Below the pieces are notes generated by a model. It was not told where the DNA came from. It did no database searches and saw nothing but the letters and a program-made list of their open reading frames with translations. A program made the position numbers and the translations under genes. 64,000 nt of DNA, from NCBI RefSeq assembly GCF_003171515.1, contig NC_089390.1, forward strand, positions 9,676,274-9,740,273. The letters are read 5' to 3'. Positions 1-64,000 of the stretch are shown here, piece by piece (the first letter of the stretch is position 1; each line of letters opens with the position of its first letter). The stretch is from Pyrenophora tritici-repentis (lineage: Eukaryota > Ascomycota > Dothideomycetes > Pleosporales > Pleosporaceae).

Positions 1-1626
1 GTCAGCGTCCAAAAGAGCAAAACTAGAAGACAAGCTTGATGAAGTTGTGTCACTGCTCCGATCACAGCGGGCGTCAACAGCTACGGTCCCTTCAAATGAT
101 GCGTTTGGGCTGACCCCGGAGTCCTCCATTATCACCTCAAGAGCAGCAGACAGTCCGGCAGTCGAGGAACGCTTGACGGAGGCTCAGCTTATCGACTTTC
201 GGATGAACTGCCTCGGATATATCCCTTTCATGCATCTACCTGAGAGCACTACTCCCGATGATCTTCAGGCTGACTACCCTTTACTTTGTCTGGCTATTCG
301 GACTGCATGTACCAAAGCTCTCACCCGTCAAATGAAAATGAGCAGTCAGTTGCGAGAAACATTGGCGTCGAAGATCGTGGCTCATGGTGAAAGAAGTATG
401 GACTTACTCTTCTGTGTCATCATGTGCATTGGATGGTAAGATTTCAATTTCCCGTAAATGCGTTGCGTCTGACATCATACAGGTCCAAATACTTTGCGCA
501 TAGGAAGCAGTTCCTGGGATCAACCTGTGGTCTTGCAAGGACGCTGATTAGCGATCTCCGCCTTGATAAGCCCAAAGAACCATCGGGATGTCCTAGCCTA
601 GGCCCGTATGATAAAGGGACTGAGGAGGTCCGAGCAACTGAAGGGAACCGAGCATTACTTACCGTCTTCGCATTATGTACCAAGTGAGTGAAGTGTGATC
701 CCCGGGTTAGCCTGTCTGACTGATCTCGATAGTGTTTCCAAAACCTTCGGGTACGACCTTATGCCCTGGTCTTCACAATGCGAAGAAGCATATGACCAAC
801 TCACCAAGAGCATTGAGTGTGAAGGTGACGTTGTGTTGGTTAGCTTAGCACGTCTGGCTAGGATTGCCGTTTGTGCTATGGAGGTGTATCGGAGAGCTTC
901 AGAGGATTCCAATTTTGCTCAACATGCTACAATGGCTATTGAGCCTCTGAAGCTGGCTTTGCACAATCTTCGGACGTCATTCTCTCCGGTAATCCTGCAG
1001 CATCGTACGTCTTCCGTTTCCATTTTCTAGCGTGGACTCACGGACTTCTAGGCACTGTTATCGCTTCCACATTTACAGCTGAGGTTGCCATTTACGAGCT
1101 CGCTCTTCTACAATCACCCACACCACTCGTATCACCATCGTCAAATCCTCATTCTATCTTCGCACCCAGACGCGTAGAATACCTTCTTGCATGCCTAGAA
1201 ACATGTAAAGCTTGTTGCGACTACACCCTCGCCGGGGATGTTCGAGACATCAGCGCAACATCAATGCTCATTTTCCCCTACTGCCTCAAAATCGCCTACA
1301 AACTCGCCGTACTCAAGGATGTCCCCGGATGGGATCCGGCGATTGCTACAGCGACGGTAGATACTGTACAATGCTTGGAGCAGATCGCCGTGATTGCTGA
1401 AAACGCCAACGCCAAGTACAAAGAGGAAACAGGAGAAGACAGCGTGTTTGGTGAAGCGGCGGTTATGCTAAGAGCAACAGCGCCGAACTGGAGAGTGCCT
1501 ACAGTTGAGCAAGAGCAAACAGTAGGCGATGTATCTGCGCCGGCATGGAATTGCGATATTGGTGGAGACTTCTCGCTGACGGATTTCGCTGATGACTTTT
1601 GGCTATCTGGTCCTATGAACTTTTGA
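1..1626 (+). CDS. Fungal Zn2Cys6-type transcription factor, C-terminal part (5' truncated)
   Basis: The gene enters from the left edge, so the DNA-binding zinc cluster is outside the window. The first visible residues (about 2-60) are charged and heptad-like, as in the linker/coiled coil that follows a Zn2Cys6 domain. The rest resembles the fungal-specific transcription factor middle region. Introns by signal and frame are 436-482, 684-732 and 1005-1051 (47-49 bp each); joining them keeps one frame to the TGA at 1624-1626. Such proteins are nuclear regulators that often control neighbouring metabolic or transporter genes, and an MFS exporter follows on the same strand about 490 bp downstream. 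The family call is inferred from layout and weak motif resemblance because the diagnostic cysteines are not visible. Confidence 0.7.
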
Positions 1627-2117
1627 AATACACAAAAACCTCAAGACTGGATGTGAAGAAACTGGTGGAGACGTCGATGAGCGTCCAGCCACAGTTTGAC
1701 ACATTACCGAGGTTTGTGCGACTTGAAAATCAACAAGAAAGATAGAACATTTGTTCTGTGATAGTCTTCAAGGGCGGTTTGGCCTCATCTAGTCTCTTGG
1801 CATGTCGTACAGTGGATGCGACACATTCAACTCCGAAATCTGACCAGTCAACAGCGCCTCGGCGTATCGGTCATTCAGTAGCGATTCCGTATCATTGTCA
1901 ACTGTTGCATTGGATCTCATTCATTCTTCAGCTAGCTTTTTGTTTCTCGTCTTCATTGCAACTCGTTCTTCTTTCGTTATAAATGGAAAAAAGATTACAA
2001 CTCTCGACCCTGATCCGAGATTGAACACCTCAACAAAACTTTAAATTTTTGTCATAATCCATTGCACTTGGTCGAAAACGGGCACACTCGAAGAACCTCG
2101 CAAAACCATCAGCAGCC
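1627..2117. other. Intergenic: 3' end of regulator and MFS promoter
   Basis: No coding signal is seen. The stretch just before the MFS start is CA-rich and the start codon context is GCAGCCATGACC, a good fungal initiation context. No clear operator could be identified. Confidence 0.5.
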
Positions 2118-3927
2118 ATGACCGTTACCATGAGCGTAAGCGCGAGTGATACAGCTCCCACAACGCAATACCTAACAGGCCTCAAACTATTTACCATCCT
2201 CGCAAGCCTCACACTAGTCACCTTCCTCGTCTTGTTAGACTCCTCAATCATCGGCACTGCAATACCCCGCATCACGACAGAATTTCACTCACTCCCAGAT
2301 GTCGGATGGTACATTGGAGCCTACTCGCTGGCCACAGCAACTCTACAGCCGATGTCTGGGAAGTTGTACACATATTTCAGGAGCAAGGCCGTTTTCCTCT
2401 CTTTCGTCTTTATGTTCGAGCTTGGGTCTTTGATCTGCGCGGTGGCGAGATCGTCTGTGGTGCTTATTGTAGGAAGGGCGATTGCGGGATTGGGCGCTTC
2501 GGGTATCTATACTGGGGCGATGATTGTGCTTACAGGCGCTGTGCCCAGAGAGAAGAGTCCGTTTTATACGGGGATACTTTTTGGGACAAGTCAGATGGGG
2601 ATTGTGCTTGGTCCGCTTATTGGTGGTGTTCTTACTGAACATGTCTCGTGGCGGTGGTGTAAGTGTGCTCATAAGTCCGATCTGATATCTGAAGTATGCT
2701 GACGATTGCTTTTGTGTAGGCTTCTGGATTAACCTACCAATTGGCGGTGTAGCGGCTGCTGTGATTTCTCTCATCCGCATCCCTGAGGTCATAACGAAGC
2801 CGCCATTCTCGATGGCGCTTGTTCAAAAGATCATCCCACATCTTGATTTGATCGGCTTTGCGCTCTTCGTCCCATGGTCCGTTATGCTCCTTCTTGCCCT
2901 CCAGCTGGGCAGCAGTGGCGCTTACTCATGGGACTCCCGAATGGTGATAGGCCTTTTCTGCGGCACAGGCGTATGCATCATATGTTTCGCTGTATGGGAG
3001 AAACATATGGGCGACCGAGCTATGGTGCCAGTTACGCTATTGCGCAGACGTTTCATATGGACTAGCTACGTGTACGGGTCATGCGTTACTACTTGTATGG
3101 CGACAGCTAGCAATTGGCTTCCGACGTACTTTCAGGCAGTTAAGGACAATGGCCCGACGGCCAGTGGTGTCTACGTACTTCCTAGTATTCTCAGCCAGAT
3201 ACTTCTGGTGGTTGTTACTGGCGCTGCGGGTAAGCATCAATCTTGTTGGAATGTATGTCCAGTGTCTGACTTTTCGCAGTTGAGCGCACGAGATACCATC
3301 TCCCCTTCGCATTCAGCGGTGGTGTCATCACAGCAATCGGCAACGGCCTCGTATCAACCTTCACCGCATCGACCAATACAGCGACATGGATTGGCTACCA
3401 GATAGTCATGGGCGGCGGTAGAGGCCTGTGTATGCAAATGGTAAGTCAGCGAAACCATCCTCATATCTATACCTCTTGACTGACGTTTCCAGGCCCTGGT
3501 AGTGGTACAAAACGCCGTTTCGCCCGCCGAATACCCCGTCGCGATAGCCTGCCTCATCTTCTTCCAATTCCTCGGTAGCTCCATTACCATCGTCATCGCA
3601 AACACTATTTTCGCGCAAACGCTCACAACCGCGATTCCTCGCTATGCGCCCTCGATATCGCCGCGCGCGGCACTGCGTGCTGGGTCTGGCGCTGGCGCTG
3701 TTCGTGCGCTAGTGCCGGCTGGACATGAGGGTGAGCTTAGCAGTTTACTGAGGGCGTATTCGGAGAGTTTGCGTAATGTGTTTTACTTTCTGGTGGGGGT
3801 GGCGTGTTTGGCTACGGTTGTGAGTTTGGGGATGGGCTTGAGAAAGGACAAAGAAGGAGAGAAGGCGACAGAGGTGTCGGATGAGGAGCGTGGGGAAGAT
3901 GAGTCAATGGCCGAGGCACGTGGGTAA
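2118..3927 (+). CDS. MFS multidrug/toxin efflux transporter (DHA2-like, 14-TM type)
   Basis: Plasma-membrane proton-coupled exporter of the major facilitator superfamily. Exons are 2118-2658, 2720-3229, 3280-3440 and 3493-3927, giving 548 residues in one frame. Near residue 40 the motif LLDSSIIGTAIPRI matches the D1 motif of drug:H+ antiporters. It is followed by the GWYIGAYSLATA helix, the VGRAIAGLGASGIYTGA helix and the GPLIGGVLTEHVSWRW / FWINLPIGG segment typical of the DHA2 (14-TM) group. The C-terminal tail is highly charged and cytosolic. It lies directly after a putative Zn2Cys6 regulator, a common pairing at edges of fungal metabolite or resistance loci, but no biosynthetic enzyme is visible here. 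The substrate cannot be told from sequence. Confidence 0.92.
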
Positions 3928-4130
3928 GAGAAGACAGCAAACGAAAGCTGAGGTATGCTGAGTCTGCGGCGCGACGAGGTACACGCGCACGCGCATTATT
4001 GCGATTGCGCTCATCACAAGACCAGGGTGCTGTCACACCAGACCCCAGGTAAACGCGGCTTCAGCACCGCTCGCCAATGCCAGCCATCAAAGCTACCAGG
4101 CAACAGAAGCCCGGTACAGACCGCCGTCGC

Positions 4131-5067
4131 TGCGTATATAAATACTCATCTTCTTCAACATTCCTCCTCTTCTACACCATGCACTACACATTAGAAAACT
4201 AAAACTAACCACCGCTGTATCTATGTTCTTCTGCGTTCCAAAACTACAGAACATCACAGGATGTTGTTTCCAGAGTCCTTTTTTTCCTAAAACCAGTAAA
4301 TGAAGTGTGGGTGAGGTCCCGTTTTTCCCAAAAAGGACTTATTTTCCAAAATCATGAAACAAAACATGTATGGCTCTGTCTGCGTCTTGGCGAGATTTTT
4401 TAAATCAAAATTCCCAATGATGGAGAAGATGTTGGTGGTTTGCGGACTTTGTGCGTTGCTTGAAAATTTATCCAGAAAAAAGTAGGGGACCCACAGGCAT
4501 GACGGAAAGCTTCTAGCTGTACTGGGTGTATAAAAGAAGACAATGGACACTTACCCCACGTTTATAAAATACAATGTCCGGACTTGAATATGTGTGTGGC
4601 AAAAAACGCAGAGGATACGCCGATGAGTGGGATTTCTGAAACTTCGGGGCTGGGTGTATAAATCTCCTCGTCTCTTCCTCCTCTTCTTCTTCTTTCCTTT
4701 ATACAGAAACTCTGGGTCTGGGTTTATTAAAAATTCCTCGACGCCAATTGATGTTTTCTCCTTTCCTGAACAAAAAAGAAACTAAACTGGTGGATGACTT
4801 CTTTTTTCTGAAAATTTTTGAAATTCTCCCCATGTCTCTCTGCTCTCTTAAAATCGCCAAGTAGAGATGGATGGTCTGTCCGCCCCTCCCCGTCTCCCTG
4901 CGAAAATTTGAAAACTCTCAATCTCGGGACTATGCTTTTTTCTAAAATAGAAAGAATGGTGGAAGATGTGTTGTTGGCTTCCTCCCCTACGCTTTACGGA
5001 CTAGTGCATGCAGTGGGGGGAATATAAAAAGCCTGTATTCGCGTGGACTCTTTCTTTACACTTCCAC
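4131..5067. repeat. Degenerate tandem repeat block, segment I
   Basis: This non-coding stretch has TATA-like boxes near 4136, 4526, 4652 and 5023, each followed by a CT-rich run. The spacings (390, 126, 371 bp) are close to multiples of about 130 bp. The words CTAAAA and TTCCAAAA recur downstream of pyrimidine tracts. Units are too diverged to align base by base, but composition and spacing match the clearer segments at 10.4-11.4 kb and 15.6-18.2 kb. No protein-coding potential was recognised. Confidence 0.55.
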
Positions 5068-5069
5068 TA

Positions 5070-5124
5070 ACATGATCCATGGGCGAGCGGCGCACACGGG
5101 CGAGCGGCGCACCCCACCAACTTT
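5070..5124 (+). repeat. 5' terminal inverted repeat of the pogo-like element
   Basis: It is the reverse complement of 6869-6923 over 55 bp with no mismatch seen. It holds two direct copies of a 14-bp GC-rich word at 5081-5094 and 5098-5111. Confidence 0.95.
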
Positions 5125-5150
5125 ACTCACCTTACTGATCTTAATCTACA

Positions 5151-6803
5151 ATGGCTCAACGCAGCGCTACTCAATTACTATCAAATGAAGCAGATATTCA
5201 GCTTGCTATCTCATCTATTAATGCGCACCAGATCCAAGGTACCCGTACTGCTGCAGTAGTCTACAACGTAGCCGAAACAACGCTCCGCCGCCGACGCGCT
5301 GGTATACCTGCCCGACGCGATTGCCCGCCCAACTCAAGGAAGCTTACCCAGAGAGAAGAGGAGGTGATTATCAGCTATATACTTCAGCTAGATCTGCGTG
5401 GATTTGCGCCTACCTACACAGCTGTACGTGATATGGCTGATAAGCTGCTGGCTGCGCGTGGTGGAGAGCAGGTTGGAGTCAACTGGCCATCTACCTTTGT
5501 TAAGCGTACAGACAGTCTTCGGACGTGTTTCAACCAAGCGTACGATAGGCAGAGAGCTCTTTGTGAGGATGCAACATTAATAAAGAGGTGGTTTAAGCTT
5601 ATAGAAGAGACAAAGGCGAAGTACGGCATCTGCGATAAGGACGTCTACAACTTTAATAAAGCTAGCTTTATAATAGGCAAGATTATAACTTAGCTTATTG
5701 TAACAGCGTTAGAAAGGAGAAGCAGGCTAAAGGCTATCTAGCTAGGCAATTGTGAGTAGGTAACGTTGATCGCTGCGATCAACGCAGCCGGCTGGTTAGT
5801 CCTACCGTTCCTCATCTTCGCTGGCTAGTACCACCTATTAGCCTAGTATGAGGAAGCTAAGATCCCACGCGACTAGGCGATCGCAGTCAGCGACAATAGC
5901 TAGACGAATAATGAGCTTAGAGTTAAGTGGCTAAAGCACTTCAACGCTCACACGCAGGCTCGTAGTATAGACGCGCGTCGCCTGCTTATTATTAATAGCT
6001 ATAAGAGCCACCAATCTCTAGAGTTCTAGGAGCTCTGCAAGGAGAACAATATCTATACGCTCTGTATGCCTCCTTACTCATCTCACCTACTCTAGCCACT
6101 TGATGTTGGCTGCTTCTCGCTATTAAAGCGCGCGTACAGCCGTGAGGTGGAGAGCCTCATGCGCAACCACATCAACCACATCACCAAGCTAGAGTTTCTG
6201 CCAGCGTTCAAGGCAGCATTTGATCAAGCGTTCACGCCAGCCAATATCTGCTCAGCCTTCCGCGGCGCAGGCCTTGTTCCTCTACAACCAGAGGCTGTTC
6301 TATCAAAGGTAGATGTACAACTGCGTACACCTACTCCTCCAGCAGCTCTGCCAGAGGCTCCCTGGGTAGCTCAAACGCCGAGCAACGTACGTGAGCTTGA
6401 GGCTCAGTCAAGCCTAATACGTGAGCGCGTGCGCCAGCACAAGAGCTCATCACCAGCTTCAATTATTATGGCGATTGACCAGCTAAAGAAGGGCGCCGAG
6501 GTGATGATGCTCTCTGCTGAGCTGATGCGCGATCGGATCTCTAGTCTTGAGAAGGCCAACAGCGCAGCCTCAGAGCGTAGGCGGCGCTCTAAAAGGCGTA
6601 TACAGAAGCATGGAGTACTCACAAAGGGAGCTGGAGAGGATATACTGGCTCAAAATGAGGCTGACCAGCAGATTGCTCATGAAGAGCGTCAAGGAGGAGC
6701 GCGATCAGGCCTTAGCCAGCGGGCTCAAAGGCGCTGCACTAGGTGCAAGGAGACTGGGCACTACTCGCGCACATGCAAGACTGATACTATTAATATAGAG
6801 TAA
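5151..6803 (+). pseudogene. Pogo-family DDE transposase, disrupted by nine in-frame TAG codons
   Basis: One continuous 551-codon frame without indels resembles pogo/Fot1 transposases. It has an N-terminal HTH (psq-type, about residues 10-60) and a CENP-B-type HTH (about 60-150). The DDE region follows, and the C-terminus carries a CX2CX4HX4C zinc knuckle (CTRCKETGHYSRTC) near residue 540. Nine TAG stops lie between about 5690 and 6100, and none are TAA or TGA. They fall where the family has Gln (CAG) or Trp (TGG), as CpA-to-TpA changes on either strand would give. Two catalytic aspartates appear changed to Asn: the family NFDE motif reads NFNK, and the LLILDGH-type motif reads LLIINSY. The third, in PLDVG, is kept. 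The copy cannot encode an active enzyme. Confidence 0.9.
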
Positions 6804-6868
6804 TCTACTGTATTAATATCTAGCAATAATATTATCGCGTTGTTGAGATGCATCGCTTTAAAGTTGCA

Positions 6869-6923
6869 AAAGTTGGTGGGGTGCGCCGCTCGCCCGTGTG
6901 CGCCGCTCGCCCATGGATCATGT
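6869..6923 (-). repeat. 3' terminal inverted repeat of the pogo-like element
   Basis: Perfect inverted match by eye to 5070-5124. The TA duplication follows at 6924-6925. Confidence 0.95.
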
Positions 6924-6925
6924 TA

Positions 6926-9900
6926 TGTTTTCTTAAAATTCTATTAAAAACACTACAGGTGTGTTCAATGTCTGTTCCTTCTAAAATTTTCTGTGCCATT
7001 TTCATGAGACTGTGTGTGTTGATACGGCTAAGGTATCGGAATCACCTTCGTTGCAACGAGTTGAAATGATTGTGATTGTTCTTGTTGTTCTATGGAGGTG
7101 GAGGGAGGTCGGCAGTAAGGCAGCAGCTAGAGCTCGGACCACACGGCTTAGTCAGCCGTGTAATCCAAGCTCGTGCATGCAGCAACCAGCTGCCTTATCT
7201 ACCGCAGGTTCGATTCCCAACAGTGTGAGCGCTGTGAGCATGCGCGGCACACATATTCAAAATTCTCGAAAGCTTTCCTAAAATACATATTTTCTCAAAA
7301 ACGTTTGGATATTCTGAAATGAACACCTGGCAAACCCATGGCGCCGTTGCTGGTGCTGATGCTGGTGCTGGGGATAAAAGCTCTGCTGTATTTATTGCCT
7401 GTTCTCTTTATTCCACACCCAATTTTCTCCTTATTAGAATACGAAGCAGCAGCTATGAATGGTGTTGCGAGTTTCTAAAGAACATACCCGTATGCAATAT
7501 GAGCTGTGGAGTTTCTTCCTTTTCTTCCCAAAAGTCCCCGAGCATTATTCGACGAAAACCTTGGAAATTACAAATCTATGGGTTGCTTCCACCTTTCTGA
7601 TTTCTAAAAGTTATTTTCAGAGCAGTCGATGAAGTCAGCAAAGGTTCCTAGACGATGATGTAGCGGACGTTTGTCAAAACGAACTCAGACTGTGTCGATG
7701 AGCCGGCGGCTTTCTCTGTAGGAAAATGTCTTTGCGTATGAGTTGCACGCACACGGATATATAAATCACTTCGTGCCGTGTGTTCCTTACCCTTATCTCA
7801 CATTCCTATTTCCTTAATTTCTAAAAGGACGAAGCACAAAATTCATGTCCTCTTTCCCTAAAACAAAACAGAGAACCGCGATAATAGTTCGGCTCTTTCT
7901 CTAAAATATACCAGTTTTTAATAGTATGTCCTCTCTTTCTCGGCTATTAAAAATTATTCCAAAAAGAACCAAACGGGTTAGATGTGGAGAGGACTGGAAA
8001 ATAGAAATCCAAGCCAGAGTCTTTCCATGTTCGTGCGTGGCGCGCTCCGAAACTCTTAAATCAGAATCCCATGGGGTCTTTAAACTAAAAGTGTACGGAA
8101 GAGGGATAATGTTCACTCTACACCCTCTTTGCCCCAAATTTCAGGCTGCTCTGGCAGACAGCGGGCACGTGCCGGGGTGTGGATATATAAATCCTCTCTT
8201 CGTGTGCATCTTTACTCTTTCTATTACTTCACACACTTTTTATGCGTTAAGAAACTCTCGACACCCTCAATTTATGTGTATTTTTGTCTTTACCAAAACA
8301 TGCAGTCGTTTTCAGGATGTCTGCTCTTGTGCTCTTAAAAAACACGTCATTAAAAAAACTTCAAGACCACTGCTCTTTGAGTTCAAATCACATGCTATTA
8401 CCAGTATGGCGCGTCCGTTTCTCGAGGCGTTGGTCTATGAGTTGTGTATATAAATATGACTTATCGGTTCTCCTTCTTGCCTGCCTTACTCCTTTTCTCT
8501 CCTGCTATTAAAACTTACAACTCCCTCGCTAATGGTGTCTTTGTAAAAAAAGCGGACATTAAGTGGATGTTCTCCTGCTTCTTCCTCTCTTTTTCCTCCT
8601 CTTTTCCTGAAAATCATCTTGCAAATCCAGAATGACATGTTCTGAGAAATCTTCAGTCCTCTTTACTCACGCGGTTCTAAAATGGTATCGATCTACATTA
8701 CATGCTGAGAACTTCTGCTCTTCCGTGGGTTTGAAAATTTACATTCTCTATCCCTATGAAATCTTCCAGTCTATCTAAACCCATAAAATCTCGCTATGGA
8801 AACTTTTAAAACCGGGGGTTACAAGACAAGATGCCGGTGGCGTGAGCTGCATTGCGTCTATCAAAAACGACGAAGCCTCTACCTATGCGGTGAGATGTGC
8901 CGAATAAACGTACATAAATACCCTAGGTCTCTTCTCTCTTTCTCTTCTTCTTCCCACCCACTTTTGCCTGAAATATTCGGCTTTCTCTAAAATCATCTAG
9001 CTACCATTGCATGTTCCTCTCTCGGGGCCATAAGAATCCATTGTTGTTCTTAAAATGTTGTTCTCGGCTTTTCTCAGCAATTTCTAGAAAGACTTTGCCG
9101 CTACTGACAATGACGGTGTTGCTAGCAAAGTAAAAACTAAGAAGTGGTCGATTGAATGGTCTGGATTCTAACTCAAAGCCGGCCAAGTTTGATGTTTGTT
9201 TCTAAACTCTGCGGTAAAACCATGATGGAAAGAGAGAGGGCGTAGGAGATATCTACACTTCACAACTAAAATTCTGCATCCGGTCTCGCCAGTGTCTGCC
9301 TCTACCTCCTCTTTCTTGCCCTGGGTGGCACTTGCATCAATTCTATACTTCTATTCCACTTTTGTCCCCTACCCCCTATCTCTTCTGCACCCCAGAATTT
9401 CAATTTCAAGTTACTCAAAACCACCTTCCTATTGTCTCATGATTTTTTCCAAAAAGAAACAAAGAAACAGGTAATGCCTGTGTTCTTGCAAAGACAGCGA
9501 AGTCACACGTACCTCAGAAAATTGACCAAATGCGTGGCTCTTAGTGGATTCCCCAACTATATAAACCTACCTCTTACCTTCTTTACTTCTACTCTCTACA
9601 ACCCTATGTCTGCTTGTAGCAATTCCAAAACTCCATGATATGCTCCAATGATGTGTGCGCGTTACTCAGCGCGTGTCTCGAGCATATAAATCTACATTTC
9701 CCTGCTACCTTTCTTATTCATATCCTCTAAAATCTAACGTGGGCTTCTAAAAATCAAAAATCTCACTCCTTACGACCTTTTCCCAAAAATCAACTGCCCA
9801 CTGACTTATGACGGTCTTTTTCTGGGAGGTATAAAACTTCTGGACACTTTTTCCACAACGCACCTACCACTTTGTCGTATTTATTCCTGCGCTCTAAAAT

Positions 9901-11836
9901 TTCATGGCGGGTTCTAAAAAGCTACAAGCTCGAATGCTATGCCCTTGCTCTAGAAATCTCGCACTTTAGACGCATGACTGTGTTCTTGGGTTCTTGAAAA
10001 CACAATGAAAACTTCAGCGCCATCTATGATATGGACGAACGAACTTCGTGAGATCCTTGGCGCTTGTGTTGCATATATAAACTTTACCCTCATTCTACTC
10101 TACCTACTTTCTTCCTTCCTTTGAAATAAGCAAAAGCTGCCGGCATGACCGTGTCCGTTGATGAACGAAAGAAATCATTAACACGGACAATACTCAAAAC
10201 AACGCCTTATCGACTTATAGTAGTCTCCACGTTTCTTCCATTTGCACATAAGTAAACTCTCCCGCCTCTAACTCTTCTACTTCCTTTCTTCCTACAGTCG
10301 AAAATCCGATTTCTGAAATATCTAAAACATAACTTGGGAAGAGAACATGTCCCTGTTTCCGCACAGGCAGCCTACTTCAATTATGGCGCCCTGCTCTCCT
10401 TTCTTCTCTCTTTCTAATAAAATGATACCGTACTGAACGCATGAGTGTGCTCCACCTCCATTTTCTCACACTTGTATCATCCGTTCTTTCTTTTGAGACT
10501 GAGAGATCTAAGTGCGATTGCGATGTACTCTCATCTTTCCTCGCTTTCTAATATAATCTTACTTCAAACAGGCTATGAGTGTGCTCCGTCTCCCTTGTCA
10601 CACTCATGCTCTCTGTTGCTTCTCTAAAAACTTCGAGTATCCTTCCATGGCAGTGTTCTTCCCTTTTCTCTCTTCCTCCCTAAAAAAACGTCGATGCGAC
10701 CTGGCCATGAGTGTGTGCTCGCCGCTTCCACTCTATATCACCCACGCCCTCACACTCATATATCTTCTTCTCTATTCTTACTTCCAAAAACAAAGTCCTC
10801 TTACAACTAGAAAATGACGGTGTTCTTCTGTTGCAGTACAATGCAGTCAATCAAAGTGTGTCCGCGCGAGGCAGTCATCAGTGTATTCGCTGTCTGTCTG
10901 TGTGTGTTTTTGTTGTTGTCCGCTGGCCTTGCTACAAAGGCAGCAGCAGGGTCTATTTTACATGACGTATCACCATCACGTGACACACGTGAAACACGTG
11001 ATCCGCTTCTCCTCATAACCGTCACATCTTCTCCCCTCCCTTTTTTCCTGGAAAGAAAACATGAGGTAGCGAGTTTAATGAGTGTTCTCTGGGCTTTCCT
11101 CTATTCATACTTGCTTCCTCGGTCCCTTCTTTGAAATGAAAGCGATGGGTCATCATGAACGGCGTCCTCCCCCGCCTTTCCTAAAACAAAGGGTCCGACC
11201 CTCGATGGGTGCGCTCCCGCCTCCCTCTATTAAAGTTACGGCTCTGTTCTCTATCCTTACTCCAAAAATTCGAGAAGCTGAGGTATTATGTACAGCGTCC
11301 TCCTCTTTTTCCGAAATACACCGACCTACTACGAATGAGCGTGCTCCCGCTGGTCTCCTCTACTCCACCTAATCTTCTATCCTGCATTTTCCCTCTTTCT
11401 AAACCCCAAAATGTCCCTCTGCCGCTCTTATGGTTGCGTTCTTCCCGACTTTGTTAAAACGTAAACACCCATAGTGTAACGAGCTGAGCCCGAGGTCACA
11501 TGACTAGGCTGCTGGCCTAGTCGCTTCATTCCCTTCTGTCCCTCACCTTGCCTCAGCAGCACGCGGACCGTGCGTCAACCCAAACAAAAGCTGAATGGCC
11601 GCCCACTTTCTTCTTCTCTTCATCTCGACTGTAAATAGCATCTGGACTAGGTAGCTGGAATACAGTACCTACAGACCGTTCACACATAGTAAATGGTTGT
11701 ATTCTCGCCACTCTCTCTTACTCCGCCCATATTTCTTCTCTCTATCCCTATTCCTTCTTCTTTCTGAAATACAAAATCAAAGATGTCCAGTGCATGACTG
11801 CGTCCTCCTCTTTTTCTAACAAATTTGTATTATAAC
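6926..11836. repeat. Degenerate tandem repeat block, segment II (pyrimidine-rich, about 130-bp period)
   Basis: This gene-free stretch is strongly CT-rich on the plus strand. TATA-like boxes occur near 7372, 7759, 8183, 8447, 8912, 9557, 9683 and 10074. Spacings such as 264, 126 and 391 bp fit multiples of about 130. From 10.4 kb the unit is clearest: ATG followed by AGTGTGCTC or a variant begins at 10441, 10575, 10707, 10814, 11078, 11205 and 11335, steps of mostly 127-134 bp or twice that. Each unit then runs through a pyrimidine tract, CTAAAA and a 15-25 bp variable part to the next ATG. Small open frames here look like by-products of the repeat. Confidence 0.75.
7114..7230 (+). other. Imperfect hairpin with a tRNA-like B-box (possible tRNA-derived relic)
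   Basis: The left arm AAGGCAGC (7116-) plus GAGCTCGGACCACACGGCT can fold on a right arm that reads AGCCGTGTAATCCAAGCTC and GCTGCCTT. A TAGT loop lies near 7150. Just downstream, GGTTCGATTCC (7207-7217) matches the pol III B-box, and GGCTTAGTC resembles an A-box. The T-arm stem does not close properly (GCAGG against CCCAA), so this is not a functional tRNA as read. A tRNA pseudogene or SINE fragment is the best guess. Confidence 0.3.
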
Positions 11837-11841
11837 GTATG

Positions 11842-12038
11842 TGTCGGCATACACACGGTGTGTCGCCTAATAAGGCCCAATGTACCGCCTCGATCCTACT
11901 TCGGCCCAACTCGGACCCAACGCTATGTATACCTTCGTAGCCCCCACATTCGTAGAATCATCATACACCAGAATACCAATACACAAGATTACCTTAGCTA
12001 CTGTTATTCACCGTACGATCGTACAAGGCCTTCCAACA
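11842..12038 (+). repeat. 5' LTR of the copia element
   Basis: 197 bp, TG...CA ends, same sequence as 15436-15632. Confidence 0.96.
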
Positions 12039-12341
12039 CTGATCAGTGATTGCACGGCAGTCACAGACAGTTAGGTTAAGAAGAGATAGATTCTTTACCC
12101 CGCGCGTTCCCTAGATTGCCTATATCAGCAAGGCGGAGTTATCTATGCTAAGCTCACTGTTAGCTATATCAGGCGTCGTTCGTGGCTAGCGACCGACCGT
12201 TACAGCCGTATCAGAAGCGTTCCAAGACGCCGTCTATACACGCGCCAACCGACCGGTTGAGATTTGACCCGTGTACAACCCACGACCACCGACGCATCTC
12301 TAGCGAACGCAGCTAGCGCAACAAGCGTCAACAAGAACACA

Positions 12342-15341
12342 ATGGCAGGAGAGAGAACATCATTAGAAAGAGCACCGGTAGCCAGGACACCGGCAGTAGG
12401 AATGGCGAGCAGTAGTAGAAGAGTGGTACCCACACTAGAGGCGCTACTAGGGACCACAAACATAAAACCAAGAGAATGGCATCACATCGATCCAGAGATG
12501 TGGGAGGACAACGTTGAAGCTCCAGACGATGAGGTAGGGATTACTACAGCAACAACGTACATTGCGCGTGCGATTGCGGACTATACAGATCGACCAACAG
12601 CAGATGAAGAACTCTTTTGGGAGTTCCGTCAGGACTTTGAAGGATGGACAGAGGCAATGTTCCTACGTGCCCAGCCAATATACACAAAGGAACTAAAGCG
12701 GATCCTCCGCTTTAAGGGAGTGTATACTGGCCGTATTAATATGGCACCTAGTGAGTCTCTAGCTAGGTTATTACGCATGGAGGAGTACCTAGAATGGCCT
12801 CAGGACGTATTCCAGTCGGCTGTGTTTGACACACGATCAGCTGCGCACATGTTGCAAGAGCGGGCACTACGGCAACAACGCAGTGAAGGATCAGTACAGT
12901 CCACAGATAGGAGATTATCAAGCCAGGCCCAGAGCCGAACCCAAACGCCTGTAAGGACAAGAGGCCGAGACGTAGACAGTCGGCAAACCCGCGATCAAGA
13001 CCAGACCCACGCCCGTGTGCAAGGACGACAGGAGACCGTTGAGGAAGAACAACAGATTCAGGACCAGCTGGCAAAAACGATTGAGAAAGCCCAAAACCAA
13101 CCAATCCGAAGCCAGCCTATAGAGACAACTGAATCCGCACCGCAGCCAGCCTATCAGCGCGTCCAAAGTCAGCAACCTCCCCTCACCTACAACAACTTCG
13201 ACCGATTCCGCGAGTATACACCAGCATACCCCCGGATATCCATGGATTCACCACCATCTCCCTCGATAACCCATCGCGCGGAGGCAATCCAGAAAGCGAT
13301 GAGGGCGCTGCGGAAGGCTGCAGCGGAACATGCGGTGAGCAACGCACTTGGTACCAGGAATGGGCCTACTACAGACGGGGTACTGTCACTGCCTCTTCAG
13401 AGTGAGGTGATGGTATGGCGCGAGAAGAATGGATGGCAAGGGCCGTATAGAGTCATCGATATGAAGGACCACGATGTTACTGTAGACATGATCAACGGCC
13501 CAACGACGTTCCGATCCACTGTCGTAAAACCGTACTATCGCGATCTGACTACAGCGATAGACGGCGCAGATCAAGGCACAGGTGGATCTCCGACCACAGA
13601 CGAAGCGATTGCTGATGAACCGCCACTACCGGTACCACCGGCGGAAGCCACCCAAGCGGCTCAGCCGCGCAAGCGGGGCCGCCCACCTGGATCAAAGAAC
13701 AAGCCCAAGGTGCAGTACCTGTCGAAGAAGGAGGAGGACGATTACGCCCTGGCCGTCAAGCTACGCAATGACGGCGTGATTAACGTCCCGGGCGCTCCAT
13801 TCGAAGCATCCGATCAGAAGGAGATCGACGACCTCGTCGGCCGTGGAGTATTCAGTTTTGAGCTGTTTGATCCAACTCTACACGGCGGGTATCGTATCTT
13901 CAAATCGCGCATGGTCCGCGAAGTCAAAGGCAAGACCATGGTCCCGTACGAGAAATCACGCCTCGTTGTTCAAGGTTACAATGACGAGGGCAAACACGAG
14001 ATCCTGACGCAGTCGCCAACCATCCAACGAGCCAGCCAGCGCCTGATTCTAGCCCTAGCGCCTGCATTACTCGATGAGGGCATGGTTGTGGAACTACGAG
14101 ATATCACGCAAGCGTACCCACAGGCACAAACAGAGCTATTCCGCACGGTTTTAGCGCACCTCCCAAAGGAGCTTATAACAAAGTATCCCAAGGGAACAAT
14201 TATTCGCGTAATCAAGCCACTCTATGGAATCGCGGAAGCAGGAGTCCACTGGTTTGCTACGTACCAAGGACACCACTGCAAGGAGCTCGACATGGCTACA
14301 TCAACGTATGACCCGTGCCTCCTGATCACGAACGGGAGACGGGAAGCGTTTGGAATAGTGGGCCTGCAGACAGACGATACTCTCGCGATTGGGACGCCTG
14401 CATTCTCTGGTGCAGAAGACGCTGCGCTCCAGAAAGCCAATTTTCGAGCTAAGCCCAAGGAGAGACTGTCCAAAGAAGTATCACTCGAGTTCAACGGATG
14501 TACTCTAACGTTGCGCGGAGACACGATTCTACTTACGCAGAAGGGACAAGGTGCCAAGATCGAAATCATTGATCCGAAGGCAGCAAACCGAGCACAGAAG
14601 TACATGGAGCAGCGCGCGCGTGGCGCGTACATTGCGTCGATATGCCAACCTGAAGCATCGTTCGATCTTTCCGCGGCTGCGCAAATACAACAACCTAAGG
14701 ACACAGAATACGTGAAGCTTAACCGCCGGCTGCAGTGGCAATCTGAGAGCATACAACGAGGCCTGCGATACGTCCCTCTCGACCTCGCTACAGCAAAGCT
14801 GGTAGTGTTCACAGACGGATCCTTCGCGAACAACCAAGACCTTAGCTCACAGCTAGGGTACCTACTTATCCTTGCGAATGAGTCGAGTCGACAAGACAGC
14901 ACGTTTGATATTCGTGGTAACGTAATCCATTGGAGTTCGACCAAATGCAAACGCGTTACCCGGAGCGTTCTTGCCTCAGAAACGTACGGCATGGTTAGCG
15001 GTGTCGACATCGCTATCGCTATCCTAACAACCCTCAAGATAATTACAGGACGCCTAGGTCTACCACCGATCCCACTTATTGTGTGTACGGATTCATACTC
15101 CTTGTATGAATGCCTCGTCAAACTCGGAACAACTGCTGAGAAGCGACTGATGATCGACATCATGGCGCTTCGGCAGTCATACGAGCGTCGCGAGATCACT
15201 GAGATCCGCTGGATCAACGGAGAGGACAACCCCGCGGACGCATTCACGAAAGCAACACCAAATCGCGCGTTAGAACGTTTCATCGAAAGCAACAAGCTGT
15301 CAATCCGAGTAGAGGGATCTGTGCAGCGACCTACGGAGTAG
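12342..15341 (+). CDS. Copia polyprotein remnant: Gag-like, integrase C-terminus, reverse transcriptase, RNase H
   Basis: The uninterrupted frame is 999 residues from the first ATG at 12342; the frame stays open upstream only with non-ATG codons. Residues 1-280 are Gag-like, with a Gln/Arg-rich linker at about 180-270. Around 300-330 the frame passes directly into the region that normally follows the integrase core. The integrase-tail motif EVMVWREKNGWQGPY begins at residue 355. Reverse transcriptase follows, with LRDITQAYPQ and an active-site LQTDDT (D678, D679) in place of YVDD. RNase H is recognisable by VVFTDGSF (D825), ASETYG, CTDSYSLYE and NPADAFTK. No DTG/DSG protease motif, HHCC zinc finger or DDE core is present. 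Replication would need a complete relative supplying those activities in trans. Confidence 0.9.
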   Translation: MAGERTSLERAPVARTPAVGMASSSRRVVPTLEALLGTTNIKPREWHHIDPEMWEDNVEAPDDEVGITTATTYIARAIADYTDRPTADEELFWEFRQDFEGWTEAMFLRAQPIYTKELKRILRFKGVYTGRINMAPSESLARLLRMEEYLEWPQDVFQSAVFDTRSAAHMLQERALRQQRSEGSVQSTDRRLSSQAQSRTQTPVRTRGRDVDSRQTRDQDQTHARVQGRQETVEEEQQIQDQLAKTIEKAQNQPIRSQPIETTESAPQPAYQRVQSQQPPLTYNNFDRFREYTPAYPRISMDSPPSPSITHRAEAIQKAMRALRKAAAEHAVSNALGTRNGPTTDGVLSLPLQSEVMVWREKNGWQGPYRVIDMKDHDVTVDMINGPTTFRSTVVKPYYRDLTTAIDGADQGTGGSPTTDEAIADEPPLPVPPAEATQAAQPRKRGRPPGSKNKPKVQYLSKKEEDDYALAVKLRNDGVINVPGAPFEASDQKEIDDLVGRGVFSFELFDPTLHGGYRIFKSRMVREVKGKTMVPYEKSRLVVQGYNDEGKHEILTQSPTIQRASQRLILALAPALLDEGMVVELRDITQAYPQAQTELFRTVLAHLPKELITKYPKGTIIRVIKPLYGIAEAGVHWFATYQGHHCKELDMATSTYDPCLLITNGRREAFGIVGLQTDDTLAIGTPAFSGAEDAALQKANFRAKPKERLSKEVSLEFNGCTLTLRGDTILLTQKGQGAKIEIIDPKAANRAQKYMEQRARGAYIASICQPEASFDLSAAAQIQQPKDTEYVKLNRRLQWQSESIQRGLRYVPLDLATAKLVVFTDGSFANNQDLSSQLGYLLILANESSRQDSTFDIRGNVIHWSSTKCKRVTRSVLASETYGMVSGVDIAIAILTTLKIITGRLGLPPIPLIVCTDSYSLYECLVKLGTTAEKRLMIDIMALRQSYERREITEIRWINGEDNPADAFTKATPNRALERFIESNKLSIRVEGSVQRPTE

Positions 15342-15435
15342 GCACATATGCCTATTTGGAATCCCTCTCATTGTGCCCTTTTTAGAAGACCCGTTTTTCC
15401 TTACATCAGTCGTTACAATAAGAAAAGATTGCCAG

Positions 15436-15632
15436 TGTCGGCATACACACGGTGTGTCGCCTAATAAGGCCCAATGTACCGCCTCGATCCTACTTCGGCC
15501 CAACTCGGACCCAACGCTATGTATACCTTCGTAGCCCCCACATTCGTAGAATCATCATACACCAGAATACCAATACACAAGATTACCTTAGCTACTGTTA
15601 TTCACCGTACGATCGTACAAGGCCTTCCAACA
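15436..15632 (+). repeat. 3' LTR of the copia element
   Basis: 197 bp, identical by eye to the 5' LTR, and followed by the GTATG target duplication. Confidence 0.96.
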
Positions 15633-16364
15633 GTATGAGTGCGCTCCTACCTTCCTCTACTTATAGCCTCTATTCTTTCTCTTTCACCCCTCTTCTTCAC
15701 AAAAACGACAGATGTAGCACCTGTTGGCGACGTTCTCCCCCTCATTTCTTAAAAGTTCGAGAAACGAAGACGGATGAGCGTTCTCGGTCTTCTTCTACTT
15801 ATAAACTCTATCCTTTTTACTTCTTGTTCCTTACTCTTTACAAAAAACGATGGATGTGCACCCATGGACGGCGATCTCCCCTGCCTTTCCTAAAAATGCC
15901 GAAGAAAACAGCATATGAGCGTGCTCCCGCCTTCCCATACTTCTTAACTCTATCGTTTCTTCTTCTTCTTCCCTACTATTCTTGAAAATTGACATAACAC
16001 CAATGGACAACGTTCTCCCCTACCTTCCTAAAAACGCAAACTGCTTTGGAGTTGAGTGTGCTCCTACCTCTCTCTTTTACTCCTCCCACACTTATATCCT
16101 CCACTCTTCCTTCTCTCTTCCCTCCTCACAAAACTGCACGACCGGGATGGCAAAGGTCTCGTTCTCTCCTCGCTTTCAAATAAGAAGAACTACAATGTAT
16201 GAGTGTGTTTTTTCGCCTTCTACCTACATAATCCTACCCATCCTCTATCCTTTCTCCAAAAATATACCACTTAGGCACGATGATTTTGCTCTCTGCCGCC
16301 TTTTCTAAAATCCTCGACGATGGCGAACGATGGGTGTGCTCTCGCTCCTTCTCTCTTTTTCCAC

Positions 16365-16562
16365 TGTAAGGGGCTGCGCAAAGTATGCCGGTGCCTGGTA
16401 ACAGGATTGTATTCGATGAAGAAGAAAGCTATCTGCAGTGCAACGATATCTATATACGTTTGGCTTGTTGTTCACGTAGCTTCTCGAAGCATCTAAAGTG
16501 CCGAGGAAGCTCCGAAGGTTCCACCGAGGATCACCATAGCATCTGGGCTCTAGCCCGTTACA
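16365..16562. mobile_element. Solo LTR, probably of a copia-type element
   Basis: The 198-bp segment differs in composition from the surrounding CT-rich repeats. It starts TGTAAGGGGCT and ends AGCCCGTTACA, an 11-bp inverted end pair with one mismatch. It is flanked by the 5-bp duplication TCCAC (16360-16364 and 16563-16567). TG...CA ends, a 5-bp duplication and no coding content fit a solo LTR left by recombination. It is unrelated to the 197-bp LTR nearby. Orientation is not certain; the minus strand is slightly favoured. Confidence 0.75.
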
Positions 16563-17669
16563 TCCACTCTTGAAATCTCACCTCTATACGCCTACTCTAT
16601 CCTTTCTTCAAAAAGCAAATAAAAGATATGGATGTCTCTGTCCTCTGTTCTCTCTCTCTCTTTCTAAAAACCTCGATATTGCTGAACGATGAGTGTGTTT
16701 AGACCCGTGGCCCCCTCTTCTATCCTAGAAATTTCACCTATATAAACACAGGCACCCCATTAGCCATGTCCTTCCTCCTTCCTTGCTCTCTTCTTTCTTA
16801 TCGAAAATCTGTGGATATGGCATTGATGACTTTTTTGCTGCCTCTCTTCTCTCGCTCTTTACTAATATAACGAGTCGTAAGTGCCATATTTCCTCCCACT
16901 AGAATTCGAGGTAGACAATGTTCCCGCCTCTTCTCCCCTCTATCTACACTTAAAGTTCCACATATAAACACGTATACCTCATCAAGGATGCCCTCCTTCC
17001 TTCCTCCCTTCTTCCTTATCTAAAATCCACCAGAAGTGGAGTGTATGGTCTTCTTTCTGCCTTCCTTCCTTCTATTAAATCGCTGAGCAAAGACATATGT
17101 CCCCCCTTCTAAGATAAATTTCACAAGGACATATGTTTCTCCCTCGTTTCTCCTCCTCCCTCTTTTAAAACTCTATGGAGAAGGAGTTCATGGCATTTTC
17201 TGCCTTTCTTCTTTGTCACTACTAAAACAGCAACATTCAGACCTTACTTCCTCCTATCTAAAATCTGCCAAGCCTTGTCCGATGTTCTTTCTTCTCTCTC
17301 CTATAAAAACAATAAAGACCGCGCTTATAACCTTCTGCCTTTTCTTCCCCTCTTCTTTATCTATTTTCAAATAAAAAAACAAGCTGTAGCTTAATGACCG
17401 TCGTCCCTGCCTTATTCCCTCCTTCCCACTAAAATGACAAGATTCAGATCTTATGTCGACCCTTACAAAATCTCCTGAGTCCGATCCGATATTCCTCTCT
17501 CGCCACTTCCTCTCTCTCTTTTCTAAAATGTGGAGGAACCGCTTTCATGGCCTTCGTTCCTGCCTCCCCCCTCTTCCTTATCTTCTTATAAAAATGACAG
17601 ACTTCAATTGATGACTGTCGTCCCTGCCTTCCTCCGCAATTCCCACTCAAATTTCAGAAAAAAGACTTC

Positions 17670-18238
17670 ATGTCTGCCCTTCCCACTAGAAGTCGCCGAC
17701 ATCAAAACGATGTCCGACTCTTCTCCAATAAAAACGTACGCACCTACTCTTATGTCCGCCTTTCCCGCCGAAATTTCCTGGCACAGAATCTATGCTCCTC
17801 CTTCTCTTCCTCCCAGCTTCGTACCAAAGTTTCCTCGATACAGACAAAATTTCCTCTCTTCCCACTAAAAATGGCAGACTCAAAGTCGATGTCCGCCCTT
17901 CTCACCGAAATTTTCTGATGCTGATCCTATGCTTCTCTTTCTCTTCCTCCCAGCTTACTAATAAAATTTCTGGACGAAGAAATCATGTCTGCTCTTCCCA
18001 CCAACACTCAAAAGGCAAAACGACATGTCTCCTCTTCCCAACAAAAGTCCCGGACACAGATCCTATGTTGCTCCTCCCCTTCCTCCCAGCTTTCTACTAA
18101 AATACAAAAACATCAACTTCATGTCCACCCTTTCCACCAAAACTTGACTTCGTTGCTCACATGTCCTCTCTTCCACCAAAACGACCAATACCAGATTCCA
18201 TGTACCCTCCTCCCATCCCCTTTTCTCCAGCAAAAACC
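17670..18238 (+). repeat. Well-preserved 40/40/56-bp sub-repeats
   Basis: ATG-anchored units start at 17670, 17710, 17752, 17792, 17889, 17929, 17985, 18025, 18065, 18121, 18161 and 18200. The common part reads ATGTCYGCYCTTCCCACCAA (20 bp) followed by about 20 less conserved bases. A longer 56-bp type contains CTTCCTCCCAGCTT and recurs at 17792, 17929 and 18065, 136-137 bp apart. One higher-order unit is therefore 56+40+40 bp. Confidence 0.85.
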
Positions 18239-18290
18239 AAAAACCAAACCCCAGTAATCTACGTTCTCTCTTCTTCCCACTAAAAATTCA

Positions 18291-18789
18291 TGATGCTTGT
18301 CCGATGTCTCCCTCTCCTCTCTTTTTCTCCTTTACTTTTTCTTCCACTCCTAATCGAAAAAACAACTCCTCTATCATAATATGACAGCGGTCTTGTCGGA
18401 CGCCCCGATAACAGCCCACCGCCTTTTCTATTTTCCATATATTTTTCCCCATCTCCATTCCCCAGCCTGTAAAAATCGAACCAAGGCGGGGTGAAGTATT
18501 TCCAGCAGCGGCAACAAAGTAGATGCAGCACCCGCTGCCGCTATATCTCATCTTGGTCTCTTTTCGGTATCCGGGCAAACGCCAGTATCCAAACGCCAGC
18601 AAATGCCAGAGTACTTACGCTAGCCACTCGACAAATATATAAACCCCCCCAATCTTCCTCTACACCTCCTCTTTTACTTCCCACCCAATTCATGTGCAAG
18701 AAATTTCTATCATAAAAATCGCAGCTACGCCTGTAAGATGAGTGTGATGTGCTGTGTTGCGGCAGCGGCGTGAGTGCTTAGGAGAGGGT
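18291..18789. other. Transition between repeat segments
   Basis: It starts CT-rich like segment III, then has mixed composition with short repeats of AACGCCAG / AAATGCCAG near 18575-18615. A further TATATAAAC box lies at about 18638, followed by a CT tract and ATG at 18691. No coding signal was recognised. Confidence 0.45.
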
Positions 18790-19645
18790 AGTTTAAAAGA
18801 GCGAACAACACAGTATGAGTGAGCTGTCGAAACCTGTGTGTTGGGAGGGTGTAGTTCAAAATCGGAAAACAGCGATTTATGATAAGTTTTCGAGATTTGA
18901 GTACAGAATTGGGAGGTTGTATTTCAAAAATTAGGAAAACTGTTGGAAGGTCTATAGCACTAGTGCTGAAAGGAAATAACGATAACTAGGAATGCATTCT
19001 GTTCGGTGATGGTGATTTATTTATTACGAACACAGCTGCTACGAAGGTATACCTAAGCTCTGCGCAAGGTGGGCCGAAGTCGGGCCGAAGTGTCCAGCAG
19101 CCGACGTCTCTACCGATACTCACGATCCGACAAAAACAACAATTTACGACCACTGGTTAAATTTCGAGTAGTTATAGGGGGTTTGTATTCCAAAATTAGG
19201 AAAACAGCGATTTATGATAAGTTTTCGAGATTCGGGAGTCGGAGGGTTGTAGTCCAAAAAATTGAAAGAGACAAAATATGGGTGAGCGCTGTCAAGAGTC
19301 GAGAATAAGGAGGGTGTATTTCAAAAATAGAAAAACAGCGATTTATGACAAGTTCTCGAGATTTGAAAGTCAGGGGGGAGGTTTCGTTGTTCAAAAAGGG
19401 AAAACAACGATTTGATGAGTTTTCGAGATTTGAAAGTCAGGGGGTTGTAGTTTAAAAATTTAAAGGAGACGTAGCATGAGTGAGCTGTCAAATCCTGTGT
19501 GTTGGGAGGTTGTAGTTCAAAAAAAGGAAAACAGCAGTGTATGAAGAGTTGTCGCGAGCCGGGAGGATTCAAGATATAGTCTAAAAGAAGGCATGAAGAA
19601 AATCATGAGTGAGCTGTCGAGAAGTCGTGGGGTATTTCGAAAAAC
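18790..19645. repeat. Degenerate tandem repeat block, segment IV (about 66-bp period, G/A-rich)
   Basis: Units contain GGGAGGTTGTAGTTCAAAAA, then GGAAAACAGCGATTTATG and ATAAGTTTTCGAGATTTGA. The TTCAAAA word (with variants) falls at 18855, 18923, 19188, 19253, 19320, 19390, 19451, 19516, 19580 and 19636, mostly 61-70 bp apart. Some units carry ATGAGTGAGCTGTC, echoing the ATGAGTGTGCTC of the earlier segments. The period is half of their 130-140 bp, which suggests common descent. No coding potential is seen. Confidence 0.8.
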
Positions 19646-19783
19646 TAAATGCTGTAAGCGCATATCGAGGTCTTCATCATCATTACCGCATATCATACGC
19701 AAACATCACCATACTAAAAACAAAGAAAATCGTAAACCGCTCCGAACAATCGAAAGAAAATCTCATTCATAACCACCACCCCA

Positions 19784-21089
19784 TCACAACCGTCTAGAAA
19801 CCTGTTGCTGCGGCTGCACCTCAACCTGCATAACTGCGAACCGGCCATCTTTCCCCGTCTCAGCATCATACCCATTATAATAAGCATCACCCGCAGACCT
19901 GGACCTAGCCAGCGCCTTCGTACTACCCTGACTCTTTGTCGAATTCGTGCGTTGCAGTTCAAAGTTGTCTTGGCTTTCGTCCGGTAGGCGCTCATGCGAC
20001 GTGACACGGACCTCGTTTGTGACGAAGATGTGGGACCACGATGCGACGACGGTAGGCCAGAAGATGGGCATCGAGGCGCACATGATGGCAAAGTCGATTT
20101 CGAGACAGGAGAAGATGAGGGGTTGTGGGTACCAGAAGGTGAAGTCGAAGCTGTCTGTTCTTGATTCGTTGTGTTTGAAGGTGCTCCAGAGGCGGAGGAC
20201 GGCCATGAGGACGACGCTGGGGGTGTTTTGTTAGAAAGGTTACATGCAGATTTAGGGGTGTCGTGGGACTTACACTGATCCGAGAGAGAACAGACCCGTC
20301 ATGGCGAGTAACTGCCTGCGCTTGAGGTCTTGACGGAAAAACTCAGTAAGGGGGATGCAATAGATGACCGTGTCCAAGATCATGTTTGTTGCAGCAAACG
20401 CGAGGATAAAATTCTTTGCTTCAACGGCGGTGCGAAAGCCAAAGCCGTAGCATCTACCTCCGTTCAACCTGTCCCAGAAAGTGGAAACGGGGAAGCAGGG
20501 GAACCACGCCATGAAGGAGAAGGCGAGTCCCCATATCACAACCATTGTTAGAAGAACTACACAAATCTTGCGACGGACGCCGTCCTTGAACATTCGGAGG
20601 TATTGCAGGATGAGCGAAATTTTGATGCATGCCGTCGTGGTGTGGAAGGCGGCATTGGTGAGCCAAAGCAAGATCATAGTGGGCTTTAGTACCTTGAAGC
20701 TGTAGATGAGATGGCGACCCAGGCCATACTCAGTACCTTGGCATGCTGTTAGTGACTGGTACCACTTGCGAACATCATAATGTACATACAATGAAGGAAC
20801 GCTATTAGTGATAATAGATTGAATATAGCTGCGAGTACAACAAAGACATCGTCTAAGCCAGGGTCCCGAACGACGCGCAACCGTGTGTGTAGACGAAATA
20901 AGACGAATATCCAGCTTATGATCTGCAATTGTCAATTGTGGACTTCCTCCCTTGTCATCAAGTACGCACGTGAAAAGGTATGGTGACTCCATAAATTGTG
21001 CTTCTTTTGTTCGAGAAAGGTATCGGTTCGTTTGGGTCGGGGGGGTCCTCAAGCATCGCGGTGACGATGCCAACAAAGGTGTCGGACAT
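19784..21089 (-). CDS. Fungal rhodopsin-domain integral membrane protein (PTH11-like, no CFEM domain)
   Basis: Four exons on the minus strand (20970-21089, 20790-20922, 20274-20736, 19784-20216) give 382 residues. Seven hydrophobic segments run from about residue 33 to 305. Typical motifs are ISWIFVLFRLHTRLRVVRD, the DDVFVVLAAIF helix, YGLGRHLIYSF, and the ACIKISLILQYLRMF helix that defines the fungal rhodopsin-like family (the SAT/PTH11 group). The C-terminal 80 residues are polar and Ser/Gln-rich, probably cytosolic. Members are plasma-membrane proteins of mostly unknown ligand; PTH11 itself acts in surface sensing, which cannot be assumed here. The start chosen is the first ATG preceding the conserved EDPPDPNEPIPFS segment. 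The gene ends 140 bp from the repeat block. Confidence 0.85.
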
Positions 21090-22397
21090 GATTGTCGAGT
21101 CTTTACGTTGCGCCCCTCAAAGCGGGTATCCTCGTACTGAATGCTGGAATCTGTCGAACCGAATCCAAGACTGCGAACAAGAGTCCATGGGGCTTTGCTG
21201 GAGAAAATACGTTGGCAGCTTACGGTCATCAGTACCCAAGCGTTGGTAACCTAGCTTTTGCTCAAGTTTCAGATGCTTGTCAGTGCGGATAGGATTTCAC
21301 TTTTGACTCGAACAACCGCGCCGCGAAACAGGATTATCCTAACCTTGCTCACTCGGTATCTATCCTCCGCTGATCTGGACGTTGTTAGATGGACCTGAGT
21401 GGCCCGGCGTCCGGGGTTCACTCCAATGCGGCCGTAAGCCGGTTCGGAGGAACTGGCCATTTCGATCGAGACCAGGATGCCATGCGCCCCGCGAAAACCA
21501 TCACAGTCATGGTGCGACGCCAGTTGCCGTTGAGGGTAGCTTTGGCCCTTGCAAACGTTGGCAAAATCGTGCAAAAAGTAAGCATTTTATTCGACAATCG
21601 TAGCCCATTGGCTCGGCCTGTTTCACGTCGTCTTTTTGCTGAATGCCTTCCTGGTAATTAGCTGACATATGTCACTCTGTGCATGTAAGCAGCAATACCG
21701 AAGTGAGCGGTAGTTGTAGAGTGCAACACATCTCCTGAGTTTGCAGATCTTCCAGAATCACGTTCGAGAACCAGGGTAGCTGACCAGCACTAGTCCGAAG
21801 AAACAAACAACCGCAGACGCCCCGATTTTTTGTGCCTGTGAGCCGACGCTCAACAGCATAGATCCCTGAGGCCGAGATTCCATGGCACTGTCACCTAGTG
21901 AGCAAGTGTATCCAGACGGGATGTGTGTTGGGAAAGCTGAGGCGGTCGAGAAGGGAAGGTGAGTCTTGTAGAGAAAAGGGTGGGCTGGGTGGGGCGGCCG
22001 ACAGTCACGAGGATGCGCGCTTGTCCGGCGAACCAATCACTACGTCACAGCCAACTCGGCAATATTTGCGGTCCACATGGTTCAGCTGAAATGCCCTCAT
22101 CTCTTATGCTAGTGGACATACGGACATTACCTGCTAGGGCTTCACGTGGTGCGCCACACACGCTACGGGAGAGCCGGCCATGCATGAGGAAAAGTCAAAT
22201 ATGTACCCTGTGAGACCGACGCCTGGCAGACTGATTTGATTGTCTGGATATCGTAGATAACGACTGCAAGGACCTATAGTCCTCCTTCTATCAAATGCAA
22301 CCCGTCATAATACCTGAATTTTCCCCTCGCGAACGCCTCGAAATGCAGCAGATGAAACGCCAGATGAAGGACCGAAATCGCGATACGAGTGGCGCAT
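21090..22397. other. Intergenic, nothing recognised
   Basis: It should hold the promoter of the rhodopsin-like gene and the 3' region of NMD3. Short open frames on both strands lack any recognisable motif or splice continuity. Confidence 0.5.
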
Positions 22398-23948
22398 CTA
22401 GTCATCCATCTTCATATCCTCAAAGTCATCTAGCAATTGCTCCATCGGAATCTGGATGCCTTCATCCTCGTCGTCGCCAAGACTGCTCTCCGTCTCCATC
22501 GCGTCCGCGTCCTTCTGCTTCTGTTCCTGCTGCGCCTTGTATAGCGCCATGGTCGCGCGCAATTCCTGGTCCTCCTCGACGTCCTGCAGGAACATTTCAA
22601 AGTCGCGCTCCATCTTCTCCTGGTCCTGCTTGCGGGGTAGCATCTCGCCTTCCTCCTTGTTCATGCGCTTGACGCGCCAGTTGCGCTTGTTCTTGTTCTT
22701 CTTGGAGCGCTGGTAGTACTTCTTGACGAGCATGACGTCTGGGATCGCCGATGCATACTTGTTGTTCGACTCAAGAACATCAAATAGCTCGCTGTTGAAG
22801 TTCGTGTTGCTAAGCAAGTAGCCCATCACCGAATCACCGACGTGTAGGATACCACCGAGATGCGTCCGACAGTAGTAGGTAGTGTCGTTAACGCCCATGT
22901 CAGATGCGCGAGCTACAGTAGCCTCAGCAAGGAAGTTGCGACCCGACTGCTTGCCTAGCGGCTCAATGTCCAAGACAATAAACTCGGTAAGTTCCTGGAC
23001 GTCTGCCAGCGGTCGGAACGGCGTCCGCCAGTATATGTCTGTTGCGACATCGGCGGTCTGCAGAGTCGCAGGGTCGAGTAGTTGGACAGAAGTACCAATA
23101 CGGGTACAAAGTGTAAGAGGCGAGATGTTGCCAATCTTTTTAGCGAGCGGAATGGGAAGCACTACAAGATCGTCCTTGCAGATCGGAACGATCTCGCATG
23201 AGAAGGAGAATTTATAGTTCTTCGTCGAAGTGTGGATGTCGTGTGAAATGAGCTCTTCTGATCGCTTGATGTTGACTGGAATGACAGCCTTCAAAAAGTC
23301 ACAGAAGGATACCGCATGATTTCTCTGGGCGAAGAAGAAGTCGATACCGTCGTGGACTTCTTTGATGTTGATTGTGTCCTTGTGCGCTCCATGCTTCAGA
23401 ATCAACTGCTCCAGGTACAAAAACGTCCTCTTGTGAGGCACTTTTTGTCGCACCTGTACACACGCTCTCCATGTGTTGTGTGTGTAACTCTTTGCGCAAT
23501 CCGGGCACTGGTTGTAGTTTTGTGTGTATTCCACCTCGAAACTTTGCTGCATGATAGCACCCTCGTTGATCTCCGACTGCACCGTGATCTTGACCTTTAT
23601 CCTCCTGCTATGCGGCTCAGTCCAGATGAAGCTCGCATCGATAATCCTCAACTTATTCAGTCCGCGCAACTTTCGTAGGCAAAGCGCGAGGAGTTCGCGC
23701 GATTCGGGAGCGGCAACAACCCAGGTCGTGGGAGGGGAGAGCCATCGGTCGCAGTCGCGGCACATGAGCAGAATAGCCTCGCGTTGGATACCACCCGTGA
23801 CATCGGTCTTGAGTTTTATGCAGTCGTAACAAAAGGCTCCTGAAAGGGTACCATCGACAGGCGCGCCACAGTCTGCGCAGAGAATTGTGGCCGAATTCTT
23901 GGGCTCAGGCGCGAAGGAGCGCTGACCTTCCATCATTGCGCTGTCCAT
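22398..23948 (-). CDS. nmd3: 60S ribosomal export protein NMD3
   Basis: Intronless, 516 residues, matching the NMD3 family in length and layout. NMD3 is the adaptor that loads the exportin Crm1 onto late pre-60S subunits and leaves them in the cytoplasm. The N-terminus has CXXC zinc-binding pairs (CADC and CYDC near residues 24-40, CRDC near 64, CPDC near 150). The mid region includes QRNHAVSFCDFL and the VQELTEFIVLDIE segment. The C-terminus has a basic patch (KNKNKRNWRVKRMNKEE, nuclear localisation) and then an acidic Leu-rich tail resembling the nuclear export signal region. It is an expected single-copy housekeeping gene; nothing is unusual. Confidence 0.97.
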   Translation of the reverse strand: MDSAMMEGQRSFAPEPKNSATILCADCGAPVDGTLSGAFCYDCIKLKTDVTGGIQREAILLMCRDCDRWLSPPTTWVVAAPESRELLALCLRKLRGLNKLRIIDASFIWTEPHSRRIKVKITVQSEINEGAIMQQSFEVEYTQNYNQCPDCAKSYTHNTWRACVQVRQKVPHKRTFLYLEQLILKHGAHKDTINIKEVHDGIDFFFAQRNHAVSFCDFLKAVIPVNIKRSEELISHDIHTSTKNYKFSFSCEIVPICKDDLVVLPIPLAKKIGNISPLTLCTRIGTSVQLLDPATLQTADVATDIYWRTPFRPLADVQELTEFIVLDIEPLGKQSGRNFLAEATVARASDMGVNDTTYYCRTHLGGILHVGDSVMGYLLSNTNFNSELFDVLESNNKYASAIPDVMLVKKYYQRSKKNKNKRNWRVKRMNKEEGEMLPRKQDQEKMERDFEMFLQDVEEDQELRATMALYKAQQEQKQKDADAMETESSLGDDEDEGIQIPMEQLLDDFEDMKMDD

Positions 23949-24427
23949 GGGTGAGGTGTGATTTACGTCTGAATTGTGCAGTAAGTTGGGAACCTTTGCG
24001 ACCTTACAAAGTGATTAGGGCATGTATAGGCTCCGAGCAAAATAGTTGATTTGGTATGAGTCGATGACTAGGGCAAGTTTGCTTTCAAATTCACCCCGCC
24101 AGCTTTTTTGCCAGTGTCGCCACCCCGCTCGCCTTCACCGCCCGGGTCAGCCACACGTCAGCCACATCCCAGCGCCACAGCAGCCACAGATTCAAGAGTC
24201 ATTCCCGGGTTCACTTCTGAGATATGAGATTCACAGCAGACATGAGAAAATAATGCAAGTTTCATTTTACTTCATTCAAACTAACGATGCTACTTAGTCA
24301 TATACCTGACCGTCATACATATAGTCCGATTCATTTATCCAAACCAGAGTTCCGTGCTTGTGTTGTTTGAGAAGGGTAAGATAGCCGGGAGCGGGACGTT
24401 GGGATTCATGTCGCGTGGTGATCGACT
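23949..24427. other. Intergenic between NMD3 promoter and a convergent 3' end
   Basis: No coding signal. Contains a GC-rich run with repeats of CAGCCACA near 24147-24193. Confidence 0.4.
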
Positions 24428-24616
24428 TCACATCTGATACACTGCCACCTGGCGCTTACCCTTCAGGTCCTTCTTCGGCTTGGCCCGGTCCTCCTCCTAC
24501 CAATACTCCAACATGACATTCGCTATGCGCATCAGCTCTCCCTCCCGCATGCCCAATGCCTCCATCAGCTCCTGCATGAACTCAAGATTGTCCAGTGTAC
24601 GCTTCAAGTAGCCCTG
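24428..24616 (-). other. Former coding tail of the upstream hypothetical gene, behind TAG stops
   Basis: Reading on past the TAG at 24617-24619 in the same frame gives 39 sense codons (starting QGYLKRTLDNLEFMQELM). Then comes a second TAG (24497-24499) and 22 further sense codons to a TGA at 24428-24430. The amphipathic, charged sequence looks like real protein. Both stops could be CAG-to-TAG changes. This suggests a shortened gene, or less likely stop readthrough. Confidence 0.5.
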
Positions 24617-25657
24617 CTAAATATCCGCACGCGTCTTGAGGTCTACTTGGAATCCCTTCCAGAGATCGTCCTCACTGTAATAGTAGGCGCGGGGTTCGAG
24701 ACGCTTCCGGATGTTGGCGTTGTCAGGATCCTTCAGCCATTCTATAGGGATGTTGGACACCCAAATCCATCGCTCCTGGAAGCTGAAGGATATGCGGCAG
24801 GTCTCGACAACAAAATGGACTGCTTGGTCAGGGCGAAGCCGAACTTTGACCGCGTCAACGTCGGGGCTTGGTTGCTTGTCCCACACACCGTAGATGAACA
24901 TGCATCGGTTGCTCGGTGTTCTACCTCGATAGTTGTCGCTCGGGTAGACAAGCTTCCTAACACCGCCCTCAAAGCCGTCTTGTAAAGTTCGGTATGGGTG
25001 ATTGTAGGTAGGTGTGTCCCGAGTCTTGGGGTAGTGGAGCTCGATTTGAGGGTCATCGTTGACATTGACGAGAAAGCGGAAATCGTTGATTCCAGCGTAG
25101 CACCAGCGGAATGCGGAAAAGCCATTTTCCCATGTTGTGTTCAAGGCCACTTTGATCGCGCCCAAGCTCGACACGGGGTCGATGATGATGCAGGCTTCGG
25201 GTAGCGGCAGCATCATGGTGCAATGGTACTCACGTGAGCTCTTTGCTCGCTGCTCCCAATTGTCAGTTGCAAGCATGACATGTGACGCGTATTCAGCCAA
25301 GTCTTCATGGTCGTGCAAGCGAGCCCGAAGGGCTTCAGCACAGTCGTGAGCCATGTAGCAGCAGTTCTGAAAACGCTTCAATGTCTCTAGCGTAGCTGCT
25401 GTGCTGGCTGCGTTAGCATTGTCAAAGTTCCGGAGATGCTCCCAGGTGTGGAAGTTGGAGTAGCTCACAGACATTGCCTTCTCAATCGCGACCTGATTAG
25501 CTACCTCGAAGATCAAAGCATGGCGTTCGATAGTGATCTCGGGCTCCTCTTGTTCTTCTGCAAAGAACTCTCCGTCGAGTTCGAAATCGTCTTTGTATTC
25601 AAAAGGTAGTTCTTTTGCAAGCTGCAAAGCGAGGCGTGCTTGGTACGAATCTGTCAT
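24617..25657 (-). CDS. Conserved-looking hypothetical protein, probably shortened at the C-terminus
   Basis: Intronless, 346 residues as read. I do not recognise a named domain. The N-terminal 45 residues are acidic. The central part has CCYMAHDCAEALRARL near residue 100, an EYHCTMMLPLPEACIIIDP segment near 145-160 and several Trp residues, suggesting a soluble globular protein. The coding frame is well used and codon choice resembles its neighbours. The frame continues as credible protein for 61 more sense codons beyond the first TAG, interrupted by a second TAG. The annotated stop may therefore be a recent nonsense change. Confidence 0.6.
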   Translation of the reverse strand: MTDSYQARLALQLAKELPFEYKDDFELDGEFFAEEQEEPEITIERHALIFEVANQVAIEKAMSVSYSNFHTWEHLRNFDNANAASTAATLETLKRFQNCCYMAHDCAEALRARLHDHEDLAEYASHVMLATDNWEQRAKSSREYHCTMMLPLPEACIIIDPVSSLGAIKVALNTTWENGFSAFRWCYAGINDFRFLVNVNDDPQIELHYPKTRDTPTYNHPYRTLQDGFEGGVRKLVYPSDNYRGRTPSNRCMFIYGVWDKQPSPDVDAVKVRLRPDQAVHFVVETCRISFSFQERWIWVSNIPIEWLKDPDNANIRKRLEPRAYYYSEDDLWKGFQVDLKTRADI

Positions 25658-26573
25658 TCTGAATAGGGTAGAGAGCGTCGTTGAGAGTGGTAGTCAATTG
25701 AGCTGATGGTCTCGGTGGGAAGAATATCTCCCAGCTTAAAAGTAGAAGGCACTGCAATGTGCCCATGGTCGATCATAGTGAAGATACAAGAGCGATACAG
25801 TCAGGAGTCTTCAGTGAAGTGACAACTCATAACCGTTACTCTGCCACAGGGAATTGGCATAGTGAAAGTTGACACTGTACAAAATCCTTCTCCAACTAAA
25901 GTTATATAGGTGAAATCCTACACTGTATATAATCCTTGTATACAAACATTATTTGATATAGACGGGATTTACTCAGGCATGGACATACCCAAAGAAGAGA
26001 TGGGCAGACTCCGCAACAATCAATCGGATCGGCATGATTGATTCCTATCTAGGTTAAAGGCTGCCTAATGAAGTAATTCTTTAACCTATATAGGAATCAA
26101 TCATGTCAATCGATTGATTGTTGCGGAGTCTGGAGATGGGTGCCGAACGGGATACTTGTAAAGTTTTGGCCGCTCCATCGATGGAAATAAAGAGTATAAA
26201 CAGTATTATGTTCGAGAATTCTATCCGTGTTTCGGTCAGCAGGAAGCTACTCAGTAGTGTATTTCGTTGCTCTAGATAAACGCTTGAGTGGCGGTATCAT
26301 GCTAATGTGAGTAGCGTATATAATAACCCATTTTGACCGACAAAGGTTCTTCCTTCCTTATAAGGATTGAAATATGATGGCTAGTTTGTGGAAAGAGAGA
26401 CTTTGTTTTAACTGTACTTTTGATTGCTTGGTGGTTTGTTGGATGGATGCGTTTGTCAGTGTCAGTGTGGGGCGCTAGCAGGATCATCGAACATCGGGGC
26501 GGCAAAAGGCCGATGTCATAGAAAGTTGAACTGCACAACACCATCCCACACTGTTCCACCATTGTACATCGAC
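25658..26573. other. Intergenic, AT-rich, containing a MITE
   Basis: This is the shared upstream region of two divergent genes. It contains near-repeats of the word TGTATATAATCCTTGTATAC type around 25875-25950 and the MITE listed separately. A frame-compatible extension upstream of the Atp25-like start is not convincing. Confidence 0.5.
26005..26132. mobile_element. hAT-type MITE, 128 bp
   Basis: Two arms of about 53 bp are inverted copies of each other. They begin CAGACTCCGCAACAATCAAT and end in GGTTAAAG, with about six mismatches. They enclose a loop of roughly 20 bp. The element is flanked by a perfect 8-bp duplication GAGATGGG (25997-26004 and 26133-26140). CAG...CTG ends and an 8-bp duplication are the hAT superfamily signature. 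It has no coding capacity. Confidence 0.85.
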
Positions 26574-27815
26574 ATGTCTTTTGCGAGTAGTCTATCTTCG
26601 AGATTCGTCTGCAATGCTTGTCGTAAAGCCACTGCTCGACTATCCACGCCATTACCAAGAGCCAATAGGGTGGCACTGAGGGCTTCGCCTACAGCACCAT
26701 CGCGATGCGTATTCAGTACGAGTGCGTCTAGAAGAGTAGACAAGGACAATGTCACAGCAGAAGATGCCGAACTCGCTTTTCCCGATGATAGCACCAAGTC
26801 TTCGGCTACCGACCTAGAGTCAGAAACCCCCGCTCCAGCCTCTCTAGAAGACTCGCACGACGCCGCATCACAAGTTGCGACCGAAGCATCACCCGTACAG
26901 AATGCGTCGCAAGCACAGAACGCCTCTATCCCGTGGTATCTCAAACAACAATCGTCCGTCCCATCGCCTATACAGCCCGCCGTAGTTCCTGACCTACCAC
27001 CGAATCCGCCCCCACTCCTCGAAACGCTCTTAGAGTATGTCTCGGTTACAGCTGGTCTTGATGACCTAGAATTACTTGATTTGCGAAATCTCGATCCCCC
27101 TCCAGCGCTCGGTCCCAAGCTGATCATGATCATTGCGACGGCACGATCCGAGAAGCACTTACATGTGGCGGCCGATAGGTTTTGTCGCTGGCTACGGAGG
27201 GAACACAGCTTGAAGGCAAATGCAGCCGGTCTGCTAGGGCGCAATGAGTTGAAGATAAAGTTGAGACGAAAGGCAAAGCGAATGAGGATGTTGGCCAATG
27301 TTGGCGGGGCACCACCTGAAGGCAACATCGATGACGGCATACGCACGGGGTGGATCTGCTGTACACTGGGGAAACTTGAGGCGCATCCAGAAGATACGCA
27401 CATGCCCGGAGATAACGTGCAGGAATTCGTTGGATTCAGAGATATTAAACCTGGTGTCAACGTCGTAGTGCAAATGTTTACCGAAGAGAAGAGGGCCGAA
27501 ACAGACCTAGAGACATTGTGGGGTGGAGTGCTGAGAACGCATCAAAGGAACAATAAGAGCGCCGACGAAGCGCTGAAGGAGCTAGAGCAGGACATTCAGG
27601 ATCTCGAGGCCGACGTTGGGGAGAGCGAATACGAAACACAACGCGCATCGCAGCGAGTCACCGAGCCGCCCACCCGGCCCAGCAAAGCCGCTACCCCTCC
27701 TACACCTGCGCAACAAATGCATCGACCGCGACCGACTCCAGGTGACTTCTTTCCGCCTGCCTCTAACCCAGATACTAGGAAGCAGATGCGCAGATTACAT
27801 ACCATCGGTTTGTAG
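26574..27815 (+). CDS. atp25: Atp25-like mitochondrial protein (RsfS-type domain)
   Basis: 413 residues, intronless. The start at 26574 (MSFASSLSSRF) opens an Arg/Ser/Ala-rich mitochondrial presequence; a longer in-frame start at 26424 would bury it. After a low-complexity acidic linker, a conserved core spans about residues 150-310. It includes TAGLDDLELLDLR, GPKLIMIIATARSEKHLHVAADRFCRWLRRE, GRNELKIKLRRKAKRM and DDGIRTGWICCTLG, as in Atp25 of other ascomycetes. This core resembles bacterial ribosome silencing factor RsfS. In yeast the N-terminal half assembles with the mitoribosome and the C-terminal half stabilises the mRNA for ATP synthase subunit 9. Only about 100 low-complexity residues follow the core here, so the yeast-type C-terminal module is not visible. 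Confidence 0.85.
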   Translation: MSFASSLSSRFVCNACRKATARLSTPLPRANRVALRASPTAPSRCVFSTSASRRVDKDNVTAEDAELAFPDDSTKSSATDLESETPAPASLEDSHDAASQVATEASPVQNASQAQNASIPWYLKQQSSVPSPIQPAVVPDLPPNPPPLLETLLEYVSVTAGLDDLELLDLRNLDPPPALGPKLIMIIATARSEKHLHVAADRFCRWLRREHSLKANAAGLLGRNELKIKLRRKAKRMRMLANVGGAPPEGNIDDGIRTGWICCTLGKLEAHPEDTHMPGDNVQEFVGFRDIKPGVNVVVQMFTEEKRAETDLETLWGGVLRTHQRNNKSADEALKELEQDIQDLEADVGESEYETQRASQRVTEPPTRPSKAATPPTPAQQMHRPRPTPGDFFPPASNPDTRKQMRRLHTIGL

Positions 27816-28159
27816 TAAAACAGCCACCGTCAGTCGGTTAAATACGATAGACATACTAGCGAGACCGCATATTTCAAATCGAATCTATGATTCGCACGAG
27901 CAGTCGTAGCGCGATGCATCCAAGGTTCACATCACACTGATATTTTCCAGACTTAGAACATGTTGCTTTGAACGTCCGGTAGCCTTGTGCGTCAACTAAT
28001 GCCTGCCCAGCCCAGTTCGACAGTCTGGAAAATGGCGCTCATCGGATTTCTTTCTGAAAACGTTTGTCCATGAATGGCGGATATGCTCGTGCGATACAAT
28101 AAACGACTGAGCGAAGAAAATGAAAGCGTCGCAACTCGTTTGAATCGACAGCTCCACAA
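27816..28159. other. Short convergent intergenic region
   Basis: 3' ends of the Atp25-like gene and the bZIP gene face each other. Nothing else is seen. Confidence 0.5.
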
Positions 28160-29403
28160 CTAGAACACCCTTCCTACAACAAAAGCCTCAAATACAGCAT
28201 TCTCAAAGACATCCCGGGGAATCACACCTCCAAATCTACAAGTATCGTTAGCTCCACTTCTTACCACACACACGCAAAAACAAGGATAAAGAAAAAACAA
28301 CAACTCACCCATAACATCTCACAACCCCCAACAACTTCTCCTTCAACGTTTCCCACCTCGCCACCTCCAACCCCGCAAACTGCTCCTGTCTCCTCACATA
28401 ATCCCACGCCTGTACCGGCGTAACCTCGCTTTCAGCCAGCGGGATCGATGCCGAAAGCGCAAGAAGCGTGGCTATACTCGCTTGCGGAATCTCCCACGGC
28501 GTAGACGAGTTCTGCCGCTGGCCGGGCTGTGAAGGGTGATTGTGGAAGACGCATGCTGAGAGAGTAAGGGAGTGGCCTGTAGAGGCGCAAGATGTAATAT
28601 TAGGATCTTCAGATGGTGCCACGTCGATGTGTTGGAGACATGGGGATTCGAGACTGTGGTAATCGACGTTAGTGCGAGGGATGCAGGTGTGAGCGTTATG
28701 CGGAAAAAAGCGTACGTCAAGACGAAATCCATGCCCACGACTTCCGGATCGATATTCCCCATATAACGTGCGTGCTGGGGCGACGACGGGCCTGACCCTG
28801 GAGGCGTAACAAGCTGTAATGGAATCGCTATCGGTGATTGGTCAGTCGTTCGTCGCAAACATCCCTCCACGTATGGAATTGTAAATAAAGAAATAAAGGC
28901 ACATACATGACAGATCCCCCGGCATGCCATGTACGCAGATTTGTCGTCGTCGGTTCTTCTTCTTGTTCTCCTCTTGTGTTGCAACAACCAGCGTCACCGT
29001 CTTGCCCGTCTCGACGCCTCTTTCGCTTTCAGCGCTGAGTACGCCTCGGGGGATTGGGATCCTGTTTTCTGCGAGGAGGCCGGTGAGGAGGGCGACGTCT
29101 TGGGATAGCCGGGCTTTGAGGGCGCGGAGCTCGGTTACTTCGCTTTCTAGGGAGGCGGAGTAGGCTTCTTTGCGGTCGCGGTGGGTTCTGATGGGTTGGT
29201 GTTAGAATATGTTCGAGGTGATGCGCGGATGTTCATGTACTTTTGCGCTCGACGGACTTGTTCTCTTCGCCTTTGTCCGGGGCTCTGTGCATCTTTATCG
29301 TCTAAACATCATAGTCAGCTCTCCGTTCGCATCTCCAACACACAACTTCAATTCCAATCGCATCACGCATCTCACCTTTGAAATGCCTAAATGTAAACTT
29401 CAT
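28160..29403 (-). CDS. bZIP transcription factor
   Basis: Six exons on the minus strand (29376-29403, 29241-29301, 28907-29187, 28716-28827, 28319-28663, 28160-28235) sum to 301 codons, 300 residues. The basic region lies at about 18-37 (RRREQVRRAQKTHRDRKE), interrupted by intron 2. It has the fungal AQ-THR-RK pattern rather than the yeast N-x7-R pattern with Asn. A leucine-zipper-like coiled coil (SLESEVTELRALKARLSQ) follows to about 70, then ENRIPIPRG. The C-terminal part contains TSCASTGHSLTLSACVFHN, STPWEIPQASIATLL and EVTPVQAWDYVRRQ, as in a fungal-specific bZIP subgroup. It is expected to be a nuclear DNA-binding regulator; its targets are unknown. Exon 1 is very short (28 bp) and rests on splice-signal and frame logic. 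Confidence 0.85.
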
Positions 29404-30433
29404 TTCGTCGTATAAGAAAACCAGCAGCGTCCTAGAGAGAGAAAGAGAAGCCAAAATAAAAAAGTGCGAAAGCGAAATCAAACCCCCCCAAGCGCAAAAA
29501 GCGCACCGGCACCACGCCCAAGTTAACCTCTCCAGGCCAAAACACCCCAGCACAGGCTGCATCCCTCTCTCTCTTTCTCTCTACATTTTAGAAATCCCCA
29601 ACACATCAACAACGACTATGCAACAACAAGCATTCAGGGAACACGACAGACCAGGGCCGTCGTGTATAAATTAAGCCAATGCCATGCCCTGGCATCTGGT
29701 GGGGCCCGCCCATAGCGCGCCGCCCACCCGCATCCAATCCCTCAATTCGCCAATAACCAGTTCCGACTGCGAAAGTAGGCTTGAGACGCATGATCGCGCC
29801 CATGCCTGAAGCACACTCGCACCACACGGCCGACAGTCACGCCTCAGCCGCGGTGCCTGTACAGGGAAAAAAAGCCGTTTCAGGCAATAGATCAGCCAAG
29901 CAGGCTTATGCGACAATTTGTGTTTGGGAGTCCTGACGCAGTAGGCTGTGACAGCTAAGTAACATCGGATTCTGGAACCGAACAGGGGTGGTGTTGGTAA
30001 AATTGCGGAGAATGCTTGCCCTTGTTAACTTTCTTGCCTGGCTGCTGTCTGTATGGCCATGTCCCCTGGCGTGGCTTTGGCGCGCTAGTGCATTTGGGGG
30101 AATTCTGATCGAATAATCAGGATGATTGCTGGATTGGGGGAGGTGGGCCTGGGACGGGGTTGCAGAGGGGCGCTAGGCTGGATGAGGGAATATTGATTCA
30201 ATAATCAGTGTTTTTGCTGGAATGGATACGGAGGGCGAGAGCGACGGGATGGGGGAGGAGCGTGTATAAGAGGGTTGTGGGGGAAGCGGTTGTTGAATAG
30301 GAGCATCAGTAGCTGGACTCGACTCTTTATTTGTATATCATTTTCTACTCATCAATTCGTGTATTTGAGCTTTTTGCTTGTCCTTCAATTCAGAACCAGG
30401 CGTGTAATATATCTACATACATATATCGCAATT
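29404..30433. other. Divergent promoter region between bZIP and secreted-protein genes
   Basis: About 1 kb without coding signal. It includes a CT-rich run near 29566-29585 before the bZIP start, two copies of GAATAATCAG / CAATAATCAG near 30111 and 30199, and a TATA-like GTGTATAAGAGG at 30261. The last lies about 170 bp before the downstream start codon and fits a core promoter. Confidence 0.45.
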
Positions 30434-31744
30434 ATGGTGTCGACAACTACCCTCATCCTCGCTTTGCTATCTGGGATAGCGCAGGCTGCACCACACCGCG
30501 CCGGCGCGAATGAGAAACAACAACAACAACAAGCCGGTGGCATGAGCTGTCCGCAACAAGCGGCAAAGGTTACAGTTGGCAAGGCCATCTACTTCATGAC
30601 AAACGATGCCAAGAACGCCGTGATTGCTGTGCCCATTGGGGCTGATGGCATGTTGTCCAAGGGTACAGTCATGAAGACTGGTGGCGCAGGATCAATTGCT
30701 GTGGATACCAAGGGGAAGCCAGCCACGCCTGATGCTTTGGTCGGACAGTCGGCTTTGACTGTTGTGGGAAATGTAAGTCATCAGTCCGAATCTTGTCTTG
30801 ATGGAACCTAGCTAACGGTACTCAAGAACCTTTTCGCTGTCAATGCTGGCTCCAATACACTCACCATGATGGCTATATCGCCAAATGACCCAACATCTCT
30901 TTCTCCCGTTGGAAAGCCTGTGGCTATACCCGGCGAGTTCCCTAACACCGTCGCTGCATCAGCGAAGAACAAGCTCGCCTGTGTGGGTACAACTGGTGCT
31001 GTAGCAGGCATCTCATGCGCTTCCTTCTCGGCCAAAGGTCTTGGTAAAATGGATGGTCTCCGCGCTTTTGATCTCGGGCAGACAACACCACCCGCAGGTC
31101 CTCTGAACACAGTATCCCAGACATTCTTCTCCTCAGACGAGACCGCTCTATACACGACCGTCAAGGGCGACCCTGCCGTCAACAACACCGGTTTCCTCTC
31201 CATGTTCCCCATCCAAGCCTCCAACGGCGCGGCTACTCTCTCCCAAAAAGATGTCCGCAGCTCCCCCAACGGAACAGCCGTACTCTTCGGTTCAGCACCC
31301 ATGCCCAACGACCCCACCACCCTCTTCGTCACCGACGCCTCCTTCGGCGCCGCCGTCCTTAAACTCGACAATAAAGGCCAAGCCTCGGTCGTAGGATCGC
31401 AAGCCATCAAAGACCAATCCGCAACCTGCTGGGCCACCATCTCCGACGTCACAAACACGGCTTTCGTAACAGACGTTGGTAAGAACCACGTTGTGGAAAT
31501 GAGTCTCAAAGACGCCAGTATTGTTAAGCAACTCGACCTTACCAACGGCGACCCGGGTCTCATTGATCTCCGTGCTGCGGGGAACTTTGTGTACGCGCTG
31601 AGTCCTGGTAATGGTAGTACGAATGCTGCGGTTACTGTGCTGGATGTTTCTGGGGGAGAGGGGTCGATGAAGGAGGTTCAGCATTTTGATTTGGGGTGTT
31701 TGGGGGTGGGGAAGACAGCGCAGGGGATGGCTGTGCTGATGTAG
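30434..31744 (+). CDS. Secreted beta-propeller protein (carboxymuconate cyclase/lactonase-like)
   Basis: Exons 30434-30772 and 30827-31744 give 418 residues. The first 18-20 residues (MVSTTTLILALLSGIAQAAP) form a signal peptide. The mature protein has repeated short beta-type segments such as AIYFMTNDAKNAVIAVPIG, NLFAVNAGSNTLTMMAI and TLFVTDASFGAAVLKLD. These resemble the seven-bladed propeller of 6-phosphogluconolactonase/3-carboxy-cis,cis-muconate cyclase relatives. Many secreted fungal members have no tested activity. A Gln run (QQQQQ) follows the signal peptide. Export to the cell wall or medium is inferred; enzymatic function is not established. The start at 30434 is chosen because it opens the signal peptide. 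Confidence 0.8.
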
Positions 31745-32762
31745 AGGTGATGGCTGATTTATCATCTTGTATGTTTTGTTTATAGTATTTTAGTAGCATA
31801 TAGATGCTGTTTTCTGTAATTTTACTTACTTTTGCTTTTATTAATGATGTTACTCATTGCAACCGAGAGGTACATAACGACTTCTTGATGGTTTTCATTA
31901 AAACTCAATGGGGTTCTTGGGGTCTTGTAGTTCAGGATTGGCCTTAGTAGGTTGTTCGATCGTGATGAACGAAGAGACACGTGATTGCTGCGCCACGACG
32001 CATGCGCCACTATGTCCGTCGGGGATACGGACTACTTCTCTGCCGACTCTTGTAAACAACGATTAGCGTGAGATAGCCTCTTCCAAATCCGTACATGCTT
32101 TTCCCAATCAAGCATACTTTGGTAACATACGCGGCCCACGCTACCGGTCAAATACGAAGGCGACTGGGGAATGATTCAACTATGCGGACCGGCGTCACGC
32201 GTGCAGGCAGCGTAGTGTTTGCGAAGGATGACAAACAGTCACAAACGACGCGTCCTCTGCATCGTTGTCAGCCAAGAAGAGGAAACTGGGGAAGACAACG
32301 CACTAAACCACGCATCAAAGCTTAGCAGTGGGCACTAATCGATAAGACGGGCCAATAGGCCCCGCACCACCCGAGAACATGCAACTATCGTGGCGTCATC
32401 AGCGCTACACTTGGCCACCTCGGGCCGGGCGTCAGCATAGCCACCCAGCCTTATTCGCGCGCGCAAGTGAAGAGGCGGCGATTAAGAATAGACTTAGTAC
32501 CTGCAGCTGCCAGCCGTAATACCCGTGAGAAAGACGCGTGTCCTGGTAGTACAAACGTGTGTGAAGAACGGCTGCCCCGGGAACAAAAACATCAACTTGG
32601 CTTTTCCTTGTTTCCCACTTTACATACGCCACATAACACCACCACCTCTACCAAGCTTTTCTGCACGCAAATCTTGTCTTGTACCAAGAACGGTGCTGGG
32701 AAAAGCTTTTCGATTTAACATTTGACACTCGTTATTTACATTCGTTAATTGACAGTCAAGTC
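31745..32762. other. Intergenic, promoter of the GH72 gene
   Basis: No coding signal. The last 200 bp carry CACC/CATA-rich sequence typical of a fungal 5' UTR. Confidence 0.45.
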
Positions 32763-34491
32763 ATGTGGAAAGGTCTTGTATCTGCTGCTGTGGCGGCGCT
32801 TGCAGTCACTGGTGTCGAGGCGGCTAGTTACGACGACATTCCCGATATTGAGGTCTACGGCCAGCATTTCTTCTACACGAACAATGGGTCGCAATTGTAT
32901 GTAGAGCCTCTCATTTAGTAAGACTGAAAGCTAACAACATGTCAGTTACCTCAAGGGCGTGGCATACCAGCAAAACTACTCCCCCAACGGCTCTACCAGC
33001 ACAAACACCACATACACCGACCCGCTTGCTGATGGAGACGCCTGCCGCCGCGACATCCCGTACCTGAAGCAAATCTTCACAAACATCATCCGCGTCTACG
33101 CCATCGACCCGACCAAGAACCACGATGACTGCATGGCGCAACTAGCCAGCGCCGACATCTACGTCATCTCCGACATGGGCGAACCGGGCACATCGATAGA
33201 GTCGAACAACCCCGAATGGGACGTGACTCTCTACCAGCGGTACACAGGTGTCATCGACGCACTAAGCAAGTACAAGAACGTCATCGGCTTCTTCGCCGGC
33301 AATGAGAACGTGAGCGCCGACAACCAGACTGCCGCAGCCGCCTTTGTCAAAGCCGCCGTCCGCGACAGCAAGACGTACATTGCCAACCAAAACTACCGCA
33401 AAACACTCGGTGTGGGCTATGCAACAGCCGACGTACCCTCCCGCGATGAACTCGCCCACTACTTCGCCTGCGAGCCTGGAAACAGCGGTAACAAAACGTC
33501 CATTGACTTCTGGGGCTACAACGTCTACTCGTGGTGCGGCGACAGCAACTACGCGACATCATCCTACGGCGAGCGCGTAGACTTCTTCTCCAAATACCCC
33601 GTCCCCGTCTTCTTCGCAGAATACGGTTGTATCGAAGGTTTGGACTCCGCCGGCGGGCCCACGCACCGTCCCTTCACCGAAGTCGAAGTCCTCTTCGGCA
33701 ACATGACGAGCGTCTTCTCGGGCGGTATAGTCTACGAATGGTTCATGGGCGCCAACAACTACGGTCTCGTGTCTTTAACAAACAACGACGCTTCCGTGTC
33801 TCCATATCCAGACTTCACTTCTTTACAAAGCCAACTCTCCAAGGTATCCCCAACACCAACACAACGCTCCACCTACACGCCTACAAACTCCCCGCCTGCC
33901 TGCCCGTCCGTCGGCGGCACATGGCTCGCTCAAGCCTCCCCGCTCCCGCCGAATGTTAACCCGCAACTCTGCGCTTGCATGGTCGATAGCTTACAATGCG
34001 TCTACTCGTCCACCGACGACGCCGCCTACCAAGACGACTTCTCATACATCTGCGCTGCGGATGCGAAATACTGCAACGGTATCGCTAGGAACGCTACCAC
34101 GGGCCAGTTCGGCGCCTACTCGGGGTGTGATCCTAGGGACCAGCTCGCATTCGTTGCGAACCAGTATTACCTCGGTCAGAATAAACGACCGGATGCGTGT
34201 AGTTTCTCTGGCAGGGCGAGCGTTCAGAGTGTTAAGACGGCTGGCGGTAGTTGTGCGAGTCTGCTGAGTGTGGCGGGGAGTGGCGGCGGTGGCAGTGTGC
34301 CGGAGGCTACGGGCAAGGGGACGGCGGCGGTGAGTGGTGGTGGGGGTAGTGGTGCGGCGAGTAGTAGTAGTGCTAAGGCTGCGGCTGCTGGGGGACTGGG
34401 TCCAGCGGGCTTCTTTGCAGGTGGTGATGTTGTTATGGTGGGGTATGTGGGGTTTGTGGCGGTGAGTGCGTTTGGTATGGTTGCTTTGTGA
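32763..34491 (+). CDS. gel: GPI-anchored 1,3-beta-glucanosyltransferase (GH72, Gel/Gas family, with X8 domain)
   Basis: Exons 32763-32896 and 32946-34491 give 559 residues. A signal peptide (about 1-20) is followed by the GH72 catalytic domain (about 25-340). This enzyme elongates cell-wall beta-1,3-glucan at the outer face of the plasma membrane. The acid/base glutamate is in FFAGNEN (E165) and the nucleophile in VFFAEYGC (E270). A Cys-rich X8/CBM43 module (about 375-470, CPSVGG, CACMVDSLQC, CAADAKYC) marks the Gas1/Gas2-type subfamily. A Ser/Gly-rich linker and a hydrophobic C-terminus (VGYVGFVAVSAFGMVAL) form the GPI signal. Family length and layout are normal. Confidence 0.96.
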
Positions 34492-34493
34492 GC

Positions 34494-34533
34494 AGATGAT
34501 GATGATGATGAGGAGGAGGAGGAGGAGAGAGAG
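34494..34533 (+). repeat. GAT/GAG trinucleotide microsatellite
   Basis: About six GAT units followed by about five GAG units and GAGAGA, just after the GH72 stop codon and therefore in its 3' UTR. Confidence 0.9.
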
Positions 34534-35023
34534 GTTCTTTTCGTGTGAAGAGCATGGTTTATGAGGGCTGTAGGGGTAGTTTATCTTCTTTTCCTTTCAA
34601 ACAGAAAACACTATAATAGGCAAAAGGTAAGAGGCAAGTGTAATTTCAATGTTAATGTTAATGCCAGTATGAACTTTTTATACACCTACGTCTTATTCTC
34701 TCTAGACGTGTTGGTTGTAGGCGTAGGAAATAGAAAACGGAGAGCGAGAAAAGGAGACAAAGGAGGCACAGAGTGTAGCAATTGTAAAGAAGTGGTTTAA
34801 CCACCAAGTGAAAACCTATTACTACATCGGAAAAAAAATTACAATCTCCCATTTCCTCATCCTGCATACAAACATTCCCATCTGGTAACCTTGTAACCCA
34901 TAATCATCACATGCACGTCATCATCATACTTTTCCTCCTTGAACCCGTACACCGTAACTCCACACCCCACTCCATCTCCAGCACACCATCCCATTCCGAA
35001 AAACCAGCCCGCCACACATGACC
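34534..35023. other. Convergent intergenic region
   Basis: 3' regions of the GH72 gene and the following minus-strand gene. Nothing else recognised. Confidence 0.45.
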
Positions 35024-36687
35024 CTACCCACCACAGGAAAACGACGAGCCCATGACAGAATCAGCATCCTCAGCACCACCGCTCTTCCCATAAAGTCCAA
35101 TCACGGAGTCCTGAGTCTCGGGCTGCGCTTGTTCTGGTTCACGAGGCAAGCGAGGCAATTGTCCACCAGATGCCAGAACGCACATGGCCTCGGAAAACGT
35201 ATCAGTAACCTCCTCGCCATCTGACTGCGTAGCGTGCGTTCCATCAAGACCATAATACGACGACGACAGCGGAAGATCGTCGCCGTAAAGAACATTGTTC
35301 AACTGCGCGCGATGCAGCGACAACTCGCGGTCTTGGCTCGATTGTCTATACTGTGAAGCCGGCATAATTTCCACGCCATCATTACTATCAGAATCGGGAT
35401 CGACATCATCAGCGATATTTGTGGTGGAGTTTTCTTTGTCGTCGTGCGGGTACGCCAGGGGGGATGCTAAGAGAGCTTCACGAGCGAGTTGGTCTTCGAG
35501 TTTTTCGTGGAAGATTTTGAAGGGCTGGCCGTGGAGGACGGGCCATGCGTCGCGGTCGTGGCGGAAGTAGCGGGTGCCGAGGGGTAGGTGCCAGATGTCC
35601 ATGCCTTCTCGGCGGCGGATGCCGCTGTCGTGGGGTGGGTTGGTGGATGTGGGCGGGGAGGATGTGTTTACGGTGGTGTCTAGATAGGGTCAGTGGGTTC
35701 CAATAATTGTGAGCTTGGTTGTATACGTACAGTTATTTTGGTCTTGGTTTCCACCGCAGCTGGCGAGTACAGGCTCTTCGTCAGAGTCTGACTTTTCAGA
35801 GTTGATGTATTGCACTTCGTCACCATCATCATTGAATCTCGCGACCTCATCATCTGAGTCTGAATCGACTTTGATAGGTGCATGTGTCAGCTTCCTACGT
35901 TTCTTGGTAGGTACACGCTCCTCATCGTCATCACTGGATATGACAAGGAACTTGTCTTGCGGATGAACGTCCATGTTGTACGAAGTTTTTGGCTCTGAGA
36001 CCTTGCGTGTCGAGCGTCGAGTGCCTTCCCTTGGAGTCAATCGCATCTGAACCAGTATCTGCTTCTTGCCTTTGGCAGCTCTCTTGCGTGGCTGCACTTC
36101 GATTTCGCTGTGTTCATCGCTCGATTCATCAGCACTCATATCGAAGTTACAGGCTTCATTCGAGTCGTCGGAATCGAAAGCTGGCTCCTCTCCATGAGCT
36201 GAACGCCGTTTGGCAGCTTGAGAAGGTCGAATGCTATCGTCCATGGGATGGTATTTGACATCGTAGACAAGCTTACTCTGGGCCCGGTGGCGCAGATTGT
36301 GAGAGGAAGCAGTGGCATTGAGATCAGGTGGTGTCAGTGTGAGTCGTGGATTCTGAGGGCTGATCAAGTTATCCAGATCAATACCAGCTGGGAGGCTAAG
36401 ATCGCGATGTTCCTTCTGATGTTGTTGAGCCTGCGTGTTGTTAGAGTAGTAAAGAAGAAAAACATGATGATTACCGTGACTTTGACTGGGTCGGCAACAA
36501 GTTCATCACCAGTCTCATCAACATCTACACCACTCCCCTCACCCCCTGCCTCACCATCTCCACACTCCTCACTTCCAGCCTCATCTGCCATACCCTGGGC
36601 CGGATTAGTCTTCACTCACCCACCCGGCACTCACCCACTCACCTCATCGCCAATGAACTCAGAAAAGGCCTCAGAAACATCCGACAT
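35024..36687 (-). CDS. Hypothetical acidic nuclear protein
   Basis: Four exons (36643-36687, 36475-36594, 35731-36430, 35024-35679) sum to 507 codons, 506 residues. I do not recognise the family. The N-terminal 55 residues are acidic. The middle has KLVYDVKYHPMDDSIRPSQAAKRR, clusters of Asp/Ser, and basic patches (RKRAAKGKKQ, TKKRRKLTH) that look like nuclear localisation signals. The C-terminal third has a more ordered block, MDIWHLPLGTRYFRHDRDAW with VLHGQPFKIFHEKLEDQL, likely the conserved core. Serine/acidic stretches (SDSDDEV, SSDDDEER) resemble CK2 sites. A chromatin or replication role is a guess only. All introns are 44-51 bp with clean GT..AG ends. Confidence 0.7.
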
Positions 36688-37539
36688 CTCCGTTCTTAGT
36701 CGTTGAATCCGCGTTAGCAGCGATATTGCGAGAGGAAAATGCCACTATTGGCTCTGCGGAATGAGTAGATGAAGGTTTGCAGTCCTCGTAGTCGAAAAGA
36801 TCTAGAATGCAAGAAGACACGCGACGGGACGCGACGAGGGATACGCAACGGACAGGGAAGGAGCACCGGAGAGGACAAAGAACGCACTACTCCAGCGCCC
36901 CTTCCCGAGTCGTTTACGTGCCCCGCCGGGGTAGCATCTGGACGTTTATCAGGCAAGGAAGGCACGAAGGAAGGAAGGAAGGAGCGACAAGCAACATCAT
37001 CACTCACTTCGCCTCCACCGAGCAACATGCAGCATGCAAGTATTGGATTGCTCAAAGTCAGATGCTTATAACAACGCTCATGAACTCAAGCCCAGCAGGT
37101 CAAGTCGAGTGTATTAACGTGAAGACATGTTTCTACATGTCCCATATCCATCAATTAAAAATATCATAACAAGAGAAGACTATTATTCCTCTTCCTTTTA
37201 AGCGAACGAACGAGCAAGCGAGTGTGCTCAACCAAAAAAAGAAATGATACTTGTTTCCATGCGTGTATTTACCCAACCAAACCCAACCCAGCAGCCATCC
37301 CATGCGATGACACACTGATAAAACCCTACAAACGCTAAATCATGGTATATATGTATAATGCTGCCAGCCCGGTCCTGTCCTGGCCTGTCCGGTAAAGCAA
37401 AACGCCGTGCCAAAATGATGATGAGAATGGAGGTGGAAGAAGGAAACGATGATGATGACTAGACTCGCTGAAACGCACTCAAAAACGTGGAAAAAAAACG
37501 AATGTAGGATTAGACAGGCGACGAAAGGGTTCATCAACG
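36688..37539. other. Intergenic, promoter of the acidic nuclear protein gene
   Basis: No coding signal; contains GAAGGAAGGAAGGA-type short repeats near 36965-36983. Confidence 0.4.
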
Positions 37540-38598
37540 TCATCTGTTGAGCCGTGACGTCAATCTCACAGGCGGTAACACAAAGTCATCGTCGTCGTCT
37601 TCATCATCATTGTCAACTTCAATATCGACAATCTTCGGTTGTACCGGAGCGGCATAGGCATCGAGGTCGGGTTTAGCCAGTGCCTCAGACTGCGGAATAG
37701 GCAGAGAAGTCTGCGGTGGTAGCACGTTCTTCTTATACGAGGGCATCTGAGGTTCAATCGACGACAACGAAGTATCTGACGTTTCGTGGGCCTGTAGCTC
37801 AGGCACATCCTGCGACGACTTGCGGGCGTTGCATTTAGCAACTTCGGTCTTTGCTGTCTCGAGGAGGGCGGTGAAATGCTTCTGTACTGCATCCAACTCT
37901 TTCCTGCAGTCGCCCTCGCGGAGGATGAGATGGGCAGCTTTTTCGCTCAATTCTTGTGATTGTTCGAGGGCTTTGTCTGTGGTGTCGAAGAGTTCGGCGG
38001 GTGTGGAGACGCCGCTGCTGACGCCTAGGCGGCCGCTTCTTCGGGCTGCTGATCGTGCGCGGAGGGACGACATGCGTGCTCGGTAGTTGACTCGTGAAAG
38101 GCTGGCGTCTTCCTCTTCGTCGTCGTCGTCGACGTCGTCTTCCTCTTCGCTGGACTCGGCTTGTGCTGCCATTTCGTTCATCTTGGCCTCCATTTTGGCT
38201 TTGCGCAGCATATGTCGACCGGTTCCAATTGCCCGCACAAGAAGTTCAAACGACTTTTGCATGTCCCCATCGTACTTTACTACTACCATTGTCCGGGGGC
38301 GGTGGCGCGCAGAGCCATATACGTGACCCGAGGATACCGATAGCGAGCGTTTGCGACTTCCAGGGCCATTTGTGGGGCTTCGGCTAGCAGGCGCAGCCGT
38401 CTCGTCAATAACATCCAATTTCTCCGGCAGTATCGAGGCGTTGGAGGCGGATTCTTTCCCAAACGGCGAGTGTGATATGGCTATTTTTTCATTCTCATCC
38501 TGCATGGCCGTGACGCGTTCCTCGATACTCGCAATATCCTGGAGCCATTGCGGGATGTTGTCGTGCAAAAAGGCAAAGGACCTCTCAATGTCGGACAT
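37540..38598 (-). CDS. Hypothetical coiled-coil protein
   Basis: Intronless. The start at 38598 (CCCACCATGTCC context, MSDIERSFAFLHDNIPQWL) gives 352 residues; another ATG 33 bp upstream is in frame. No named domain is recognised. The N-terminal 40 residues are amphipathic and helical. A central region at about 120-215 has a DGDMQKSFELLVRAIGTGRHML helix, a long acidic run (SSEEEDDVDDDDEEED) and an Arg/Ser-rich stretch. A further helix lies at about 220-275 (TTDKALEQSQELSEKAAHL). The C-terminus ends in another acidic run and VLPPVRLTSRLNR. Composition suggests a nuclear or cytoskeletal scaffold protein; the function is unknown. Confidence 0.7.
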   Translation of the reverse strand: MSDIERSFAFLHDNIPQWLQDIASIEERVTAMQDENEKIAISHSPFGKESASNASILPEKLDVIDETAAPASRSPTNGPGSRKRSLSVSSGHVYGSARHRPRTMVVVKYDGDMQKSFELLVRAIGTGRHMLRKAKMEAKMNEMAAQAESSEEEDDVDDDDEEEDASLSRVNYRARMSSLRARSAARRSGRLGVSSGVSTPAELFDTTDKALEQSQELSEKAAHLILREGDCRKELDAVQKHFTALLETAKTEVAKCNARKSSQDVPELQAHETSDTSLSSIEPQMPSYKKNVLPPQTSLPIPQSEALAKPDLDAYAAPVQPKIVDIEVDNDDEDDDDDFVLPPVRLTSRLNR

Positions 38599-41337
38599 GG
38601 TGGGCGTCGAGCGAACCGAGATGGGATGCAAGCGGTGTAGCTAGCACGTGCCGTTGCAGGTGGCTTGTCGCATGCAGGTACGTGTGCGTCAATGTCGATG
38701 GTGCGCGTCGACCAGCGAGCAACAAAAAGACCAGTTGGGTTGAGAGGCTTTAGAGGGGACAGATGGTCAAGGGCGGGAGACGTCGTGATTTCGGGGCGAA
38801 TGTGTAGTCGGCGGAGAACTAGTGGGACGGCGGGTACTTAAGAGGAGATGACGGGTGGCGGGCAGGGGGGTAAGAGGTGGAAGAGCAGCGTCTGCCGAGA
38901 TGCAAAGCGGGCCACGGTCATACAAGTCGAGGGTGGATTGCGTGAGAGAGGAGAAGGGCAGCGCAGGCTAAGACGGGCTTGCAGCGGTGCGGGTGGTCTA
39001 CGCTTCAAATCAAAAAGAGGAATGGGGTACCAAGGACTTGGTTCAGAGACGGGCATTACCCCGGCGGTGATCGAACAGGGCCTTTTCTCTCGGTGCAGAG
39101 TCAACAGGCCCTATACGCTGAATTGCCTCACTCGGCCGTCGTGACACGGCCGGCCTGGCTGTCTTGACGTAGTGGCTCTTGCACATGGTGGACGAGGTAC
39201 AAGATGTGGGAGCTTACGAGGCCGATGCTTCAGCAACACATGACTTAATCTAGGGACGGCGCCGAGAACAAACGGACATGGCACGACTAGACTGCATCGA
39301 CGTGGTGATCACTACTCTAGCTATGCACATGATCTCACATGATTGAATACCTCGTCGGCCGCTCTTCTCCCAAGTGCTGACACCCCTACCAACCTAGCCA
39401 AAAGTTTGACTCGACTCGATTATTTGCGGTGAATCGATTTGATAATACCAAACAACCTCACTCACAATAACGAGGCGTTCATGTTTGAAGAATAGATGGG
39501 GGGGGGGGCAGGCCACGGCAACACAATCCTCCGACGAGATAACCATGACATGTCGAAACCTCAAACTCCCAGACCAGAAACGCAGTTCAACCCCCATCCG
39601 CATTTCCTTCCTGGCCATTGCGCGTCTGCCCCAAGCATCAAGCCCGATACAAGCGGCTATCGTCCCCAATCAACGACTTCGGACTCGCCGCGTTCCCCAA
39701 TCAGCACACAAACCTCCCCCATGCCCACTCCACCGCAGCCCGCCCTCCACATTCCGTGCCGCAACGCCAAACAGACGCTCAACCGAAAAGCGAGGTGCAA
39801 AAAAGGGAAAAAAGAACTCAGAGTGGGCCCCCGCCCTGAGACCGAGTGCGAGAAGGTCGATCGAACCCTAAACAATCTTTTCGGCGCAAAATTAAACTTA
39901 CAGAAACGTGGGTATACGTAGGTAGTTGGTATACGCATTCCCCCCTCCCTTTGTCCACCATCGCTTGCACACAAAACGGTGACACGTCCACACACACACC
40001 CAACACACCGGATCCTCTCGCTTTCGCATCCCATCCCATCGTTGCCCTACCCTACCTATCATCCCATCCCATCCCAGTCCGCCAACAAACCCTCGCACAC
40101 AAAGCTACACTAACACACACACGGCCCAATCGCATACACTACCAAGTCCAGGAAAACCCCTAGCTGATCGCCCAAATCTCATTTATTTACGTATGCAGTA
40201 TGCACATGTAGCATGGCAGCGGCACGTTTTTGTAGTAGTGACAAGGCGAACGAACGAACGAATGAGAGGCTAGGCGCACGCACGTGAAAGCAAAGCCAGG
40301 AATAGCATCAGCCAGCAAAGCGAAAAGCAGTGGAATTTCGCCTGAGTGAAAAGTATGCGGGTAGGGCTTATCGCACTGCATCAACTTACCTACCTACCTA
40401 CCTACCCGCGTGCGGTTTCGTTTCGCTGCGCTGGATCCCTCTTCGAATAACGAACTAACTTACATGCACTTTTCTGCCTCACTCCTGCGTCTCCCTTTGC
40501 TTTTCCCATGGCCGCGCCGCGCCGCCGCATCCATGCCTATCCGCCATCCGCCTGCCTGTGCCTTTACAACCGGCTGCGGCCGAACCTCTACCCCCCTGTC
40601 CCCTGCCCAAGTACAAGTCTGACTGCCCCATCTCATCAGCACCATGCGTACGTACTGTAGGTCAGATATGTATCTCGGCCGCGCACCCCTTTCAAACTTA
40701 ATCATAACTTGATCAACATCATGTCATGCGGTTCAGCATTCACTTTCGTATCGTCTGCCACGTCGCTGTTGTAAAGCGCAGGAATCTGCTCGCCTACCTT
40801 GCGTGTCGTGATAACTAATCAAACCCCCCCGCCCTGCCCGCCTAGCCGGCACATTGGTCGTTTAAAAGGCAAGCGTGCAAGCGACATGCGGCGTGGATGG
40901 GCGGTTTAGTTGTTCGCCGACCTGGACCAGATTGTGGGGAATGCCATGCGCGCGCGCGGTTGTTAGGGGTGTGCGAGGGTGAGTGCGCGCAGGTTTGTAG
41001 GGATGGATGGATTGGGAGAGGTTGATTGCGCGGGGAGGTAGGTATGTTGATGGGTGTGAATGTGCTGCGATTGTGCAGAGTAGAGCAGAGTAAGTAGCTA
41101 AGTACATGTAGACGGACGGACGGAAAAACGTGTGTCGACGTTAATGTGTGCACGTTCACTCCATGAGTCGTAGTTTATTAAGTCATTGAGATATAGTTCC
41201 TCAGAAGTCGTCTCGCTGCCGGGTGCATCCCTGGGACCAGCTGTACGTACATATCACCACAAGCCGACCCCACACTGTTCCCCCCATTTCCACCAACATC
41301 AACCAAGTGTAATGGTATTCACATAATAACACCACTC
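38599..41337. other. 2.7-kb gene-poor intergenic stretch
   Basis: No gene was supported. Open frames near 39.5-40.0 kb are low-complexity Pro/Ser/Thr/His and lack start or splice logic. Short repeats include a G10 run at 39499-39508, CGAACGAACGAACGAATGA near 40248, and CTTACCTACCTACCTACC near 40386. A short unannotated transcript cannot be excluded. Confidence 0.5.
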
Positions 41338-42255
41338 TCAAGGCCAAAGCTCCTCAGTCCTCCACCCACCATTCGTCTTCGCACTCTCATCAAACGTGTA
41401 CCTGTACCTGCGTCCCTTCTCCGGGTCGCTAAGATCAGTCTGCTCCACCTCATCAGGAACAATGACTACAAGACGGAAGTTCTTGCGCGCAACGGGATCA
41501 TTTAAGTCATCAGCTTTGGAGCCCAGAGCCAGATTCTTATCGTCATAAGGTTCCTCCACGCGCTGACCAGGCGGCGGGTTCTTGAACGAGCCTATATCGT
41601 AATTCAAATTAGCCAGACATTCCCATACAACGCAAAGAAATCATGAAATGAAAGCAAAACATACCCTTAATCCCCGGACTCTGATTCCCAAAAAACCCCG
41701 TAACCTCCCTCGCCCAACTAAACTCACCCTCCTTACCCTCCTGCACAACCCTCATCCTCTTCCCAACCTCACTCTTCACAGTCCTCACACCACTGCTCTC
41801 CTCATCCTTATCCATATCATCCGCAATCACAAACGCCCTTCCTTTAACCCGCCACTGCGTGCCCTTTTCCGCAATCCAATACACGGCTTCCACGGGCCCC
41901 CCACCCCCACTCCCCTGTATCTGCGCCGTACTCTCCGCATGCCCCGCGCTCGTCGCAAAGATCTGCCCGACCTTCTCCATGCGCACGTCGGTCGTGAAGG
42001 TCGGACAGTCGCTTTGGTACACGGCCGGGTTGCGCGGTGCGGTGTTGTGTTTGTTTTCGGGGAGCTCAGCGAAGAAGCCGCGGTGGATGCAGTAGCGGAC
42101 GCGGGGGGACGAGGGGTGTAGGGGAGCCGCTGGGGGCGCTGGCGAGGGTTCCGAGGACGAACTCGGGGGGATTTGAGGGATGAGAGGTGGGTGTTGAAGA
42201 GTGTTTTCCATGGTGCGGGTGGGAGGGCGGCGGCGGTGGGCGTCGTGGTTGACAT
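41338..42255 (-). pseudogene. FMN-binding pyridoxamine 5'-phosphate oxidase-like gene (Alr4036 type) with two apparent frameshifts
   Basis: The family signature is clear. The N-terminus MSTTTPTAAALPPAPWKTLF starts at 42255. In the next frame comes EFVLGTLASAP, and in the third frame RVRYCIHRGFFAELPENKHN. It continues through CPTFTTDVRMEKVGQIF, GGGGPVEAVYWI and SSGVRTVKSEVGKRM. After a 73-bp intron (41592-41664) it ends SFKNPPPGQRVEEPYDD, DPVARKNFRLVVI and RTEELWP. Both frame changes coincide with C6 runs (G6 at 42165-42170 and 42103-42108 on the plus strand), each behaving as one base too many. The rest is intact, so sequencing or assembly error is as likely as real decay. If intact, it would encode an FMN-binding oxidase-fold protein. 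Confidence 0.7.
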
Positions 42256-43261
42256 GGTGCCGAGGAGACGCGTGAGGCGGTGGGTTGCTGTGCGTGAAGC
42301 TATGGTTGCTTTGTTGTGAAAGGGGTTGGGCTTTGTGCATGGGTTGGGTGTGGGTTTGGGAGGGGAGTTCAATTGAGATGGGTGCTGTTGTTGTATTTGA
42401 CGCGGTGCTGTTAACTACGGGGGACTCATGTCGTCATCACCCACATGTTGCAGAGTCAATGAGGTCAAGCCTTTTTTGCTTTGTTTGGACTAATGCACGC
42501 GATGGCTGGAGGTTTACTAGTAAAAGCGCCATGATGGATATTTCGCATGTAGTGGGTGATGAGGTATGCTGTGGGTATGTAGTGTTTGAGCGATGAGCGA
42601 CAGAGGTGCTGAGTTCACCCAAGCCAATTAGCAAACATCTCACGTTCATTACCACTTACAGCTCAATACCACCCAGGTGACATGAAATACTTGACAGCGA
42701 CAGTGTGAGCAGACCCGATTTCATTTCTAATAGATATATTTAACGCCTTTAATAATTTTCGTATACTACAGTGTCAAGTATCTTATGTCACCAGGTGATC
42801 TGGTCAACAAAAACATACAAACATCAAGTCTGCAATTAAACTTCACTCGCACCTCGTAACCACTCGCACAACCCCAAGCTTCTAGACCCCACTTCCCTTC
42901 CGTCCCACCTCATGCACCGGCAACCAGGATACCCCACCTGGCACATGCCAGCCACGCTACACAGCATCGCGGCGCCTCCGAGACCGTTCAGCAAGTCAAG
43001 ATCTATGTACCACCTTGTACCCAGTAACTCCACCCATAAGATGTTACACAAGTCGGCGACCTGAGCCACGTCGCTTAGTACAATTGATATTTGTGTTCGC
43101 TTGCTCGCATACCTAACCCCCAAAAGAGACCGAATCATCTCGGCGCGTACAGAAGAGATTGATACGTCATTGGATGTAATATATTGTGTCTATGGGACTG
43201 ATATGTGGTATACCATGGATGTTGCGAATATATGATACACTGCTTCTCGATAGCGCAAGGC
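42256..43261. other. Intergenic region with an inverted-repeat element
   Basis: No coding signal; see the 42674-42793 hairpin. Confidence 0.45.
42674..42793. repeat. Inverted repeat of about 120 bp, possible MITE relic
   Basis: The left end reads CAGGTGACATGAAATACTTG and the right end is the reverse complement of CTGGTGACATAAGATACTTG, with three mismatches over these 20 bases. The arms are separated by about 75 bp of AT-rich sequence. A clean target duplication is not obvious; CCAGGTGA occurs directly at both ends but overlaps the arms. Confidence 0.4.
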
Positions 43262-44970
43262 TTAGGTCGCCTTCTTGAAGAAATTGGCAATGCTGCCCTG
43301 ACCCTTCTTGACAGCGTTCTTTCCCTTTGCTGTGGTTGCAGGCTTAGGCGCCGGCTTGGCCTTCTTCGGTACAGGTTCTTCTTCTGAGAAAGACTCCCAA
43401 ACGAATTCTTCTTTGGTCACTGTATACTGTTAGTCGTAATCATGCAGGATACAAGGACTGCTCACCGAGATAGCCGTCCTCATCCTTGACCTTCTTCTTC
43501 TTCATCACTCGTCTTCGGCCTCGTCGCCGGCCATTGATAACGGTGACTGTACCTTCGCCCTCATCTGCTGCGGGCTCATCCACTGTAGCTGTTGTAGTAG
43601 CTTCAGGGGGTGCATCTATTGCAGCCGGGGCATCGGTCATTTCATCGTCTGTTAAAGTTAGACAGTAAACGGGAGAAAGCCAGCATCAACTCACCATCAT
43701 CTTCCATCATTTTGCGGAGTCGCTCGGCTCGTTCCTCTCGTGCTTTGCGGGCAGCCTCATTCTTCTCTTCGTCAATCTTGATTTCAGGTTCATCATCAGG
43801 ATCGCCCTCATCCTCGGACATTCCTTGCATTGGTTCTGGTTATGTTAGTTTTGTAGCATGTAACAAGTTCGAAGTAGTACTTGCCGTCTTCAACCGCAGG
43901 CGTAGTCTCCTTTGGCTTGGACTTTGCCTTTGCGAATGACTTGAATATATCGCTTGTCGCCTTGTCCTTCTTCGCCCCAGATTTGGAGTCTTGTTTCTTG
44001 AGAGCAGCCGAAACCGTAGATGGTTGGGGGTCTGGACGTCCTGATGTATTCTCCTCAGAAGCGCTTCCTCTTCGTGCAGGCGCAGGCGCAGGTGCGGGTG
44101 CGGGTGCAGGCGCAGGCGTTTCTTTCTCTTTCGTACGAATGGTCGCAGTTGCTTTTGTAGCGGGTTTCAGAACAGGCTTCGCGGTGGCTTTCGACGTTGT
44201 GGCATCCTTGGGAAGAGCGTACTTGGCAGTCCTTCTCTACATCATATTAGCTTCACCATGTGTAGGGCGTAGAATGCGACCCATACCTTGATATGCTTGT
44301 TCCGAATTGAACCATATATACTCCATCTCTTCAAAGGATCCTTCTTTGCATCCTCTTTCCTGGCTTCCTCATTGCACATGGACAGCACCCCGAGAATCTG
44401 CTTTTTTTAGTATGACCCACGCAGTATCCAATTGCTTCGTACCTCGATCGGTGCACGCTCAATACTATATACGTGAATAGCTGCGCCCTCTTCAAACTCA
44501 GCGCGGGTCTCTGTCGTAGCCGTCAGTCCCATTTTCCAAGTAGCTAGTACTAAACGTACCCTCCAACTCCTCTTCCTGCACCAACACAATGTGTGTCTCC
44601 CTTACACCTCTTGGTGCTGGCGTGTCTTCGTCGTCAGAGTCGTTCGCAAAGTCGGAATCGTCAGACTCTTCAGACTTCATTTCGGTGTCATTGGTGCTCC
44701 GGTTGTTGACGCTATTGGACCTTCGGGGTGTACCGGTGATGAGGTAGGTGGCATGGACAGAGCCTGGCTTTCGTGCATTCTGTTTCTTGTGAAACTCAAA
44801 GAGCATCCTATATCATGTGAGCTGATGCCCGCATCTAGTACCAATTCAACTGACCGTTTCGCCGTATTGACATTAGTCTTGAGCGCCCTACTAAGCAGCC
44901 TATAAGTCACGGGCTTGCCCTCTGTAAGCACTTGTACGGCCAGGTAGTCCTTGTACCCCTTTTCTGCCAT
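43262..44970 (-). CDS. cdc27: DNA polymerase delta subunit 3 (Cdc27/POLD3 family)
   Basis: Eight exons (44855-44970, 44560-44807, 44443-44510, 44287-44397, 43885-44236, 43695-43835, 43466-43648, 43262-43419) sum to 459 codons, 458 residues. The N-terminal domain (about 1-130) has YKDYLAVQVLTEGKPVTYRL and NTAKRMLFEFHKKQ, typical of the Pol delta third subunit that bridges to the B-subunit. A long Lys/Ala/Pro-rich linker with an (AP)n run and acidic patches follows. The last residues QGSIANFF (447-454) are a textbook PCNA-interacting PIP box. The protein promotes processive replication and translesion synthesis in the nucleus. Intron 43836-43884 uses a GC donor (GCAAGT); the GT nearby would break the frame. 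The start at 44970 (ACACAATGGC) is the first ATG of the frame. Confidence 0.93.
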
Positions 44971-45147
44971 TGTGTCTGTTGTTGTCGTTGACACTGCTGT
45001 TGCAGTCGTGGTGGCAGAAGTTGGGAAGCGCGTCGCGGGGCTGACTCGGAATCACGCGTCGTGCTTTCCCTTTCTTACCAACATGACTCGAATGACAAGG
45101 CACATCGTCAGCAGTCCGAGTCACCATCACTCGCAAATATAACAATC

Positions 45148-48100
45148 ATGAGTACTGGCGAAGACGACGATCTAAAACTGCAGCGTGCCTCAGCGTCGCT
45201 TTTGTCCGATCTCACCAAGCTCATTCCGCGGCTCCTTCGTCAACGCCAACATGGCTCGTCATCAGGCCATGTCCGCTATCATGTCAGAACAGCAGACATG
45301 TATAAAGCTTGCAGTCTGGTATGAGCTCAATGCGCGTGTATCATTGCAGCCTCGCTGACAACCTTAGATTGAGCCGTTTCAGGAGGACCCCCAAATCCTG
45401 GATACCCACCTCAAGAACTTCATTCCGCCACTGGTTGCTACCTACATCGAGGTGATTTCACTGGGTACCAAAGAAGAGCCGAAAGATGGGTTTGTGCCTC
45501 TTGCGCATGCCATATGCTACATCTTGAACACGTTTTGCAAAGTTCGAGGCGAGAAGGTCATTAAAGGCTTCTTCAACAACGAGCCACGTTATCTCGAACT
45601 AATCCTATCTGAATTGGAGGCCAGTGACGACACCGACCCTGAGAGCGACGTTGCAATTAAACAAGCAGCAAGCCGACCATGGATCCAGCGTTATGTGCTG
45701 CTATCATGGTTGTCCCAATTGCTGCTCGCGCCTTTCCCTCTAGAGTCCATGTCTAGCCTTCAATCATCATCAGAAGTACCAGCAGCTCTTGGGCTACAAC
45801 TGCCTCCAGAGCTACCTGGGGTAACCATCCGTGTCCTCGCTGTTTGCATATCAAGACTTAGATCTCCAACAAAAGAGAGAAATGCTGCTGCAGTCCTTTT
45901 GGTCAAGATGTGTGTGCGACCCGACATGCAGAAGCTTGGGTTACTAGATGCCATGGTTCAGTGGTTGCTGTCGTTCTTCTCCAAGATTTCCGAGGATCAA
46001 GTCGACATACACCAGTGCCTTGGCATGTTGTCGTTTCTATCTGGCTTATTAGCATCCGCCACTAACGATGAGCTCGGTCCTTTCCTTGCGACGATCTACC
46101 AGTCCTGTAGGAGGATTATCGATCAAGAAAGCCTTGCTTTTGTCAGATCCTCGGCTGTAGCTCGCAAGCTGGTTGTCAAGAGCCTGCGCAATATCACAAT
46201 CCATTGCCTCCAGGCAACATCTACCCTCCCTGGGCTCGATCCAACAATCGTTTTGGAAGAAGTCATTGAATACCTTCTCGAAGCACTTGCGGATGGCGAC
46301 ACTCCAGTCAGATATGGCGCAAGCAAGGCACTCAGCATGATTACTCTTAAGCTGGATGCGGAGATGGCCGGCGAAGTGATTGAGGCGATTCTTGGCTCGC
46401 TCACAGAGAACATCTACTGGCAAGGGTCCAAACGCAATCTGAACAGTGTGAATCCACTTCAATGGCATGGGTTGACTCTGACGCTGGCACAACTCCTTTA
46501 TCGAAAAGCCATCTCAACAGACCACTTATCCGATGTGCTTAATGCTCTTCTGCTTTCTCTCAGTTTCGAGCAGCGATCACCTACTGGCGGATCCATCGGT
46601 ACCAACGTACGTGATGCGGCTTGCTTCGGTATCTGGGCGCTGTCGCGACGCTACCCTACAGCGGATCTTTTGGCTGTAGAAACCGCGTCGATACGGGCTT
46701 CAGAGCATCTCAAATCGCTGCACGTTCCTCAGGTTTTGGCAATCGAACTGGTAGTTGCTGCATGCTTGGACCCGGCCGGCAACATCAGAAGAGGATCATC
46801 TGCTGCACTTCAAGAGCTTATAGGTCGACACCCAAACACGATCGAAGAGGGCATACCACTTGTGCAGATTGTAGACTTCCACGCTGTCGGACTCCGTCAA
46901 CGAGCCATGTGCGATGTAGCGATCAAAGCTGGGAATCTACAACCGCTGTATTGGGAGGCGCTATTTGAGGGTTTACTAGAATGGCGAGGCACTGGCTCGC
47001 TAGACGCAGACTCGCGCCTGTTTGCAGCAGAAGCTATAGGTTCCTTATCCGTTGGCCGATCTTCAGGCGTGATACAGCGTATGACAAACCAAGTCTGCAA
47101 CAAACTTGCTGCGTTGCGACCTAGGGAAGTTGAAGAACGTCAAGGGCTGGTGTCAGCTCTTGCAGCTCTCATAAACACAAGAGGAGGTGTACCAGACAGC
47201 GATGAACGGGACACCTTACACTCATCACTTCTGCGTCTCTGGGCGCTACTGAAAGGCGATCTGAAGCTGGAAGACAAGGCGTTTACATCCCCAGCACTGC
47301 GCCCGCAGTTTACGGCATCTTCGGTATGCGCATTCATCGGCGCGATGGCTAGCCTCACTATCGATACCTCCACTGAGCTTTGGCCTTCCGATTTGCCCAC
47401 CACAGAGATTTGCAGTTTGTTGAATCTGTGTCTTGCTCGTCACGAAGAACCAGTTCTAGACGCCATAGCAAATGCTGTGCCAGCCATAGTGTCCCTGCTT
47501 GCCAAGATACCAGGGGCGGACATTGACAGCGTTTTGTCTTCGTGGCTGACTCGGCTAGAGAACGAAGCGTCATACAATGGCCTTCGGTGCTCTGGACATG
47601 CAATTGCCCTCGGTGCTGCGGACTGCAGTCTAGGTGGGTTGGCGACAAATTCTGGAATCGAGGATATTCAGCGACGCATTGTCAAGGTACTCACGTTCAG
47701 GTGCACGTCAGCTGTCGCGATCGAGGCCCGAACTGTCGCTCTGAGAGCTTTGGGTAGTTTGTTAAGCGGAAAAGCCTCGCAACCAGGCCAGTTCGCCTCC
47801 GATGTGGAAAACCAAGTAAGGAGTGCGCTTCATATCGCTCTTAACGACTACACAATTACAGAACGGGGCGATGTTGGATCACTCGTTCGACTGGAAGCCG
47901 TGAATACTGTTCGATTAGCGTGGGCTTCTGGATTACTCACCTCAACCCAAGCCGAGCCGGATGATGAGATCTATGCCGACATCCTACGACTATCCCTCGA
48001 AAAGCTAGACAAGATGAGAGTGAAAGCTACACAAGCTCTCCAATTCAAGTCCGGCAGCACTGCGACAACGGATGACGTGTCCAGCAAAGCTTATTTCTCA

Positions 48101-48826
48101 CTTGCGCTCGCTTCGTTGCAGTCAACAACAAGTCTTGTCATCAAGGAAGCTATCTGTATCGGCTTCGTAAGCTCCGCGGGCATGGGCTCAGAGTCTGTGG
48201 TGCAGCACTCAAGATCAGCTTTGCTAGAGTTTGCCGATACGTTGCCCGAAGAAAGTGCCCCAGATGTCCAAACCTTCACCTTGGGTGATCTTGCAAATTG
48301 CTTACTATCGATTCTTAAGAGAAATCTTGACAACGAAAGAATCTTACTTCCGTTATTGGAGGTGGTTGCATTCATGTTCGATATGCAGGTTATGCAACGC
48401 CTACAACAGACGTCATTCAAGTATATACAACTCCCTGCGTACAGAATGCATCAGCTAACATCCTTAGCTTCCGAGTTCTTCTCTCGTACACACAGAAAGC
48501 ACACTTCAAATCCACGCACATGCAGAAGCTCCATCTCGCCCTAGACGTCTATCGAGGATTGGGCGTAATCACGTCAACACGCGGTGAAACGCTCACCAAA
48601 GTCATCAGCATGCTTCTACACCCGTTCCCCAAGGTACGTACACGATTTAGGGCTCAGCACATTGAGGCTAACAGCCGTATAGATACGCATCACCGCAGCA
48701 GAGGCGTTATGGTTCCTGACGCATGAAGAGGGGTTGAAGCGACATGATTGGAGTCTGCCCCCGAAGAGCCTGCATCCTGCTGTCAATGCAATCAAAGCGA
48801 AAGTCACAGGAACCGCAGCTCAGTAA
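45148..48826 (+). CDS. alp1: Tubulin-folding cofactor D (TBCD/Alp1/Cin1)
   Basis: Exons 45148-45318, 45368-48420, 48468-48633 and 48683-48826 sum to 1178 codons, 1177 residues, close to the usual 1100-1200. TBCD captures beta-tubulin and joins cofactors C and E in making alpha/beta-tubulin dimers in the cytosol. The N-terminal block has FVPLAHAICYILNTFCKVRG and PWIQRYVLLSWLSQLLLAPF, characteristic of TBCD. ARM/HEAT-type helical repeats fill the rest (for example DTPVRYGASKALSMITLKL and GTNVRDAACFGIWALSRRYP). The C-terminal region ends with FRVLLSYTQKAHFKS, LDVYRGLGVI, SMLLHPFPKIRITAAEALWF. Divergent to the polymerase subunit gene, whose start is 177 bp away, so the two share a promoter region. 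Confidence 0.94.
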
Positions 48827-49218
48827 CGTTGGTCCTACTGAATTGATGCGCCACTAACATCTGGGATGCGACCGTACTGCTGGGCCGACTCGATATTCTC
48901 ATCGTGCAAGCGCCCTCTTGGTTATTGAAAGACATTTGGTTATGTTTTAGATGTCCTACGAAGAACTCGAAATGTCGAAGATACCTTGTCAACGAGGGGC
49001 TCCTGCCGTATCACGTTAGCGCTAACGATACGGCATAGTTACCGTGCCTCTCGTCCCTGACTGAGACGGAAAAGATGTGCACTATTCCCGGTAATTGGTC
49101 GGGGGCCATTTTCAAGTAGCATAATCCAACAAGCATTTACATTAACGTCGTCTTCCGTATTTTCTAAACTTGATATACCAGCCCCGCGCCCACATCTACC
49201 TCATCTAAATCCCACAGC
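48827..49218. other. Intergenic with a palindromic element
   Basis: Contains the palindrome listed at 48991-49053; otherwise nothing recognised. Confidence 0.45.
48991..49053. repeat. 63-bp near-perfect palindrome
   Basis: The core TGCCGTATC-AC-GTTAGC pairs with GCTAACGATACGGCA around a centre of symmetry near 49020, with only a 2-nt bulge. Outer arms ACGAGGGGC and GCCTCTCGT also pair with one mismatch. It could be a very small foldback element or a 3'-end hairpin. No target duplication was found. Confidence 0.6.
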
Positions 49219-52200
49219 ATGTCAGGCAGTGAAGAAAGCACCCGATATAGGCAAGACTATGACCATATTATCACAATAAACCTAAAAGCAGGCGTTTCCG
49301 AACCGCGGAAGAGTACCATTGCGCGGGCGAATACACAGAGATTCCAGGACTCACCGGGAGTTTCGAGAGTGGATTTAGCGGTTACGACGTCTGCTATTTA
49401 TAGGACTGGGCGTGGGGCGCAGAATGTTCGGATTACTACGCGTAAACCAGATGAGAATGCGAGGGCGGAGTGTAAGGCAACCAACCGATGGATGTAAGCA
49501 GATATCTCGCTTACTATGCCCAATAATCTAACATGTCCTAGACATACCAAGGCGCAAAGCATGAGCTTGAACGTTTTTGAGGTGAGTCTTTTTCCAGAAA
49601 GATTCTCTGTGCACAATCTGACCGTGCTCAAAGGATGTGGCGATCAACTTCGCTCACGATCATGACGGTGATTTAATGCCTGTCACCATCCATCTATTTA
49701 AACAAGTCCGAGAACACTACAAGAAACAATCAGTGTACGGCAGTTACATCCAACACGGAACCGTACTTCGATGTGGTGGAACCTATCCTGCAATATACCG
49801 GAAGCCCGACATCTCTGCGATATTCATCTCGTTTCCCTATTTCGATGTCGACAAGAATGGTCCACACCATGCACCGAAGCTTGAAACTACACACTTACCC
49901 CGCGGACTATTCCAAAATGCGTTTCCCCAGGAAGCAGCGCGAGACCGAGATGATGATCAGATGTTCAAGAAAAGTCCAAGCATACCACAGGAGGGTATTT
50001 GCGTGTCCCTCAATTGTGGGCTTTGATCTTGGGGTCCAAAGCGACCATCACATGTGGTCCTAGTCCGCTCTCTGACATGTTCAGTGGCGCAGTTGAGTTC
50101 GTGGCTGAAGATACCCCCCGTTCTGGACTCACTAGCTTGGTCCATGTTACCGACCACCTGAAACGCATCTTTTATCTTCCGGTCGCTGATTGCAGAACAT
50201 ATTTTGCGCTTGAGCGCCGGATTGGAGAGGATTGTTTCGCGGAGCTGCCTACACTGTTCACCGACTGCGTGATACATGCAGGCGATAGGGACGGGGAACT
50301 TGATGCACGCGCTTGGCAAGAGCTGTTGACGACGAGTAGGTGTGAGGTCATTTACTTGCGATTGGGCAGAAGACCTCCCCAGCCTACACACCACCAAGCA
50401 CGAAGGCAGCCTGTTCGAATACTTCGCACACCGAGAATGATTGAGTACGGCAATTTGAATTCGGATAATGATGTGTCGGACACCAAGAACAAAGCACTCG
50501 TTGTAAGATCTCGTCGGTAAGTACAAATAAGAAGAAAGCAAAGTGATTCTTAGACTCTTCCAACTGGCCTATTCCGCATAATCTTCGCGAGCAAATCAGC
50601 CAACCCACATACGTTGATGTATTCAAAAACCATATGCAGAACCAAGGCTACGTTATCAACCAACCAGATTTCCTTGCGCCGAGAAGAGTATTCACGGAGA
50701 GACCTGTCGTGTTTGATTACCCAATCAGCTTATCTCCTGAATACGCGAGCACAAGTGCACATCGCGATGGACTAGTATCTGCACGGTTAGGGAGCGAGGC
50801 CAGTATGTATGGTCATAAGCCAGAGGCGCATATCCACGGTCGCCAAATCTCTGGGGGAACCGAGCCAGATCCTGATCACTTGAACAACACTGGAATGTCT
50901 AGTGATAGTAGTAAGAAAGAGGATGCACTATCAGGACATGAGATTGCACGTCAAGAGAGACCAAGTTACGGTGATTTACAAGCATTGCGCCGTGCAGCAT
51001 TACGTGTGAAAAAACATAGAAAGGAGACTCTCTGAGGATCTTCACGCAAGGCTAGGAGCACAAGAGGACGGCACGTCGCCCCCACCTTTCAGCAAACCCT
51101 CCAGCGACCCGGAACCATCTTCACTAAAAGCTGCACAGGCACATGGAAATCTGAGTAATGGAGATGACATTGAATATGTGAAAAGAAGTCATCGAAGACG
51201 AGATGGATGATCTGAGAAAATTCATTCGGGAAGAGATCGCCACGGCAATGAGACGAGACCATGATAACCCTTACATTTGGCATCCGGATCGCAGAGACTA
51301 TGAAACTCGTCCGCGGTTTAATAGCTCTGCTTACGCACGAGAGGATGCAGACCCGCTTCCACGTAGCGACCTGTGATCAGAATATCTCGGGATTCTCAGG
51401 GAGGATATCGATGTCGAACTCTTGATCTGTCGTAGGCTGCCCTACGAGTATGATGAAGAAGACCCCGATTATATATGTATCAGAGGCTCTTAATCCGAGA
51501 GCAGTGAAATTGCTGATGGAACAGTCCCGAAATGCTCGTGTGAAAAGGTGGAACCTTGGCGGAAATGCTCAATACGCTGGAGTACAGGCACCAGAAGTGC
51601 AGCAGAGTCTGGAAATCAGCCGTTCACACTCCCAGATTGAGGTGTGTAATTTATTTGATAATGTCAACGTTGGCAATGGTTAATCTAGACAGGGACACGA
51701 CGCGGAAGAACAAGAAGAGGGGAAGGAAGGAGAAAAAGTGGAGTATACAAGCGACGTCGGCGAAGCTGAACCGACATCATCGCCCATAAACTACGCACAG
51801 TTTGTGAACCCGGTTTTCTTCCATGTCCTCCCGTTCCTATCATGGCCAACAAACATGGAGGACGACATTACTGGGGAGGACGCCAACACCCCATCCAACA
51901 GTCAACATGACGTAGCTGAGCTTTTTCACGGTATACTGTCTACTATTCAGGACCAGATGACCTTTTCCGTACGAATCCATGAAGTCATTTACCTATTGCA
52001 TGTTTACTTACAATTATCGTGTAGAATATGGTGGTGAATATCACAGACAACTCGGCGCAATATCATCAAGACAGAGACTGCGGTCGGGATTTGGATTATG
52101 TCATTCGAAATGTGCCTCAGGTTGATTACATGAAGCTCCATCGTCTCATGGAACTACCAATTCCGCTCGACGACTGTACTACTTGCAGACGAGATGTTCG

Positions 52201-52519
52201 CTACAGCACTATCAGTGAAGCACTCCAACACCTGAAAGATCATCATGTCCAAAGCATGTTTGGAACGGCCCAGTTCACTCGCACAAAGATATCCCATTGG
52301 ATAGCCTCAGTCTCCGGTCTCGGCTACACATGCGAGGGTCTCTGCCAGCAACTAGAAAAAAGCACAAAAGTGCTTCGCTACAATATTGAAATCGCAGAGA
52401 AGGGAAACACCAGAGCGATTAGAGTCTTCACGCTCGTTACCATCATTTTGTTGCCGCTGTCGTTTATTTCGTCCCTGTTTGGTATGAATACTTCTGATAT
52501 TAGAGATAACTATGGATAA
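49219..52519 (+). pseudogene. CorA-like Mg2+/divalent cation transporter family pseudogene
   Basis: The 5' part is well formed: exons 49219-49493, 49542-49581 and from 49634, encoding a soluble N-terminal region as in large fungal CorA-like proteins. A frame change is needed near 49995 (continuing as RVPQLWALILGSKATITCG). The reading after 50520 does not splice cleanly. Further frame changes occur near 51031 and 51185. A TGA at 51374-51376 interrupts continued coding. The 3' end has TRAIRVFTLVTIILLPLSFI and SLFGMNTSDIRD, the first transmembrane helix and GMN motif of CorA. A stop at 52517-52519 then comes before the second helix. Several independent lesions argue for decay rather than sequencing error. 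Confidence 0.75.
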
Positions 52520-53854
52520 TTCCTAGATGGATAGATCCAAGTTCTGTTCTTCAGTAGAACGGGCGATTTGGGTTTCCGGTTTGCAATTTCTTCATCAATT
52601 CACTACTGTGATTGTATATCCTGCAATGTCTAATTGTTGTACAAACTGCTCGACTTCTCCCACTCTAGTTACTTCAGTATGGCCGTAGCTATGTATTACC
52701 TAGCTTCTCTCAATATTCTCCTTGTCCCCACCATCCGGCAACTCACACCGTGCCTGATAACGCAGCTCAGACATACTGATGCTCATCCAGGTCGCTTACT
52801 AAGGTGATGGTTTGAGTAGCTTATGAAGTGTAGGTGGATCAGTGCGGAGATTGTTTTTTGACTGTAACTCAGGCACAAGATCAGCGCATGATTGTGGGCG
52901 ATGACGGCATACCCAACCCAACAACAGCAATACCATGATGACTCTGACTGGTGATGCTGGCGTGGGTCAGGCTCGCACTACCCGTGGTTGCGGAGGCTGA
53001 TGGGTTGGCGGGGTCATGCATCGTTCGCCCGCTCGCTTATTGGTCTCTTTTGCTGCGTCTTCCCGCACACGAGACAAAACGCCGCAATGCGTGCGCACAT
53101 GCGAAGCTTTGTTTACCATACTGTGACCCGGCCTCGCTCTATTCTGAACTGCAAGGCGACGTCGTGCTTTGCTGCTGCTGCCTTGTCTGTTAGTCTGTTA
53201 TTGTCCGTCATTATCCATTCATTGTGCAAACGGCTTTGGACTCGCCTTCACCTTCACCTTGATCCATCCCCACTTGCAGACAACTCACCGCCCACATTGC
53301 AAAATCAGTGTGTGGTCGGGCCCCGTACAGCGGCTAGCTAGAGAGAGCTCTGTGTGGTCCGTGACATCATCGTCTACTCCCGAGGTATGTTAGGCGGCAG
53401 ATTTTTCGTTTGCACTTCAGTGTCTGGCCTAGTGTGTGGTATTGTTCTAGGTACAAAAAGGCTGCAGGCTGCAGTAGTTTGTTCTAAATTGACTGACGCC
53501 TGATTGTCCCTCCAGGCTCGTCTGCGTGAGCTGTCCTGAGTCAGGGCGGCCATCGTTGTTCCCGCGACCTGCCAAGCTGAAGGATCCCTGTTGCTTGTCC
53601 CCTACGAGCTTCAAAGTTCGGTCGCGTCACAGAGATATTCTACTTTCACTCATTCACCGGCCACGACCCTCAGCAATTTGGCGTGGCCGGCCCAGCCCTC
53701 GTTCACTTTCACTACAATAGCAAACCCTCGCACTTAAGCACAGCCCTCTCCTCCATGACCGCCTCACCCCACCCGTGCCTTCTTCTCCGTACACCGACTT
53801 CTCCTGTCTTGCGACAACCATTACTACACTTGTCAACTTCTTGTCAACTTCAAG
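52520..53854. other. Intergenic: pseudogene remnant and OTU gene promoter/5' UTR
   Basis: The first 100 bp may hold eroded CorA C-terminal sequence (an AIWVSGL-like fragment). The remainder is CT-rich towards the OTU gene start, as in fungal 5' UTRs. No other gene was recognised. Confidence 0.45.
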
Positions 53855-55170
53855 ATGACCACCCGAAGACAGCGAGCAAACTCGCCAGAGTTCCCAATTC
53901 TCGACGCCAATTCCCTCTATGCCAGTACCATTCGCGGCGATGGTGAGCTTAAACTCCCTTTTCCACTGTTTCGCCGCTAACCATGTCCAAGGCAACTGTC
54001 TCTTCAACGCCCTGTCCGATCAGCTTTGTGGCGACCAGGGGCTCAACCAGAAGCTGCGGGCAGCCACCATCGAGCACATGAAGGAGAATGCCGATTTCTA
54101 CCGCCAGTACATGGCTGTGAACAACGTGCGTCGCAACCCCAAACGCAAGACAGCCGCAGCAGCCAAGCGGGTTGACAACAACTTCTACACCGACGAACAG
54201 CTGCAAGTGCAGTTTGAAGAGCATGTCGAGAAGATGGGTCAGCCTGGAGAATGGGCCGACAACATGGAAGTCTCGGCGTTTGCCTCTGCTCTCAACGTCC
54301 ACGTTCGTCTTTGGCAGCACGATTACACATATCTGTTCTCGCCCCGCGACTACTACAGCTCCAACGAGCATCTCGCTGGTGAAGATACCCGTCAAACCCT
54401 GCACATCGCCTACCACGTAAGTTTGGTCATGTTCACTACCCCGCCGGCATAATACTGACGTAGTTTAGACTTGGGAGCACTACTCCTCCGTCCGCAACAT
54501 CGCTGGACCCCACACTGGCCTGCCCAACGTCAACGTTGTGCCCAAGGTCGTGTCGAAGAAGCGTCCCAGCCCCAGCGTCGATGGAGATGATGACGACCAG
54601 GGCCGTCGCTCTCGTAAGCGTCGCTCGCCTCTACCTCTCTTCGACTCCGACTCCACGCCCGAAGGCACCGCTGAGAGCTCGTCAGACGAGTCCAACGGCT
54701 TCGCAGCGTCGCAGCAGTCCAAGATTGAGATGCCGCTGCCTGAGCCCGTGAAGCCTCAGAAGCTCACCATCAAGCTCCGTTGTCTCCGCACTTCGGATGT
54801 CGCATCTCCTGCCTCGTCCCGCCCTTCGTCTCGTGCGGCTACTCCCGCTCCCCTTGCCCAATCATCAGAGTCCAAGAAGACGACCAAGGTAGCACCCACC
54901 CCCACCAAGACTACCATTTGCATCACCCCCAAGAAGCCAGTTTCGGCAGTCTCGTCAATCCCAACTTCCGCTAGCAAGGCACTGGTAGTATCCCCTGTCT
55001 TGACTACGCCCAAGAAGTCGGTATCGGTAGCATCTCCTACCCCTGCCATGGCAGAGACCACTCCCAAGCCGGCTCTGGTAGCCTCGCCCACCGTGGCGTT
55101 GGCAGCAACCGCATCTACCCCAACCACCACCCCCACCACGCCCATCACACCTCCCGTGACGGCACTCTAG
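53855..55170 (+). CDS. OTU-domain cysteine protease (OTUD3-like deubiquitinase)
   Basis: Exons 53855-53942, 53992-54416 and 54469-55170 sum to 405 codons, 404 residues. The OTU domain covers about 1-185. The catalytic Asp-Cys motif is RGDGNCLFNALSDQ (D29, C32), which is only complete after removal of the first 49-bp intron. The histidine is in TWEHYSSVR (H175). These define an ubiquitin-chain-cleaving OTU protease, cytosolic or nuclear. The C-terminal half is Ser/Thr/Pro-rich low complexity with a basic RRSRKRRSP patch and repeated TTPKKSVS-type segments. The start at 53855 is chosen because it gives the complete OTU N-terminus; a later in-frame ATG would lose the catalytic Asp. Confidence 0.93.
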
Positions 55171-56200
55171 ACTCAACAGGCCGAGTCTCTCTCACACATG
55201 AGAAACACCGGCTCTCTAACGACCATTGAACGAACACACTTTCAGTTCTTCCACGGTTGACGACACGCAATGACGACGAACCATGATACCCCAGCATATC
55301 TAAACACATTTGGGCGCTTTATTTTTCACTACTACTTTGTGGGTTCCCTTACCTACCCTCCTTCTTCTTACCTGGACAACACTTTCTTACTTTACTTTCT
55401 TTCTTTACATACTACTTACTACTACTTGCTTGTTTCTTCTTGCATAGCATACGAGTATCAGACAATCTCTCTCTCTCTCTCTCATACATGCATACATTGA
55501 CGGGTTTTTTTCAAACATCGTTGCATATTGGCTGGTTTGTTCGGGGCCGTATGGTGCCAAAGTGCTTGGGCCTGCGGTCTGGACGTACTGGCTTTTGGCG
55601 TTTTTGGGAGGTGGGGTGGCTTGCTTGATCTTTGCTTGTGTGGGGGAGGTTGATGCGTGCGTGTTTGCGCGGTCTGGTTCACGGATGGAGGATGGCATGG
55701 CATGGCATGGCATATGAACTGACTGAGCTGAATGAGAGGATCACGAATGAGAATCATACAATGACGTTGCTTGACACGTTTTGAAATGCATGGCATTCGT
55801 ATACTGAGATAAGTGGTTGTGTTTGTGTTTGTGCTTGTGCTTGTGAATGTAAATGCCGTGTTTTTTTCGTGAAAATCTACTCTTCGTATGGGAAAGATGC
55901 ACGTCTTGTCTTGTCTTGTTAAATGATTAGACAAGAGTAGTACGGATAGAATGAACAGAACAGAACAGAACGAACCCCCACTTCCTCCACCATCGTACTC
56001 ATAATCATGACCATGACCATGACCATCAGACGAGGAAGAAGAGGAAGAAAACCATAATACACACCCCTAATCCCTAGTTAATAACCCTTTAACCCACCTA
56101 ACCTTTCTAATCCACCTCCACACACCCCATCACTCACTTACACACCACACCACACCACACACCCCTCTCCCCCTCATCCCTACGCAAACACAGACAACCA
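55171..56200. other. Convergent 3' region with simple repeats
   Basis: No gene. Simple repeats include (TC)n at about 55466-55483, GGCATGGCATGGCATGGCAT near 55694-55713, GTTTGTG/CTTGTG near 55815-55845, GACCAT repeats near 56007-56024 and CACAC repeats near 56144-56162. Confidence 0.6.
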
Positions 56201-58674
56201 CTACTCAAACCCCTCATCAACCCTGCCCCCTCCCTCCCCCTCCCTCCTCTCCACCGCCAAAGCCGCCGGACTCAACGGACCCACACCACCACCCATACCC
56301 TCGCCCGCAACCATCAGACTCTTGCGTTTAGCTCTGGGGCTTTTATCTAGGGCTTCTGGTTGTATATCTTCTACTTTTGCACCCTTCACGCCGCCTTCTT
56401 CACCGTCGTCATCATCGCTAGTCTGGGCAGCCCTCCGATCAGGCAAATCATCATCATCAACATAGCCCTGATTCAGCAGTCTAAGCCCCATGATTTGTTG
56501 GCGGAGCAAGTCAATAAAAAGCTGCATATCATCATACGGCAACTTGCCCACACTGCCCAGCCCCACACTCCCCGGCGTACCAGAATGTTCAATCCGCGTG
56601 TTGAACAATTTGAGCGCCGTATCCAGCGCCCGTTCAGCCTGTACGGCTTTTTCCTGTTGGAACCAATTCTGCGCGGCGAGAACAGCCCAGAGCGCGGCTT
56701 TGCGACGGCGGGAGCCGAGTTTGTAATGGCCGGTGCCCGTGCGGATGGCGTAGCAGGCCGAGATGCGCTCGGTGATGAGGGCGTGGCCGGCGGGGCCCAC
56801 GAGGTGGGCATCTAGGATGCGGGTGGCCCAGCGTGCGGCGTCGTCTGCGGCGGCGGGGCCACGGAGGCGTAGGAGTTCGAAGCTGAGGACTAGGGTGCGG
56901 AGGGCGTAGTATGGGGCTGCGGAGCGTTGGCGGTCGGTGTAGGAGTAACTGGCTGCTTCGATCCAGGCGTCGATGTTTTCAGCGCGGGTTTTGGGGGTTG
57001 AAGAAAGGGGTTGCGGGTTCATGAGGGCGGAGAGGGCGGCCATTTCTGCGGCGCCGGCGTAGTGGCGCCAGGCTTTGTCGTTTTGGAAATCCGTCCGTAA
57101 AATATCGTAGGTGCTGAGGGCGAGCTTCCAGTCGCGGAGCATGAAGCAGTAGTCTGCTAGACGGCGCATTATGGCTTCTGGTGCGTCTGGGCGGTAGAAG
57201 CCTTGCAGGCTGTCGTAGTTTGAGTTGCTGGAGATTGTGGATGATGACGAGGAGCTGGTGCGGGAGCTACCAAACGGTGTCCACCGCTTCGACAGCGACA
57301 TGAAGCGGCCTGAGAGACCGCGGCGGCGGGACAGGATTTGCTCGTTCCATGTCGACACGCTGCGTTCCATGTTGGGGATGATGGATTGCGTTACTAGTTC
57401 GCGGATGAAGGTGCGGAGACTACTGATGTCCGAGTCGGGGAAGTAGGGCGCTGGGTCTGTTATGTCGTCTGTGGTTTCTATTCGAGGGTGAGTATGTATA
57501 GGGTGTAGGAGTAAGGGGTATAAGGAGATGTACCTCGTCGTTGAATCTCTGCTAGTTCCTCCGACGCAGACATCCACTCGCATGTCGGTAGACGTACACT
57601 ATCGTCATCCGAAGCTATGCATTGCTGGCTTTTGAGCCGCAAAAGGTGGCAGTGTAGTCCGAAATGGCGCTTCATCGAATCAAAAGTCTGGTTCGATTTC
57701 GCAATGTCGCCCGTTTCCTCATCATGTATTAAGACGTAATATCGTAAGAAGTCGTTTTCGACCCATTGCGGAAACCGCAGGTCGCCGTCATGCTGCCTAT
57801 TGTACAGTCTACGTAGCTCTTCTATTGGGTGGGGGTTGCGCGAGCTGATGGCTATTATGCCAGCTACGGGATGGGAGAAAGTCTCGTGGGGTACCACAGG
57901 TAGTCCAGACAGTAGACGGCGGAGGTATAGGGTGTGAAAGGGGGATGATGTGCTGTCTGTCTGCGGCACAGGCGCTTCGCCCTTGTTCATGTAGTCGGGC
58001 ACGGGGTCCTGTCTGTTGAACTCGGAGTATTGCAGATGACGGTCCACGAGCTCTTCAATCTGCGACACGTCACCGCCCGTCCGCCTTGGCCGTCGTATAG
58101 AGCTCGTCGACGTCCGCTGTCCTCCCGTGTCTACCCGCAAGTCGGGATATGCATCGTCGACGCCGATGAAGCGCACGCCAAAGTCGTCCCAGCTCTTGCT
58201 TGCCCCATTGCTATCTCTTATCGTGACCTTGCCCGGCACGGATTCGCCAAATGGCCGAAGTAACTGCAATAGCCCCCCCTCCAACCCCTTTGCACGTATC
58301 AACTCATCCGTCTGCGCATCCGCGAGGACGGCGACACATGGCACAAAGGCCTGCTGAATCAGCGTACGGTACTCGTCCGATACACCAGGCGGCAGAGTAC
58401 TGGGCGTGCCTGTCCCGCTCAATCGCGACCCCGGCGAGAAGACTGAGGGCTGAACGGTACTCTGGGTAGGCGTTGCGGCTCCCGAGTTGGGGCGCGACGT
58501 GGAGATGCTCGTGGTGGATTCAAACAGCTTGGACAGGCTAGGGTTTGAGCGGCGGTAAGGCAGACTGGCGAGAGAATCGGCAGGCGAGGCGCGGTGTCTA
58601 GGCAGGACCATAGAGGCCTCGATATCGGCCGGGTACTTTGGGAGTTTCGGCGTGGCATCTTGAGGCGGCGTCAT
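56201..58674 (-). CDS. trs85: TRAPP complex subunit Trs85 (TRAPPC8 family)
   Basis: Exons 57534-58674 and 56201-57477 sum to 806 codons, 805 residues. Trs85 defines the TRAPPIII form of the Rab/Ypt1 exchange factor, acting in autophagy and early secretory traffic. After a Ser/Pro-rich N-terminus, conserved segments are IQQAFVPCVAVLADAQTDEL, SPFHTLYLRRLLSGLPVVPHE, HPVAGIIAISSRNPHPIEEL and FLRYYVLIHDEETGD. The second half has ISSLRTFIRELVTQSIIPNM and YRPDAPEAIMRRLADYCFML, then DWKLALSTYDILRTDFQNDK and a helical repeat region. The tail after about 700 is low complexity. The start at 58674 is the only ATG consistent with the N-terminal layout. It shares a short promoter with the CCA1-TTI2 gene. 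Confidence 0.93.
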
Positions 58675-59035
58675 GGGAGGCTAGGGCGATGCGCCCGCGG
58701 GGTTCTGGATGCGCGCGGAAGGTCTGAGGCCGTCGGCATGTATCCTGCTTGTCCTGTTTGTCGTCGACGCGGGCTGGCGGCAGGAGATGCTTAATTGCAT
58801 ATGCGAGCCGGGTTGTAGTTGGGCGAGTGTGACCATGTTGGTGATGCTACATCGTCGCCGTTGCGGCCGCTGCGCTTTGTGAGTGGACGAAATGCCGCCT
58901 CTCCCTCCGGAACTTTGTCCTTGCAGCAGAGTTAAATCACGCTTTCCACTTTCAAGTCTGTCGTTCTTAGACATTCACTGTACGTTTCTGTACGTTTCTG
59001 TCACAGCGTTTTCCTTCTTTCTCTGACTCACACGC
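58675..59035. promoter_or_regulatory. Bidirectional promoter between trs85 and cca1-TTI2
   Basis: 361 bp separate the two divergent start codons. A direct repeat TGTACGTTTC occurs at 58979-58998, and the CTCACACGC run before 59036 is CT/CA-rich, as in fungal leaders. No specific operator could be named. Confidence 0.6.
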
Positions 59036-62006
59036 ATGTCGTGGGCGAGTCGAGCCTGCCGCATTTGCTCACCACGCACTTTCTCACGTCTGTACAAACG
59101 TGACTTGCTTGCACTCACCATTCGACCTCTCCATACCACCACACTTTCTCTCACCCGCCAAATACCTCGCATGTCCCGAGGCAGCTCTCCGGAACTGCAA
59201 CCACCAAGCCCCAAACGGCGCAGAATTGTTGCACCAACTCAATTCATTCAGCCTTTCGGGACCATGACCTCCGAGGATGCCCCATCAGTCCAATTGGAAC
59301 TAACTGAAGTCGAGACCAAGCTAAGACAACTGTTGCTCGATGTTGCCGCTTATATCGACGAGGCCCCTTCTAATGGAGACGCTACTGCCGTGCAGGTACC
59401 AGAGCACCTTGCAAACGAAAAGATCACGCTTCGTTGGACGGGAGGATGGGTGCGAGACAAGCTCTTGAAAGTCGGCAGCAACGACATTGATGTTGCCATC
59501 AACAAGATGACCGGGGAGCACTTTGGCCTCAAGATGCAAGAGTATCTTGAAATCCCAGGCAATGCAGAGAAACACGGCCTCATTGAACCCAACGATGACC
59601 TCGATGCACGCGACAAGACCAAGAAGATTGCCCCGGGTCTGCACAAGATTGAGGCGAACCCCGAAAAGTCAAAGAACCTCGAAACAGCCACGACCAAAAT
59701 CATGGGCATTGACTTGGATCTGGTCAATCTAAGGAAAGAGACTTACAACGAAGTCTCTCGCAACCCGCAGATGGAGTTTGGTACAGCTGAAGAAGACGCC
59801 ATGCGCCGCGATGCTACCGTAAATGCCATGTTCTACAACCTCCACACATGCCAGGTTGAGGACTTTACAGGCCGTGGACATGACGACATGGCTGCCAAGA
59901 TCATTCGAACGCCGTTGGAGCCCTATCAAACATTCAAGGATGATCCCTTGCGAGTACTCCGGCTGATTCGTTTCGCCAGCCGTCTCGACTACACCATCGA
60001 GCCTGAGACTGCAAAGGCCATGGGAAACGCAGACATCCAGGATGTGCTGAAGATCAAGATCAGCCGCGAACGTGTCGGCATTGAACTCGAGAAGATGCTC
60101 AAGGGTCCTCGGCCGCGTATGGCGCTGGAGCTGATTGACCGCTTTGGCCTCTACCGGACCGTCTTTACAGACCCGACGCGCGAGTTGCCTACTGAACCCG
60201 AAACAGCCTACTTTACGCCTGCATACGACTTTGTTGAATCGGTTGTCAAGAAGAGTGGCGAGGTACCTACTGCTATTCCAGACATCCTCATGAGAAACGA
60301 GGATGAAAAGTACCTGGCTTGGGTCTGCGCTACGATGATGCCTTGGGCTGATGCGCCCACTGTACCCCATCAGAAGCCCTTGCAACGGCCATACTTTGTC
60401 GCTTACCTAGTCGCTCGTGAGGGTTTCAAGGCGCCAAACAAGATCTGTGACATTGTTGCCACATGCCTGAGCAACAGCGAGGAGATTCGTAACCTTGTCG
60501 CTCAGTGTGCAAAAGGCCTTCGACGACCTGATACCATTAACCCGACCAGCGACGCCACAGCTCGGGATACTCTGGGAATGGCCATTCGCCGGTGGGGCTC
60601 TACATGGAGAACGCAAGTCTTGTTCAATCTCGTCTACGAGGTTGTGCTAGGACGTGTATCCAAAGAAGGTAAGTTTCAATCAATGCTCCAAGACGTACAC
60701 ATGCTAACCATCTACAGAACTTCTCCGTTCCTACTCCAGCTTCCTCAATCGGGTAACTGAGCTCAAGATCCTCGAAGCAGATACCTTCAGACCTCTACTC
60801 AAAGGCACAGACCTTGCCAAGGCACTCGGTACAAAGCCTGGCCCTTGGATGAAGGACGCCCTCGACGTGGTCATGGCCTGGCAGCTACGCAATCCCGATA
60901 TCACGGACCCCGCCGCCGCTATCGAGGCCGTCAAGGCTTCTAGGGGCGAGAAAACCGATAGTGAGCTTCCCCTTCGCCTGGCATCACACTTTCTTCAGCT
61001 TACCATTCCACCTCTCTTCCCGCAGAATAAGCCCTCGTCGAATGCACTGGAAGCTTCGCGGCAACCGGCGCCGTGGAAGGAGGCGGGGAATCAATACGCG
61101 CTGGATTTGCTGGAGTGGACGATTGGCTCACTAGGCCAAAAGTCGATAGAAGCGAAATGGCACTTCCTGATGCCACCCATACTCAAGATGATTGACGATG
61201 TCGACGTGCAGTGGAAAGCAAAGGGCTGTCATATACTTGGTCTGCTTCTTGGACGGCTGCAAAAAGCAGGCGATGCATCCAAGAAAGAGTCAAACTTTCT
61301 GCAGCGCACGGGTTATCACCACATCTTTGCGGACGCTCTACTTCCCTTGTTTACATATATCCCCTCGATAACACCGGAGCAAGAATCAGTCACACTGTTC
61401 AAAGCAGTCTTGGTTGCTGTAACTTTGCTCGCTCTGCTTCTCCCTACCGATACGAATAACGGCGACAACAGAGAGCAATTCCTAGATAAAATCCTTCGTC
61501 AGGGTATACTCTCCCCCCTTGCGCACTTTCCCACTCCGTCGTCGTACCCTGAACTTGCTACGTTGATCATGTCTCACGTGCCCGTGGTACAAGGTCACAT
61601 GGGCATAGACACTGTCAAACACCTGCCCGACCTTGTACCTCTGCTCTCGGGTATCCTGCAAGAGCCCTTTGCACTCGCTCACATACGGCTGCTGGATGCC
61701 GCGCTCGGCGCTCTGCAGAGTGTGATGCTGAGTGCTTGGCCTAGGCTGCACAACTACCGCGCAAATATCATGATGGGGTTGTGCGTGCTGTGGAGTACTT
61801 GTCTGGAAGAGCAGAAGAAGCCTAGTGGTCAGGACGTCGAAGGTGTCAAAGCGCAGGTCAAGGACACGGTTGCGATGCTTGATGCGGTTATGCAAGGCCA
61901 GGAAGACGGGCTGGTGGATACGTGGAACCAGGAAAAGTGCAATGTGGTTCAGGCAGCACCGGGGTTTGAGGACTTGTTTGCAGAGTGCGGTGTCGTGGCC
62001 AAGTAA
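59036..62006 (+). CDS. cca1: CCA-adding tRNA nucleotidyltransferase fused to a TTI2-like domain
   Basis: Exons 59036-60668 and 60718-62006 sum to 974 codons, 973 residues. Residues 1-45 look like a mitochondrial presequence. Class II CCA-adding enzyme motifs follow: WTGGWVRDKLL with DIDVAI (catalytic Asp pair), RRDATVNAMFYNL, DPLRVLRLIRFASR and the SRERVGIELEKML block. The usual C-terminus GPWMKDALDVVMAWQLRNP ends near 619. Without a stop the frame continues from about 627 to 973 as a TTI2-type region: FLQLTIPPLF, PWKEAGNQYALDLLEWTI, HFLMPPILKMIDDVDVQWKAKG, LLGRLQK, FADALLPLFTYIPSITPEQES, DTVKHLPDLVPLLSGILQEPF. CCA1 matures cytosolic and mitochondrial tRNAs; TTI2 belongs to the TTT complex that stabilises PIKK kinases. 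In-frame ATGs at 59171 and 59264 could give non-mitochondrial forms. Confidence 0.9.
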
Positions 62007-63624
62007 CAATTAGATTGTCACCATGTTACGAATTGAACACCAGTGAATCTGCCGATACAAATTCCCTTGGCTTATCAGTATGTCACTATTGATGATGATA
62101 TTTCTTTTTCGATCGATATCTTGCTCACGTGTAGGTTTACCTACTACATCGAGGCTGCTGCTGCTGCCTTCCTGCACGATGACGCCACAACTTGCAGGGT
62201 AAACTGCCAGATTGCAGATGGCGTGCATGCCCGGGAAGTTCTTTACCGCGTGTAGCCCTGCTCACAGTGGAGAAACGAACCTGTTCACACGTCGGAACTA
62301 AATGCCGTGCTCCAGCTGCCACTACTCGCGGATACTTGCATCAGCAGACAACGTCACGTCAGCCTGCAAGCTAAGGTTCGCGTTAACTACCTCGATACCG
62401 ATACGTTGATGTTGCAATGGTGTGGCTGATAATGTGGCTGTGCGCAGGCTTCCCTCGTCCTGTCATGCAAAAGCTAAAACAGGCGGGCTGTGCATGTCAT
62501 GTCAGAAAGGTGGGCGGGTTAGGTAGTGTAGTTACGGCCAAGGCATTCTAGCGGTTTTCTTACACTCGCCTTAGCTGTGGATGGGGAAAGCTTTGTTGAT
62601 TCTGAAGCCGTGGGCGCGTTATTGAAGGCTCGGGGATGGGCTTGGCAAGCGTGGATTGCGTACGTCAGTAGCGGCCCGCAGACCCCTGTCGTTGATGATG
62701 AGGTTATTGGCCGCTTGTTTGGCCGACGCGCGTTCAGGATGGAAGTGGCAACTAGGAGTTTGCTGGGCAAGGCAAGGCGTCATGTGAGTGGTATTGGTAT
62801 TGGTATTGTATTTGCAGCCTTCTGGGCAGTCTAGAAGCAATAGGCATTTGCAAAGCTTAGAGGCTTGGGTTATAGGACTGGTGCAGCATAGCGGAGAGAA
62901 TTGAACTTGTTCGAAACGTGGGGCCAATGAGAAAGGCGCGCTCGGACTATTTTGGTCGATCTTGGCAGGTGTGCAGGTCGTGGCTTCCCTGTCGAGATTC
63001 ATGGTCGACTGGTCTTTGTGGAGGAGAAACACAGCACATGCGTCTAGGGACATTGTCAATGCAGCAATAGAGGCGGGGCTCAAACGCGCACAGTGAAATA
63101 GTAAAGTCTCTCGTTGCGAATCTGCCGCATGCAGAGTCTCGACGTCAGGTCGATCTCAACAAGCTCGGACGCCAGGCTTTTGTCGAGGTGGCTTGCCCGA
63201 TGCAGCCCCCTTGCCATGTTACGCCTCTTCAGGCCGTGCCTGCCGCTGCAAATGTGCCTGCCTTTGCTACCACACATGTCCTTCGTGTTCGCCTTGTCTC
63301 TCTATACTACACGCTGCGGCACACCTCGACACTCGACTCCGCACTTCGAGGGTGCTGCGCGACGACACCACCCTTCACCACAAACTACGCCTGCTCAGTG
63401 ACAAGGCGGGCTCGAGAAACCTACCCAAGATCATGGCCAGAGCTTACGTCGCGAACTCCACAACGACTACCACAACCTGCCTTGTTAGCTCCAACCAGGA
63501 CATTACCGCCTTGTCGTCGCCTTCGCATCCCCCGCCAACACCTTGCAACATCTCGTCGCGTCCCGGAGCCGCCCCCTTCTCTCTCCTCGACGACTGCGGC
63601 GCATTCACGCGAAACCGGGTGCCA
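62007..63624. other. Intergenic, nothing recognised
   Basis: Short open frames on both strands have no motif or splice continuity. From about 63.2 kb the sequence becomes CT/CA-rich, as expected for the leader of the following gene. Confidence 0.5.
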
Positions 63625-64000
63625 ATGAATCTCGAGCTCTCCACTTCAGACCGCGCCCACTGGCTGAGTCGACTGCGCTCATGTCTGCGGCTGTTGATCA
63701 TCGTGCTCAGCGGCGCCGTCGTCTGCATGCTCATGCACACGTTTGAAATCTATCGCGGGAACCGGTACATTGATCTGCGCAAAGGGGAACTTCCCATGGT
63801 CTGGCCTGCACACACCAACCTCGCGCCTACCATTATCCTCTTCGCCATTGCCGCCGGCAACTTCCTCGCCTCGGTCGCCATCCTCAGCCTCTCGTTCAAG
63901 CGCTCGTTTCGCCGCCCGTTTCGCTCTCGCGACCTTTATCGTATTGTAGCCGGTAGCTTTGGCGTCATCATGTGGGTTACGGCGCTTGTCGTCTTCAACT
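63625..64000 (+). CDS. Membrane protein, N-terminal part (runs off the window)
   Basis: An open frame from ATG at 63625 (GTGCCAATGAAT) stays open for 125 codons to the window edge. It has at least three hydrophobic segments: LLIIVLSGAVVCMLM at about 25-38, TIILFAIAAGNFLASVAIL at about 71-89, and IVAGSFGVIMWVTALVVF near the end. Basic loops (KRSFRRPFRSRD) separate the second and third. The pattern resembles small four-TM proteins common in dothideomycetes; the family and function are not recognised. Confidence 0.65.
   Translation, partial: MNLELSTSDRAHWLSRLRSCLRLLIIVLSGAVVCMLMHTFEIYRGNRYIDLRKGELPMVWPAHTNLAPTIILFAIAAGNFLASVAILSLSFKRSFRRPFRSRDLYRIVAGSFGVIMWVTALVVFN

Follow-up and report, generated by a model that had tools for sequence, protein, structure and literature searches.

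Does a single gene of Pyrenophora tritici-repentis encode both the CCA-adding enzyme (CCA1) and TTI2, and does its product work as both? The CCA-adding enzyme is essential and finishes the ends of tRNAs, and TTI2 stabilises the kinases of growth and DNA-damage signalling. An earlier note on the 64,000-nucleotide stretch analysed here (the window, to which all positions refer) read this locus as an in-frame fusion of the two, with the junction covered by a single exon and the N-terminal part of ordinary TTI2 apparently missing, and suggested that it would physically couple tRNA maturation with the stabilisation of PIKK kinases. The fusion itself is examined first, followed by its spread among fungi and by what the TTI2-type tail may do.

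Gene structure and junction

The fusion gene lies on the forward strand (59036-60668 joined to 60718-62006) and encodes 973 residues with one intron (Table 1). The gene coordinates in the earlier note are exact, and both of its structural claims stand: the 973-residue frame carries PolyA_pol and Tti2 domains, and the content of exon 2 makes the junction independent of splicing. The intron is the sole frame-keeping GT-AG pair among donors tried from 60655 to 60690 and acceptors from 60700 to 60730. Exon 2 by itself holds the CCA1 C-terminus (GPWMKDALDVVMAWQLRNP) together with the full tail and no stop between them, and because the junction sits within this exon the link between CCA1 and TTI2 does not depend on the splice. 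At the level of the gene, the fusion is about as certain as sequence allows.

A wrong gene model was considered as the source of the fusion and ruled out, as the junction lies within a single exon and recurs in 117 more database proteins and in metagenomic ORFs.

Table 1. Features of the CCA1-TTI2 fusion gene, in window coordinates.
Feature	Residues	Position	Strand	Evidence or remark
Exon 1		59036..60668	+	open frame up to donor GTAAGT
Leader, basic, one acidic residue (Asp23)	1-45	59036..59170	+	presumably like a mitochondrial presequence
Second in-frame ATG (Met46), then KRRR (59213-59224)		59171..59263	+	KRRR presumably NLS-like
Third in-frame ATG (Met77)		59264..59266	+	directly ahead of folded CCA1 part
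PolyA_pol head domain (catalytic)	133-291	59432..59908	+	Pfam E 4.4e-21; GGWVRD, DIDVA, RRDATVNA
PolyA_pol_RNAbd	319-377	59990..60166	+	Pfam E 4.3e-8
Intron, GTAAGT...CTACAG		60669..60717	+	49 nt
Exon 2: CCA1 C-terminus, junction, entire TTI2-type tail		60718..62006	+	stop TAA 62004-62006
Conserved CCA1 C-terminal helix MKDALDVVMAWQLRNP	589-604	60849..60896	+	
Stretch between WQLRNP and first tail helix LASHFL		60897..60977	+	27 aa
Tti2 domain (PF10521)	620-864	60942..61676	+	Pfam E 5.4e-59
TTI2-type helical-repeat tail (TTI2-C equivalent)	632-973	60978..62003	+	AF2 model

The CCA-adding half

Both Pfam domains of the N-terminal half score above their cut-offs (PolyA_pol 76 bits, cut-off 23; PolyA_pol_RNAbd 33.2 bits, cut-off 22), and the sequence of this half matches the CCA-adding enzyme 9ns2 with an E value of 1.8e-65. 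A further CCA-adding enzyme, 9kma, is matched with an E value of 4.6e-20 by the full-length model (pLDDT 86, pTM 0.75) of P0001, the relative from P. teres. The motifs GGxVRD / DxD, RRD, DPLRxLR and RER, which are taken here to be catalytic, are all present. The residues of the catalytic core are invariant in 118 of 118 fused proteins (the query and 117 others), the V of GGWVRD being found in 117.

In common with eukaryotic CCA1/TRNT1 (9ns2, 9kma), the fusion has head, RNA-binding and C-terminal parts along with the catalytic motifs. It is likewise encoded by a single gene, the profile search of the genome (40.9 Mb, 41 contigs) giving one PolyA_pol (PF01743) match, at the fusion gene, and like yeast CCA1 it has a leader with several in-frame starts. 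Unlike CCA1/TRNT1, it extends some 340 residues of TTI2 type past the usual end.

The TTI2-type tail

That this extension is of TTI2 type, as claimed earlier, is borne out by its strong match to the Tti2 profile, which at 200.5 bits (cut-off 25.2) extends over positions 32-278 of the 279 in the profile; E values run from 5e-59 to 4e-76 among the five fused proteins scanned. The AF2 model of 60849-62003 is a helical solenoid (pLDDT 89.6, pTM 0.86). A profile made from seven tails matches human TTI2 (7f4u, 7ole, 9wjy) with whole-sequence E values of 2.6e-4 to 1.9e-3, the best single stretch being marginal when taken alone (i-E 0.02-0.06). The structure matches listed for the tail are generic HEAT/ARM solenoids, namely importins, CAND1, mTOR and CRM1. 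No TTI2 chain appears among the best 50 of 1120 Foldseek matches to the tail model, nor among the best 50 entries of the 954 chains aligned with VIA-align; absence from these top entries excludes nothing. Single-sequence PDB searches with stand-alone TTI2 proteins gave 23 weak SKP1 matches for P0152 and none for P0157.

The profile search of the same genome gives one Tti2 (PF10521) match, at the fusion gene, and no separate, complete TTI2 elsewhere, which leaves the fusion unrefuted. In matching most of the family model and in this single genomic match, and apparently also in its predicted helical-repeat fold, the tail is like the TTI2 of the TTT complex.

The missing N-terminal part of TTI2

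The suspected absence of the N-terminal part of TTI2 is confirmed. When the Penicillium argentinense TTI2 P0152 (584 aa), a stand-alone Pezizomycotina protein, was compared by phmmer with the fused proteins, stretches of 5 bits or less being dropped, all 118 matched it, and did so only from residue 175 onward: the first residue matched lies between 175 and 247 (median 201), and none reach the first 174. The Tti2 profile match, moreover, begins at position 26-33 in five fused proteins as against 1-4 in three stand-alone ones. P0152 possesses an N-terminal part of its own but lacks a nucleotidyltransferase domain; the fusion is the reverse. Unlike the TTI2 of TTT, therefore, the fusion is without the N-terminal 175-200 residues or so and has a CCA-adding enzyme there instead; in these alignments, CCA1 occupies the position of the first third of ordinary TTI2.

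For human TTI2, passages of PMC8278493 report that the N-terminal residues 1-193 bind TTI1, and that 194-508 alone is barely soluble and does not co-purify TTI1. The human boundary at 193 is carried over to the tail by way of the weak alignment of the seven-tail profile, because the PDB searches gave no TTI2 chain. The fused form is without the part that reportedly keeps TTI2 in the complex, with the CCA-adding enzyme in its place. As TTI2-N, the TTI1 binder in human, is absent, the tail may work differently from ordinary TTI2.

Distribution and joint inheritance

The closest database proteins are those of Pyrenophora teres and P. seminiperda, with tail identities of 85 and 78%. Searching with the full protein's tail region gave 38 matches, all fused, in a set that is no census since its length filter drops small proteins and favours fused ones. 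A full-length search from the distant relative P0038 gave 2175 matches, among the best 120 of which 118, including the partial record P0154, carry both PF01743 and PF10521; these best 120 favour fused proteins because fused ones score higher. Two metagenomic CCA1-only proteins are also found among the best 120, P0183 (596 aa) and P0234 (592 aa). Both are Dothideomycete-like CCA1 proteins ending just past the CCA1 part, and they could be unfused genes, fissions, or ORFs cut at the junction by an intron or a contig end.

Named fused records come from Macrophomina, Diplodia, Phyllosticta, Aureobasidium, Viridothelium, Lophium, Zasmidium, Pseudocercospora, Cladosporium, Patellaria, Rhizodiscina and Pseudovirgaria. 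Nine genera or species checked in the taxonomy represent nine orders of Dothideomycetes (Botryosphaeriales, Dothideales, Trypetheliales, Mytilinidiales, Mycosphaerellales, Patellariales, Aulographales, Cladosporiales and Acrospermales), and Pleosporales is the tenth. The survey of related species thus finds the fused form widespread in the class, in about ten orders. One fused protein, P0213, is recorded under Quercus suber (cork oak), probably through fungal contamination of the plant assembly.

A search with the tail alone returned 119 proteins, and an in-frame CCA1 C-terminus precedes the tail in 91 and is absent in 28. By eye, 25 of these 28 begin inside the tail, among them the annotated models P0134 and P0143. 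The other three have distinct N-termini: P0152 (Penicillium, Eurotiomycetes), P0155 (Lecanora, a 269-aa model) and P0157. As far as P0152 and P0155 can say, TTI2 would be a separate protein outside the Dothideomycetes. Judged by this distribution, the fusion is a lineage feature of the Dothideomycetes, both real and old.

The two halves were compared by trees of 60 of the 118 fused proteins, picked for spread. The CCA-half and tail trees share 36 of 57 splits, leaving 21 unshared, and among those supported at 0.95 or more (23 and 21 in the two trees) a single pair conflicts. The pairwise distances of the two halves correlate with r = 0.88, whereas 500 permutations of the labels gave at most 0.12. 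On these largely congruent trees, the CCA and TTI2 halves are inherited as one.

In-frame starts and possible localisation

Ahead of the folded CCA1 part lie three in-frame ATGs (Table 1), whose presequence-like leader, NLS-like leader and lack of leader, respectively, match the scheme of yeast CCA1, for which passages of PMC6391926 and PMC4931453 describe three isoforms, destined for mitochondria, nucleus and cytoplasm. The order of a far Met, a Met before a KRR/KKR cluster and a Met after it is found in 14 of the 120 proteins, including the query, and the last two elements alone in 26 more, including the unfused P0183 and P0234. A KRR/KKR cluster is lacking in the other 80, most of which, judged by eye, are modelled with a start close to the third Met. 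Relatives differ in which of the three ATGs their database gene models begin at. Should start usage follow the yeast pattern, the TTI2 part would travel with CCA1 to each compartment, mitochondria included.

A working TTI2 or a tail in the service of CCA1

The profile search of the genome also finds one Tel2 and one Tti1, the latter with N-terminal, middle and C-terminal domains, so that, as in TTI2-bearing TTT systems, the partners are encoded in the fusion's own genome. From the sequence evidence taken together, the fusion is probably one bifunctional protein and the working, and only, TTI2 of these fungi. The interpretation in the earlier note is partly supported: the physical fusion is confirmed, and a coupling of tRNA maturation with PIKK stabilisation is conjectural. 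Such a bifunctional protein would go back to a single event no later than the base of the Dothideomycetes, in which the gene of a CCA-adding enzyme joined a TTI2 gene that had lost its N-terminal 175-200 codons or so before the joining or lost them during it. Its product would be translated as one chain, the N-terminal half carrying out CCA addition and the helical-repeat C-terminal half serving as the cell's only TTI2, in TTT with Tel2 and Tti1. In human cells TTI2-N contacts Tti1; in the fusion that contact would be made by CCA1, or by TTI2-C alone, and the three starts would route the fusion, TTI2 part along, to mitochondria, nucleus and cytosol.

A stronger form of this proposal, in which TTT throughout the class is built with CCA1 as a structural part that docks on Tti1 instead of TTI2-N, is more doubtful and can be put forward only tentatively. 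It would bind tRNA 3'-end maturation to the maturation of TOR/ATM/ATR/Tra1 in an obligate stoichiometry, and a TTI2 domain would enter mitochondria along with the mitochondrial isoform of CCA1.

Several observations weigh against one bifunctional protein with a working TTI2, among them the two metagenomic proteins that end after the CCA1 part, three annotated gene models with starts in the CCA1 end or the tail, the marginal best stretch of the human TTI2 match and the generic solenoids in the structure listings. Human TTI2 194-508 fails to co-purify TTI1, and a tail without TTI2-N might therefore not join TTT. Furthermore, the tail is more divergent between species than the CCA half: over 38 proteins, identity to the query is 47-87% for the tail as against 73-95% for the CCA half. 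The main rival is that the tail has left TTT and now serves CCA1, as a HEAT-repeat arm that helps to handle tRNAs, to export them from the nucleus or to stabilise the enzyme, with PIKK maturation left to Tel2-Tti1, either by itself or joined by some unrecognised partner. Such a change of role would fit the loss of the TTI1-binding part in 118 of 118 fused proteins, as well as a tail fold that resembles solenoids of karyopherin, CAND1 and mTOR type, though any HEAT protein may do so; a passage of PMC6391926 also counts Cca1 among the proteins reported to take part in exporting tRNA from the yeast nucleus. It is nevertheless unlikely in view of the strength at which the Tti2 profile still matches all five fused proteins scanned, and of the retention of Tel2 and of Tti1, C-terminal domain included, in a genome where no other Tti2 was found. 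The TTT complex is, moreover, described as essential for viability in the abstract of PMC10178989.

One chain or separate products

A joint mRNA might give separate proteins, TTI2-C being freed by internal initiation or by proteolysis in the linker. Met589 (60849) is the first ATG of exon 2 usable as an internal start, and a further in-frame ATG lies at 60873 (Met597). The stretch between WQLRNP and LASHFL varies from 21 to 57 aa across the 118 proteins, as an exposed segment would, and from this variability a rigid geometry between the halves is apparently unneeded. Three annotated models, moreover, start in the CCA1 end or the tail, that of Plenodomus biglobosus (P0097) at the equivalent of Met597 and those of Coniothyrium glycines (P0134) and Didymella exigua (P0143) inside the tail; their starts may be annotation errors or mark separate products. 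Against this, Met589 belongs to a helix of CCA1 and is retained in the two unfused-looking proteins P0183 and P0234 as well, so that CCA1 alone accounts for its conservation. A product begun there would include a piece of CCA1, and no conserved cleavage motif was seen by eye in the linker alignments. Separate products thus seem improbable, and a single chain is preferred.

That TTI2 is split, with TTI2-C on CCA1 and a diverged TTI2-N supplied by a separate gene for the two to reassemble, is very improbable: such a TTI2-N may be too diverged for detection with a single Eurotiomycete query, but residues 1-209 of the Penicillium TTI2 found no match elsewhere in the genome at E <= 10, in a search with that one query and without a positive control, in which no candidate got past the first step.

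Novelty and significance

No paper describing a CCA1-TTI2 fusion was found among open-licence PMC papers. The fusion goes unmentioned in excerpts of the review PMC10178989 and of a 2026 fission-yeast tti1 paper (PMC13274921), and PMC11541241, on TOR in fungal plant pathogens, names TTT in a single place, the legend of a figure. Because precomputed Pfam annotations of public proteins already imply the domain combination, it is better called undescribed, as far as searched, than unrecorded. Database names of fused proteins include 'tRNA nucleotidyltransferase', 'poly A polymerase C-terminal region-like' and 'hypothetical protein', a warning that the first of these can conceal a species' sole TTI2 gene.

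One polypeptide holds two essential and otherwise unconnected functions, an arrangement that a large fungal class has apparently retained as it diversified. It provides a concrete case in which to study whether TOR/PIKK supply and tRNA maturation are regulated together. In addition, the role of TTI2-N becomes directly testable, nature having removed it and put an enzyme in its place.

Neighbouring gene

The divergent neighbour of the fusion gene encodes the TRAPP subunit Trs85 (PF12739; 56201-58674, reverse strand). The match is spread over two frames that overlap (1.9e-73 and 3.5e-70) and that an intron presumably joins, and about 360 bp separate the ATG of the first Trs85 ORF from that of the fusion gene.
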